From NCBI GenBank assembly GCA_002270565.1, contig NQMI01000006.1, positions 764,244 to 828,243 on the forward strand: a DNA stretch of 64,000 nucleotides, given 5' to 3'. Shown one piece after another: positions 1-64,000 of this stretch (positions within the stretch are counted from its first letter, which is position 1; each line of letters starts with the position of its first letter). The position numbers and the translations under genes are program-made. This DNA is from Stenocarpella maydis (lineage: Eukaryota > Ascomycota > Sordariomycetes > Diaporthales > Diaporthaceae). The notes below the pieces were generated by a model. It had not been told where the DNA came from, ran no database searches, and worked only from the letters and a program-made list of their open reading frames with translations.

Positions 1-485
1 CGTGGAGGAGCCGGACATGGCGTCTGGCGTCGCAGTCCTGCCGACAAGGGAACGTTCCATCCGCATGATAAGCTGCACCCGGGGCCTGCCACGGAGCTGA
101 TCTTCCCCGTCAGGAGACAAGCCTGCTGCTTATCGTGGGTGCGGAGTAGGGAGCGGGGGATGTGATGGCCTCTTCAAATGTCGCCACCAGAACCGGCTGT
201 CGTTGACCAGGCACCAGAGTCTATCGTGGCAAGGAATAGCTGCCGCTGTGTGTGGCAGAAGGGCCAGTTTACCAGTCGTAGGTAGCGCAGATAAGCCTTT
301 CTGTGCTCTCTTCTTGGACTGTTGTTGCACCGCTGCTTCGATGAGGGGTCCAGTATACTGAGTAGTTACTAAACTAAGCGACAGCCGAGCTGCTTGCCTC
401 TCGGACTGTGCATTTGTGCCACCTGGGGTTGTGAACCTGCACCTCAGCCTCACATGCCGCCGCCCTGTCGTGCAGTCTGCCCTCC
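1..485. other. upstream region of the sugar transporter, no gene seen
   Basis: No reading frame here has coding character or recognisable motifs. The stretch probably holds the promoter and leader of the transporter that begins at about 486. The far left end could contain the edge of another gene, but nothing supports one. Confidence 0.4.
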
Positions 486-2475
486 ATGATCGACACTACC
501 GGCCCCACATACAGCAGCCCATCCGTCCAGGCAATGGCAGAACGCAAGGACTCGCGAGGGATAGAGACGGCGCAGGCCACGAGCCACCAGCAGGGCGAGG
601 CCGAGGACATCAAGCCCGCCGCGGGCACCATCACCCAGGTGCAGGGCGACTCGCACTTCTACGAGACCGTCACGGCTGCCCCGCTGAGCCCGTGGTCCAG
701 GACGAGCCTCCAGCTGTACCTGATCCTGCTCGTCGCCGCCCTCAATGCCACCACGTCCGGTTTCGACGGTGTGAGTTGGCCAGCCCCAGGGTGCTGGTGT
801 GGGTGTGTGTGTGCCCGTGGCTGACCCAAGACAACAACCAGTCCATCTTCAGCTCCATCAACGCCATGAAACAGTACCAGGCGTACTTCCACCACACAGA
901 GCTCGGGTCAAGCACGGGAATGTGAGCCTGCGCGCGCCCCCCCCCCCCCCGCCCGGCAGAGAAACACGCAGCCGTGAGCCTCGCACCCTGACATGTGCGG
1001 CAGTATCTTCATGATCTATACCATCGGGAACATGGTCGGCTCCCTGTTTACCGGCCCCATCTGCGACTGGGCCGGCCGTCGGGCGGGCATGGGCATCGGG
1101 TCCGTCCTGATCATGGCTGGGGCGGCGGTGCAGACGGCGGCAAGGAACGACGCATACCTCCTGGGCGGGCGCTTCGTCCTGGGCTTTGGCGTCTCCATCG
1201 GCACCAGCGCTGCCCCGACGTATGCCCTCGAGCTCGCGCCTCCGCAGTGGCGGGCCAGGGTCGTCGGCTACTACAACACCTGTGAGTCCTGTCCTGTCCG
1301 CCGGGGAGGCCACGAGAGAGAGGATGCTGACCTGCAGCCCAGTCTTCTACACCGGCTCCATCCTGGCCACGGGCGTCGCGTACGCCTGCAACAAGGCCGA
1401 GGGCGAGCTGGCCTTCCGCCTCCCCCTGGCCCTGCAGCTCGTGCCGCCGCTCCTCATCATCACGGGGTGCTTCCTCATCCCCGAGTCGCCGCGCTGGCTG
1501 ACCATGTGGGGCAGGCGGGAGCAGGCGGCCCGGGTCCTCGCCAGGTACCACGGCGGCGGCGACCCGGAGCACCCGGTGGTGAGGCTGGAGCTGCGCGAGT
1601 TCGAGCAGGGCATCGAGCGGCAGCGGGCCTCGGGCATCCTCAACTTCTGGCCCCTCGTCAGCACCCACAACGCCCGCTGGCGCTTCCTCATGATGGCCCT
1701 CATGTCCGTCTTCGCCCAGCTCTCGGGCAACTCGGTGCTCACCTACTACCTCCCGTCCATGTACACCCTCCTCGGCGTCACCTCGACCGAGCGCCGCCTC
1801 CTCCTGACCTTTATGAACTCGATCGTCTCGTGCGCCGGCGCCGTGGCCGGGTCCGCCACCAACGACGCCATCGGCAGGCGGACCAAGCTCTGGGCCGGCA
1901 GCATCGTGCTCGCGGGCCTGTTCGCCGGCGTGACCGGCTTCTCGAGCCGCTTCGAGCGCGGGGCGGACCCGGGCCCCGCCATGAGCAACGGCGGCGTGGC
2001 CTTCATATTCCTGTTTGGCTGTGCGTACTCGTTTGTCTACACGCCCCTGACGGCCACGTACTGCGCAGAGGTCCTGAACAGCCCCATGCGGGCAAAGGGC
2101 ATGGGCATCGTAAGTTCCTGTCCTGCTGTCCTCCTTGGCCTGGCCCTTGCGCTCGTTTCTGACAGCAGCGCACAGCACGTTATCCTGTCCAACTGCGCGA
2201 ACCTGTACAACACCTATGTCACGGCGGTCGCCCTCGAAGCCATCGACTGGCACTACTACTTCGTCTTTGTCGGCCTGAACCTGGTCTACAGCCTGGTGTG
2301 GTTCCTGTTCGGGGTCGAGACGCGCGGCCGCACCCTTGAGGAGCTGGACGCCGTGTTCGAGGCCAGGTGGCCGCCCAGGGCCGCGCTGAGGAAGACGGCC
2401 ATGGTCAAGAAACACGATGGTCACCTGGAGGGCCTGTCCACAGGCGCGGCGGGGCAGCCAGGGGATCATGCATAA
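486..2475 (+). CDS. MFS sugar transporter (hexose/lactose permease type), five exons
   Basis: This is a twelve-span major facilitator of the fungal sugar-porter family, expected in the plasma membrane as a sugar/H+ symporter. Proposed exons are 486-770, 842-921, 1004-1281, 1343-2109 and 2176-2475, giving 569 residues. All joins keep frame, and the introns are 61-88 nt or shorter with GT-AG ends. Family marks are G-x-x-x-D-x-x-G-R-R after span 2 (GPICDWAGRR), PESPRWL after span 6, a second D-x-x-G-R-R in loop 8-9 (NDAIGRRTK), and a C-terminal GVETRGRTLEELD, the usual PETKGRTLEE-like motif. The hydrophilic N-terminus of about 70 residues is typical. A later ATG at 534 is in frame and could be the start. 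The substrate cannot be read from the sequence; lactose/cellodextrin-type permeases are the closest by feel. Confidence 0.88.
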
Positions 2476-2512
2476 CTATAAACTATCATTATCCTCGTAG
2501 GGCGGGGTTTTA

Positions 2513-2536
2513 GGTATGGTATGGTATGGTATGGTA
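2513..2536. repeat. short TATGG tandem repeat
   Basis: About four copies of the five-base unit TATGG lie just 3' of the transporter stop codon, probably in its 3' untranslated region or the intergenic gap. Confidence 0.7.
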
Positions 2537-2690
2537 ATTGTGCGCAGTCTAAGGCGCTGCCCCTCCTGGGGCGACTTGCTAATGCGCCCGTCTCTATCCC
2601 ATTCATTCAAGAAATCCCAGGTCCTCAAGACTTTCGGCCGCCACTACTACCTTGGGGGCCACTGGCGCGGAGGCGTGTCTCCTGCCTGGC

Positions 2691-3845
2691 CTAGTAGTTC
2701 CTCGCCGGGTCAAACTTGTCGTGGTGCTGTACGTTCCTCCAGCTCGTGATCTCCTCGTCGTCCAGGACGCTCCCGTTCTGCTCCTTCTTGCGCCGGAAAC
2801 AGCCCCTGTTCTTCTTGAAGATGAAAAACAGGACGCCGAGCACCGCCACCCCGCCCACCGGCGCTGCGATGGCGATGGTGGTCGTCATCACGTTCGACCG
2901 GTTGGCCGTCTTCTCGATGCCGCCGTTGCTGTCGTCCTGCTGGAGGCTGGCTGCCGTGGCCGAGGCCGAGGGCGTGTCGGCCGCGTCGCTCGGCGAGGGC
3001 GTGCTGCTCAGGATGGACGACACAAGCGTGGTGGGCAGGGCCGCCGCCGGGTTGAGCACCGGCGGCGTCGACGCGAGGATGCCTGCTGGTGACGATGAGG
3101 GCTGGGTGGGTAGTGGCGGTGCCGGGCCGGGCACCGACGGGGTGGAAGCGACGACGACGGCTGCTGGCGATGATGAGAGCTGGGTGGGCACGGCGGCTGG
3201 CGGCAGTGAGGCGGTCCCGGTGGAAGAGATGAGGGATGAGATGGAGTCAAGCAGCGGAGTAGACGCCGGGGGCGTTGGGGTCTGGAGCACGGGGGTTGTT
3301 GGCGTATTGACCGCTGCTGCTGCTGATGTCTCCGGGACGGACGGGGGCTGCTGCTGCTGGTTTCCGCCGGCGCCACCGTTCGCGGGTGCGGTGGTCTTGG
3401 GTACTGCTGGAGTAGGCGTCGTGGAAGTTGGCGATGGTGACGCTGAAACTGAAGATGGAGACGGAGAGGAAGTCGAGCTTGAGCTTGAGCTCGAGGTCGA
3501 GGTCGAAGAAGACGACGACGACGACGAAGATGACGAAGGCGAAGGTGTGGCCTGAGCAGCGCCTCCATCACTGCCACCATCCTGACCACTCTGACCTCTC
3601 TGCCTGCCTTCCCCATCGTCCCCCTGCTTTCCCTGATCATCACTTCCATCCGAATCCGCAGCGTTGTTTGTGGGGTCATCTCCTTTGTCGTTGCTGTTGT
3701 TGTCATTGTTGTTGTTGTCGTCGTCGTTACCGCCCTTGCTGTCCGACGAGTCTGGCGGTGGCTGAGCATTCTGGCCACCTCCCAAGAGACCGCCGACCCC
3801 ATTCACCAGGCCACCCACCAGTCCTCCATTTCCAGTGTCAGACAT
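2691..3845 (-). CDS. Ser/Thr/Pro-rich single-span surface protein (Mid2/WSC-sensor-like architecture)
   Basis: This is a single-exon protein of 384 residues. From the N-terminus it has a Gly-rich stretch, an Asp/Asn/Ser-rich acidic stretch (about residues 30-90), a long Ser/Thr/Pro-rich region with runs of serine (about 100-310), one hydrophobic span (about 320-342) and a 41-residue cytoplasmic-type tail starting with a basic stop-transfer cluster (FKKNRGCFRRKK). This layout is that of fungal cell-wall stress sensors and other mucin-like membrane proteins, with the Ser/Thr region a likely O-mannosylation target. There is no convincing signal peptide, only a weakly hydrophobic Gly/Leu/Val patch near residues 8-24. 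The true start could therefore lie upstream through a missed exon, or the span may act as a signal anchor. No catalytic motif is visible. Confidence 0.65.
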   Translation of the reverse strand: MSDTGNGGLVGGLVNGVGGLLGGGQNAQPPPDSSDSKGGNDDDNNNNDNNSNDKGDDPTNNAADSDGSDDQGKQGDDGEGRQRGQSGQDGGSDGGAAQATPSPSSSSSSSSSSSTSTSSSSSSSTSSPSPSSVSASPSPTSTTPTPAVPKTTAPANGGAGGNQQQQPPSVPETSAAAAVNTPTTPVLQTPTPPASTPLLDSISSLISSTGTASLPPAAVPTQLSSSPAAVVVASTPSVPGPAPPLPTQPSSSPAGILASTPPVLNPAAALPTTLVSSILSSTPSPSDAADTPSASATAASLQQDDSNGGIEKTANRSNVMTTTIAIAAPVGGVAVLGVLFFIFKKNRGCFRRKKEQNGSVLDDEEITSWRNVQHHDKFDPARNY

Positions 3846-3888
3846 GTTGTTTGATTAGGTACTCTCCAGGAGCCACTTTCGTGTAGAA

Positions 3889-3893
3889 TATTT

Positions 3894-3942
<49 letters not shown>
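3889..3942. repeat. oligo-T followed by oligo-A, perfect T/A inverted repeat
   Basis: A T-run with one C interruption is followed directly by about 20 A residues. The junction is a self-complementary T(n)A(n) block, just 5' of the surface-protein gene on the minus strand. Confidence 0.85.
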
Positions 3943-3944
<2 letters not shown>

Positions 3945-4034
3945 TTACGGGAAAAACAGACCAGCTGTATGAGGCTCAGTGAAGAGAAGTGAAAGTTTGA
4001 GAGGTTGGATATAATTAGGTGACATGAGTGCGCA

Positions 4035-4830
4035 TTAGAAACTGGCGCCCGATGTCATGTTAAAGGCCCTGCTGACATTCTTAGCCGTCGATCCAGGGTC
4101 CCTGCTCGTCTGCTCTCTCGGGCTGATGAACGACAGTGTGCAGTCCATGTGGCTGGACACGGCCGGGCTCCCTGGACTGCATGTCTTGATACACGAACGC
4201 TGCCACGACGCCCGCGGGCATCCCAAAAATACACTGTGCCAGTCCTGTGCCCGCCTGCTGGTCTCCCGCCACCTGGCATGCGCAGCAGCGTTTCCGTGTC
4301 CCGCCTGCAATGCCTACCTTCACCTCGCAACTTGGCAGGAGAAGGGCACCTGGGGTGTGTGTGAGAGGCTGATCGTCAGGGGGAGCCATCAAGCTCCAAC
4401 CTTGCAGTCCCCCAGTCCTCTTGAGCACCACCACGTAGCTGTGCCCCCATGCCCGGCAGTACGGAGGGGGGGCACATCAGAGACACGATTGGCCTCACAA
4501 TGTCCGCATACGGAAGAGGCGTCAGGTGGGGCACTACGATGTGCAAGGCGCAATACCGCACCGGCAAGTTGGAGGCCCCGTCCCAGCCCTAGGGCAGCAA
4601 GGCCCCAGATGGCGGCTTGATGTGGTAGCGCAGCCGCCCTCCGGACAGGGAAGGGCCAAGAATTCAAGCTTGTTTTGACACCTCTCGGGGTCAGTATCAA
4701 AAGCCCGGATGGCGTGGATCGTCCTGCCAAGGGGCCAATAAAGTGCGGCTCTTGGCCGTCCCGAAACCCTGACCCAGGGGCTGGGCTGAATCTGAAACAC
4801 CACGACATCCACCATCTGACGTCTGATCAC
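4035..4830 (-). pseudogene. coding-like relic, possibly an RTA1-like membrane protein
   Basis: The GC-rich DNA here has short open stretches in all three minus-strand frames that seem to continue one another, as expected for a frameshifted gene, but no stretch is long. One segment at about 4570-4630 (AIWGLAALGLGRGLQLAG) is membrane-span-like. The order of hydrophobic pieces loosely recalls the fungal RTA1/lipid-translocating exporter family, but no signature residue confirms it. The plus-strand frame at 4057-4620 is also open and may be fortuitous. The family call is weak inference. The only firm observation is coding-like composition without an intact gene. Confidence 0.22.
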
Positions 4831-7157
4831 ACAAACCTCGGATGGACCCCCAATTCACGTGGGTTCCAGTCGTCGAGGCCTTCGACTTTTTGGTGCCGTT
4901 TATCCATCTCTGGCCCGGCGTGATAAGAGGTGATAGGAACCATCTTCATCTCAAAGCCAGCTAGAGACAATCTCCGCCCGAATCTCAGGGTCCTCGTGTA
5001 AGGCCTTTGTCCAGAATTTGGGATGCACCCAAGGGGCCAGTTTTGTGTCCAAGATTGTTATATTAGCCCTTTCAGAGTGTACCGGCAATGACGGCTCGGA
5101 ATGGCTTCAACCATTCGCGGCACATAGTCCAAGTGAATCTTCTTTGAGTCTTGGCGGCTGAAACTTTGAAACCGGCAACAGTTCATTGCTCCTGGGCGAC
5201 GATCTTTTCCTATACTCGACCGGCCCTAACTCTGTGAGCTCTACATGAGGTGCATGGGGAAAAAATCAACTTGCACTTGAGCCCTATGGCTGGAAGAGTC
5301 TCGCAGCTTCTTCCCTGGGATTACTATGTATGCGAGAAGGGGGGCATTTTAGAGGGTCTGCCAGGTAGGCGATCCAATCCGCGCTGATAGCGAGGTTCTC
5401 AAACCGGACTAACAACATTATAGCCGGTCGAGTATAAGCATTGCTGTTGCTAGGCCTTAAGATCAGCATAGCCCCAAGCGAGAGAGAGCACGATTGTCCC
5501 ATCAAAGAATCTGTGCATCACATCAGCGCCCCCTACAACCGGACTTTAGCCACTCCCAGCCTCATGTATCTCTCGACTTTCGGCAGTGCCGGATCCTCTT
5601 AAGGCCCCCGGGCTTCTGCTATAGCCAAGGATTCCGACGGCCCACGCTTAATGGACCAGTCGTTCATCCGACAATCAGCGTCATCGTCAATGGGGAGGCA
5701 TGAAGTAGGATCAAGCGCTTTCACATTGTCCGCACACCGCCCGGGCTTTGTATGTCCTCCGTAGCGGGTCGCAAGAGTCAATCGAATCAAGTAGTCTACC
5801 GGCCCACCACCGCCCATGGGTCGATATTGCATTCAGCCGCGTCCCTGACCTGTCCACAAGCGGCATCTTCTCCGCGTTTGGATAGCATATTAATAGCCAT
5901 CCACGTCGGCGGTTTGATGCGCATCATCTTCGGCTTTGGAGCAGTGGAGACTCGGAGTCGGCTCACCATGATGCTATCTACCTGTTTACCACTTCAGGCA
6001 GCGCCGGTCTCGCTCGGCGAGGATGGGAGGCGTCGTTTGGCTCTCCTCATTACCGTTGTGGCCTTTTTTGCCTCGTCCAAGTTGACATGCAAGGGGTCGT
6101 TATGACGTGTCTCGATGATGCGCAGATCATGCTTACGGCCGAATACGCCTACACATATTGTCATGCTAAGCACTGGTGCTTTATCTTCTGTTGCTCAATT
6201 CGGCTCGTGAGTCGGTCCTATTGATTGGGCTCGAAAGATTGGAATGCCACAGAAGTTCGGCAGCATAAGGCGCCGAAATACTTTTGCCTCGAACTTCCAG
6301 TCTAAAGGGTCTCCATTCCTAGCTGCAATCGTCCACCCTGGTGATCTCAGTGGAGCAGTAGAGAATGGCCATAGAAATTTAGAATAATGTGTAGATCGGC
6401 CCCCCGTATTAGCCTCGGACTTTGAAGTTTCAACGTATAGCTAAACCATGAGTCCTTGATTGCTCATCATCTATGGCGTGCTGCTTTTGGATTGATGCCA
6501 ATCTGATAAAGGATATAGCTGGTTTCGTTTTTACTCCGGTGAGAATTCAGCTTTCTATTTCAGGGAAAAACAGAAGAAGAAAAAAAAATAACAAGAAAAA
6601 AAATAAGAAGAAAAAAAAACAAGAAGAAAAAAAAATAAGAAGAGAAAAAATAAGAAGAGAAAAAATAAGAAGAAAAAAAATAAGAAGAAAAAAAAATAAG
6701 AAGAAAAAAAAATAAGAAGACCATCGACGGGGATGAAAAAAAAAAAAGAAGAAAAAAAATAAGAAGAAAAAAAAATAAGAAGAAAAAAAAATAAGAAGAA
6801 AAAAAAGAGCTGCGGCATAAAGCAAATAGCCTCGGCATATCTCAAAATTATGCGGGAGGTGGGTCAATAGTCCTGGTACTCTATAATCTCTATGCTTCAG
6901 GCGCTATATATGAACTCGATAATAAGCCGGATAGAATGTGGCCCAAGTGGGCAGAGTTTGATGATGATTCGGACTTGACTTTTTAAGCCAGAACAAAGAA
7001 GGACGTAGAAAATAATCTGGTCTGGCTCAGGAGAAATCTGCCTTTATAGAGTGAGGATGAAGGATTTGGATATGAAGCAATTTTGATGAACTTTCTCGGC
7101 CGTTTGAGAGCTAGAAGCATTGGCGCTGTTCCGCTTTATTATCATCACATCAATTGA
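4831..7157. other. gene-free, AT-shifted intergenic stretch
   Basis: Base composition drops compared with the flanking genes, and all frames are short and low in coding character. Apart from the purine-only minisatellite at about 6570-6806, nothing was recognised. Confidence 0.5.
6570..6806 (+). repeat. purine-only minisatellite (period about 14-15, AAGAAG/poly-A units plus T)
   Basis: Around 235 nt consist almost only of A and G, with a single T per unit in the pattern ATAAGAAG followed by A-runs of 6-9. The array is split once by a unique insert at about 6719-6736 (containing ccatcgacgggg) and then resumes. Frames through it encode only poly-Lys (plus) or poly-Phe (minus) and are not genes. 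Confidence 0.9.
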
Positions 7158-8579
7158 TCAAGAGCGATACGGATTGCCCCCAATACATGTTGTTTTGGGG
7201 GGTATGCCGTTGCCTTCCAAGTGAGTGTGCTCTCTCACATTCTTCGGGGTGACTATCAAAGCCACTTGCCTAACTTCCTGTAGGTACCGAGCACTACCCT
7301 GTTCTGGCGTTTGTACAAAACTGGGAAGTCGGTCGCAATCGGAGTCCTGAGACTTTCGACGCAGACCGAGCTTTCTCAGTCCGCATGTGATACTTTTCGT
7401 CCGAGGCATGAGGCGAGCCAGTGGCTGTCGGAGCGTAGGGCCGCATGCAGCCACAATGCCGATCTGCACCTCTGCAAGATTCCAGATGGACAGCGCGGTC
7501 AACAGGGCTTTTGAGATAATTAGCAAAAGGAAAGAGCAAGGGAAGCCGACCGGAACCTACTGATGCCATCCATGAGAAAGCGATCTTGCCTGGACTTCAT
7601 GTAGATATAGGCCTTGGCAATTGATCCGCTGAGACACCTGCGGGAGGTCAGCATGTGGTGAGCTCCTTGGGGCACGGTTTTCGGTCTCACAGGGCGCCGG
7701 CCATGAAGGTCAAAATTGTCAGAATCTTTGTCGACTTGCTCATTTTTAGCCGCAGAATAACCGGAACGGGGATGGCGAGCATGATAAAGTCCATTGCAAT
7801 ATCAGTTGCCATCACTGTAGGGTGCGCAGGCGGTATTAGCGTCCTCATTCCTGATGGTAGGGATGCGAGTGTGGATGAAAGATGTGCATGTATGGATGGA
7901 AACTTACAGAAGTAACCTGCCAGTGGATGATGTTCACAATAAGTCAAGTGTTCTGTCGCGCTGAAGAGGGCGAGCAAGTGAGAGCCACATTGGCCAAGCA
8001 AGAAACCAACGAAGCCGATGGTCCATGCAATGTTCATGCATATCCAGATGACCAGGAATTTTCGCAGCATCTGTGCCCTGCCGAAAATATTCCAATAGAG
8101 CAAGCACACGGAGAGCTTGATAAGACCCATGGCAACAACCCCCAGGATCAGATAGGCGAGCTCTATCTAGAGCGTAAAGAATACATAATTAGAGTTCAAT
8201 ACGCAGGAGATTGGAAACACTCGAGTCGAGGAAGATTGTTACCTGTGTAGCCTTAACTACTCTCAAGTTTGACGCGTCGGCGTCGTATATCGTGCTCTTC
8301 AAGGGGGCGGCGAGGATCTTGGTCGCAATGCCTGTGCTAATAGATCAATATGATGGTGAGCAATACTACATCAAGGCCAGCAATCGTACCGTAAATCTCC
8401 ATAACGGAGAGCCCTGACCCAAAGATCCAAGCACAAATGATGAGCCATTCGCTGGTAGTCCAATTGGGCTGGCCTTTTCCTCGCCTTGACCAGAGCCTTA
8501 GGCCAACGGCTGCAGTTGAGAAACCCTGCATCACCACCGAGCCGGCAATCAAGCCCGCAGGGTCTTCGTATGCCGCCAT
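7158..8579 (-). CDS. Pth11-like integral membrane protein (fungal rhodopsin-like domain), six exons
   Basis: This seven-span fungal membrane protein belongs to the large Pth11-like/rhodopsin-domain group, known from Magnaporthe as putative surface receptors. Proposed exons on the minus strand are 8579-8390, 8331-8243, 8166-7908, 7814-7691, 7637-7561 and 7507-7158, giving 362 residues with all phases consistent. The start at 8579 gives an N-terminus running straight into span 1 (LIAGSVVMQGFSTAAVGLRL), so there is no CFEM domain or signal peptide. Typical marks are YLILGVVAMGLIKLSVCLLYW in spans 3-4, ATDIAMDFIMLAIPVPVI in a later span, and WNLAEVQIGIVAACGPTLRQPL near the end of the last span. 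The donor at about 7908 (GTAAGT) is the least certain join; an upstream GT at 7919 is an alternative. It diverges from the secreted-peptide gene at 9224. Confidence 0.8.
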
Positions 8580-9223
8580 GATAGTTCCGGGCAATGTGGA
8601 GTTGGTAGCACAGTCTGAACAAAGAAATAAGTGCTTCGGAACCACTCGAGACTTTTCAGGTGAAAGAAAGAACAGCAGACGACAGGGCTTTGGGGGCAAT
8701 GCGTCGAGCCAGACCTGGTAACGAGGCAGATTCGATGAAATGTAACACCAGCCTATAGTTCAGGGCTGACTTCCAAAATTGAGGCAAGCATGGAGGACAC
8801 GTTTTCATTTTTGTTTTCCGGAGAACACGGAAAGCCTTGCTTACTGATGTGGTGGTTGCACACATATGCAGTCATCCTCAAATGGGGGCCATATATGCAA
8901 CGATCAGCTACCTCGGGCACCTGCCAAGGCAGAAAAGAAGCCCCACAAATTTTATTCTGGCCGAATTCATGTGGAACTCTTTTCTGCAGTGTCAAGGACT
9001 CTGGGTCAATTGAAAGGGTGTGAGGTTACAACATTGGCATGGAGGACGCAGGCAGCGCAAGGAACACAGCGGCAAGGGCAAGTCGACGTGATATAAGAAC
9101 CAAGGTCCCCCTGCTCCACACTTCATTAACGTGGTTAGAAAGCGTCTCTCAGAATGGCATCTATCCTTTGTATTTGCAAAAGAAACTCACAGAAACCTCT
9201 TGGCCCAACATCATCAACTTAAA
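8580..9223. promoter_or_regulatory. shared upstream region of the Pth11-like and peptide genes
   Basis: This 644 nt gap separates two divergently transcribed starts. A TATA-like element (atataag) lies at 9091-9097, about 130 nt upstream of the peptide ATG. No gene was found inside. Regulation from this region is inferred from geometry only. Confidence 0.35.
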
Positions 9224-9429
9224 ATGCGATTCCTCGCTCTGCTCTGCGTTTCCGTGGTAGGCCTCGTCCTCGCTGCGCCGGCTGTGGACCACAACGACTT
9301 GTCCTGTATGTTTTGTCCGACTTCACCTTTGAGGACGCCTCGATTGATCTCTTTGCAGATAATAATATCATGAAGCGTGACGGCTCTACTGAGTTTGACG
9401 CTGATCTAGGGTTTTTCAAGCGAGAGTAA
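9224..9429 (+). CDS. small secreted peptide precursor with two Kex2-type Lys-Arg sites (candidate RiPP precursor)
   Basis: This two-exon gene has exon 1 at 9224-9305, a 53 nt GTATGT...CAG intron at 9306-9358 and exon 2 at 9359-9429 (TAA), giving 50 residues. Residues 1-20 form a clear signal peptide with a Leu/Val-rich core ending in Ala-Ala-Pro-Ala. Two dibasic Lys-Arg pairs at 33-34 and 48-49 match Golgi Kex2 sites and bracket a 13-residue acidic/aromatic segment (35-47) ending in Gly-Phe-Phe. Only one residue follows the second pair. The only tyrosine (28) lies in the segment before the first pair and its codon is split by the intron. The ATG sits in an A-rich context (aaaATG). With the UstYa-type gene 1.1 kb downstream, this architecture fits dikaritin-type ribosomal peptides, although known precursors usually carry several core repeats. 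A peptide pheromone or small effector is the alternative. Function is inference. Confidence 0.7.
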
Positions 9430-10536
9430 ATGGGCGAGATTTGCTTAATCGGCCAGAATCTTGGTCTGCGGGAAGTGAGCAAGTCCACGGCTAGATAAGA
9501 GCATGTATTTCCAAAGTCATTCGAGTAAGGCCGCTTGCGTGCGAGGTGCCTGTGTTGGCTCAGTCATTGGCAAGCCGCAACATATCATTGTAACTCGCGT
9601 AAGGATCAGTCATCAATCGATTACGCAGGGAAGAGGCCCCGATAATTAAGGCGGATACCTTGTTGAACGCTCGTTGCCTCTGTCTGGTGTAACTAGGCGT
9701 CCCATGGGGTTGTACTATTTCAGCCGCGCTGCTGCCGCCTTTGGTCCTTTTGCAATCTCACATTATGCATGCGTTGTTCGGGCGTACATGAAACTGCATT
9801 GCCGTTACCAGTAATATCAGGCTCCAGTTGGTAGCCTTACGAGGCAACGGCAGAATATGGCAGCGATCATCAAATTCAAAGGACGAAATATCTAGTTCGA
9901 ACAACTCCTTGTTCGGGCGTTAGGCGCTTCAGCAATTTAAAAGCGGGGAGACCAACCAACAGTTCCAAGAGGATTTGCATACTTGATACGTCAGACTGTG
10001 CCACCGCACCAGACCGGGTCCAGTAGTACGGAGTACATGTTTGCAATGGAGTGGGTGTTAAGGCAGTGTTACTTCGCTCAGATGTGGTGTGTCCTGTTTC
10101 GGTCTTTCACATGTCTGTCAGAGCTGAAAGACAAGGCCCACTTCTAGGAGACCATCTATAGATCAGAACATCGCTTACCCAGCTGCGTGGGGGCCGTTTG
10201 TAGATCCCGAGGTTACATATGTAGGCTCCAAGCTGACCATGCAGATGAATCCGCCGCTGATCATTGTGGTCAACAGAAGCTGATTGGACAAAGGTCGAAA
10301 ACAGACAGGCAAATCACACCGAGAGGACTCGTTGTGCCACTCGCAAGGCGCCATGAGGCTAATTGTGCCCCAGGTGATGCGCCCCTCCAGCCCTCATGGA
10401 CCACTATCACTACTGTATTGCCAGTATACTTATTAGCGGGGATAAAAGTGTCTTCGATTTAAAGTATGATGTTCAATTAAAAAATCATTCTAGTCCTTCT
10501 TCGAATATCAGCTTCAAGACTCATTTTGCCATCGCC
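9430..10536. other. intergenic between peptide precursor and UstYa-like gene
   Basis: AT-rich sequence with no gene seen. It probably holds the 3' end of the peptide transcript and the promoter of the UstYa-like gene; an AT-rich block lies at about 10440-10500. Confidence 0.45.
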
Positions 10537-11489
10537 ATGGGTAAAGCAGCGTATTCCCCACTCAGATCCGACGATGACGGCCTAGAAGATTCATCAATAG
10601 CATCCTATCAGGTGACACTATGGCGTCGCAGATTTCTTATCACCGTCACACTTTTCGCTTCGGTCATGCTTCTTCTCTCGGGAGTCGCCATGAACAGAAT
10701 GCAGTATGCACCGCACTGCTCTTCGCCCACGGCTGAGTTGATTGTACCCTACTGTAGGTATACCTGTCTCATCTGATCATAGATTAGAGAACTCACCGTG
10801 CATGATATTGGTCGGAGTTGACAAGAGCAACAAGCCCCCGCCCCGGTACGCTATGTCAACAAATGGCTCATGAACGATCCATCATCGTCGAGGTTCTCCG
10901 GGGCGCCACGGCCGGAGCTCGATCAAGCCTGGCACGAGATGCTCGATGGGACGATGATTCGCTTGTCTGACGAGGAGCTCCTTGAGGCCAACAATGCGAC
11001 TTCTGTCAGAGCAAAAAGCGGTGGATATATCGGCGCACTCGGGGTGTCGCACTCGTTGCACTGTCTCGTAAGTACCACGGCTGGTGTGCAGGGCATATCT
11101 CGTACTCTACCGTGATTTTCGGTTCCCGGAGTCCCCCAAGACGCCTTATATTCGTATTATGACTTCCATGAAGCCTACTAACACTGAACTCTGAATAGAA
11201 GAGAATCAAGCAGTACTTACACCCAGAGTACTACTACAGCGACAACGATACCGACTGGGATGAAATTCATGAGCATGTAAACCACTGCCTGGAGTCCCTA
11301 CGACTACAATTACTATGCTCGGCCGACCTCAACCTCTGGACCTTCAAGTGGACAGAGCACAGCCGGGTGAAGCCGGCAAATCATATCCCACAACAACACG
11401 TATGCGTAGACTGGGACGCATTACACAGTTGGATGCAGGAAAGGGCAGTTAACTGGAATGAGGTAGTCAATCCTGCTGATAATTCGTGA
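10537..11489 (+). CDS. UstYa-like protein (DUF3328), three exons
   Basis: Proposed exons are 10537-10753, 10835-11067 and 11199-11489, giving 246 residues, normal for the family, with GT-AG introns of 81 and 131 nt. The second intron has a clear branch-like actaac before its acceptor. After a charged N-terminus there is one membrane span (about residues 33-52). The family signature follows: HSLHC at 145-149 and HVNHC at 176-180, the paired HxxHC motifs. The C-terminal part carries HVCVDWDALHSWMQER, matching the usual H-x-C-x-(D/N)-(F/W)-D ending. Known UstYa/UstYb relatives act in the secretory pathway as oxidative cyclisation or tailoring enzymes of ribosomal peptides (ustiloxin, asperipin, phomopsin types) and in cyclochlorotine synthesis. 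The adjacent Lys-Arg peptide gene is the obvious candidate substrate, which is inference. The region downstream has no second copy. Confidence 0.85.
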
Positions 11490-11621
11490 ATAAATTTGGT
11501 CTACCGATTTTCGAAGCATCCAATCGCACGTGATCCACCGACTATCTCGGACCAAGCGTATCATCGATGCGTCACTCAAGCTTTGAAGCTCTGTTCCGAT
11601 AATTGTTGCATCTGCTCAGTC

Positions 11622-11650
11622 CATAGATATAGATATAGATATAGATATAC
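11622..11650. repeat. (ATAGAT)n microsatellite
   Basis: About four to five copies of a six-base AT-rich unit. Confidence 0.8.
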
Positions 11651-12807
11651 TTGCTCCCCCTCCTCCCCCAAGTCCATAGAAAACACGGCATCAGTATGGT
11701 GATGCAGTCCCCCTTAGCCCTATGAAGACTATTCAAACCATACAGTAAATTCATATTTAAGTTACATATTCCAAGCGTCTGTGGTCCCATATGGAAGTTT
11801 TGATGCACGGTTTATAGCCCCAATTTATGTAATTTGCATCCTTTGGCACGACGCATTCACGTGGAGGTTATACTGAAATGTGCCGTCTAGGTCGGCAGGT
11901 GAATGTTTCAACACAACTAGACTGAGAAATGGCAATGGGGTCAACAAGCGAGCGAAACCGAGCCCCGTTCCACATCCACGATTTGGGGGACGATCTGCAG
12001 GCCAAGCAGTGATTCTAGAGGCCACCAAGGGCTCCCGAGACCATCATGGCGGGTTGGCAGCAACGCGTTGCAACCCCCTCCCCCTCCTATCTCACAAGCC
12101 CGTGGTGAGACGCGCCTAGCTTATTGGCACCGCTTTGCGGGGACTATCAGGCTCAGCCTCAGAGATTAAGGTTCACCACAGCCACGGACATTCATGGGCG
12201 GGCTTGGGCAACTGCTCGATAACAAAACAAGGCCAATCCATCTAGTTCATCTCGTATCCTAATGGATTGGCAGCGGGCGCTGGTGCACATGCCACCATCA
12301 TCCCATGTACCTACGAACCACACTGCTGGGTCCTCGTGATGCACCTACAGCTCCCAGCTTGCGGGGCTCGCAACATATAGCACACCTGGAGAGCGCCATC
12401 TTGACCGTTATCAGAGAGGCGGTTGTGAGAGTTGCTCGGCGTGGCGCCCGGCAACATTTGAACTCTAATGCATTTTCTCCGGCACGCCGCAGCCCCTTCA
12501 GTACCTATTCTCCCACCAGCCCTGCCCGCCCAGCAGCACCCTCCTAGAGCCCCGGCCCCACGACTCCCGGAGGGATCGACAAAGCTATATATCGTATAAT
12601 GTAGTTCCCAAGCTACCGGCATGGGCCGCGCAGCCTTGCAGGGGTGTGTGCAGCCAAGTGCCGCTGCATTATTAATCTGGACTAACACATGTGCATAGAA
12701 ATCTACAGAATCTCGATGTCAATCATACTTCGCAAATGGCAACCTACCTCCTGGAGGGAGACAATGCATAACTGCAATGCCCGTTTCAAAATTGCCCGGT
12801 TGCATTA

Positions 12808-12831
12808 AAAAAAAAAAAAAAAAAAAAAAAA
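12808..12831. repeat. poly-A run
   Basis: An uninterrupted run of about 24 A residues in intergenic DNA. Confidence 0.9.
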
Positions 12832-13796
12832 TCCGGCACCCGGTAATTGGTCAGCCCTGCTGATGCTGCTTGCTTTGGCGGGAGACAGACAGAAAGGTCC
12901 TGCAAAGTACCAAGATCGAGACCCTGATGCACATGCTGCGCAAGGCGTGCCTGCGACAGAACTTCTGACAGGTCAATGCTCTCGCCCCCTTCGGCAGGGC
13001 CCGTTCTTGCCCCCGACCCATGGCCTGTTGTCCAGTGCTCTCCCCATCCGTGTGGTCAGTCATCTCGACGTCCCACGTGTAATAATAACCACGGAGCCGG
13101 AACGGGGGCGCAGAGCCCCAGGCCGCATGCTGGTCCACGGGGGGTCGCAAACATGGCCAGATGGCAACTTTGGACGTCGGCCCAGCACAGGGGAGGGGGG
13201 CGCGCGTGTGTGCGACAAAGTCGGGATGGGCCTGGGGCCAGGGTTGAATGTGCGTGGGAGAGAACCGAGAAAGTCCTCGCTCCCTTTGCGCCGGAACCAG
13301 TGAGAAGCCGCCAAGACAACAAAAAAAAGAAGAAGAAGAAAAGGTCAAAAAGGGAAAGGACAAAAAAAAAGGGTAGTTAAAAAAAAGCCCAGAGGTCAGG
13401 GCCTTACACTACGTTGCAGACAAGGTGGGCCACCGCAGGATGAGCATGAAACATACGGAGCCTACGTAAGCCATGAAACCCGGAAATGGGTTGATATGGC
13501 TTCATTCCTGGGCGCCCGCCGCCCACGTCGGAACCAGTCTCTGACACTGGCTGCTTGACTGTCAGCTGATCATGAGTCGAGCCCACCGCCGGCCGGGGCG
13601 CCGTCTTGACAACTTCGGACTGTTTTTTACACGATGCAGTCGGGTTCGGTTACATATTTGATCGGCCGGAGAGCCCATTCTTTTTTTTTAATTCTCGTCG
13701 CCACCCAGTACAACCTTATTCGCTAATCTAAGTTGCACCTTCGCACCCTCTTTGCCAAGCCGGCTAGCATCCTACATACGCGAGTAATCAGTAATA

Positions 13797-14030
13797 ATGC
13801 CTGCCATCGACCCTCGAGTTATCAGCCAGGAGCTGGGGCAACATCTCAATTACTTTGTTCCGAGATCAGTAGACCACACCGTCCTGGAGACACTAGCAGT
13901 TGGTGAGTATTCAACACGCCAAGGGCCCCCGGGTGTCCCGTCCCATTAGCTAATAAATTCCGCAGTCTTAACAATCGTCTTCGGTGTCGGCGGCTACATG
14001 TACTACGCCATCAAGGTCCAAAGCAAATAA
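13797..14030 (+). CDS. small single-span membrane protein, 56 residues, two exons
   Basis: Exon 1 is 13797-13902 and exon 2 is 13966-14030 (TAA), separated by a 63 nt GTGAGT...CAG intron. The join keeps frame and gives 56 residues. The N-terminal half is amphipathic. Residues 32-50 (VLETLAVVLTIVFGVGGYM) form one hydrophobic span, and a short basic tail (KVQSK) follows. Size, span position and lack of a signal peptide resemble small accessory subunits of mitochondrial inner-membrane complexes, such as ATP synthase or respiratory complexes, but I could not match a named subunit. Strong codon bias and clean splice signals support a real gene even though it is very short. Confidence 0.6.
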
Positions 14031-14621
14031 ATCGAGACAGCGTGGCCCGGCAAACACCCTCCTGAAGTCACATCGTGGTCGACGACCACGAAACCTTTTT
14101 TTTTTTTTTATGCCGGCCAGCGGCAAGCCGGACATAGATGAACTGTGGGCCTAAGACAGACGAATACCTACACATGGCCAAAGCAGCATTGGTTGCGGCC
14201 TGCAGGGCGCGGGACCGCAGAAGCCCCGATCAATGCCCCAAAACAACCGGAGTGCAAAGGATGCACAGGCGCATCCGCCTGGACAGGTCACAGGTGGCCA
14301 TCTGAGAAGTCATTACAAGCAGCGCTAGACGAGATACCCCATTTTGAAATTATAAGACGTACGGGACAACCCAGCGGCATGGGTCAAGCGGGAGAAATAT
14401 GTTGGACCCGGCGGGAGTGGCCCTTTGTCGCTGTCATGAACGGTTCACATAGGCGTGCGGGACAGGAGCATACCTCAATGTTGACAAGGAGTTGGATGGC
14501 ATAGGGACAGACGCGCTAGGGATCTCAACACTTCAACTGGATAAATAGCAACGCGTTAATTCGCCAACAGCAAATCATACTTTTCGTCCATCACAGTCTT
14601 TGAGCTTGTGCTGGATTACCG
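14031..14621. other. intergenic, no gene seen
   Basis: It starts with the 3' region of the small membrane protein, including a T-run at about 14096-14109. The open frame at 14145-14504 has no motif and weak codon bias. Confidence 0.4.
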
Positions 14622-14846
14622 TCAGCATTCTGGCAGCAGATGCCGGGTTTGGGATGTCCACTTGGCACATGCTTCAAGAAGGACTGCTTTGGCATTGATC
14701 AGAGCGAGATCTCTGTCATCACCCTGGGTGCCCCTGAACCACCTGCTGGGGTCTTCACGGGGGAGCTTGTGGCCTTCGGCCAGCTTGGGGACCGCATTCC
14801 GGTTGATGCTGTTCTGCATGGCAATGCCCTCGGGGTGGTTGACCAT
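14622..14846 (-). CDS. small protein of unknown function, 74 residues
   Basis: The minus-strand frame from ATG at 14846 to the stop at 14622 uses the preferred codons of the neighbouring genes (many GCC, AAG, GGC, ATC, CTC). It encodes a hydrophilic protein beginning MVNHPEGIAMQNSINRN with no span or signal peptide. The frame stays open upstream to 14951, so a longer N-terminus or an upstream exon is possible. The plus strand is also open here (14640-14894), which weakens the case. No family was recognised. Confidence 0.4.
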   Translation of the reverse strand: MVNHPEGIAMQNSINRNAVPKLAEGHKLPREDPSRWFRGTQGDDRDLALINAKAVLLEACAKWTSQTRHLLPEC

Positions 14847-15621
14847 GTGGAGAGGACGGTCCCTTGGAAGGCATGTTGGGTCGGTGAGCGTTGACAAGAT
14901 GACAAGAAGACGATAAAACGGGAGGGTGAGAGGTGGTTTGTGGTCCTGCACAGAAAAGATGGGTGCTGGGTGATTATCTCAAATGCGTCTCCTTCCAAGC
15001 AAAGTCACCACACAAAATCAACCACCAGAGCCTCTTCCTCTCTTCTGTTGTCCGGAAAAACAGCCCGGCCTAACCTTGTCTCAGCCGGTGCTTTCTGAGC
15101 TGTGCTGCGCCATTGATTAACTCAGGCTGGATCCCATGAGACGTGTCGTCGCCCGTAGTATCCCAATCTCGACTTCAGCTGTGCTGGGTGGGCATTCCAC
15201 ACTCGTGCGCAGTGTCCACTCCCCCCCCCCTTCCACTGCACTGCCCCAAAGCCATCACTCACAGCCCGGCTCACTCTGGCATCCTCGGCCTCCACTCTCC
15301 CGTTGAAAGAACGTAATAAAGAGTCCTCGTGAGATCATTCAAGCCTCATTTCCTCCTCGCCTTCTCAAAATGTGAGTGGCATCCGGAGCGAGCTCTGAGG
15401 ATCTTCTCCCTGACCATCATGCTTTCTGACCACTCAAAGAGCCATCTGGACTTGGCCTCGGTTTCAATACCATCCAGACACCAGTCGTAACATACCTGAG
15501 ATCAAACCCACCTGGAAATGTCGCTGCACGGTCTTGCACAGGCAGAACGACCACGAGACCGAGATCCTCCCAACCAGAACGCCACAGAACCCCATGCTCG
15601 CAATCTGGATGGGATATTTGG
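14847..15621. other. intergenic, no gene seen
   Basis: No frame with coding character or motif was found. A C-run lies at about 15220-15230. Confidence 0.4.
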
Positions 15622-16374
15622 CTACTCCGTGAGCGGCACGGTATCGTCGTTGTTCTCGATCACCACGTCTACCCGGCAAGAATGCCTGTTGACATACTTG
15701 TTCGTGTAGACCCCGATCTCGTCATACCTCCTGAACGCCTCCTCCTCCGACCCCACGATGCCCTTCTCAAGGTACTGCCTCGCGCCCCTCTCACGCGCAA
15801 CGTCGGGCATCACAAACACAAACCACCGCTCGTCCACCAGCCCCCCAATCTTCCGCCACGGCTGCGCATCCGCGAGCACGTACGTGCCCTTGATGATGAC
15901 GACCTGTGTCCCAGGCTCGATCACCTGCCCGTCCGGCACGGTCTCCCTCATGTGCTCGTCGAACCCGGGCAGGTGCACGTCCTCGCCCGGCCGGCTGTTG
16001 CGCAGGTCCTCCACCATGTGCAGCACCGCGTCGCCGTCGAGCGTGTCGATCGCCCCTCGCTGCCTCAGCTGCTCCTCCGACAGGTCCGCCTGCGGCCTGA
16101 GGAACCCCTCGACCGTCACGATCTGGCACTTGAGCCCCTGCTCCTCCACGCGCTCGCGCACGTGGTTCGCGATGGTGGACTTGCCGCTGCCGAGCCCGCC
16201 CCCTATGGCCACGAGGCACCGGCGTGGCTGCTGCTTGCTCTCTCCGTCGTTGAGCGATGAATTCTGGTAGTGCATGACTACCATGTCTGCAAGGTACTGG
16301 TACGGTCCCAGACGCATTGTGGTTGTGCGCAGTCGATGCTGTTGTGAAGCAGGGTACTCATTCGGGTGGGTCAA
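15622..16374 (-). CDS. P-loop kinase-like protein (uridine kinase/phosphoribulokinase/YFH7-type family)
   Basis: This is a single-exon protein of 250 residues. Met20 (MRLGPYQYLADMVV) is an alternative start and gives a more usual N-terminus. The Walker A loop GGGLGSGKST is at 58-67. Further family marks are a substrate-loop region at 86-94, R-G-A-I-D-T-L-D at 106-113, the motif LPGFDEHMRETV at 135-146, a beta-strand before GTYVL at about 157-166, and a lid region VARERGARQYLEKGI at 192-206. This matches ATP-dependent small-molecule kinases of the uridine kinase/pantothenate kinase-like fold, including yeast Yfh7. Two positions that are normally acidic look altered: the usual Asp-Gly-Phe reads Glu-Gly-Phe at 89-91, and the usual Glu-Gly before the tyrosine loop reads Lys-Gly at 162-163. 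The substrate is unknown. Confidence 0.75.
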   Translation of the reverse strand: MTHPNEYPASQQHRLRTTTMRLGPYQYLADMVVMHYQNSSLNDGESKQQPRRCLVAIGGGLGSGKSTIANHVRERVEEQGLKCQIVTVEGFLRPQADLSEEQLRQRGAIDTLDGDAVLHMVEDLRNSRPGEDVHLPGFDEHMRETVPDGQVIEPGTQVVIIKGTYVLADAQPWRKIGGLVDERWFVFVMPDVARERGARQYLEKGIVGSEEEAFRRYDEIGVYTNKYVNRHSCRVDVVIENNDDTVPLTE

Positions 16375-17377
16375 TCGGTTCGTCTCCGACGTGTGTTGGG
16401 CAGTTGAGATTCATGCGCGGCTCATGATCGGGGTTTGAATCAGCTTGCTGGCCATTTCTTGAAGCGCCCGGTTTTACAATCCTTGCGTCAGTATCCACAT
16501 TGTGCGGCTTGAGAACCTCACGGACGCAAATGACAGGGCCAAATGCGAGCTGATCAACAGCGACCTCGGGGTAAAATGACGCAGCACAGACGCAAGGTTG
16601 ATCTTTACCGTGGAATCGCAATCCCCAGCGGGCATGGGATTCCATGGGCTTCATTTCAACACCAAAAATCCCTTGAAATCACGCCAGATCGGTTTCCCAT
16701 ATGCTCACGGCTAACACTGTATCCAGTTTCCCGCAATAGGGCCGTCGGGCGTCGGAATTAGGGAGGTCAGGCTTGGAGTTGGGGAACAGCAGCGCTTGCA
16801 GCAGCTCCAAATCCACCCACAAAATCTCCTTCCATCTGAGACACGTCGGAACAAGACGCCAGTTAAATGCAAGAAAGACCCAAGAGGAGGGCGCTGGTTA
16901 TTTCATTGACCTCCATCACTACCGATCTGGGCCCGGGGTAGAATCGCTACGGCATGACGTCCATGGAAGGACTTGCCGCCGTACTAATAAGACTTCAACT
17001 TCAGGATGTGCTATCGGAAAGAAGGAAAGGCACGAAAGCTTTCGGGATGGGTGTCAGCGGTCATTGAAAAAGTGTTAAAGTTTCAGTATCAGATAATTGA
17101 CCGACTTCCCAAACCCACCCTGACGGAGTTTTGAACCTATTGTTATGGGCATTGCATTATTATCTAACGCTGGGTCTTTGAGCGTTCATGACTGTATAAA
17201 GGGACCTGCCGGTCTCCTTGTCCTTCTCGTCCTTCTCGTCTTTTTTTTTAAAAAAAAAAAAAAAAAAAAAGACATTGTGATCGGATTAAGAATGAAACAT
17301 ACCACATCTGTGCATCCAGTCTAGGTCCCTCGTCTCGATGTCATCACCAAACCTCTCCAGCGCTATAGCATCTGTAA
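16375..17377. other. intergenic, no gene seen
   Basis: Short frames only. A T(9)A(20) self-complementary homopolymer block lies at about 17241-17270, 3' of the permease gene on the minus strand. Confidence 0.45.
17241..17270. repeat. T-run followed by A-run (self-complementary)
   Basis: About nine T then twenty A residues, resembling the block at 3889-3942. Confidence 0.85.
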
Positions 17378-19294
17378 TCATCCACCTTGCGCCTCCAGGT
17401 CATTGCTTAAAACTGCCGGGGTCGCTCGCTTCTCTTCCTCTAAGCTGGTGACCGTGGCTCCGTCACTCTTAGCCGTGTTATCCAACATCTCTGCATGCGC
17501 CTCCAGCACGAATGGTGATGTGCCACGCTGCCTGGACGTGGGGAAGACTGTGTGCAATAGCCAGTGCATAACCAAGGAGGCGAAGAAACCGTAGAAATAT
17601 GAGATCTGGTACAGATGATCCCATCCGTTTCCAGACGAGATTGCTTGTATAGCGCGTGCGAAACCGGCTGGATGACACGTCAGTATCTCCCCATCAGGCC
17701 GGTGAAGAAAGGCACTTACGCAGCAGGGGCGCCATGCCTGATACCCAGGCCGAAAAGCACCTCCAATTGAATCCGTAACTATACCAGTATGCGCTGCGAC
17801 TGTCACCCATGTACATATCTCCCAGGTGATACTGGCCTCGTCGAACAAGAAAGTAGTCAGAGACGACAATGCCAGTCATTGGGCTGAGGAAGACACTCCA
17901 GCCGCTCAGCACAGTGATGAAGGTCCCAGGGTTCGTCACGTAGTTCCAAGGATAAATCGCAACCGCAATAACTGTTAGGATATAGCACCCCCGCCGGATG
18001 TTGATCCACTTGGGGCACAGGGCCGCCATGTCCATGCCCGTGGAGATGCCGTTCAGCATCTGGCACAGCGCGAGCTGGTCGACCAGGAACCCGAGCCCGG
18101 CGAAGAAGGTCCCGGCCCTCGCCGCCGGCGCCATCGAGCGGGCCTGCACCGTCAGGAGCAGCTCGAACGGGTTCCAGATGTACTCCCCGTAGATGGACGC
18201 CGCGGCGCTGGTGATGACGATGCCGCACACCGAAGTCACCACGATGAAGATGGGCGCGCAGATGAGCTGCCCAAACAGCGCTGCGTTGGGCGTCCGGGCG
18301 TAGCGCGTCCAGTCGGACTGCCCCAGGCACCCGCTCGCCTGCGACCCGACGATGGACTGCAGGCCAAAGACGGCGGCCCAGCTGAGCGGGGAGCCGGAGC
18401 CGGAGCCGGCGGCGGGCGCGGACATGAGGATGCCGGGGCCGCCGGCGGCGCGGACGGACCAGCCCACCATGCCGAACATGGTGGCGGTGATCATGACAAA
18501 GACGACCCGGAAGGGGAGCTGCAGCTTCTCGGGCGGGATCATGGGGAGGGGCAGGAAGATGACGATGAAGACGAGGAAGGATATCAGGCTGGCCGTGTCG
18601 ACGTTGGCTGATGCCGGGAGGGTGTTGGGCAGGTCGCGGAACCTGGGCCCGATGATGGCCCTGAGGATTATCTTCACAGCTGGGCGGGTGTCAGTCAACG
18701 GGCGGGTCGGTGTGCAGGATGTCGGCACTGGCACTGGCCCGCTCACCTTGCCCACCCCAGTATGCCTGTATGCCCATCCAGACACATGCTGTCACGATGC
18801 GGTTAAGCACCGGCCAGAACCCGCCCCTCATGCCCCACGAGGCTCTTGAGAGCACCGTGAAGCCCAGGTAGAGGTGACTTCCGGGCCACCCTGCCAGCAC
18901 GGCGACCAGAGCTGAGATCAGGGCAACCCCGACCATGCAGCCGATCGCCTGGCGGGCACTCAGCCCAAGGGACAGCAGCGTCGAGCCTGCCGTCCATGCC
19001 GTGGTATTGATGCTGAATGAAACGACGGTTAGTGAGTGGGGGAACGCGGAGCGATGGCCGCAGAGAAACAACAGTAACATGTGATACATATGTAATAAAC
19101 AAGGTTGATGTGTACCCGCAGATGACCCAATAACCTGCGAAGCCCTGCCACGTCCATGTCCTCCTGTCCTCAGGGATGGGGATGAGGTCGCGGTTGCACC
19201 AGAATGTGTTGCGGTAGTTTGCGTTGTCGTCGACGGGGCACTCGAGCCGCCTCGCCCAGTACGACGCACGGGATCTTGCCACATCGCCCGCCAT
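17378..19294 (-). CDS. NCS1 family nucleobase/allantoin permease (Fur type), four exons
   Basis: Proposed minus-strand exons are 19294-19116, 19012-18747, 18679-17720 and 17667-17378, giving 564 residues with consistent phases. The N-terminus carries NRDLIPIP followed by RRTWTWQGFAGYW, the hallmark of fungal Fur-type NCS1 carriers (uracil, allantoin, uridine, thiamine). About twelve hydrophobic spans follow. QSIVGSQASGCLGQSDWTRY in the middle matches the conserved span 6 region, and GIVVSDYFLVRRG matches the span 10 region. The long acidic tail after the last span is typical of endocytosis-regulated fungal permeases. The protein is expected in the plasma membrane as a proton symporter. It diverges from a 2-oxoglutarate oxygenase across a 0.6 kb gap holding GATA sites, which points to a pyrimidine substrate such as uracil or thymine, though this is not proven by sequence. 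Confidence 0.9.
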
Positions 19295-19887
19295 TGTCGG
19301 TTGTTGTCTTGCTGGTGCAGGTGGCAACCATCGACAGTTGAAGAAGAGCAGAAGGAACCTCGGGGGGGGNNNGGGGGGGGGGGGTTGAGGTTATTAATCA
19401 GCTCCGATGTAACAGCGCGCAGCATCCTCTGTATTCTCTCCGTTGCCCACTGGAAAACGGCCCTTGGTATGCTTCGTGTCACCGGGCCGATGAACTCGAT
19501 AAGCTCGCGACCAGCTCGGCTGGGCCCTGCAGCGGTGGCATTCTGTTCGCCCGAGCATGTCGCCGTGCGGATAGATAACATGCACTTCCTCACTCGGGGA
19601 TGCCCGGCAATCTCCAAGATCGGCACCGCAAAACGGCGGCAACCATGTGGAATCTCCAACAGCTTTGGAATACGGGCCCGCGCCCTATTGGGTGCCAGGC
19701 TCCAGTCCAGCATCACGTAAGATGGTTGAGATCCCCTCCCCTCCACGCAGATACCGCCAGCCCCGGTACAAGAGACGGCAAGGGGGTGGGCGGCCTTGAC
19801 GTCCTATAGCGCACAGGCTACTGCTTCTCGTACAACCACGCGCGGCACAACTCACCATTGGCGAGCTCGCCAAAGCTTCAGGTCGAT
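19295..19887. promoter_or_regulatory. divergent promoter with GATA-factor (AreA/NIT2-type) sites
   Basis: The gap lies between the permease start (minus) and the oxygenase start (plus). HGATAR consensus sites are seen at 19497-19502 (cGATAA) and 19573-19578 (aGATAA). In ascomycetes such sites bind the nitrogen regulator AreA/NIT2, which would suit genes for using nucleobases as nitrogen source. Binding is inference. A homopolymer G tract containing three undetermined bases interrupts the region. Confidence 0.42.
19362..19384. other. poly-G tract with three-base gap (NNN)
   Basis: Positions 19370-19372 are N inside a run of G on both sides. The true length of this tract is therefore unknown. 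Confidence 0.95.
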
Positions 19888-21100
19888 ATGGCTGCGTCGC
19901 TGCCAGTGATGGACTTTAGCAGGTGGCTCAGGGGCTCAGCAGAGGAGAAGAAGGCTGTTGCTAGAGACCTTGCCGAAGCATGCCGGCGCGTCGGCTTTGT
20001 CTACATCGTCAACCACGGGGTCGCCCCCGAGCTCCTCGACGAAGCCTTTGGCTGGTCCAAGAGGTTGTTTGACCTGCCGGATGAGAAGAAGATGCTAGCG
20101 CCACACCCGCCAGGTGAGCAGTCCGATACTTGTCGGCGCCGCGAGCTCCGTGCCATGCATGCCTGCTCACATGTCCCTAGGCCCCAACGTCCATCGCGGC
20201 TATTCCTGGCCAGGCCTCGAGAAGGTTTCTCAGTATATCCACAAGGACGACGCAGACCCTGGCGACGAGGACGCCGAGCTCCGGAAGGTGCAGGACTGCA
20301 AGGAGTCGTACGAGATTGGGAGCGATACGTTCGCCCAGCAGCCGAACCAGTGGCTGCCCGAGCATGTGCTGCCGGGCTTCCGGAGGTTCATGACGAGCTT
20401 CTACTGGTCATGCTTTGAGACCGCAAAGGAGCTTCTCCGGGCGGTTGCCATGGGCATTGGGCTCGACGACCCTGACTACCTGTTGAGATTCCACAGCGGC
20501 GAGAACAACCAGCTGCGGCTGCTGCACTACCCACCCGTCGAGACCGAGAAGCTCTCGAGCAATGCTCTGGCCAGGATGCCGGCGCATTCGGACTGGGGCT
20601 CGATCACGATGCTGTTCCAGGACGACTGTGGGGGCCTGCAGGTGGAGCACCCGCAGAAGCCGGGCGAGTTCGTCGACGCCACGCCCATGAAAGGGGCTCT
20701 GGTCATGAACGTCGGGGACCTCCTCATGCGGTGGAGCAACGGTGAGCATCTCCCCCCCCCTCGGCACCGCAGCACCATAGGCTCCGACCTCGACCAACTG
20801 ATTCTTGTTTCTTTTTCCCCACCAGATTACCTCAAGTCAACGCTCCACCGCGTGGCGCTCCCGCCCGTCATGTCAGAGCAGCCGGAAGGCGGCAAAGCCC
20901 TGACGAGGGCCCGGTACTCGATCCCGTACTTTGTCAGCCCGGATCCCAAGTCCGTCATCGAGTGCCTGCCCGCATGTGCCAGCGGCCAGAACCCGCCAAA
21001 GTACCCCCCTGTGCTACAGGACGACTACAGGAAGCTGCGGGCCAAGTTGCAGTACCCGGATAAGACTGGCGCCTCGGCGGAACCAGTCACTGTGTCTTAG
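19888..21100 (+). CDS. 2-oxoglutarate/Fe(II) oxygenase, candidate thymine dioxygenase
   Basis: Exons are 19888-20113, 20181-20741 and 20826-21100, giving 353 residues; an in-frame ATG at 19858 would add ten. The N-terminal LPVMDFS and VGFVYIVNHGV match the DIOX_N region of isopenicillin-N-synthase-like enzymes. The iron ligands are H211 and D213 (AHSDWGSITML) and H270 (STLHRV). R292-Y-S294 (RARYSIPYF) is the 2-oxoglutarate-binding RxS motif, and NQLRLLHYPP precedes the first ligand. Length and fold class match fungal thymine 7-hydroxylase, which oxidises thymine stepwise to 5-carboxyuracil. That identity is inferred mainly from the divergent NCS1 permease; gibberellin-type or other oxidases of the same superfamily cannot be excluded. 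The second intron (84 nt) also lacks stops in frame, so its retention would give a longer protein. Confidence 0.82.
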
Positions 21101-22303
21101 TTCACAGGCTTATCCCCAAAGCTGAGCAGTGTAGGTCGTTGAGAAATGAAGGGCCGAGTCTGGCCCTCGAATCAAAATGCTACGTGAAAATCGACAGCCG
21201 ACCCAGAATTATGCAGCTCAAAATAATTCTTCCAATTGAATCAATTCAAACAATGTTGAAACTACCAGACTTGGCCCCTGGCTTCTGCAGGCTTGAGATG
21301 CAAGTCCGGTGATTTTTGTCGTTCGACTTTGGGGATATGGATGTGTATTATTATGTCGTCATGTCATTCCTCAAGGCTCTTGTGCTGTTGTCGATGTCCA
21401 CCTGTTTGTTCACATTTTTTTTTTTTTTCCAGTAAGAGACTGAAGTCATGGCATCAAGTAACTACTGGCAAGGGCAGTTAAAGCATGCCCGATGAAATCA
21501 TGGAGGTCTAAAAGTCTCTTGTAACCAGGACTCAAAAGGCTGCGGCTGAGCGTAGAACAGCTCGCCTCAGCTTAACAACATGGTTTTCACATCGAAAAGA
21601 AGAAGAAGAAAAGATTTGGTTGCTGATAATATCTGTTCCAACATAACACTTTTGGGGAGCCATTCAGTCACCAAACATTTGAGACATTACCTAGGTACCT
21701 AGGTATGCATCTAGTTCCACCAACCGCAATTTCTCTCAATTTTCTCAGCACCGCTGATTTAATAGTTCCCTACTATCTCCTACCCAATATCCTTCCCACC
21801 GGGATTGGCGCCAGCGGCATTGCTGAAGAGGTTACGAGGTATTTATCACCTTCCCCGCCAGGGACAACACGGACCTCACCTACACACGTGCCAGAGCTTA
21901 TCTGCAATGATGGACTCATTGCAATCCGGCTGACCAGATAGTCCAACACCTCGTAGGTATATCCGCGATGAATTAGCCGTGCTTAGACTTTCTTTCAGCA
22001 TGGACACTGTTCTGATCAATATGACAGCACAAGATAAGACTCTAAAGCCTGACGAGCTACATGGAGGGAAGAATGTGAAACAAAATAAATTTACTTAAAT
22101 AACCTGCAATTATTGAAGGAGTGTCTCTTTGCATACCTATGCAGGTACCAAGTCTTTAGATATCTAGGGCTTAAAAGACAGTGCCACCCATGATAACACT
22201 TCACCTTCACTTCTTTTCTTTTTTCCTTTTCTAGGCCCGGAGATATGGAGTTGGAATGCGAACAGGGCAGAACGGTCACCACCAACATTTGAACCCAACT
22301 TGG
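21101..22303. other. intergenic, no gene seen
   Basis: AT-rich, with a T-run at about 21415-21428 and an acctaggtacctaggta-like palindromic element near 21690. No coding frame is supported. Confidence 0.45.
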
Positions 22304-22996
22304 CTAACTGCTGGCTCTTCGACATTGCTCACGCCAGCAGAGAATGTAAATGGCGTTGTGGGTAATCCCCTCACTCTGGGCTCCCTTGCGCCCCTCAGTC
22401 GGCCACGGAGAAGATTGACCAGCGCCCGGCTGATCCGCCCATCGCACTGTCTTGCGGCCTCGGCCTTCCACGGTACATGTCCCCGTTGGTTTGCGGACGG
22501 GCATCTCCACCTGCGAGTAGTATCCCGGCCGAGGGGAGATAAACTGCGCGCCCGTGGTGTCGACTGAGCAACCATCGGAATCGTTGTCATCTACGGTGTC
22601 ATGCCGGCGGTGACAGTCGCAGGGGCACAGGCCGCTGCCAAAATGCCCCGCGATGGCCTCGAAATGCTTCTCGAAGCTCAGCCACCGGAGGCCCCACTGG
22701 CGAGCAAAATCTTGGAGAAATGCGGGGTTGCCACAGTCCTCCATGTACAAAATCTGACGCGAGACGCTTGGCTCTCCAGGACCGCACTGCTGCGGTGTGT
22801 TGTCGCCCTCGAAGGGGAACTGTTCGAGCGATGAGGCGCAGTCATAGCCGCCCTCTGCCCTCGTCGCGTGTCGGATGACCAGCCCCACGGGCTTACGCGG
22901 CACTGCCGAACTAACGGCGGACGCGTCCCCGACAAGAATGGCATTGTTGCAACTACGGCAGCAGAGCAAGTGCTCGAAGACGGTGGTTGGAAACAT
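22304..22996 (-). CDS. Cys-rich hypothetical protein, 230 residues
   Basis: This is one open frame from ATG at 22996. The N-terminus holds CCRSC, a C-x2-C pair at residues 12/13-16, and the middle holds CPCDCHRRHD (about 124-133), which together could bind a metal ion. The middle region has an aromatic-rich segment (FARQWGLRWLSFEKHFEAI) that looks like a folded helix. The C-terminal third is basic, low in complexity and may not be translated as read, since an intron could truncate it. No signal peptide or membrane span is present. No family was recognised. Yippee-type zinc proteins also begin with a short C-x2-C loop, but the rest does not match. Confidence 0.55.
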   Translation of the reverse strand: MFPTTVFEHLLCCRSCNNAILVGDASAVSSAVPRKPVGLVIRHATRAEGGYDCASSLEQFPFEGDNTPQQCGPGEPSVSRQILYMEDCGNPAFLQDFARQWGLRWLSFEKHFEAIAGHFGSGLCPCDCHRRHDTVDDNDSDGCSVDTTGAQFISPRPGYYSQVEMPVRKPTGTCTVEGRGRKTVRWADQPGAGQSSPWPTEGRKGAQSEGITHNAIYILCWREQCRRASS

Positions 22997-24166
22997 TTTG
23001 ACTTGGCGACGCTGGCGAACTGAATGCTACAGGTGTGCTGGTATGGTTTGTGCTGCGCAACAGGGGTGAGGGCCGAGCCAAGGGTACAGGACTAAGGTGG
23101 AGAGGAAGGGTATGGTAAAGAAAGGGGGAAAGCCGGGTGAAGGGGTGATGTTGAACGAAAGTACGCGGTGTGCGAGAAGACTTCTATAAGATAAAGTTAT
23201 GGTGCGGCTGTGTCCATCGTTTATATTATAACTTTCTACTGGCCCAAATCCCATTGTCCATGTGGGCTCTATGTACCCAAGTACCCAGTCTATGAAAGCG
23301 ACGGCAACCATACAATGACATTGTACACAGGTCCAAAAAAGATTGTTCTGTGTGAGTACAAAGAAACTTTGTTGTGCCTTGGTAATGGTTGTGTGAGGAA
23401 TGCCAGTTGCCCTTTAACAGAGTCTGTGCCTACTTGAGGATAGAGCCTGCCAGTAGCATAGACATTACCAGTTCAGCCCGATTGCCTGAGTGGCAGATAC
23501 AAATGATCATTGATGACCGTTAAAGCCGATATCTAAGGCCTCACTCCTCATAGGTGCACTTTTCAGGAACAAGAGCGGTATTCAAGATGGTACCACTCTC
23601 TGGCAACCGGATTGTAAGTGTTTAAACGATACTCATTAAGGTAGAAAAGCTGATGCTCATGATTTCTAACACAAAAGTCAGCACTTATCCTCGCCTGCTC
23701 AGACCAGCAGTGTGACAGCTCAGATAGAAACAGGATTGTTTTCTAAGGCACCATGCGGTTTAATCGACTGTTATACTCCATGCCTCGTTTTAATTCAGTG
23801 GTACGGATGAAATAAAGTCCTCTAAAAAAAAAAAAAGTGTCTTACAACGTAGACAAACGCTCTATAGCACTGGACGCGAGACTGAGAAGACAGCCCTTTT
23901 ATGGAATAACTCAATGTTTCATCGATGGCAAAGAGGGTATCTAAAATGTGGCAACGTCTACTGGCTCTCATGTGAACTGAACCTTACTTGGCATTCTGGG
24001 AGACAATATACTGCCCCTTGGGTAGTAGCTCCAGCCACCAGCCACCACGTCCCTGCCAAATCTCTTGTGACATCTCACTACTTGGAGGAACTGTTGTGAA
24101 CTCTGTTCAGAGAACTGCAGTAGTGAAATAATCACATGTCATGGTCACATCATCCTACACCATAAC
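22997..24166. other. intergenic, no gene seen
   Basis: AT-rich, with a poly-A run at about 23825-23837. Frames are short and without motif. Confidence 0.45.
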
Positions 24167-25135
24167 TCAACGTTTAATCTCAGGCCCATCGTCAGCATAT
24201 GCAGCAGCACACTCCAGAGCCCAGCCAAAGCACCGGGCATACCATTTCTGTGCCCAGTAGCTGAGCTCCATGCAATGCGGCGCACCTTGGACCAGAGTGG
24301 CGTCAACCCTCCGGCTGCTGCTGAACCCACCCGCAAACTCCTTGGCGTGTTCCTCCGTGCCCTCCCACAAGGCATCTCTCTCCGCGATCCCAATCATTAC
24401 CGGGGCCTCAACCGCTCCACAGAGGCGCCGCCACTTTCCATCAGCCCAGACGGCTGGGTAGTCACCCAGCTCGGCGTACGGCATGCGGCTGTTCAGCCTC
24501 TCGGTCTGTTTGTAGATGGCTGGATCGACGGTGCCCTCTGCAAACATCCGAGCGTCCTTCACATCGGGAGGCAGGTAAATGTACTCAGGGAGCTCGTCTG
24601 GTGAGGGCGCGCCATCTTGGTCAATGATGGTAGAGACATTTTGGCTTCCAAATCCGGATATGGTGAGGCCGGAGAGCGGGTATGCCGGCGTATCTCCCTC
24701 AGCCTGCTCCCGAGCATACCATCCTGCCAGAATAACCGCGCTGGGCACCGCCAGGCTGTGGCAATGAAGGACCATGCTCCCACAGCCCTGGCCATACTCC
24801 TTCCATACGGTGGGAAGTATGTACTTGTGGAGCTGGAGAGCTAGTTCCTCGTGGTAAGTCTTGCCCTCCGGGATGGGATAGAAGGACGTTGTATCCTGGT
24901 GTAGAGGACGATCGATAGCGACCACCGGCACCCCGAGGGCTCTGCCGCACAGAGAAGCAGTGTGGCCGATGTCAGCATCGAAGTAGGTCGAGCTGTAGGT
25001 GCCGCCATGGATAGCAATAAATAAGGGTCGCCTGCTATCATCCAAGGCTGCGTAGGCCGGGCTCGACGTGTCTGGATTGTATCGGCGGCCCGATAAGGTC
25101 GCGCCATTGGGGAGAGATGCTTTGAATGCCTGCAT
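24167..25135 (-). CDS. alpha/beta hydrolase
   Basis: This single-exon protein has 322 residues. The oxyanion-hole segment is FIAIHGGTYSS (39-49). The nucleophile elbow is HCHSLAV (124-130) with Ser127. The likely acid is D254 in IAERDALW, and the catalytic His is H287 in QGAPHCMELS. The order and spacing fit the alpha/beta hydrolase fold, with a cap region around 150-230. The elbow reads Cys-His-Ser-Leu-Ala instead of Gly-x-Ser-x-Gly, a variant seen in some fungal hydrolases. No signal peptide is seen, so it is likely cytosolic. The substrate is unknown: esterase, lactonase or secondary-metabolite hydrolase are all possible. Gene-free DNA flanks it on both sides, so there is no operon-like context. 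Confidence 0.82.
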   Translation of the reverse strand: MQAFKASLPNGATLSGRRYNPDTSSPAYAALDDSRRPLFIAIHGGTYSSTYFDADIGHTASLCGRALGVPVVAIDRPLHQDTTSFYPIPEGKTYHEELALQLHKYILPTVWKEYGQGCGSMVLHCHSLAVPSAVILAGWYAREQAEGDTPAYPLSGLTISGFGSQNVSTIIDQDGAPSPDELPEYIYLPPDVKDARMFAEGTVDPAIYKQTERLNSRMPYAELGDYPAVWADGKWRRLCGAVEAPVMIGIAERDALWEGTEEHAKEFAGGFSSSRRVDATLVQGAPHCMELSYWAQKWYARCFGWALECAAAYADDGPEIKR

Positions 25136-27057
25136 TGTGAAAGGTCATCTGTTGCTTGGGATCCGAAAAAAGTACCTGATCGGAAGTCTGATACCTGTCA
25201 TTCCAACACCACGTACTCGAGGTTGTTTTTAACCCCGCGTTTTCGAGCTTGCTTAGGTCATTTTGCGCCTGCACCGGCCCTGTCATTAATCCTACCCAGG
25301 TCCGCATATCGATGCCCAACCTACGAGGCCACCCAATGCTGACCGACTTGAACAGCCGGATGCAGCTAGAGACCGGTGGGACGCGGGGTCTGACGGCTGA
25401 GCATGGGATTCGGCATATAGCTTTGCGCTTCTGGACTATCAGGGAAATAAAACAGGTCGTAGAAGATAATGACAAACACCGGACGGTTTAAAATTACGAG
25501 TTGGCATCCAGGAGGCTTTTTTCTGTCTTCTCTGTCTCTTCTGCCTCGAGACCGGCCCGTGGGCGCATTGTCCCTCTTAACCAGGCTGGCTTGCGGCGGG
25601 CGCCGGAGTTTGAGCTGTATGGATTCTCGATTAACCGACCATCAGCCAGCAAGGTTGCGGCTGATCGGCAGGAGGGGCGGGGCCTCAGCCTCCGGACCTA
25701 ACAGTCTAATCCAGTGCGGCGGTCCCGTGCGAGCACGGAAGCGAATCACAATGGGGGGCATTATGATAGTGTCAGGTCGGAACTGCGGGATGATCCGCCG
25801 GCTATGAGGACAATGAGGACCTCGGGGAGATGCTGGCGTCTATCCAATTTGGACGAACGAGCGGACAAGGGGACAGGCCCAGCTGGGGCCCTCAACAGAA
25901 AACACATCCCGGTCCCTTTTCCCCTTCTTGACCTCGCCAGCAGCATTTCGATTTGATCGATGTTTCTCGACACTCCGATCGCTATCTTGACCAAGTTTCG
26001 AAACGGTTCATGCAGGCGAAAACGTTCATCCGGGCTTCGGCTGAGGGCGACGGCGCCAATAGGCGTGAAGAGGGGGCCCCGGTGGGAGCCGCCTGAAACA
26101 AAAGACCAGTGCTCAATTTAAACGCGACGAGGCATTATGCCCTTCATCAAGCGCCACGGGGCCTATGAACGATGCTCCAATGACTGCTATTCGGAGACTG
26201 GCCGACGAGTCATGTTGCCACGTTGTCTCCAGGGGCTCGCGAGACCCATTACTCGGCGGGGCTTGTTCGGCGCCGTGAAAGCCAGCTTCGGCTTTCCCAG
26301 TGCGGTGCGCCAAGTGGCATGGCAGGGCTAATTGCGTATCTATAGTATTATTAGTACAGTACACTAGGTGTCAAGAAAACTATGTACACTAGGCCTGTGT
26401 AGATCCCTTGTGGATCCCTCAGCCTCCTCTTGCCGCATCGGTCACCCCTCCCGTAATCTGCAATACCCCATTGGCCCACGAAGGGCAGCTCTGTTTGTTT
26501 TCCCTTGCGAGATCCCCCGCCCACACCCATCGGGACCTTGACGACCTGAGCCTCAAGGCCAAGGGTCTCTTGTCGAAATAAAACAGCCGCCGTCATTTGG
26601 ATGAAGGGCTGGCGAGGTGGGCCATTGTAGCCCATCGCAGAGTGCCGGCGATAGCACTGCTTCCAGGGCTGTTTCTTTTTCCCCCGTCGGGTGCCGGGGG
26701 GTCCGGGCCCGACTGCTCGGGTCAGGGGCTTGATGGAAGAAGAATAAAGGCACGAGAAGTCGTCCCCAAGCATCTACCAAGATTCTCGTTCCTCCCCTCA
26801 TCTTCTCATTCTTCTTCTCGGGCTTCTTTGCCTGGTTGAACCACCACGTTCTTTTCCCTCGAAGTCATCCATTCCTTCGACGACATTCTTTCCAGTGGCA
26901 GAGCCACATTCGTTCCTTGAGACCCTCCCTTCCTTTCCCAAACCGTCCACCCGAGTGATATCCGAGAAGCCTGAGGCCTTGGGATTGAGAAAAGCAAAGC
27001 AGGGGCCAAAACACAAAAGAGTCAGGACCCAGGCATTCACAGAAACACACAGCAAAA
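25136..27057. other. upstream region of cellobiose dehydrogenase, no gene seen
   Basis: Short overlapping frames lack motifs. The last 300 nt (about 26760-27057) is rich in C and T with A-rich sequence just before the ATG, as in leaders of highly expressed fungal genes. Confidence 0.45.
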
Positions 27058-29391
27058 ATGGTCTCGCGATCACTTCTGGCCACGGCCGCCATGGCCGCTG
27101 GCGTCCTGGGCCAGCAGTCCACCACATACACCGATGCCAGCTCCGGCATCAGGTTCTCGTACTACGAGAAGACTGGCTGGGGCTTCGGCCTGGCTCTCCC
27201 CGAGAAGCCTCAGGCGGGCGGTGACTTCATTGGCATCCTGCAGTCCAACTCCGTCCAAGGCTACGCCGCCGTCTCCCTGGGTGGCCCCATGGCCAACTCC
27301 CTTCTCGTCACCGCCTGGGCTGATGGCGACAAGATGGTCGGCTCGCTGCGCAAGGCCACTGGCTACACCAACCCCAGCCCCATCACCGACAAGTCGATGG
27401 GCATGTACGAGATCTCCAAGGGCACCGCCATCAACTCCACCGGCTGGCAATACACCTTCCTCTGCAAGGGATGTATCACCAACGGCACTGACTCATTCAC
27501 CGTCGACGAGGAGGCAGATGTGTTTGGATACGCTCTGTCGACGACTGCCCTGGCCGACACCAGCGATGCCTCCGGGACACTCAACTACCACGGTGCCGCC
27601 TTCGGTGAGTACAGCCACAGCCTGGCTGACGCAAAGTCTGCCGACTACGAGACATGGGCTGCTCTGGCCTCCAAGACCCCGAGCGGTTCGCCAGCTGGCG
27701 GCGCGAGCAACTCCTCCACTGGCGGCGGCGCTCAGAATGCCACCGCCACCATTAGCAACTCCACCTACGATTACATCGTGGCTGGTGGCGGTGCTGCCGG
27801 CCTGGTCGTCGCCGAGCGCCTCGCCGAGTCCGGCGCCTCCGTCCTCCTCCTCGAGCGCGGCGGCCCTTCCACCTACTCCACTGGTGGCGACGCTCTCGTT
27901 CCTTACAACGACACCATCACCCAGTACGATGTCCCTGCCATGGCTTACTACCTCAGCACAGCCAAGGACACCCAGTACTGCCTCGACACCGCCTCCATGG
28001 CCGGCTGCCTTCTCGGTGGCTCCACCATGGTCAACGCCCTGATGTTCGTCAAGCCCGCCGCCCACGACTTCGACGACAAGTGGCCCGCGGGCTGGAAGTG
28101 GTCGGACGTCTCCTCCTCGGCCGACGCCTTCTACGAGCGCAGCCCCGGCTACATCCTCGCGAACGGCACCGGCGTCGACCAGGATGCCTTCAACGTCATG
28201 TCGGGCTTCCTTGAGAAGCAGGGCTGGTCGCAGACCAACGCTCTCGAGAGCCCCAACGACAAGCACAAGGTCTTCTCACACCCTCCCTGGCTGATCCAGG
28301 ATGGCCTGCGTGGCGGCCCCATCCGCTCGTACCTCCCCCTCGCCCAGGCCAGGAGCAACTTCAAGCTGTCCCTGAACACCAAGCTCGTCCGTGTCGCCCG
28401 CAGGGGCTCCACCGCCACCGGCGTCGAGGTGGAGCTGTCCGACGGCAGCCGCCAGATCATCAACCTCTACCCCCGCGGCAAGGTCGTCCTGGCTGGCGGT
28501 GCCCTGTCCACCCCCCGCATGCTCATCAACTCTGGCATCGGCCCCAAGGAGCAGATCCAGACGGTCAAGAGCGGCTCCGCCAGGGTCACCCTGCCCGCCG
28601 AGGCCGACTGGATCGAGCTCCCTGTCGGCCAGAACCTGCAGGACCACCCCATCTTCACCGTCAACCTCAGGGTCAAGGACGGCCTCGCTGCTCTGCCCAG
28701 CACCGCCTTCACCGCCCCCAGCGAGACCGTCGCCGCCGACTTCAACACCAAGTCCGCGGGCCTGCTCGCCCAGTCGGGCCAGCGCATCAACATCTGGACG
28801 ACCGTCGCGTCCGACGAGGGCGAGACCTACTACGTCCAGGGCACCATCAACGCCCCCTCCGCCAACACCATCAGGATCAAGGTCTACCTGACGCACGGCA
28901 TCACCACCACTGGCGCCATCGGCATCACCCCGTCGGGCGCGACCGAGATCACCACGCAGCCCTACCTGGCCACCGCGGGAGACAGGAGCGCCATCCTCAA
29001 CTGGATGAAGCAGCTCGTCGAGATGGTCAACACCCCGGGCTCGCCCTTCGCCCTGAACTCGACCGCCGAGGCCCTCATCGCCGAGGACAACATGACCACC
29101 GGCTCCCACTTTGTGGGCACCGCCCGCATGGGCGCCTCCAACGACGGCAAGTCCGTCGTCGACACAAACACCAGGGTCTGGGGCACCGACAACATCTACG
29201 TCGTCGATGCTTCCATGCACCCCGACCTGCCCACCGGCAACACCCAGGCTATTGTTATGGTCGCAGCCGAGCACGCCGCCAGGGCCATCCTCGCCGACTC
29301 CGCGGGTGCCTCCAACTCCACCAACACCGCCTCTGGCTCCTCTTCTTGCAAGCGCAGGCGCTCCGCCGCCGCCGCCGCCAAGAAGCCGTAG
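27058..29391 (+). CDS. cdh: cellobiose dehydrogenase (cytochrome domain + GMC flavodehydrogenase), no CBM
   Basis: This is a single exon of 777 residues with ATG in the context caaaaATGG. A signal peptide (1-18) is followed by a CDH-type cytochrome b domain (about 20-205), with likely haem ligands M78 (GGPMANSL) and H178 (NYHGAAFG) and a disulfide pair C136/C139. A Ser/Gly/Asn-rich linker follows (206-235). The GMC dehydrogenase domain starts with the dinucleotide fold YIVAGGGAAGLVVAERL (239-255). GMC marks are LGGSTMVNALMF and GALSTPRMLINSGIG. The catalytic pair is H684 (SHFVGTARMG) and N728 (PTGNTQAIV). The enzyme oxidises cellobiose and related sugars in the extracellular space and passes electrons to lytic polysaccharide monooxygenases. 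There is no cellulose-binding module. The end is instead a Ser/Asn-rich, basic tail (CKRRRS, then Ala/Lys). CBM-less forms are known among ascomycetes. Strong codon bias suggests high expression. Confidence 0.93.
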   Translation: MVSRSLLATAAMAAGVLGQQSTTYTDASSGIRFSYYEKTGWGFGLALPEKPQAGGDFIGILQSNSVQGYAAVSLGGPMANSLLVTAWADGDKMVGSLRKATGYTNPSPITDKSMGMYEISKGTAINSTGWQYTFLCKGCITNGTDSFTVDEEADVFGYALSTTALADTSDASGTLNYHGAAFGEYSHSLADAKSADYETWAALASKTPSGSPAGGASNSSTGGGAQNATATISNSTYDYIVAGGGAAGLVVAERLAESGASVLLLERGGPSTYSTGGDALVPYNDTITQYDVPAMAYYLSTAKDTQYCLDTASMAGCLLGGSTMVNALMFVKPAAHDFDDKWPAGWKWSDVSSSADAFYERSPGYILANGTGVDQDAFNVMSGFLEKQGWSQTNALESPNDKHKVFSHPPWLIQDGLRGGPIRSYLPLAQARSNFKLSLNTKLVRVARRGSTATGVEVELSDGSRQIINLYPRGKVVLAGGALSTPRMLINSGIGPKEQIQTVKSGSARVTLPAEADWIELPVGQNLQDHPIFTVNLRVKDGLAALPSTAFTAPSETVAADFNTKSAGLLAQSGQRINIWTTVASDEGETYYVQGTINAPSANTIRIKVYLTHGITTTGAIGITPSGATEITTQPYLATAGDRSAILNWMKQLVEMVNTPGSPFALNSTAEALIAEDNMTTGSHFVGTARMGASNDGKSVVDTNTRVWGTDNIYVVDASMHPDLPTGNTQAIVMVAAEHAARAILADSAGASNSTNTASGSSSCKRRRSAAAAAKKP

Positions 29392-32300
29392 AAGCGGGCT
29401 CGTTCTTGTGTCAGCACATGGGCGGGGTGAGCGGCGAAGCGCGCGTTCGCTCATATGTTTCTGTGTATGATTTGGGGTCTTGCATAGCGTGGAATCCGGG
29501 ACGAGGAAACGTCTTTTCAGTGTAAATATCTTACCTTTTTAGTCCAAGAAATATATATCAAGAAAATTGTATTGTGTACAAACAACACCAGTCCGCATTG
29601 TTGCTCCGGTGGAGATGCCCCCCCCCCCTCGACTGGCGTGTACCTACAGTGATACTGGTGGCACCAGTGACGCATACCTCGTCTACACAATACTAAGGCG
29701 CTCGACAAAATGCGGCATTGGAGGCGAGGGCCTCGCTCCTCCAGTGCCACACGGGCTGATCTCCTGTCGCCGCGTCCGAGTGACCACGGAATTGTTCCCG
29801 CCTGCCGTCTGTCTGCCCGAGCTGTACGCATACGCCGGTCGTTGGTGCGCCGCTACACGGGAATATTTGCTCAACTCTTGGTCAACACGTCACGAAGCAC
29901 GGATGATGCTGAAGCAGGGTCACCGCGTCCGCCACTCCCCACATGTGTGGTACACACGCCTGCCGGTGCACGCCTTCTTCACCAGCACTGCACGGCCTCC
30001 TGTGTTCCTTCGGACAGAGGCCGACGGCTGCTATGCGCGAGCATGTAGTCCAGGCCCTTGGGGATGCTGCCTACCGGTGAGTTCCGGCCGGTCCTCAGAA
30101 TCGTCCTCGGATGCTGGTGGCTATCTGCGGGCGACGTGTTCCTGGCAGACAGGTCGGGGCGGGCTTGCCACGCCCAGGTTGATGGCCGTGCTCGCCTAAT
30201 GTCCGTCCCTGGCAGGGCATGAACACCACCCGTGGGTTGCATTGCGTTTCCGGAGGAACACCGCGGTTGGCACGTGCAGCCAGTAATGCAACGAGGTTCT
30301 CAATTCCGACGTATAATGTTCGTTCCCTTCGGGAGCATACACCTGACCGTTCCCGCTTGTTGCTGGGCTTCCTCCTGCTCACGTGGTTGTTTCTCATTGA
30401 TACCATGCCGTTAATAGGCCCCTGTTGTCCATGGTATGGTCGCGGCATACGCAACGCCAATGGTATACGAGCCGCGCGTGGATGTCAGTTAGTTCATGTG
30501 ACCAGCCAGGGTGTTCCCTCATGTACTCTGCCGAAAAACTTGGCGGGTATTGAGAGCGATTGACGAAGCGCTATGAATGAGACTGGTAGCTCAGCAGCGT
30601 CGGTGGTGCTGTTGTGTAAACAACAGTGTGTTTAGGGACAGCTCGGTGAGATGATCTGGTTCATCCTCCGCCTCGGCATGCCGCAGCTGTCATGTTGCGA
30701 GGGCATGTGCAATCCCGTGCGCTTGGTCCTGCATGGAGACCGGGCTCAGGGCACTCCTTCCTGGCGGAGAAGATGGTGCCCATCGTGAGATGTGCTGGCC
30801 ATGGCGGCCGAAGTTCACCCAGATCGCAAGCTGCTCTCTCTGATATAAAAGCCAGCCAGCCATGGGTTGATTGGAATGTTCGAAGGCTGGACGGTACATC
30901 AGTTCTACCTTCCAGGCGATGAAGAGGTGAATCTTATATTCAATTCCAACAGGAATTACCCAATTGTCGCCTTGCTCTCTATTAATGCGAGGTCAGCATT
31001 TTCAAACACCGCAATGTGTCTCCAACCACACATCCGAGGCTGCCAGGCTGCCGAGAGGGTCAAAACTCCAACCTCCTTCGGATTCTCACAGCTGCCCAAG
31101 CCGAGCTACGGCCAAGGCCAAGCTGGTCAGGGGGCCAGCGGGTTCTCCTCGCCGCCAAAGCCTCTCTCGGTTCCCATGTCTCTCTGGCTCAGTGAGCCTG
31201 CCAGAACGGGGCCATGGCACGGCTTTGTTGCACCACCATACTCAACCCAAAGGGATGCGACCCATGCGAACCACAGGCCCGCCACTCCCAGTGACACAGG
31301 AGCAACCGCGGGAGAATAGAAGAGGCGGGCCGAAGCTCGTCGAAGACTCTCTGATTGAAACCCTGTCTTACGGCCATCTTTACAGCCTTGTCGGGTTTTT
31401 CTGCTGTACGACAAGGGGGGTTTGATTTAAATTGGGGCTCGACCAATGTGCACACATCTGCTATTTTTGACAGATGACCTTGTTTGCCTGGCGCTTGGGT
31501 TCGAGAAGAAAGGCGAAGCCATGCCGCAGAGGTGGGTCAGGAGACCAGGCATGACCAGTAATTCCACCGAAATGAAGAAGGCTTTTGAAATGCTTGTATA
31601 AATCGAGCAGAAAGTGGAGGCTTGTTTGTCTGCTCCTGGGAGGAATGTTCGCGTGATTGTATCATCGTTGTAGACAGCTCTTCCAATATATTACTTAGTC
31701 ACTTTTCGGTATTTTGAAGACTCACATGGTACAGCCTCAGGTGCTGGCGCTCGTATTTGAGGCGAGCGCCTGAAGCAAAATGAGACGGTTCCTGGGGCCC
31801 TCGCCATATAATTAGTAGAATTACTTCCTAGTAACATAGAGATGCCGGTCCCACGGGACTCTCGCTCCAGCGATAAGACAAGCCTCTGTTTGTCTGCCAG
31901 CGTCAGTCCCTAAGCAGCCACCGGTGTTGCTGTTCCTGTGAGAAAAGCAGTCATCCGCAGCAATGTGCCACTGTCCAGACGTCAGCTCAGTGAAACATGG
32001 AAGGGTCGCTGCTCAAGGGCTGTCCACCATTGCAAGGCTCCGTTGCTTGCCCAGTGCCAAGGTCTGGGGGCGTCTCTCGTCTTCTGGCACATCAAGATTT
32101 GGCCAAGGGTAGATGTTCGTGTCTGACCTGCCCCACGCAGCGAGAGCCAATGTCCCCGTGGGATGGTTTGCATTTTCGAATATGATAGAATCATGCTCCA
32201 CAAGGATGAAATGCCGAGGTGCATCAGGACACGAAGCTGCCCGTTTGAGCGAATTTTGTTAATATGCGAGATGATCCCACTGCATGCAGCCTCTTCGCTT

Positions 32301-35113
32301 CGGAATGTGATTGTGATATCGATTGGATCTTCACTAGGTGTTGAACATTGCCACCGGTCTCCTGCTGCCCAATCTCATGGGCTAATTGGATTGATTGTCT
32401 TCTGGTTTTTCGCGGCACAAGATCCTGCAATCTTACACGCCAGGTCTGGAAATGTGCCAAACCCGAAGGGATGGCATGATAAGCTGTCGTTGTTTGGGAC
32501 ACGAGAAACTCAAAGCTTCTTCCTAAAGTCAAAAGACCTTGCTGCGAGCGGTGTCACGTGATAGAAGATTTGCGCTCGCCCGTCCGGTAAGTTCAATCAC
32601 AAGTGAACTCGCTCTTCTGGCGAGTGTCTTTGGCCATGGATTTAGGCACGCGGCAGGTTGACGAAAGGACGGGACACCACCAGTGCCCTACCATCACCCA
32701 GCCGAAGAGACGACCATGCTTTTCCTGCTACAAAGATCGGCTGATGAGGGACAACTGGGCTGGTCTGCCGTGAAGGACGCGGAACAGGTGGCGTGTCGGA
32801 TTGACGATGCTGCTACCTCGCCAAGAGACGACAGCACAGCCTGCGTGATAACAGACAGCTGGAGCTTGTTTCCCGCAGGCTCCTATAGAGCCTGCGTGCA
32901 TTGTAGATGCCCACAAGGATCTATTCGTCCAACACTTGGATCAGAGCCAGCCACCAGACATATCGGCTGATGGCGAAAGTGGAGCACACGTGGGGGTGCT
33001 GTTGCACGGACAAGGTGACAGCGGGCTGATGTGTCTTTTTTTCATATCGAGGTACAGGCAACGGGCGTCTGGTATCCTTGGTCTGCTTGACTATCGTGTA
33101 TAGATCGTCTCCACGAGACGCAAAACAATTATTAGCTCTAGCGGGCCATGCGAGAGATTATGATCTCCAAGCCGCAGACACTGCTGCGGCGAACAAGCAC
33201 GGCGGTTGGAAGTCCCCCTCCATTGTTGGTTCTGTATTGTGTTTGAAAGCGGCATGCCCTAGTGATGCTCTCGGGAGGGTGCAATACATTTAGAACGAGG
33301 TCTAGGCCGGAAGCAAGGTTTATAATGTTTGCAGGTCAGTGACAGTGATGGTCCTGGTCAGCCATCGAGAGCCGCGTCAGAATGAAACTGGAGTTCGGAA
33401 AACACTGCAGGGAAGCGTGGTAGACAGGCTGATTGTCGCGGTTCGTTGTACCTAAAGGTTTCCGAGAGACCCATCGTCTTTCAATACACGGAGAAATGAG
33501 GCACAGCGTCCGCCCTACTTGGCGATGTTGCCAAGCTAGAAAAGCGTAGGTAACCCAGAGAATCTTACTGCTGGAAGATTGTACACGCACTCGAGAGGAA
33601 GTTCCAAGCAAAGTGGAGGGGGGTCGGCAAAGGTTCTTGCGAATGCTGGTCTGAGGTGTGTGGTTGGTGGATGGCGACGTCTCACCGAGACTCGTGGGTG
33701 CATGAACTTTGGCTGCGTTCTAGAACAGTTGATTTGCCGACAACATAAGGAGCGGTGTAGGGGGAGGAAACTTCTCTGCTGTTCTATATCCTGAAGCACC
33801 GTGCCTCACCAGAAGCGATGTTGTGGCACTTGCATTGCCGCCATGGGAGTCGCAGCCGAGATCCTGCAGGATGCCGAAGAGGCTTGCGTTGGAGCAATCG
33901 TCTCATTGGATTCGCTCGCCATAGCTCCGTGCTGCTCAGGCCGAAGCTGATTGCGTGTGGCGACAACTCTGGACGGTTCGCCATTGGTATCACCTCGCCC
34001 ACATGTCGATAGCTTGTCTCGCGGCACCTTCCCATGAAAGCTATGACCAGAACGTCAGAGCCTAGACTCAAGTGCGCTGCGGTCTCTTAGATTAAAACCA
34101 CGGGTCCTCATCGAGTCTGCCTGCTTTGGCCCAGCCAGGTTCTTGGCCCTGTCTTCATTCCGCCAATCCAGCGAGAAACTGAAAACAGCTGTTCCGTTTC
34201 ACCCCCCATGGAGAAAGTTAGGTGACACCCAGGCCAAGATAGTCACAAGCACGTTGCCTGCTAATCGATTATACGCGAGGTCAAGAACGCCGCCGCCGTC
34301 CATCCACACACCGGAAATGCTGGGACTCCAAGCCCGCACGGTTGCCTGCTGTCGACGTGCCTTCGGAGGGATTGCCTGCATCTAGATCCCGGGAGGTGTC
34401 AGACAGTCAATCCCGAGAGCCTGATGGGGGGATTTCGTGGCCAAGAAATGATGGCCGCATGGCACGCCAGACGCAACGCACTGACAAACTAGCGATGCCG
34501 AATCCCCAAATGACATCGAGTGGACGATGGCTGCTCGTTGACTTCGGGATTTGGATCAGCAGTGCTTTGCTGAAGGGGATTTGCGCAACAGGCTTTGCGT
34601 GAGATCTGACGGTTACAGGGAATCTGGATTGCAATGCGTCGGGGAGACAAAAAGGCGATGGCAGCCGCTACAGAGTATTGTTCGTACTCGGAAGAACTTG
34701 ATGGCACCCAGTCCCGGAAAAAAAAAATCCCTTTTTTTTTTCTTTTTTCACGGCTCAGATTGTACAGGAAAGCAGCATTCCAGCGATCAATGTATGTATT
34801 TGCTAAGGGTATCTATCTCGACGTCAGCCAGTTCCCTCGCCATATTTTGCTTTAGAAGAGGAGCGCCAGTGGGATGGGGAGGTCAGTTAGTAGGTTTGAT
34901 AACATACGAGCAAATCACTCTTCAAATACTATAATAGCCAATGAACACTGAGCATCATAGCAGAGATCAATAGCGAAAAGAAATGCTAGAAAAAGCCATT
35001 ACTCACCATTTCGCAGGCTGCCAGACGGAGCCGGGTTCCAGATGCCGGAAAAGCGAGCGTATCACGGCTGGGGTGCATCCAGGGAACCCGTAGCTCCTTG
35101 TTGTCAAAACTCT
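29392..35113. other. gene-poor stretch of about 5.7 kb
   Basis: The first part is the CDH 3' region. The rest has moderate GC with many short overlapping frames on both strands and no membrane span, domain or splice pattern I could join. An A-run/T-run pair lies at about 34719-34750. Non-coding RNA genes cannot be excluded. Confidence 0.45.
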
Positions 35114-35888
35114 TTAGTCTGTCTTCCAGCCCGCCAGGGCCCCTACCTGGCCCAAGCCATTCCGCACACCATCTACCAGAGCCTTGGCCATACCCTGTGC
35201 CCTCCTCTTGCTCCCGTCGCCACTCGATGCTGCGGCTGGGTTTTCGTAAGGTAGGACATTGTCGCTGGCGCTGAGGCTGACGAAGAGCGCAAAGGGGACG
35301 AGCCACACACAGATTCCAAAGTAGGAAGCGATCTCGCTGAAGGTGGGCATGTCGTCAGGTGTTTCGTAGTAATTTTGGTAAGCGCTCTTCTGTTTGGCGG
35401 AGAAGTGCTTGTACCAGACAAAGTGGTTGATGAGGACGAGAACTGCCAGGTTATCAGGATCAGCCAACAGACTGCAGCAGAAAATGGGAGCAGGGCCAGC
35501 ACCTACTGCAGGACGTAATAAATAAGGGATCCGTCAGGGTGACGAAGGGGAACCTCCGCATGTTACCCAGGTAGACAACATGAGAGATGATCCCAAATAG
35601 GGTGAGCCAGAAGGGGAACCTGTCCACGAGGCACAGCAGCAATTGAAGCGCGATGATGGCGTAGATCAGCTGGGTCAAGAGCCGCTTTGATATGACGGTG
35701 TGCTCCTCGACCAGCTCGGAAAGGTAGTATAGACCCGACGCTGCAGGGGGGCCGGTCCAAGGTTAGCATGACAGAGCTCCAGAGCAGTGTTGGTATTCCG
35801 GGGAAAGGATGAACTTGCCGATGGCCAGCGTCAGGAAGCAGAAGCCCACGATGGAGCCGAGGATGCCGACTAGAGGTAGAATCCACAT
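35114..35888 (-). CDS. svp26: Svp26/Tex261 family ER membrane adaptor, three exons
   Basis: Minus-strand exons are 35888-35819, 35740-35507 and 35442-35114, giving 210 residues. The first intron has a GC donor (GCAAGT) and AG acceptor; the second is GT-AG (64 nt). Four hydrophobic spans are seen. Family marks are MWILPLVGILGSIVGFCFL at the start, SGLYYLSELVEEHT after span 1, VVYLGNMRRFPFVTLTDPLF between spans, and MPTFSEIASYFGICVWLVPFALFVSLSASDN towards the end (positions 35243-35350). In yeast, Svp26 loads glycosyltransferases such as Ktr3 and Mnn2/5 into COPII vesicles from the ER. The C-terminal tail after span 4 is hydrophilic and variable, as in other fungi. It is divergent with bud23. 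Confidence 0.92.
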
Positions 35889-36288
35889 CTTGGAGGTCTG
35901 GCGGAAACAATCATTGACCGTGGATGGGATTTGTCTGTTTGTTTGCAAGAGGTCGAGTGACTCTGGCCACCCGCCCTCATTACCACCGTGTTCTCAATCT
36001 CCAGGGCTGGCAAATGGCGTCGAGCTCAACTGCTCCCTTACCTGCCGAGAAGAGGTGGCCCGAGCTTCGATGACGACGGATCCTGGGGTAGGATAACAGT
36101 TTATCGATAAGCGATAACGGAACAACCCACTGAAATTTCAACGACAGCGACAACGGCCCACGAGGACGATCACCATATTTAGAGCCCCTCGAAGCATTGG
36201 ACCTGGCAGCATTCTCCTATGGGACGTACAAGTTCTCAGCCACACTCTTTATCCCACATAAGCCTCCTGTCCACCACCATCTGCCACC
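35889..36288. promoter_or_regulatory. divergent promoter between svp26 and bud23
   Basis: A 400 nt gap between two housekeeping starts. No TATA box stands out. A short self-complementary element (tttatcgataagcgataac) lies at about 36100-36120. Confidence 0.4.
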
Positions 36289-37183
36289 ATGTCGCGGCCC
36301 GAGGATACCCTGTGAGCCTGCATATGCCCATCCTCCTCTGACTAGATAGGATGTTACTGACGCTAGTCTTCTCTGCAGCGCGGCCGATGTTCACTACAAT
36401 GACACCGAGGCCCGCAAGTACACCACAAGCAGCCGTATCCAGAACATCCAAGCCTCCATGACCCGCCGCGCCTTGGAGCTCCTCAACCTCGAAGAGCCGT
36501 CCTTCATCCTCGACGTCGGCTGCGGCAGCGGCCTTTCTGGCGAGATCCTGTCCGCGGAGCCCGAGGAGCAAGGCGGCCCACACATCTGGGTGGGCATGGA
36601 CGTCTCGCCGTCGATGCTAGACGTGGCGCTCCAGCGGGACGTCGAGGGCGACCTGCTGCTCGCCGACATAGGGCAGGGCGTCCCCTTCCGCGCGGGCACC
36701 TTCGACGCCGCCATCAGCATCAGCGCCATCCAGTGGCTCTGCAACGCCGAGAGCAGCGAGACAAGCCCCGAGGGCAGGCTGTCGAGGTTCTTCAACGGGC
36801 TCTACGCCAGCCTCAAGAGGGGCGGCAAGGCCGTGTGCCAGTTCTACCCCAAGAACGACAAGCAGAAGCACATGATCACCCAGGCCGCCGTCAAGGCGGG
36901 GTTTGGAGCAGGTATCCTCGAGGACGACCCGGACACCAAGAACGTCAAGCTGTACCTTGTGCTCACCGTCGGCGGCACCAGCGGCGACATCACCGGGGTT
37001 GTCAAGGGCATGGATGGCGTCGAAGTCCAGGACTCGAGGAGGCAGGCTAAGAGCGGCAAGGGTGACATCAAGAAGGGCAGCAAGGCTTGGATCGTCAAGA
37101 AGAAGGAGCAGATGGAGCGCAAGGGCAAGATTGTCAAGGCCACTTCGAAGTACACTGGAAGGAAACGGCGGGCGCATTTCTGA
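36289..37183 (+). CDS. bud23: 18S rRNA (guanine-N7) methyltransferase Bud23
   Basis: Exon 1 is 36289-36311 and exon 2 is 36379-37183, with a 67 nt intron just after codon 7, giving 275 residues. The N-terminus MSRPEDTLAADVHYND is followed by a class I methyltransferase domain with the SAM loop DVGCGSGLSG (53-62), WVGMDVS (motif II) and IQWLCNAE (catalytic region). The C-terminal WBSCR22 domain carries KGSKAWIVKKKEQMERKGK and the basic end KYTGRKRRAHF, which is typical of this family and serves for nuclear import. The enzyme methylates G1575 (yeast numbering) of 18S rRNA with Trm112 as partner, in small-subunit maturation. Family, length and intron position agree well. Confidence 0.95.
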
Positions 37184-38516
37184 GTATTCCCTGCGATCCC
37201 AATCTTGCTTCACGACATCACGGCTATTTGTTGCTTCTGCATGGTATGGCGTTCAGACGGTCCGGCTGCTAAGTTAGCTTTTGTCTTAAACTTACCTTAA
37301 TGTCAAAGATACCCTCAGTCATCCTTTTGATTTCGAGCAGACTCCCCATGAACAGCATATTGCCGGGCACAACATAAGTGCCCTGCTGGAGGCACACCCA
37401 TATCGCATTTCGCAACAGCCCACGCCGGAACAGCTAGTCTGAATGTTTAAGAAGCTTGGCCTCGTCCATATGGACTTGCAGCTAGGCTGCCCAGCAGAAT
37501 GCTAGCACACGCAACACGTAGTCATGCAGACACTCGAATGATAACTCTATCGATGAGTCACCGCCTATCTTCATACTGCGTGTTGCACCATGTTGTTCTG
37601 GGGTACGGGGAAATCATTCATTTAGCTAGGCCCGGCTATAAAAAGGGGGGCCCTATGCGCTGCTATTTAGAATTTCAGCTCTAAACCAGTCCACTCCTTT
37701 CTCTACATTATTTTCTGTCTGGTTAGAAATAACCCTTAGCTCCCTCTATAGTATTCTGTTCCCCTCGTTATTTCCTCTTAACATGTAGGAAGCTTCTCTC
37801 TCGAGGGCTCTGGCAGAACAGGCTTTTATCTACGTATAGTGGCCTGTTTTCAATATGCCCTCAACTCGTGTTTTTTACTTAAAGACTCGGAACAAAGTGA
37901 CGGCTGTTTCACTGTAGTACCTAGGTAGTCTCTGATACAATTCATTTTCATTGTTGCAGATCTACCATCGCTCAAGTCCTCTTTGTAAATCTCGGTGTCA
38001 AGTAAGTAATTTTTGTCTTTGTACAAGATCCCTACAACGCAGTGAAGTGTCAGGGCATTATTGTCAGAAGACTCTGTGCCTGGAATCGAGGCGCTGATCC
38101 AGATGGGTTGTATCTCTCAGGCGGCTGGCCCATGAATATTCCTCAGTATTCTGTATTGTTCTTTTCTCGATAGCGGCAACAGTCTTAGCCTGTATGGCCT
38201 GCAGCAGAACTATGATGGGTGAATTACCTATCTACCGAAGACCAGAGCCCCAATATAAAAACGTTTGGGCCCAGCCTTCACTCACAATACTTGGTTTGTA
38301 TCTGCCCAATTCCTTCACTTGCAGTGGTAACAAGTTGCGGTGATAAACAGCGATAAAGAAAATCACAACACTAGCCTCGTGCTGGTTGTTTGCAGTGACG
38401 TTCCTCGATCTCTTCTGCTTGACTTCGTGCTCCAAGCAATCCATCCGTCTTTTATGAATTGAAGCAGCCCCCTCTTTCCCTCTTACACTCCATCACGACA
38501 ATCAAATATCATTGAA
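37184..38516. other. intergenic, AT-rich, no gene seen
   Basis: No coding frame is supported. It holds the bud23 3' region and the promoter of the next gene. Confidence 0.45.
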
Positions 38517-40368
38517 ATGCCAGACCAAGATCACAACAAGGGATCCGAGCATAGCGAGTGGTGGCGGGACTTCGACACCGTTACACATCGAGCTCTCCTA
38601 AGGCAGGTGATGGCACAGGGCAAAAACGATGGTGACAGCAACGGCGACAACGACGACGCCGCGATTGCCCAGGGGAATTTTGAGGATGAGTGCAACGACA
38701 ACGTGATGGCCCTTGAGGGACATGAGGATGATGAGAGTGACGAAGTGATTGCCCAGGCTGAAGAGGACGCCATGGCCCGAGCAATGGCCAACAGCATGAT
38801 GGTGAGTTCCCTCCACCAGAGTCTGTCACTCAACTTCCCATCCACCGCAATGATCACAATATCCATATTACCAATTCCTTGATGCTGGTAGTAACACCTG
38901 ATAGACCTACGAGCAGCAGTACAGCAGCTCTAACCGTCCGACTCCGGCTGAGCCTCCAATCACCCTCCCAATGGTGTACAACAACGTCGTGCAGCCTTCC
39001 GACTCCTGTGGCGGCCAATCTGCCCTGACTGAAGCCTCACGGTACCCACGCTTCACTGCAGAGGCGGTCGCGGAGCACGAACAATGGCGGGAGGAGAACC
39101 TTTACGGGCCTCCAACCCCTCCCAGAACGTCAAGTGCTGCTGCTCCTTCGGCGGTATTAATCCCCCTGATCACTATCACTCCCACTGCTATAAAAGCACG
39201 GGGTATTTGAACACTCAATCCTGACTGATCTTTGTCTTCCATTAGATCCCCGGTGCGGACCCTGGTACTCCTGGGCCCTCTTTTATGGAGAAAGCCCTTG
39301 TCCACAAGATGGCGGCAAATCTTAGGGATGTGGAGTGTCCTCCTGAGGACCCGTACAACGCCTTTCGCATCCACACAGAGACTCTCCGGGCCACATCAAG
39401 GATCAAATTGACAACCCACAAGCCCAGCCACCGCTCTAAATGCCTCACAGCAGACACTGCCCGCGCAGTAAGTGCTCGAGACACTCGGTCCCCCCTCCCC
39501 CCCAAAGGGGCCTGACACCGCTGACTCCTCCCAGGTCGACCAGGTTGCCTCAGAGACGATGGATGATAATGTTGGCGAGATTGCAGCTGCAAACTCAGGC
39601 AGCTCTGGACATGGCCCTGGTACCTGTGGTCCCCTTGCCCATCCCTCTGCTTCCTCTGCTGTAGCTCAAGGCGCTGCATCTCTTCCCGGCGCCGAGGCTT
39701 ACGTCGACAATTTGATTGGTGAAGTTGACCAGTCTCGCTTCACCAATACGTCTGGCCCTGCCAACGAGGATGGCAACATGCCTGTAACTTCCCGTCAGCA
39801 CTTCGAGGAGCAGGTCGCCCAGGGCCATTCAGCTCGCCTGGCCTTACTCCACTCGTGGCTGGCCAACCAGCTCTCCCAGCTGCCGACCCGAATAGCTGCT
39901 TCCACAAATGCTCGGCGCTCCCAGCACAACAACAATGCTGGTGCCCCTACCAACCGCTCCTTTTGCCAGGGACCTCACCGATACCTTGGCATGGAGGCCC
40001 TCGAGGCCCTCGTGGCCGATGACTCCCTGAACGACCCCAACGAGCCCGCCACCACTGTTGGACGGGATGCCAATGAGATGCTCGCCCAGCGCCACGCTAC
40101 TCGCCTCGCCGTCCTCGAGACCGAGCTGTCTCAGTATCGTACCATCGTGGCTAATGACCGCACCCGCGTGGCTGCTCGGGGTGCTCGTCGCAACAACTTT
40201 GGTAGTTGTCCCCCTGCCAACCCTTCCTCTGCACAGGGGTCTGGCGGAAGCCCTGGTGCGGAGGTGCTGGAGTCGTTCCTCGGCAACCTTTTCATGGACG
40301 AGGCCCCCGACAGTCCTCGCTCTGGCCACGAGGAGAAGCAGTCTCGGGGCCAGAGAAAGAGGGATTAG
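38517..40368 (+). CDS. unknown protein with UIM-like motif and internal repeats, four exons
   Basis: Exons are 38517-38801, 38905-39153, 39246-39467 and 39535-40368, giving 529 residues. All joins have GT-AG ends and keep frame. The N-terminal 95 residues are highly acidic and end with EEDAMARAMANSM (82-94), which fits the ubiquitin-interacting motif pattern (three acidic residues, hydrophobic, Ala, hydrophobic, Ser). The C-terminal exon contains repeated units. Unit A (Q-G, then G-x-E-A/V-x-x-x-L/F) occurs at about 296-320, 396-420 and 485-510. Unit B (LAxxHAxRLAxL...) occurs at about 344-372 and 434-463. There is no span, signal peptide or known fold, and the protein is probably intrinsically disordered. 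The neighbour at 41482 is also of unknown family and in the same direction. Confidence 0.68.
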
Positions 40369-41481
40369 TGAGGCGACTTGGGATTTGATGGACACAGAAA
40401 GCCAAGGTAGTTGAGGTGGATGGTCGGGTCAGCGTCTTTATTGGTGGGGGTTTTGATCTTTCAGCATGGCGTTAGGTGTTTGTGGAGCCCTGGACATGCT
40501 TTTGGCATGTCCTGCCTGGGTGCTGATTGCCGTGGGTTCTCTCTTTAGGGCAGAAGACGAGAGGTTCATGTTTCTTCTGATAAGTTTCTCAATGCTGCAT
40601 CATTTTCGGAAGCGGCTAGTACTTGAGCATGGCAATAGAAGGAACCTGTTCGATGTACAACTGCAGTACTGCGAGTTGGTTTGGATCCGAGTTATTTTAT
40701 GATGTGTCTCTGCATTCCTTATGCTTTGTTTTATGGCTACTATCATACATGTGATACTTGGCACCTGATGTAGACAACAGGCAGTATCTGGATAGAAAGG
40801 TCAGGTTGGCACCTAAGAAATCATTGGAGCATTCCGAAGTCATGCGAAAATCTTTGAAAATGCCAGTCGGCTATGCCTTACTGCTACTGTCAACATGAAT
40901 CGCTCCACGAATACACATACGCAGGCATGGAGACACAAGACTGGTCCATAGGAGGAGGCTTTTCTGTTGCAGCAGGCGCGAGTTCTTGGGTAAACAGTGT
41001 GTTCGCATTAACTATGCAGACGTCCCAATCACTGCCAGGTACATTGGAGGTTTACTTGTCTTCTTTACCTTTGCAGGCAGTAGTGTAATGCCAAGTGGCC
41101 CTTTCATGGGCTCACCCTTCCCCTATTGAATCGTCTGTTTGCCTTTGCACCTGCTTCTGCTCCCACTCGAGCCAGGCCGGACCACTTTAACTGCTGGCAC
41201 CTGCTCTGCATTTTCTGGGTGCATCGCCCTTTCCCTCCCCAGCAGCCAGACAATAACACTGCACTTTGTTTTCAGCCCACTCTCTGCCTCGCTCTCTTCA
41301 CCTAACTAACTCAAGACCTTGGTCAGCTTTGGTCGCCTTCATGTCGCCTTCATTTGGTTGCCTGCTCTTCCATTGCCAAGCAGCCTATACGCCGTACGCG
41401 ATCTAACTATGCGACAAACCTGACCACCACGCCGCCAACGCTTTCGTGACTTGCCGTCGACAGCATCGACCGTCAACCACC
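40369..41481. other. intergenic, no gene seen
   Basis: The 3' region of the preceding gene and a pyrimidine-rich promoter/leader (about 41100-41480) of the following one. Confidence 0.45.
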
Positions 41482-43546
41482 ATGGGCCAAGCTGCCGGCC
41501 CAAAAGATGGTGGCACTGGACAGTTCGTCCCCAGGCCCTCAGCCGTTGCTAGCACAAGCAAGACCCCAGCCCAGCCAGAGATTCCAGCCTGGTTGTTTGC
41601 CAGGAACAACTCCGCGCACACGCCTGTCTTTGGACAGCCGTCAGCTCGAAAGAGGTACGTAGATGTGGCAACAATTTCCTCCAGGAATTCGCTGACAATT
41701 AACCTCAGCACCGGTCCCAAGCCATCCAGCAAACCCGTATCCAAATCCAAAACGGGCACTACTAAGTCTCCTTTTGCGCAGCTTCCAGCTCAGAAGGCCT
41801 CGCAGCCTCGGCCGCCTCCGTCGACCTCGAAGCCTTGCCCATCTGCGGATCTGGGCGCTCTCAACGATGACCAGGCTCTTGCACTGCTGTTAAAGAACAA
41901 GACGGTAGCAGGCCTGTTGCAAACTTCATTCAACACGCGCGTCGAGGAGCATCAGCAGAAGCTGTGTCAAGCCTACGATCAACGCTTGCTTGAGCTCGAA
42001 CACTACACCCGAGGCTGGCGAGATACCACAAAGGAACTCTGGGCAGCCCTTGACGAGGGGGAATTCGAGCTCAACAACGACCAGCGAGAGACTCTTCTCT
42101 GGAAAGGTCCACAGGAAGCAGGACGAGGGTTCAACCCACACTCGCAACCCCAGGAGGACGTCGAAAAGGAGTTTGATTCGGACGGAAGAGTGGCTTGTAT
42201 CAGCATCAAAGTCCGGCCTCCCTCTCAGCCCAGGTCACTGCCATGCGTTGGTGTCAAAGCCCGAATACCAGTTCAGCACGGGTCACATTTTAACAGACAG
42301 GAATGGATCCGCAGCAATGACCGTGCTGTTATGGGCTTCAAGACCCTTGGGCACAGACTTCGGAAAGCAACGGGACTCGAGCAAACTCCACGCATGTTGT
42401 TCAGATCCATGGGTAAATCCGGCAAAATTAATTATCGACCCATTACGAACGTCAACAACACAATACAACATTTCACCAGCAACGATGTGGTCATAGAGTT
42501 AACCCATTCAAACATCATGCTGATGGGGAAAGCATTCTGCTACCTCAAGGAAACACATGATCAGTTCCTCACACAAGGCGCCGGCTCTGGCACGGATCTT
42601 ACTCACGCAGAGCTTGGCTCTCTGTATGGTCGTTTCTCCGGGGAACCCACAGAGAGGCATGTAGATGTGTTGCCCTTGTATCGTGGTAGGACACAGATCG
42701 TTCCTGACCCATGGGCTGCCGACATCGACGTCTCACCGACTCCAAGGACGTTGTTGATTGCTCGGCCATTTTACGACACTCATGGCAGGATCCTCAGCGC
42801 CAAATTCTTCGATGTCGGGACTGGCACTCACAGGGCCCGTCTAGACAATGGTCAGTATGCCACGAGCCCGGTTTCCACATTTTAATCTCAAGCAGCAAAT
42901 TCTCCCTTAGCCAAACTCACTTTCTGATCATCAAGCAGGGAGAGAAATCATACTTTTTGAAGACAAGGCCGTTTTTACCAGGCTGGCCCACTTGCTCCGC
43001 TGGTGCATCACTCACCGGATCGTGTCCGCTTCTCGCGGCACAAAGCCACCTGTGCACAGCCTCGGCAGGAGTCCGCCTAAAGCTGGGCCACGACATCTCG
43101 CAGGCCAAGAGTCTGTGGCATCCTCGGAGACGTCCTTGTTCCAACGAACGCTTGCCCTTAGTGATGGGCTCAGGGAGCTCAGGGACAGAGTGTTACCAAA
43201 TCATGCTAACCTTCGGACCCGGGATCGGTGGCTGGCAATAGGAGGCGAGCCTGAAGATGTGTGCTCCCTCCCTCCTTCACCATGGGATGCCACACACAGT
43301 GGCAAACAGCTCTCATCGCATGGTGCGGTGCCAGGGGCTGTGCCGGTCGGTCTGGGAGGCCGAAACGATGTCGATACTTCCTCAGAGGGTAGCAAAAATA
43401 GCGATATGATCATGCTCGAAGGACGGCCGACAGGTGTCACATTCACTCGTCATGAGAAGCGCCCCCTGCTTGCGGTTCATCAGGATGACCAAATGGTAAA
43501 GAGGCCAAAGCTTTCGACGCCTGCGGCTCCACCTGGCATGGCTTAG
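41482..43546 (+). CDS. unknown protein, 658 residues, two exons
   Basis: Exon 1 is 41482-42850 and exon 2 is 42939-43546. The intron begins GTCAGT and ends CAG and keeps frame, joining a C-terminal piece that reads REIILFEDKAVFTRLAHLL in good codon use. The chosen ATG at 41482 has a strong context (caccATGG); an in-frame ATG at 41446 is less likely. The N-terminal 140 residues are rich in Pro, Ser and Lys and look disordered. Residues about 140-210 are helical and may form a coiled coil (LLQTSFNTRVEEHQQKLCQ). Beyond that lies a mixed region, and the C-terminus has a basic KRPK nuclear-signal-like stretch. No named domain was recognised. Splice-site quality at the donor is modest. Confidence 0.6.
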
Positions 43547-43930
43547 CAGCGATGAGTGTAATGCTTAATTTTATGGATGGGGCAGACCAAGGTCTCGGTG
43601 GCTCAGGCTTTGATCTGAATGGAATCACCCAGCAGAACCTTGTGTTTCCTTGGTAGAGTGACGGCAGGGCTCGTCAGGAAGTCAGCGCCCTCCATATGGA
43701 ACCAAGCCAAGCGTTGTTCTGGAGGGACAGCTGTCGCATCGCAACTCACACATGGTATCAGGCCCAGATGGGCTGTTTTCCTAGGCTTCAAGGCCTTTTG
43801 GGGCTGGCTCATCGGATTATACTTTACGACTGTCGCTGGTTTGAGATTAGACCGGTTTAACTCTTTTGTCGCCAGAGAGTGAATAGCTCGAATATAGAAA
43901 TAGACGGCTTCTGGGGGAATCTCAAGCTTG

Positions 43931-44416
43931 CTATCGAAACATAAAAATATCCGCGCGAGGCCTCTCAGCCTCTAATGTTTCTATTTCCATAGTGGTCTTG
44001 AACAGGCTACCTATTAAGCTGTTGGGGTTGTATCTACCCAGATGTCTTACTTTGCCCTTGCCAGTCGAACAGAGCGGCAACAACAGCCAGTTCTTGTCAA
44101 AGTGGTCGAATGCATATTCGTCGAGCCCTGACGGACAAATTTCTAGGCTGTCTTCTAGATCCAGTCCCTTTGTCTTCATCTTGCTTGCATCACCGACGTA
44201 CGGAGACTGGTCGGCCTGGGATTCTGTGGAGACCGAGATCACAAGCCCCATCCTCAGAGGACATCTTCGATCGGGGTTGAGGCCATGTGGACGAGGGCCA
44301 ATAGCAGGATGGTGGAGCCGGACGCTATGAGCCAGGTTGTCCCTGTTTTCAGGGCTCAAGGGGGACAGGCAGTGGCACATATTAATCAGGCCAATGGATG
44401 GAGACGAGCTTCCCAT
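43931..44416 (-). CDS. possible small unknown protein
   Basis: A 161-residue frame. Its C-terminal half (about residues 70-161) is mixed hydrophobic and charged (SGLDEYAFDHFDKNWLLLPL) and could be a folded fragment, while the N-terminal half looks random. No motif or splice partner was found. It could be a relic or chance. Confidence 0.2.
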   Translation of the reverse strand: MGSSSPSIGLINMCHCLSPLSPENRDNLAHSVRLHHPAIGPRPHGLNPDRRCPLRMGLVISVSTESQADQSPYVGDASKMKTKGLDLEDSLEICPSGLDEYAFDHFDKNWLLLPLCSTGKGKVRHLGRYNPNSLIGSLFKTTMEIETLEAERPRADIFMFR

Positions 44417-45430
44417 ATCTCCTCCCGGCTATGAGACTCGGAGACGAGATGGGAGCAGGGCTGGTGTTGTGGACTAGGTTCAAGATAATGGCAAGAAGTT
44501 TTAGCAGAAAAGAATACAATAAAAAAAAAATTATGTGTTGATGCCACACTTGGAGTGCAGTAGAATCCCTCAAACTTCTAGAACAAGCACGTCCGCATGG
44601 CCTTCCGCGCGAGAGTTCAGGTCACGGTGTAGCAAAACAGGCAACATGGCGCTCGCCCGCCCGGTTCCCTGCCGCCGTGCAAATCATATGGCTGACGGCC
44701 GGCGCCTTGCGCTGCTGCGCCTGGTGCTGTTAATTCCCACGGCCAAGTTTGTTTGAGAGACATTAGGTTTTCGTGAGACACGCGACAAACCACGGGTGTC
44801 CGTCTCGAGTCGTCTCACCTCGGCACGAATGTTGATTCCCTCTGACCGGCCTGCTGTTCCCCAACATTGGGGCCGCCGGCCTTGCTGCTGAGCGTGGGCA
44901 TCTCTCTCCCTCTGGCGTGGTGGGGAGGTTGGGTCACCTGTGTGCTGCTGGCCTCGTCCCAGTGCTTGCTCGCCACCACCGTCACCGGCAGTTTCCGAGA
45001 CGAGACATGCGTGAGGCCCGACGTGATCAGCCAAGGCCTCACCCTCACTCATATCGCAGGAGGGCTCTTGTGGCCATACCAGCCCGCGAAGGCGACCAAG
45101 CCTAACCTTTCTCAACCAAACCTTGCTACTGAGCCCCCGGCGAGGAACGCCGTGAGCCCATTGGCCAGCGCTCACCATCGAACTCTGTCTAGCATTACAT
45201 TGCAGGAGAGCCTCAACGAGTACTAGTCGCGCGGCGCGACAGCACCAGGTAGAGTAGGAAATGTCTCGCATGCTGCATGCGGGCGTAGCCAGGGGTGCGG
45301 TAAGCTTCGCGCCAGCCTGCCGCGCTATGCAGGTCTAGATCCGTGGCGTCTCAGCTGCTGGCTGCCCTGGCCCGCAGATGGATATTGACCTCGTGCAAGA
45401 ATCGCGGGGCCGCATGGCATTCATTGCACA

Positions 45431-45506
<76 letters not shown>

Positions 45507-45507
45507 A
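45431..45507. repeat. (CA)n followed by (TA)n microsatellite
   Basis: About 30 CA units run directly into about eight TA units. Confidence 0.95.
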
Positions 45508-48500
45508 ATAAAAGAGGCCATTCAGGATGATTGGCCAGAGCCTGGGAGGGGAACGGGCCCCTTGGGAGGCAGGCACCGGCCGAGACAACCCCCTTTGGGA
45601 CAGGCTCTCGGTCGCGCGTCGCGATTCGAGTATACTCTGCTGTACGCACAGTGGCACGTAACTATGATGGTATGATGACTTTTGTTACAACGCTGCGCAC
45701 CTTGAAGAAGGGGGGTTAGCAGCCCTCTTCCAGGGTGGCTGGGTGGGCTGGCAGGTTGGTTGGAAGACCAGACGGCCATCTGTCCGCGAAGGGAACAGGG
45801 CGATGAATTGGGTTGAAACTGACCCTTGGGCGGATGCGACGGTGGCAGTGTGCAAATCGGCAAGCCTGCACCGCCCCGCGACCTTGCTTCCCGACTCGGG
45901 TCGGGGTGTCTCGAGCGCCCCGGGCCTTCGAGCCTTGGATCCCGGCGTGGCCGTGGTGGGTGACATGTGCCAACGCCTCACCGCAGACGTCGAGGCAGCC
46001 TCGCAATGTCAGCGGTCGTGACCCAGGAAGCAGCCAACTAGCAAGCCTCAACCCGTGAGACAGCGCATCACTCGGACAGCGATGAAAGGGTGATATGACT
46101 GCTCTGGAGCGAGGTAGGTCCCTGCGCTCGCGCACACGACAGTGATGTGTATGTACTCCGTACGCGCCAGCGCCGAGTACGGGGGGGCATACGCTTTGGA
46201 AGAGGAGGGACATGAGGTTTATCAATGTCCCCCTAACTGCTACGTGTTGTCGCTAGTCTTGCGTGATATAGCAATGGTCTGTATTGAAGTCCACTCTGAA
46301 ACGCACTGCTTCGCCCGCAAGTCTTTCGAGTCCTTGACGACTGCATATGTAAGATGTCCTGGCTGCTGGCTGATGGTTCGCCGACTGTCGCCCCAGAGCA
46401 ACCCCGACAGGGGGAGGGCAGAGACCCACGGTGCGACTTGCCGCACGTGCAGCTGAAGGATCACTGTGCAGATTGCAGCCTGCAGGCATGCAGGGGCAAA
46501 TGATCCTCTGGGGAGGGTTGGTTCCTTTCTGAGTACCACACGCTGGGCTGGCTGGCTTTCGCAAATGCCCTAGGATGGTGTTTTGGCATGGAGAGCGCCG
46601 ACGTGGGTAATGTGGCTGGGGATGCCGTGCTGATGGACAAGTTTCACGATGTCTTGGAGCAGGGCACCGCGCGTGTGACACAGTGCACAAACAACCTTAT
46701 AATTAAACAGATGGCCCGCCCGGTGACGCCCGCATGCCTCGCTCAGTACTGTAGCTGGGAAGTCCCGGGGGACTCGTCATGTGCCGAGACCAACCTGTGC
46801 CGGACCGAGGTCGATCCCTCTATATTGGTCCGCTCACCCGTCCGGATCCTCCGGCAGCTGGGGATGTGCTCGGCCTGGTGACGGCATGGCTCCCGACTTC
46901 GCATTGCGCTGATATCTACCTTTCTTCGGATTGTTAAGACCATGTGGGCCACAGTCCGTCGCTGGCGGCCACAAGAGCACACAGCGGAGCTCAGACAACC
47001 CGGCAATCCGCGGTGGTCGAGATGAATCGCGCTGGATAATTTTGCACCTGGTCCGTGGAGCTCTGAGCCCTGCATGATCCGAGATGATGTGACAGAAAAA
47101 CCGGTTGCAGAGGCACGGAGGAAAAGTTTGACGCATCCCCATGCTTTTTGTGAGCAAATCATCGTCAGCCTTGGGCAATATGACTCGCATCGAATCTGGC
47201 TTTCTGGAATCGTCAGGCACGCCTGGCTAATGGGGGGTCTTTCAGTACAACTAAATTGGAGCATGTGCCATTGGATGGCCAAAGCAGCCCTTGCTGGGAT
47301 CCACGTCGATCCGGGACAATCGCGTATGGTTGGCGTCGCGGGGAATTTTTTTTTTCGGTGATCTGAGCCCCTCCATTGCTTGACAGACTCGCTGACACTT
47401 CAACCGCATCTACTCATTGTTTCTGTCCGTGAGGTCTCAGACTTTTGGTAACCAGAATAGCTTGAGCATCATCTCGCGATCCTTGTTCCCTCAATATTGG
47501 CAGGTGGCATTCTTTTCCGCTAGTGCCGAGAAGGGTTGGAGCTGTGCACAAGACGCCGCAAAGTTTGCTGACTCGGTTGTGGCCTGTCAGGCGTGACGGT
47601 TGTGGAAAAATTTCCATTGTTGGGATCCGAGGGAACCCGGGGTGTTGAGCAATATTGTGTACAGTACTATTAGCCAGGCCATTAGTGGGCACATTGACGA
47701 GTCGATTGGATTTTTCCCACTGCGTTCTGCTGATTATGACTGCTTGAATAGGTCGTAGTTGGTCAAGATGGACCACTCATGCACAAGTAGACATGAGGCA
47801 ACTGAATTTCCAATACAGTGCACGATGTTCTGCCAGCACGAGCAAGACCCAGCAAATATTGTCAGCAATCCTGCGATTTCTGATGGCTGCCAAGACAAGC
47901 GAAGCCTGACAACTGACGCGAAATGCCTGTTGGCCCAGACGCTGGGGGGGGGGAGGTCTCGATTCAGACAAGGGCTCCACCGGGCTGGCCAAGAGCTCTT
48001 CGGTGGGTGGCTGGCATTGTTGCTGCCAGATGGCATTGGATGAACCTCTCTTATTTGTCGATGCAAAGGGCAGGGATGCGCATTAATTCCACGGAGATTG
48101 AACCCTTCGAGTCTGGCATCTGTCGCTATGCAAAGCCGCTGCAGAGATGCGGCGTTGTACACTACGGAGTACAGTCTTGGGATCGGCCAGACGAATTCGG
48201 CCTTGGTGTGCACGTCAGAGGCTTGATGGAGCACCTGACGGGGGAGGTAGTTGCGAGAAGCGCAAAGCTGTGGGCAAGTGTCCATCAGATGATGATGCAA
48301 TGCCACACAAATGCACAACAGGCCCCGGCCCCTGAAATTTGGTTTTACGGGTAGCGGGCCCGAGAGGCTGGAGGGGTGCGCGAAAAGAGTAGGGCAGCAA
48401 CTCAAAGCTCAGGACAAAATACACCATTCGCGACCCACCTTCAGCTGCCCAGGTAGATCCGGCTGTGATTTGACAGGCCCAACTGGGTGGGGCCACGGTG

Positions 48501-50723
48501 TACATACAGTAGTGGAGTAGTGTACGGTCCGTCAGACTGGCAGCATTGGCCCTTCAAGTCAGGGGCTGTGGAGCAAGGGTGGCTGCATCTTGCTAGTGTA
48601 GACCAACAGATTTCGAATCATGGGCCCGAAGGCAATCACTTGCATGTGAGGTGCATACCCCTCGGATTTTGGGCGCGGTATCTTGGTTGGTTTCGGCCGT
48701 GAGAGAGTGCAGCAATTGGTGGTTGGGATGGCAAGAAGGTCCGGCTCCTCTCCCAAGGATTGTTTCGCAACAGCAACCCGCCTCGGCTGGGGAGCAAGCA
48801 ACCGCATTGTTTTTTTTTGTACTCATGGTTCGCTGCAGACTGCGTGACTGCGTGACTGCCCACGCCTGCCGCGCCGCGAACGGGAAAAGGACTGGGACCA
48901 TGGCTCCCAGGCTGGCACTGCTGGCTGGCTGCTCGATAGCTGTGTGGTATGTTGCCAGATCTCGGTCCTGTGTCTTTGAGACGCCGGCTTTGTAGGACCG
49001 TGTCTTGGCAAGGTCGCCCGCGAGTGCTCTCTGTCAGAAGGGCCGTGGCCAAAGATAGGATGGGCATCACAGGATTGTCCAAGAGCCGGGAGACGCCAGC
49101 TGGCTTGCGACGAGTCTCTTGCGATGAATGTGTCTTGCCCCTCGAGACCGAAGATCGATTCCTACGCCTTGCCCCGCAAGCCAAGGCGACGGAGCTGGCG
49201 TCGTCACAGCAGGTGGAGGAGACAGCACGGGCTGGTGCTGGTGCTGGTCAGTAATGGGCCGGCGCCCGCGGTAGCTTCGCGCCTGAGACTTGGATCATCG
49301 TGGTAGAGGCGGCCGTGCATCCGGATCTGACCACTGACGCGCCAGGGCTGGCGGGCTGGGCTGTTGGGGCGGCGCAGATGCTTTGATGGCATGCTTCTAG
49401 GTCGAGAGTTAATCGTCGGAGGATGGCCGGCTGTTGGCTCGCCTTGTTTTTGGTGGCGCACCGCGATGAAAATAAATGAAGATGGTGTGAGGCAGGTCAT
49501 CGAGCGTGGGAAGGATATAGTTGTAGTGTAGAAGCCGTCCTGAGCGCATTTGTCCAGGGTACCTCGGTACCTTGCCAGCAGTACTACGTATTTTCAGTGT
49601 TACAATGCAAGAGCTGGATGCAGGTGCTCCAGCTCGGGTACGGCAGAGCAAGACACATGCCACACGGAGCGTTAACGCAGACAATACAGCCCGTCACTTG
49701 TCGGGTGTTAAGGATGAGACCGAGCTACCCCTCCCAGGCATGTACCCGCCCTCGTTGCCGCTACTGTGCGCCGTCGTCAGAGTGGCTCTTTCCCATGCCG
49801 GTTGACAGATATCCTGAAATCCCGGTCCCTGACGACCTTGTGCTTTGCTTACTTCCTGCCCCACGAGCGACGATCCTCTGAGTCTGAATGCGCCGGGAAT
49901 GCAGCGGAGTGGCTGTTGAGAGACTTCATTTTTACGCTACGAAGTATTATTGTCTTGTCTTGTCTTATCTCCCCCCCCAAAAAAATAAATAAAAAAATTC
50001 CACCCCTCCTTCTCTACCTCAGCCTACCTCAGCCATTCTCTCTTGCCTTTTCCTGGTCTCACGCACTGTCACCGTCTCCACCCTCTCCTCTGGCTTGGAA
50101 CCAGTGCGGCTGTGCAATGTGCATCATCCACCTCGTCCCTTAGCTACCCCTGCTACCCTACCTGGTAAGCTTGTCAGCCTGCCCAAGTCAAGCAAGCCAG
50201 TCCAGTTCAGTCGGCTCGAAACCGGCTACTTACGTACTATGTTCAGACGATATAGTGTGCCGTGTAGTGTATCGTCCTGCAGGCTGTAGGAACCGGATTG
50301 CTGGAATCATACCACGAAAAGACCCTGGGAATTACTTAATGACCGCGCAGCAGGGAGACGCGTAATATTGATGTGGGATTCGAGTTGACCCCCTCATTGA
50401 TGACTGTGGCTTGACGTGGTGATGAGCCCTAGTGTACTGCACTGCACCTATCTTTAGTATATACAGTAATCCTAGGGAGGCACTCATGACAGTTGCAGCG
50501 CCTGCTTGTATCTAGAGGCTTACATGTTTAGGTATCCAGGTGTGTAGTCTACTATACGGTCATATACAGTGTCGGCCTACTGAGGCAGCTAGGACAGTAA
50601 ACAGAGCCCTGCACCGTCCATACCACAATATACCTACCTAGGTACTAACTACTAATACACTACATAGTATACGTATTGTATTGTTCAATCTTGGTTACCC
50701 AGGCTGCCAGGCTGTAGCAGAGC

Positions 50724-50775
50724 CGGGCAGGGCAGGGCAGGGCAGGGCAGGGCAGGGCAGGGCAGGGTAGGGCAG
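50724..50775. repeat. (GGGCA)n tandem repeat
   Basis: About ten near-perfect copies of GGGCA on the plus strand, the last ones with a T change. Regular runs of three G separated by two bases could fold into a G-quadruplex. Confidence 0.9.
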
Positions 50776-50899
50776 CGGACCAGGGTACGGAGCTTACGTA
50801 CTGTACGTACCTTTGTACATGCGAGCAGGGGAGGGGAAGGTGCCCTGCCCCATCCCCGTGCATCATCCATGATCCTGGAGGCGTCCCATCCAGTTTTTA

Positions 50900-53800
50900 G
50901 CTCAAGAGATTTTCTTACTCTTCCGCTCCGGCTTCCCACCATCCATCCCACCACAAGTCCGTCTTGCTTGCTTGCTTGCTTGCCTGCCTGCTTGCCTGGT
51001 TGCTTGGTAGTTGCTTGCCTTTTTGGCCTGTGCCTGTGCCTGTGCTTGTGTGCTTGTGCGTTGGTGCTCTGCTCTGCTCTGCTCTGCTCTGCTTCCTTCC
51101 TCCTCCTCCTCTATTCTGTTGCCGTCGCTGTTCCTGCCTCGTTCACGCACACTGTTTCGTTAGTCTTGTTTCTGCCTCTGGCCTCGTCTTTTCTCCGCCC
51201 CAGTCGCGACCTCCCTCAAGCAAGCACAACCCAGCTTAGCATCTGCCGAGGGAGCTGTGCCTTCCACTCCTTATTACCGACCTCCCGTTACGTTTAGTTA
51301 GCCTTGTGCTTGGTTGCTCCTGGCACGTCCAAGAGGGGAACAAGAAGAAGACGGAGAGAAAAAAGCCTCCGTCTTGCGTTTAATTCTGCACAGTCACTCG
51401 AGAAGCCAGTCGTCAGTCTTCTCCCTCGCTCCCTTGGGCTACTACCAGACCAGACCAAACCGGACATCCCAGGTACATACGCCCACACACGCGCACACAA
51501 GCTCTTGTCTCTCTTACACAAGGCCACTGCCACCAGACTTACTCCCACCACACCCCCCCTCCCCCGTATCCCGGCCGGATCTATCTTCCTACCTTCGCCC
51601 TCCTTCTTCTCCCTTCTCTCCTCCCCTCCTCCACCTCAAACCACATCATCACGACCGCCTCTCGTTGTGCACTCTTTCGTCTCGCGATCCGTCTTCTGCC
51701 CTGAGCGTTGCTTGAACAAGCATCCTTTTTGTGCCTTGTCCTTGTTGCCTTTTGTCGGCCGTATCCACCTTGGCGCAAAATTCATCACATCAAATCATCA
51801 TCCCTTTCCCGTATCCTGTTTTGCGCCCTTTGCGCGACAGGCTTCTTTCTGCTCGCCGTGGTCATCTACTCTGCCTTGCAAGAGGAAACAAACCACGAAC
51901 GAAACGCTTACGAGCCTCCCCGCGCGCAGTATCACGAAGGTACCTCCAGCATCTCTGCGGCTGTCACGAGTCTCGATCCGACCGCGACCCGTAGTATCCG
52001 ACCTGGCGCATTCCACTTTTGCGCTACCCACCCTCCGCGCCTTTCTTAGCCTCACCTCGCCCCGAACTTGCGCGTACACACCATCCGAGAGCCGATACCT
52101 CTCCGAGCGACCCAGTACCCCTCCGTCATACAACAATCACGAAGGCTCCTCCTTGTCCCGGTGAACATATCCAAGGCGTTCTCTTGCCCTACGTTCAACT
52201 GCCTGCTACGCCGGTAGCTGAATCATTCGTCACGTTTGAGCTTGTTCTTGCAGCAGCATCGCGTGTTTCGCTGTCCAACAGCCAAGGTGAGCTTCCCCAT
52301 AGGTTCAGTCTTTTTTTTTGGGTCCTCCTGCCAGTATCATTTCTCTGTGCGTCATCACAAAAAATCCCTGGAACCATGGACCCGTTCGTCTATTCAGCCC
52401 TGGATATGTGGCACCCAGCCTCTTTACACTTGTGAGAGCCGACTTGGAACCGTACCAGCAAATGGAGCCCAAACCACACCACAGCGGGCCATGCACGACT
52501 TTTTGCCCTCAGGCGCGACACCCGGCCATCTGGACTTGGCGTCTTGTGTTTCTTGTTCAGCAGCGATTAGGACTGCGAGGCTGGGGGAAACGGGCTGCAA
52601 TAGGGCGACACGGCATAGCCCACTAGTCTTCCGAAAGCCCTGGTTCTACGAGAAGCTTGCGAAGATATAGAAGATCGTGGGGCCCGGTATCGAACTCGAT
52701 GGTTCCAGAGGCCAAATAGCAGTGGAGAAGGCCGCGCAAGCAATGCCACAGGATCGACCGCGCTCGACTCTGACGCAAGCAAAACAAAATTCTGGCCGCT
52801 AGTCTCTGCATCTATCTTGATGACTGCGCGAAATTTAAGCTGTCAGGCTTGAGTGCGGTGGCAAAATGCGTAAATTTGCGGAGAAGGACTCGCCTGGGAA
52901 ACCGGCATCTCCGTGAATATCGATTCTGCGACTGTCGGATACATGGACGCAAAATTAGGGAAAACTCGGAAATTGGGCGCAGAATATGTTCTTCCGGGAC
53001 CACCAACGATGCCTCCGGACCCAGGCGTGATGCGTCGGCCTTGTTCCAGTTTCTGCCGCCTCAGCACCATTCGACACGCTCACAGTCACCACGGACTTGT
53101 GAGGCTGGGGAGCACGTCGCAGCACCGCGCAGTCTGCGCTGACACTTGACGTCTGTCGCCCTGCAATCCTTGCAGTCTCAGGGCGGTGGGCTGTCACGGG
53201 TCTGCTACGGGGCAGAACATCGAGACGAGGTCGCATGCGCAGAATTGCGTATCGGTCCTGGGTTTTTTCCGCCGACACAGGCAGCTCGTCTGCCTCCGCG
53301 CGGCTATCGTCGCCGCAAGCTTCAGTGGCTCTCTCTCTGCGATAAAACCTTCGGCCAACAGGCAGGAGCAGTTGCTGTTCTTCCTGGTGTTCCAGCCATC
53401 GACACGCTGAAACGAAATGCTGTGCATATTCTGACGTGGACAAGCCTGGGTTAAACAATGTACACCAGCTCGGCTCGACCCAACATGACTCGCTGACTAC
53501 TCACTGTGGACACCAAGTCGAGCGGGAGTCTACCTGGTTTTCTGAGCAGAAACCAGCTGGTTGCACTGGAGCGGAGCCTTTGAAGGTGCTGGGGCCTATT
53601 CTTCGTTGCGCCTCACTCCACCATATTGGTCTCTTTCGGCGCCTTGGTCCGGGAATCGAACCGTGGATTCAGTTTTTCTCCCGACAACATTTTGGAATAT
53701 TGCAAGCAGGGGGGCTCTATCAGAACTTCCTTTTGTGCATTCTCTTGTGCATTTCTTGCCGGACACACTGCACTCATCCACTACAGATTTGCCTCTGCTT

Positions 53801-55736
53801 CGTCGGACATTTGGCATTCTTTGAGTACCCTTACTAACACAGCTTCAGTCACCTTCTGCCAATACTTGATCTCAACCTTTCTTCAGGAGTCATCATACTC
53901 TGCTTCGACCACAGCCTCAGAACTCTCCGACCCGAATCTCAACATTGTCCCGCTCTAGGTCTTCCGCACAAGACTCTGTTTTCAAGGCGTGTGGCGTCAA
54001 CGTAATCAAAAGTCCGCTGATTTGGTGTCTCGGGAGTCGTTTCGACAACAGACTTGAAACTTATTCACGTCTGTCACGTGTTATCCTTGTAGGTGTCCTC
54101 CCTCGCGTTTTTTCCTTCTGTGATCTCGTGGTTTGAGTACCGAGACCCCTTTTAAGGGGCACGGGCCGTGGGCGCTGCGGACGATTTGTGCTGTTATGAC
54201 TTGTCTGGTACACTTTGGTTGCCGCACGCATTCGCTTTTGCCACCATCTGGGATACGCACGAAAGGATATTGCACCTTTTGAGGCGTGTATTGCAACAAG
54301 GGCGAGCTCAACAATGGTGACCCCGGATGACATCTGGATGAGGTAGCAGCTGGGCTTGGTGCAGTATCATCCCGTTGGCCAGTGTCAGCGATCTCGTCCA
54401 TGTGACATATGTTAGGGTGTCGCAAGTCGGGCCAATCTCCACTGCTAAGACTTTAGTGTCCCTGGCGAAGTCTGCTGCTGGCCTGGCTGCCACCTCTGTT
54501 GTTTCTTAACCAAGATCATAAAATACTTGCCAAGACGCTGACCTTCGTTTTCCGCCAGCTTTCACAGACTCAATCAACAAGATCAAGGCATCATCCTCTG
54601 CAGTCTGAACATCCCTTTCAAGCAAGCAATTCCCGAATTTGTCACGGGTGCGTTCATTCTTTTCTTGGATTTGTACCATTATCGCTAATAGCACCGCAGA
54701 TAACCCTCCAATTCAATTTCATAGAAGTGTCACCCATTCACAACACAAGTAAGTGATGACTATCATATTTTTATTGCTTTGTTTTCCGTGCGTGGCCACA
54801 TCATGTTCTGGATCTTCACCTGCAAAGCTAGGCATCAATGACTATGTACGCATCGTTTGGGCCCCAGAAATTCGCGAAAGGCAAACCTGTATGCCGACCT
54901 GTTGACCTTCGGAAGTACCGAAGCTGAGGGCCATGGGACACACCCAACATTGCATAACTTGATATTTAGCTTGTCGTCTCAAAGCTCCCAGTTGGAGTAG
55001 TGTCGGCCTTGTGGTCTTGATGCCCGAAGTTGGGCAGGGACACGCATTTGGTCCTGTATCAATGCGAACAGGGCTTCATCACAGTCAAGCTTCAGTCAGC
55101 CGTGCAGTATTCGTCCAGAGGAATTGTATCTTGGGACGAGACCAGCCACCGCTGCTTCATTGAGGACCACAAAGGCAACCGGCTTTTTGATATTACAGCC
55201 TCGCGAAAGTGGCCCAAAGCAGACTTGGCTGTTACATTAACTCTATCATCGTCAACATTCTTGCACTCCTCCATCTTACACCATCATCCTCACCACCTGC
55301 ATTATATTGTTGGTTTTCACAGTCAAAGGTCTGCTCCCTCTCCAGACCCAAGCGCCCCCAGCCCCTGCCTTGCGTGACACCAGTTTGCAATTCTGCAGAA
55401 TTCCGCAGACCAGAATATCACGATACTTCTCAAAGTTTTGAGACGTCGCCTTCTGCCTTTCCTGCTGGCCCCGGTTGCCTTTTGCTCCGCCTGCCCCACA
55501 GCCTTCAGCCTCTAGCCTCTGCCACACCCTTCCTTCATCCCACCCTTCCCTTTCTGTCCTTTTGCGTTGCCTGTCACTCGCATTCTCTTCCGGTCCCTCC
55601 TTCCTATCACCGAGCCTGCTTCTTGCAGCAGAATCTCACCTCATCCAACCAAACACGCCCCATCTCCTCGATCAACCGTTTCCAACCTCATTTGATACGA
55701 TCTCGATCTCGACGGCAAGCTTACATACCTACAGCA
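50900..55736 (+). promoter_or_regulatory. pyrimidine-rich upstream/leader region of the RRM gene
   Basis: The plus strand is strongly C/T-rich for long distances (most clearly 51100-51900 and 55260-55730). In ascomycetes this is a mark of transcription start zones and long 5' leaders. Several short upstream frames lie in it. A long leader, possibly with introns, is inferred and cannot be confirmed from sequence alone. The far part could also be the leader or remains of a separate transcript. Confidence 0.35.
50962..51100. repeat. cluster of short pyrimidine-rich tandem repeats
   Basis: CTTG/CCTG units (about 50962-51010), TGTGCC units (about 51025-51055) and CTCTG units (about 51066-51092) follow each other. 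Confidence 0.85.
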
Positions 55737-57482
55737 ATGTCTTTCCCGAACAACAACGGCGGTCTCCCTGACGGATCCACTCCGATCAACGGTGGCGGCA
55801 TGGACGGCCAATTTCCCCCTGCGCCTGCTATGCAGGGCCCTCCTTCGGGCCAGAATGCCGCAAATGAATCCGCACGTACCCTCTGGTAAGTCCCCAAAAT
55901 GGCTGAAGGTCGACGATCACTCCTGACAAGGTCACCACCAGGATGGGTGAGCTCGATTCTTGGATGGATGAGCAGTTCATCAAGAGTCTGTACCAGAACC
56001 AGACCGGAGACAACGTCAATGTGAAGATTATCCGCGACCGCGGCACTGGGTAAGCTTTTACTTTTCTCCCCACCGCTAGTCGATCACTCCAGGCCTATTT
56101 GCCTCCCTCACAGCGCCTTTTCAAGGTATCGGTTAAGTGCTGTTAAGTTATGTCGCGTCTCCAGGGCCTCTACTGGTACCCATGAACCGATGAACTCTGG
56201 TATTCCTACACTTCTGTGGCTCTTTTAGTGCAATTTCTTTTCCCCATGTTTGATTGTCACTTCGTTCTTGCGCCTGGGATATGCTTTCCAAGTGTTTCGA
56301 GATATGACTTGGTTGCGCGGATAACTAACAAGTGTGTTGTAGCAACGCCGGCTATTGCTTCGTCGAGTTTCCCACCCCTGAGTCTGCCAACAAGGCCCTG
56401 ACCCTCAATGGCACTCCAATCTCTGGCTCCAACGGTCGGCACTTCAAGTTGAACTGGGCCTCTGGTGGCGGCTTGGTTGACCGACGGTTCGTGGTCCTTG
56501 ATCCCATTATTGCCACGCTTTCAAACCTGACTTGTGCATTACAGTGACGAGCGTGGTCCCGAGTTCTCCATTTTTGTCGGAGACCTCGGCCCCGAGGTCA
56601 ACGAATTCGTTCTCGTGTCTCTGTTCCAGGCTCGTTTCCCTTCCTGCAAGTCCGCTAAGATCATGACGGATGCCACGACCGGACAGTCGCGCGGTTATGG
56701 GTTTGTGCGCTTCGCCGATGAGAGTGACCAGCAGCGCGCTCTGCACGAGATGCAGGGCGTCTACTGCGGGAACCGTCCCATGCGTATCAGCACTGCCACT
56801 CCAAAGCAGCGGTAGGTCTTGGCTGCCCACCACAACTGAGACTTGTTTACTCATACCCATCTCTTCAGTAGGAACCAGAACCCCTACAACGGCGGCGGCC
56901 ACGGCGGCCAGATGATGGCGAACCCCATGCAGCCTGGCATGGCTTGGGGTATGCCTCAGCCTGGTCCGTTCTACGGCGGCGGCGGCGGCTATCCGGGTGC
57001 CGGCATGGGTCAAGCTCCCATGAACCAGTTCACTGACCCGAACAACACCACCGTCTTCGTCGGCGGTCTTTCGGGCTACGTCACCGAGGATGAGCTGCGC
57101 TCTTTCTTCCAGGGCTTTGGCGAGATCACCTACGTCAAGATTCCTCCCGGAAAGGGCTGTGGTTTTGTCCAGTTCGTGCACCGCCACGCCGCCGAGATGG
57201 CGATCAACCAGATGCAGGGCTATCCTATTGGGAACTCTCGCGTCCGCCTTTCTTGGGGCCGCTCGCAGAACAACTCTGGCGTGGGTACTCCTTACCGTCC
57301 TGCTCCTCCTCCTCCCCACTACGGCATGACGCCTCATGGTGGTCCTGGCCCTTACGGTCCCCACCATTTTGGTGGTGGCAACCCTCCTCCTCCCCCGATG
57401 GCGGTGAGAATCTTCCCTCTGCCCCCTTGCCCCAATCCTCCAGTTCATCAAGGCCCCTGACTGATTCATTCCTCTGCAGTAA
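55737..57482 (+). CDS. three-RRM RNA-binding protein, Nam8/Ngr1/Csx1 type, six exons
   Basis: Exons are 55737-55885, 55942-56049, 56343-56486, 56545-56811, 56869-57403 and 57480-57482 (stop only), giving 401 residues. RRM1 starts TLWMGELDSWMDEQFI and has RNP1 GYCFVEF. RRM2 has RNP2 IFVGDL and RNP1 GYGFVRF. RRM3 has RNP2 VFVGGL and RNP1 GCGFVQF. A Gly/Met/Pro-rich linker separates RRM2 from RRM3, and the end is Pro/Gly/His-rich. TLWMGEL...W is the mark of the yeast Nam8/Ngr1 and fission yeast Csx1 group (relatives of TIA1/TRNAU1AP), which act in U1-dependent splicing or mRNA stability. Intron 2 is long (293 nt) for this genome and lies inside RRM1. The frame is open upstream to 55209, but that extension has no domain, so the ATG at 55737 is preferred. 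Confidence 0.9.
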
Positions 57483-59881
57483 ATTCGCGTCCTGCTTCAG
57501 CCGTGACATTGCCTTGATGCATCGCAGCAGGCGTTGGGCGTGCGGCGTTTCGGCTGACAAAAAGTCACGATGATATCCGGAGTTTACGCTCCCTGTACCA
57601 GTTTTCCTTTCCTTCGTTGCGGTCCGCTTTCGTCGTCAACTGCTTCATGCGTCGAGATACCCCTTGAGTTCTTGCCACTTACCGTACCGGCTGCCTCTCG
57701 CGTTCTGCCGTTCTGGCTATGCTCGAACTATTTCTCGACATTCCTTCTTTAGAAGCAGTTCCTTTCCTATGCGACCACAATCGTTTTCATGGTTATATGC
57801 CCACCGGACGGCACGAATACTCACGACAACCTCTGACTACTCGAAAATCTACGACCGAACACGACCGTCACACTGGCACGATTTTTCAACAGCGACCTGG
57901 GGCGGAGTAGAGGACAGGAGTGTTGGCGACGTGGCGTTCCGACTTGTCACTGAAGGCACAAAAAACAAGACGAAAAAGAACTTTCCTTGCCCTAACATCT
58001 TTCTACTTTCCGACACGTCGTCTTTGTGCGGCTTGGATCTTGCCGAATGCTCTACTTGGGCACGGAGTGGGCCTGGCGACTGGCCATGCGGGTGAATATC
58101 CTCGGGGGATTTGTATTATTCTTCACATTCAGTCAGGTAGTGCGTCTGAGCGCGGCGGCGTAGCTGCTCTCCATGGTGTTGAATCTCGTCCTCGTTGAGC
58201 TGCGTCGGTGGGCTCGCAATTGATTTCTGCTTTCTTACACACGCTGTCTGTCTGTCTCCTGTTGTCCCGAGCCTAAAATGCGAGCGTCCGTCTGGCTTGT
58301 ATATTGTCTTTTGCTATATACCCCTGACATCCTCGTTGCGTAGCCCCTGATCCTGGTGTCTGCGAGTTCTCGGACTCGGTTTTCCTCCCTTTCTTCTGCG
58401 CTCTGGTTTTCCTAGCCCTTTTCTGTTCACTACTGAGCGGCTCTTTTCCTTGCCCGGTAGCTCGAACCTGAGCGGTGTTGTTTGCTCATCATTTTTGGGC
58501 CAGACGGATGACAGAATTTCTCGCACGGGATAGAAGCTTGCACAAGAGATGTATGTGGGGTCGAGTTTCTCTGCTGTAAAGTTAGATATTCTTCCTGGCT
58601 GCCCTGTCCGGTGTTTTGGGGGGGCGCTTGGGTCGTCCGGGTTTGCCTGGTTGGCGCTGGCGGAGCTCTTTTTCGTTTCTAACATCATCGTCTTGTACTT
58701 GGGCAGGCATGGTTCATTCTGAGATGGAATGAATGGGAGAGGTATTTATCTGAACTTTGAGCTTGGAGAGTAATTTTTTTTCCCTCTCTGATGCCTGTGT
58801 GACTAGAGGGAATGGGACAAGGCTACCGTTTTCTTTTACTTGGGGAAGGTTCCAGAGATTTCCTGGGTAATAGGAGAATTTAACAGAGGTCACTGCTATC
58901 CATGCATACATGCCGGGCGCGTGAGGGGGGGTTGTCCTGTCATGCAGAGGGGAAGAGTATGATTTATTCTCGTAACATGGGGAACACTTCGAGTGTGTAA
59001 TTTTGTGAAAGTTGGGCGATGCGCGTGAAAACGCCGTACAAAATGGCGGCCCAGGCCATATAATATTATGTACACTCCATTTCCGACGAAATGATTGCGA
59101 TGCGGTGGTGGTGATGGCTTCAGCCTGCCTGATGAGGCCCCACTGCATTGCCGAGTTCCCACAGCTTGAGTGACGGCAGGATACATGCATCAAATGGAAG
59201 CAACATGCAATGGGACATATGATTCCTAAATCGGCATCCCGCGTCTTCATACTTGCACAGCATTGGCCGTTAATGCAAACAAATATCTGATGCAGGCCCA
59301 ATTGGCTCCGTCCAGACGACGTCGTTCTCTACGAGAAAGGTTCACATGCGGCTCTAACGCATTGCTGATCCGATAAGTCGCTAACAGACTGGCAGGAAGA
59401 GTCCCGGGTAGTGTGATAGCGTGCTAAGGCGGCTCTAGTGACCTGGCGCGGGCAAATGTTTTCACCAGCAAGCTCGGAAGAGGGAGGTTTTAAGCCCTTG
59501 GGCCGAGTTTGGAGCGAGCGGCGCAGGTCAGTAAACCGAGGAGCTCCGAATTGGTGGATCCCTGCGCCAGCAGTTGACCAAGCACCGCGACAAAGCTATC
59601 GACAATTTGTTTTCTGTTGCGGCATTTGCAGGGCTTCTCTACTCTGCTCTTCTTGTTCTGAATCCTTCCCTAACCTACTACTGCTGCCACTACGTCCGGC
59701 CTGTTTCTGCTTCACTTGTCTCGCCCTTCGCGTCTCCTCTCCTCCGACGGTTTCCTTTGTGTGTGCCTCCGTGTGTCTGTGCTGGACAGCGCTTGACGAC
59801 GTCACCAAGCAGCTTCTCTTCAACAGCCTGCTTGCCTCTTCCCTCACACTCCCGAGGTCCAGTCGATCCCAGTCGGCAAAG
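57483..59881. other. 3' region of the RRM gene and upstream region of idh1, no gene seen
   Basis: Pyrimidine-rich on the plus strand up to about 58700, fitting a long 3' untranslated region, then mixed sequence. Frames at 58714-59301 and elsewhere have no motif. The segment 59600-59880 is C/T-rich and probably the idh1 leader. Confidence 0.45.
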
Positions 59882-61165
59882 ATGCTTTCTAGAAACTCGG
59901 CCCGGACGGCCCAGGTGAGCCACATTCCCCTCCCCCCAACGATCTGCGTCCTCGTCCCTAGCCATGCGCTCCGCGCGGATGTTGCTAGGCGCAGACTGCA
60001 AGCTGGCAGAGGGACAATTGCTGACACAACTTGTCCTGTAAAGAACCTCCTGCGAGCAGCCTCCAGGCAGGCGCAGCCCTCGGTCGCCGCACGATCCTAC
60101 GCGACCGTCCAGAGCGACGTCTTCAAGCCTGCCAAGTATGGCGGCAAGTACACCGTGACCCTGATCCCCGGTGACGGTATCGGATCCGAGGTGGCGGAGA
60201 GCGTCAAGACCATCTTCAAGGCAGATAACGTGCCCATCGAGTGGGAGCAGATCGACGCATCCGGCCTCGACAACAGCGTGAGCGGCAGGTCGGCAGAGGA
60301 CATGTTCAAGGAGTCGGTCGCCTCCCTGCGCCGCAACAAGCTCGGTCTCAAGGGCATCCTGCACACCCCGCTCGAGCGCTCCGGCCACAAGTCCTTCAAC
60401 GTCGCCATGCGGCAGGAGCTCGACATCTACGCCTCCATCTCCCTCATCAAGAACGTCCCCGGCTACGAGACCCGCCACAAGGGCGTCGACATGTGCATCA
60501 TCCGCGAAAACACTGAGGGCGAGTACTCGGGCCTCGAGCACCAGTCCGTCAACGGCGTCGTCGAGTCGCTCAAGATCATCACCCGCGCCAAGTCGGAGCG
60601 CATCGCAAAGTTCGCCTTCAGCTTCGCCCTGGCCAACAACCGTAAGAAGGTCACCTGCATCCACAAGGCCAACATCATGAAGCTCGCCGACGGCCTGTTC
60701 CGCTCCACCTTCCACCGCACCGCCGCCGAGTACCCCACCATCGAGGCCAACGACATGATCGTCGACAACGCCTCCATGCAGTGCGTGTCCAGGCCCCAGC
60801 AGTTCGACGTCATGGTCATGCCCAACCTGTACGGCGGCATCCTGTCCAACATCGGCGCCGCCCTCGTCGGCGGGCCGGGTATCGTCCCCGGTTGCAACAT
60901 GGGCCGCGATGTCGCCGTCTTCGAGCCTGGCTGCCGCCACGTCGGCCTCGATATCCAGGGCAAGGACCAGGCGAACCCCTCGGCTCTGATCCTGTCCGGC
61001 AGCATGCTGCTGCGCCACCTCGGCCTCGACGACCACGCCAACCGCATCTCCAAGGCCATTTACGCCGTCATCGCCGACGGCAAGGTCCGCACCCGCGACA
61101 TGGGCGGCGTGTCCACCACCCACGAGTTCACCAAGGCCATCCTGGACAAGATGGAGACCCTGTAA
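59882..61165 (+). CDS. idh1: isocitrate dehydrogenase [NAD] subunit 1, mitochondrial
   Basis: Exon 1 is 59882-59914 and exon 2 is 60044-61165, with a 129 nt GTGAGC...AAG intron after codon 11, giving 384 residues. The N-terminal 40 residues are rich in Arg, Ser and Ala without acidic residues, a mitochondrial targeting sequence ending near RSYAT. The mature protein has TLIPGDGIGSEV (nucleotide-binding start), GHKSFNVAMRQELDIYASI, the isocitrate-binding loop RENTEGEYSGLEH, and NLYGGILSNIGAALVGGPGI with the metal/nucleotide region. The sequence fits the regulatory (Idh1) subunit, which pairs with Idh2 in the allosteric matrix enzyme converting isocitrate to 2-oxoglutarate in the citric acid cycle. 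The frame stays open upstream of 59882, but that part is leader-like. Confidence 0.94.
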   Translation: MLSRNSARTAQVSHIPLPPTICVLVPSHALRADVARRRLQAGRGTIADTTCPVKNLLRAASRQAQPSVAARSYATVQSDVFKPAKYGGKYTVTLIPGDGIGSEVAESVKTIFKADNVPIEWEQIDASGLDNSVSGRSAEDMFKESVASLRRNKLGLKGILHTPLERSGHKSFNVAMRQELDIYASISLIKNVPGYETRHKGVDMCIIRENTEGEYSGLEHQSVNGVVESLKIITRAKSERIAKFAFSFALANNRKKVTCIHKANIMKLADGLFRSTFHRTAAEYPTIEANDMIVDNASMQCVSRPQQFDVMVMPNLYGGILSNIGAALVGGPGIVPGCNMGRDVAVFEPGCRHVGLDIQGKDQANPSALILSGSMLLRHLGLDDHANRISKAIYAVIADGKVRTRDMGGVSTTHEFTKAILDKMETL

Positions 61166-62134
61166 GCCGACACACAATTTGTCAGCTACGGTGTGTGTGT
61201 GTGTGTGTTGTGTGGGGGAGGGGGGAGACAACCAGTTATTACAGGCCGGGGTCGCTCCGTAACGATCCCCACGGAGACCTTCCACACAGATCGGAAAAGT
61301 AAAATGGAAATCAAATGGGCGGAATGCAAGGTGGGGCACGCACGCTCTCGTGTGGGGACGAGGATTAAAGGCAGTGCCGCGAGGCATTGTGGGCGAGGCG
61401 GGATTGTCGGTAGAGGATGACACGGTGCAAAAGTGGGCGTCGGGGTGGTATTATGCGCCTGCAGGATAAGAATACCGTGTATAAAATAGGACGTCCATAT
61501 ATCGATGCATTGCATTTGCTACCAAGCTTATGGGTCAGAGCGTATTCGTCGGTTAAACCTCTGTTTGGCCCTCAAGTTCTGGCCGCTGGGGAGTTTCGTT
61601 CTGTGAGGTCCGAAGCATGGGAGGGAACAGGGCAGCAGCAGGATTAGGCCAGATATGAAGAACAAACCGAAGGAATTGCGGAAATAATTCAAGAGCCACA
61701 AACCCACGCATGCAACTAGCGCTCAAAACCAAGAAACTGAAGTTAGCTTGGGTTCGGTGAAGTAAAGAGAAATGTCTGGCCGTCTAAGACGTCGGCCGCC
61801 CGGGACGTGGACTTGATCGCTCGGCCTGACGTAAGCAAATTCCAGGCCTGCAACTGTTGGATGCGGCCGTCGTCTCGTGGCCGACTCGGGGGCGAACACT
61901 CAAGGCAAACCATTTGATGACGAAAGCCATTGTGCCCTTTTACTTATATCAACACCTCGCCCGCCATACCCGAGTCGGCGTGTTATCCGTGGGAGCTGCA
62001 TGGGAGGGAATATTGCAGCCACACTCGTCTTCCCACTGTAGAGCTACTCCGGCTCACAGTCGCTCGCTCTCTCACCCCCACCATTCACGTTGCGAACCGC
62101 CAGCCACTTATGAGCGACGCTGCTCAGTAATAAC
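61166..62134. other. intergenic between idh1 and ecm29, no gene seen
   Basis: It includes a (GT)n tract at about 61190-61208 just after idh1. Otherwise it holds the idh1 3' region and the ecm29 promoter. Confidence 0.5.
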
Positions 62135-64000
62135 ATGGGCTCCACCGAACAGCGGGAGCTCGAGCTCGTCGACAAGGTCAACTTGCGCATCCTCAATGTC
62201 GCCAACGATGCGCCCAAACTCACCCAACTTCTGAAGCCCTACCTGCCGGCCCTGCTGCTCAAGGCCGGCAGCGACCATGCCTCGGTCCGCACAAAGGTCG
62301 TCACCATCTGCCAGCGGCTCAAGGTCTTCATCAAATCTCCCGATGTGGTCCTGCCGGTCACCGCCCTGCTGGATCAGTACATCGCCAACAACCACCCCGT
62401 CATCAGGCAGCTGGACATAACCTTCATCCAGCACAGCCTAGGGAGGATCAGCGCCGACGAGAGGAGGAAGATCGTGCCGACCATCCTGAGTGGCATCCAT
62501 GCGACGACACACACTACCCCTGCCAGGTTCAACATGTTCCTGCATGCCCTCAAGGACATCAACATCCCGCCAAGAGGCAGCAGGGAGGATGACGTCTTTC
62601 GGCAAGAGGTAGGGCTGACGGACAGTAGGGACGCTGAATTCCTCGCAAAGTGGCTAGGGAAGCTCCTCCTGACCCCGAGCCCGCACAAGAAACCGCCCGG
62701 CCTGACCGACGACGACATGGCTTTCCTCACCCTGGGGAAACCTGGCCAGCCAAAGCCGGAGGGCACCCTGGTCGCGGACTGGCCCGGCACCATGATCAAG
62801 GCCGCCAAGCTGCTGGAGAGCGGGGCGTTCACGGACGAAGAGCGCTTCATGCCCGCGCTGTACGCTGCCGCAAGCAGCGACTACCGCATCAACTCGGTGG
62901 GGAGTGCCATGTTGATGAGGAACCAGGTGTCGCTGGAGGACGAAAGGAGGGTGAGGCTGCTCTTTGAGTCCCATTCTCGGCTGCCGCCTACGTATCGCAT
63001 CCGGATACTCAACCTCTTGTCCAAGTCGGGGCTGTCGACGACCTTCACCAAGGAGATACTGGACGTCGTGCGCCGGGACATCAAGCCCAAGGACGAGGCC
63101 GTGGATGGCCTGCAGCTGACGAAGCTGCACAAGGCGCTGTTTGAGTATATCAACTGGGTTGCCCGGATAGGCCCGGGCAAGGGAAAATTTGACATCGGCC
63201 CCACGTTGATCGAGTTGCTGCGAGGCTTTATTACTGAGGAACAAGGGTGGCCAAAACCGAGCCAGGAGAAACGGGCGCTGGATCCGTTAGACGACAGGAA
63301 CCTCCGAGCGAGGGCGTATGAGACGATCGGAGTGCTGGCGAAAAGGTCGTCTATGGAGCAGGCTAGCCTGCTTGAACTAGTTGCGTGGCTGTTTCGCTCG
63401 CTCTCCGAGGATCCCACACCCGAGGTCGTGGTCAACATCGAAGGCGCTCTTTCTATCATGACGTCGGTCTTCAAACACGACAGCGGAGAGGTCGATAGGT
63501 TACGCATTATCCTCCTGACATACATGACACTAGCAGATGGCGGTGACTCAGTCAGAAGCGCGCGGCACGCAGCTACTAAATGGGCAAATCAATGCCTCGC
63601 GTTCTCAGACCCCATAGCAAGATGGGTTGATATCCTGGCCATTAATGGACGCGGCGAGGAAAGGATGGAAGTTATTGAAGAGGGTCGCAAGGGCCTGGAT
63701 CCTTGGACATACAGGGTCAACGACGCGACGGTCACGAACGACCTTCCCGACTGGCAGCAGCTGGTCCAGACCTTCTTTCAGGAACCCATCGGGTATGGTG
63801 CCTCTGCCATGATGTCAGATTGGCCTTCTATTACGCAGAACTTTGTCGACCTGTCTCCGAGCGCCTTTCCGACAGCCATCACCTACTGTAAACGCATGCT
63901 CTTCCTCGCAGCGCTGAAGGATGAGTTCAGCATCGAGCCAGGATGGGAGCAACAACTCGACAACCTAGTGAGGTCGGACAAACAGACGAGAGAGTTCATA
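62135..64000 (+). CDS. ecm29: proteasome adaptor/scaffold Ecm29, 5' part (runs off the window)
   Basis: The frame is open from ATG at 62135 to the end of the window: 622 codons with no stop or intron. The N-terminus (EQRELELVDKVNLRILNVAND) is followed by LTQLLKPYLPALLLKAGSDHASVRTKV, which matches the first HEAT-like repeat of Ecm29, and by repeated helical HEAT units such as LPVTALLDQYI and YRIRILNLLSKSG. Fungal Ecm29 is about 1,800 residues, so roughly one third is present. It binds the 26S proteasome and ties core and regulatory particles together, acting in quality control and stress response. No signal peptide is present. The call rests on the N-terminal pattern and the HEAT-rich content. 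Confidence 0.88.
   Translation, partial: MGSTEQRELELVDKVNLRILNVANDAPKLTQLLKPYLPALLLKAGSDHASVRTKVVTICQRLKVFIKSPDVVLPVTALLDQYIANNHPVIRQLDITFIQHSLGRISADERRKIVPTILSGIHATTHTTPARFNMFLHALKDINIPPRGSREDDVFRQEVGLTDSRDAEFLAKWLGKLLLTPSPHKKPPGLTDDDMAFLTLGKPGQPKPEGTLVADWPGTMIKAAKLLESGAFTDEERFMPALYAAASSDYRINSVGSAMLMRNQVSLEDERRVRLLFESHSRLPPTYRIRILNLLSKSGLSTTFTKEILDVVRRDIKPKDEAVDGLQLTKLHKALFEYINWVARIGPGKGKFDIGPTLIELLRGFITEEQGWPKPSQEKRALDPLDDRNLRARAYETIGVLAKRSSMEQASLLELVAWLFRSLSEDPTPEVVVNIEGALSIMTSVFKHDSGEVDRLRIILLTYMTLADGGDSVRSARHAATKWANQCLAFSDPIARWVDILAINGRGEERMEVIEEGRKGLDPWTYRVNDATVTNDLPDWQQLVQTFFQEPIGYGASAMMSDWPSITQNFVDLSPSAFPTAITYCKRMLFLAALKDEFSIEPGWEQQLDNLVRSDKQTREFI

Follow-up and report, generated by a model that had tools for sequence, protein, structure and literature searches.

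Can a single enzyme of the UstYa family, encoded beside a precursor with one candidate core, make up a ribosomal peptide locus? The question is raised by a stretch of the Stenocarpella maydis genome (53.5 Mb, 312 contigs), referred to here as the window, which covers 64,000 nucleotides (C268:764244-828243). A sequence-only reading of the window had described a minimal dikaritin-type locus, in which a spliced gene for a secreted 50-residue precursor with two Kex2 sites lies close to a UstYa-like (DUF3328) gene, with no second UstY, tyrosinase, methyltransferase or transporter recognised within several kb. Beyond that description, the present analysis brought to light a second copy of the precursor on contig C299, a divergent rhodopsin-domain gene beside the window precursor and two multi-core precursors elsewhere in the genome.

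The precursor gene

The precursor is encoded by two exons. Its features, in window positions, are as follows.

9224-9305 and 9359-9429, plus strand: precursor peptide gene, 50 residues (MRFLALLCVSVVGLVLAAPAVDHNDLSYNNIMKRDGSTEFDADLGFFKRE), from splice enumeration, with a homologue at L039:3188-2987 on the minus strand
9224-9277, plus strand: predicted signal peptide, residues 1-18, cleaved at about A17/A18 (hydrophobicity heuristic only)
9306-9358, plus strand: intron of 53 nt in phase 1, splitting the Tyr28 codon, from splice enumeration; the C299 intron has 52 nt at the same position and phase
9373-9378, plus strand: Lys33-Arg34, first Kex2-type site, from the sequence
9379-9417, plus strand: 13-residue segment DGSTEFDADLGFF, the candidate core, of which DGS, DAD and the last Phe are kept in the C299 copy
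9418-9426, plus strand: terminal Lys48-Arg49-Glu50, second Kex2-type site, from the sequence; KRE is kept in the C299 copy

In the precursor, the signal peptide is followed by an N-terminal segment, Lys-Arg, a single segment of 13 residues and a terminal Lys-Arg-Glu. The N-terminal segment, of about PAVDHNDLSYNNIM, carries the only Tyr of the precursor and the conserved LSY. The C-terminal segment has neither Tyr nor Trp, and no cysteine follows the signal peptide. The enumeration gave 13 open forms that have a single intron and share the stop. One of them alone pairs a GTATGT donor with a CAG acceptor while retaining the signal peptide, Y28 and both Lys-Arg sites. Its intron opens with GTATGT, ends with TTTGCAG and contains, by eye, a YTRAY-like TTGAT near the 3′ end. 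Together with the C299 homologue, the enumeration bears out the spliced 50-residue precursor with signal peptide and two Kex2 sites, down to its coordinates.

A three-frame translation up to position 10500 contained no second copy of the core, with one segment lying between Lys-Arg sites, and the precursor had no match in Pfam. No relative was found in the protein collection by a shared-word search, a weak test that depends on the annotation of small genes and on three 5-residue words in common. A whole-genome search returned each precursor itself alone, and window DNA 9200-9440 returned the window alone. As this search missed the known relative in both directions, its silence on further copies means little.

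The background frequency of such a layout was estimated by a scan that required a signal peptide (by heuristic) and two dibasic sites, of which the last had to be close to the C-terminus, and allowed no more than one intron. In the 64-kb window (up to 160 aa), two start sites were found, the other being inside the sugar-transporter gene. With a limit of 300 aa, a further six came from 33 UstYa loci that overlap in part and amount to 223,247 bases. The rate is approximately one start per 40 kb on both strands, making a chance start less than 1.5 kb from a UstYa gene on the same strand unlikely, though possible. The first signal-peptide threshold left out the C299 precursor (h-region 1.86 against a cut of 1.9), and looser limits recovered it along with background rows, giving 16 rows in 264,465 bases with the window and C299 precursors among them. 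UstYa genes on, among others, C87, C51, C1, C23, C274, C120 and C162 were left out of these scans. The pattern KR(D)G...KR..stop occurs in two places only, the two precursors, across the window and 14 short and 20 longer, partly overlapping UstYa-locus stretches. In codon statistics the proposed frame ranks first among the six in both exons, with 3% of 2471 overlapping stop-free intergenic stretches scoring as high. However, a poor score was also obtained for the UstYa gene, about which there is no doubt, and the test was set aside for its low power to discriminate.

The second copy on C299

The decisive evidence that the window precursor is, on comparison of the two copies, a real gene is a homologous precursor beside a UstYa relative on C299 (locus L039).

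L039:3188-3107 and 3054-2987, minus strand: C299 precursor, 49 residues (MRFVALLRLSAGVVALPAPTVRHDALSYSDVLKRDGSVPLDADPAFKRE), read beside the UstYa relative

The two precursors are 55% identical at the protein level, and their introns lie at the same place and in the same phase, splitting the same Tyr codon. Kept in both are KRDGS...DAD..F-KRE and Tyr28 with the preceding LS. The local alignment score of the pair is 119, against a shuffled mean of 19.7 (sd 3.8, max 42, n=5000); the part after the signal peptide alone scores 86 against a mean of 17.2 (sd 3.5, max 34). In a BLASTN comparison of a 3.7-kb window stretch with 10 kb of L039, the second exon was matched at 75% over 56 columns (E=2e-4) and the first precursor exon at 67% over 99 columns (E=0.03). 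The coding parts are better kept than the intron and flanks: exon identity is 62% and 69% against 52% and 49% when shuffled, while the corresponding values are 54 against 47% for the intron, 54 against 50% for the 5′ flank and 50 against 51% for the 3′ flank. The precursor pair has a dN of 0.29 and dS of 1.34 by NG86, or 0.38 and 0.75 by YN00. The resulting dN/dS of 0.2 (NG86) to 0.5 (YN00) comes from only 49 codons, with constraint weaker by YN00. Exon 2 of the adjoining UstYa genes gives a dN of 0.17 and dS of 1.50 (NG86 alone). The homologous precursor with its kept coding parts thus shows the window precursor to be a real gene, constrained to some degree.

Among the loci compared, the C299 UstYa is the closest to that of the window (36-66% in three tblastn pieces, the longest of which gives 49%). 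Other loci at E<=1e-5 reach at most 36% identity, except for two short pieces (18 and 23 residues) at 44-52%. The first motif of the C299 enzyme is HALHY, in which the Cys is lost, and there is a frame change in the last exon. With this motif and its protein end in another frame, the C299 UstYa looks decayed. The C299 precursor ORF beside it is intact, which speaks somewhat against strict mutual dependence. The combination may reflect recent decay, rescue by another UstYa or a precursor that does not need the enzyme. Conservation of the peptide gene beside UstYa homologues is upheld at the C299 pair and, in extent, is seen within this genome only.

The order of the genes differs between the copies, as the C299 precursor and UstYa are divergent whereas the window pair is co-directional. 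One duplication of the whole segment may account for the linkage in both places. The divergent upstream regions of the two precursor loci share three words of 10-12 bases. Among random pairs (n=2000), 3.8% share three or more such words and 4.2% share one of 12 or more, which makes these words too weak a promoter signal. No word of at least 9 bases was common to three of the four upstream regions compared. On the plus strand of L039 near 3740-3810 there is no more than a hint of a rhodopsin remnant: it gave a blastn match (31 bp, 84%, E=0.003), had no Pfam match and was at noise level in tblastn (24 residues at 50%, E=0.47).

The UstYa enzyme

The precursor and UstYa genes are on the same strand of the window with 1.1 kb between them, and the gene models confirm the co-directional pairing first described. 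The features of the enzyme are as follows.

10537-10753, 10835-11067 and 11199-11489, plus strand: UstYa/DUF3328 enzyme, 246 residues, from the gene model, PF11807 and 49 homologues at E<=1e-10
11050-11064, plus strand: first HxxHC motif, HSLHC, with both His and the Cys invariant in a 21-row alignment
11274-11288, plus strand: second HxxHC motif, HVNHC, with the Cys invariant and both His at least 90% in the 21-row alignment

Of the seven open splice forms, the one chosen is in agreement with the homologues and takes GTAAGT for its second intron. The enzyme passed the PF11807 profile search that had been suggested as a check on it (E=1.1e-42). The match of 146.8 bits, against a curated cut-off of 25, spans profile positions 9-220 of 220 and supports the UstYa-like identity with its two HxxHC motifs. 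The 49 homologues at E<=1e-10 came from 374 candidates. Both motifs are exact in 43 of the 49; the remaining six comprise three short proteins (137-192 aa) and three of near normal length, P0033 (243 aa), P0045 (258 aa) and P0049 (235 aa). Most named homologues are about 41-56% identical and belong mostly to fungi which we take to be of the Sordariales and Xylariales; Sordaria, Podospora, Chaetomium, Xylaria and Hypoxylon are represented. Together with the introns and the gene content, these relatives would fit a filamentous ascomycete, probably one of the Sordariomycetes. Two unnamed contig proteins, P0005 and P0006, are 80% identical over the part covered, and P0047 is 79% identical over 35% of the query. 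The AlphaFold model of a Sordaria homologue (P0001, not the window protein) has a helix at 26-65, mostly well predicted, and motif-bearing helices at 147-163 and 176-196, with low overall confidence (mean pLDDT 65, pTM 0.31). An NCBIfam search returned nothing meaningful, and a PDB sequence search had no match at E<=1. Among viral contigs, none of 28 pattern matches was a relative, as expected for a fungus.

The DUF3328 protein CctR is described in the available text as a membrane-associated, dimeric, binuclear copper enzyme which needs O2 and electrons (PMC12435403). Like the window UstYa, it belongs to PF11807 and contains HxxHC...HxxHC and a hydrophobic segment near the N-terminus. It hydroxylates a non-ribosomal cyclic peptide, unlike the ribosomal precursor of the window (PMC12435403). 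By analogy, HSLHC and HVNHC should be copper-type motifs, and copper-dependent oxidation should carry over from CctR.

Genome-wide, PF11807 gave 62 matches, gene pieces included, on 27 contigs. An exon-level search of the 880-kb contig C268 listed two matches, both pieces of the same gene, in agreement with the claim that no second UstY is near by. Elsewhere, a multi-core precursor begins at C240:320604 (minus strand) amid about six UstYa genes, and contains five copies of IPWTKNYGEY, all of them a short distance behind KR or RR. Another, on C219, contains VDGTQIAEGW three times and is near three UstYa genes. The organism therefore has the usual kind of precursor too, and the single-core gene of the window is a distinct type.

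Neighbouring genes

Two further genes of the window are as follows.

7158-8579, minus strand: fungal rhodopsin-domain membrane protein of approximately 362 aa (350 with an alternative last acceptor), from the gene model and PF20684 (E=3.9e-29)
1.1-2.5 kb: MFS sugar transporter, from Pfam

The rhodopsin-domain gene is intact and divergent from the precursor, with 644 bp between the start codons. For one of its exons, the four closest relatives are unnamed proteins with 81-86% identity over about half of the query. The longest contig recorded for the rhodopsin relative P0050 (5 contigs) has 115,423 bases, exactly as many as that of the UstYa relative P0005 (2 contigs). The agreement to the base suggests, without proof, that both genes lie on one contig in a relative. 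The rhodopsin and UstYa genes flanking the precursor have probably been kept together in a related fungus, and the rhodopsin-domain gene is tentatively assigned to the peptide module.

Other neighbours recognised by Pfam are a PRK/uridine-kinase-like protein, a purine-cytosine permease and, at 20-21 kb of the window, a 2OG-Fe(II) oxygenase; more distant are cellobiose-dehydrogenase-like, BUD23-like methyltransferase (36 kb) and isocitrate-dehydrogenase-like proteins. No tyrosinase or peptidase was present among 21 window stretches put to Pfam, which represent part of the window ORFs and in some cases the same gene. No tyrosinase, methyltransferase or peptidase was present in ten of these, stop-to-stop frames from 2.7-15.0 kb with the last rhodopsin exon included. 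The claim that no tyrosinase or methyltransferase is near by accordingly held for the neighbouring stretches put to Pfam. The sugar-type MFS transporter lies ~7 kb upstream of the precursor and is not an obvious peptide exporter. Of the accessory functions sought (tyrosinase, methyltransferase, peptidase, transporter), what the surroundings offer is the sugar transporter 7 kb away and the BUD23-like methyltransferase at 36 kb.

Proposed mechanism and alternatives

The window probably contains a minimal ribosomal-peptide locus of the UstYa type, with a single core and a single enzyme, and we infer that this enzyme modifies the neighbouring precursor. UstYa enzymes carry out copper-dependent oxidation in the lumen, and Kex2 cuts at Lys-Arg. 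The precursor would enter the ER via its signal peptide. In the lumen, the two HxxHC motifs of the membrane-anchored UstYa would bind a binuclear copper centre, by analogy with CctR, and the enzyme would oxidise C-H bonds of the peptide to form a cross-link or hydroxylation. Before or after this oxidation, Kex2 would cut after K33R34 and K48R49, a Kex1-type carboxypeptidase would trim the ends and a modified peptide of ~13 residues from DGSTEFDADLGFF would be secreted. The N-terminal segment of about PAVDHNDLSYNNIM may be modified instead or as well. Of these two candidate substrates, DGSTEFDADLGFF is modestly preferred.

It is a tentative possibility, compatible with a minimal locus, that UstYa acts on the Tyr28 segment PAVDHNDLSYNNIM and that the 13-residue segment serves as a follower or as a tail for recognition. 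Multi-core precursors have their cores between Lys-Arg pairs, and the segment directly after the signal peptide is usually the leader, which counts against this placement. Tyr28 and the preceding LS are kept in both copies, but DGS..DAD..F is equally well kept. Tyr is found in 65.6% of the repeats of DUF3328-linked Kex2-processed repeat proteins and 38.2% of others (PMC7329392, available text), a preference that the N-terminal segment would suit.

A linear, unmodified Kex2-processed signalling peptide, pheromone-like or hormone-like, is rather unlikely. UstYa would then act elsewhere or be linked by mere inheritance, and the peptide could even have its partner in the divergent rhodopsin-domain protein with its seven helices. 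The layout is that of a one-repeat pheromone type, and single-repeat alpha-pheromone precursors exist; however, the known Sordariomycete alpha-pheromones have two conserved Cys, a pair that the window peptide lacks (PMC6339444, in the text available). DUF3328 genes hardly ever accompany putative alpha-mating factors and pheromones, with 3 exceptions (PMC7329392, available text). The lack of Tyr and Trp in DGSTEFDADLGFF and the intact C299 ORF adjoining a damaged UstYa fit a signalling peptide, whereas the presence of the precursor beside UstYa in two places does not.

It is very unlikely that the gene encodes a small secreted protein, effector-like or of the cell wall, that has a propeptide and no connection with peptide oxidation. 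Many small secreted fungal proteins carry Lys-Arg propeptide sites, but here no cysteine follows the signal peptide, the stretch from the propeptide to the last Lys-Arg is just 13 residues long, and a UstYa gene adjoins in two places. That the precursor ORF is a chance product and no gene is scarcely credible. The absence of a homologue from the protein collection and the weak codon signal would fit such a product, but it is already contradicted by the two-exon C299 homologue with the same intron phase and better-kept coding parts.

Relation to known systems

The term dikaritin-type fits the minimal locus in part. In common with the ustiloxin and phomopsin dikaritins, the window has a signal peptide (by heuristic), a segment flanked by Lys-Arg and a nearby DUF3328 enzyme with a double HxxHC. 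Repeated cores and a Tyr in the C-terminal segment are absent, and no accessory enzymes were recognised. For the Tyr that takes part in the ether cross-link of a dikaritin core, the window precursor has Tyr28, in its N-terminal segment. The cores of ustiloxin, asperipin and phomopsin contain Tyr or Trp, while the C-terminal segment of the window contains neither. Ustiloxin has 16 cores, two UstYs, a tyrosinase, a methyltransferase and more in the available account (PMC6514808), none of which was found at the window locus. The way the locus works may be that of a dikaritin locus, from which it departs in having no repeated core.

The asperipin-2a locus is described, in the portion of the source available, as consisting of aprA, aprY, aprT and aprR, with aprY essential and proposed to carry out the macrocyclisations (PMC6514808). 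As in the window, one UstY homologue adjoins the precursor gene there, and Aspergillus oryzae served as the laboratory host for asperipin-2a (PMC6514808). The asperipin-2a locus has a reductase and a transporter, whereas no reductase or peptide exporter was recognised in the window. Its aprA has repeats (PMC7329392, available text) with a Tyr-rich core, FYYTGY, in contrast to the one Tyr-free segment of the window.

Genes for Kex2-processed repeat proteins are often near DUF3328 genes (22% of 7878, at a mean distance of 3.09 genes; PMC7329392, available text). KEPs likewise have a secretory precursor cut at Lys-Arg. The survey definitions given in the accessible text call for tandem repeats (PMC7329392) or for a minimum of four fragments and three repeats (PMC6339444). 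The window precursor fails both and would be missed. As both surveys of fungal Kex2-cut peptides select repeats, single-core precursors are excluded by design.

In lichen RiPP clusters, some genes have a signal peptide and Kex2 sites with no repeats, and a single core is raised as a possibility (PMC12048977, available text). Clans R1 and R2 include such similar repeat-free genes, but no conserved single-core precursor is given in the available text, and clan R1 has tyrosinase and methyltransferase genes (PMC12048977). No described single-core UstYa precursor was found in the available text of the open-access literature, a scope outside which most subscription-journal papers lie.

Implications

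A wider reading, speculative and on balance doubtful, is that of a single-core class with a 50-residue precursor, a UstYa copper enzyme acting on a core free of Tyr and Trp and a divergent seven-helix protein as sensor or exporter, possibly common in Sordariomycetes. Such an overlooked class would entail new chemistry at the Asp and Phe positions of DGSxxxDADxxF and a seven-helix partner to sense or export the product.

For the locus itself, a single-core precursor with a kept second copy beside one UstYa provides a very small test case for the action of a lone UstYa. It also supplies a search rule for further loci: a signal peptide, an intron and Lys-Arg, segment, Lys-Arg-Glu, stop, next to PF11807. 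Should the C-terminal segment be the substrate, the enzyme would act on a Tyr-free peptide, unlike the cross-links of ustiloxin, asperipin and phomopsin. If the single-core class is true, repeat-based genome mining would be blind to such loci, which could therefore be common in Sordariomycetes.

Neighbourhood of the precursor gene and of its C299 relative

The single-core precursor gene of the window (9224-9429, +) and an intact neighbour have an upstream region in common.

Window 7158-8579 (-): fungal rhodopsin-domain gene, intact

GC content is reduced around the precursor and its UstYa gene, at 45-49% between 6 and 12 kb of the window. The locus is flanked on one side by an A-rich tandem array with a 16- or 47-base unit (window 6566-6806), and on the other by a run of 25 A (window 12807-12831). 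Ambiguous bases, translated as X, occur at about window 19370-19395, close to where the purine-cytosine permease region begins.

The homologous locus L039 on contig C299 contains the following genes.

L039:1-1998: Sfi1-domain gene
L039:4435-5387 (+): UstYa copy

The first HxxHC of this copy is replaced by HALHY and its last exon carries a frame change, features of a gene that has probably decayed. At L039:3740-3810 there is a possible remnant of the rhodopsin-domain gene start, by a match that is statistically weak.

Multi-core precursors and UstYa repertoire

Two multi-core precursors are found elsewhere in the genome.

L042 (C219:136500-146499), about 5500-5800: KR-spaced repeat precursor
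L044 (C240:311000-320999), start C240:320604, minus: multi-core secreted-type precursor

The C219 precursor, which appears to have two exons, begins with MKFFLISLASIGMIGQVMALPRA, as read by eye from the DNA, and then contains three copies of VDGTQIAEGW spaced by KR; three UstYa genes are close to it. The C240 precursor contains IPWTKNYGEY five times, with KR or RR shortly before each repeat, and lies inside a stretch (C240:316-331 kb) of approximately six UstYa genes. Across the whole genome, PF11807 has 62 matches, gene pieces included, over 27 contigs: the UstYa repertoire of S. maydis is rich.
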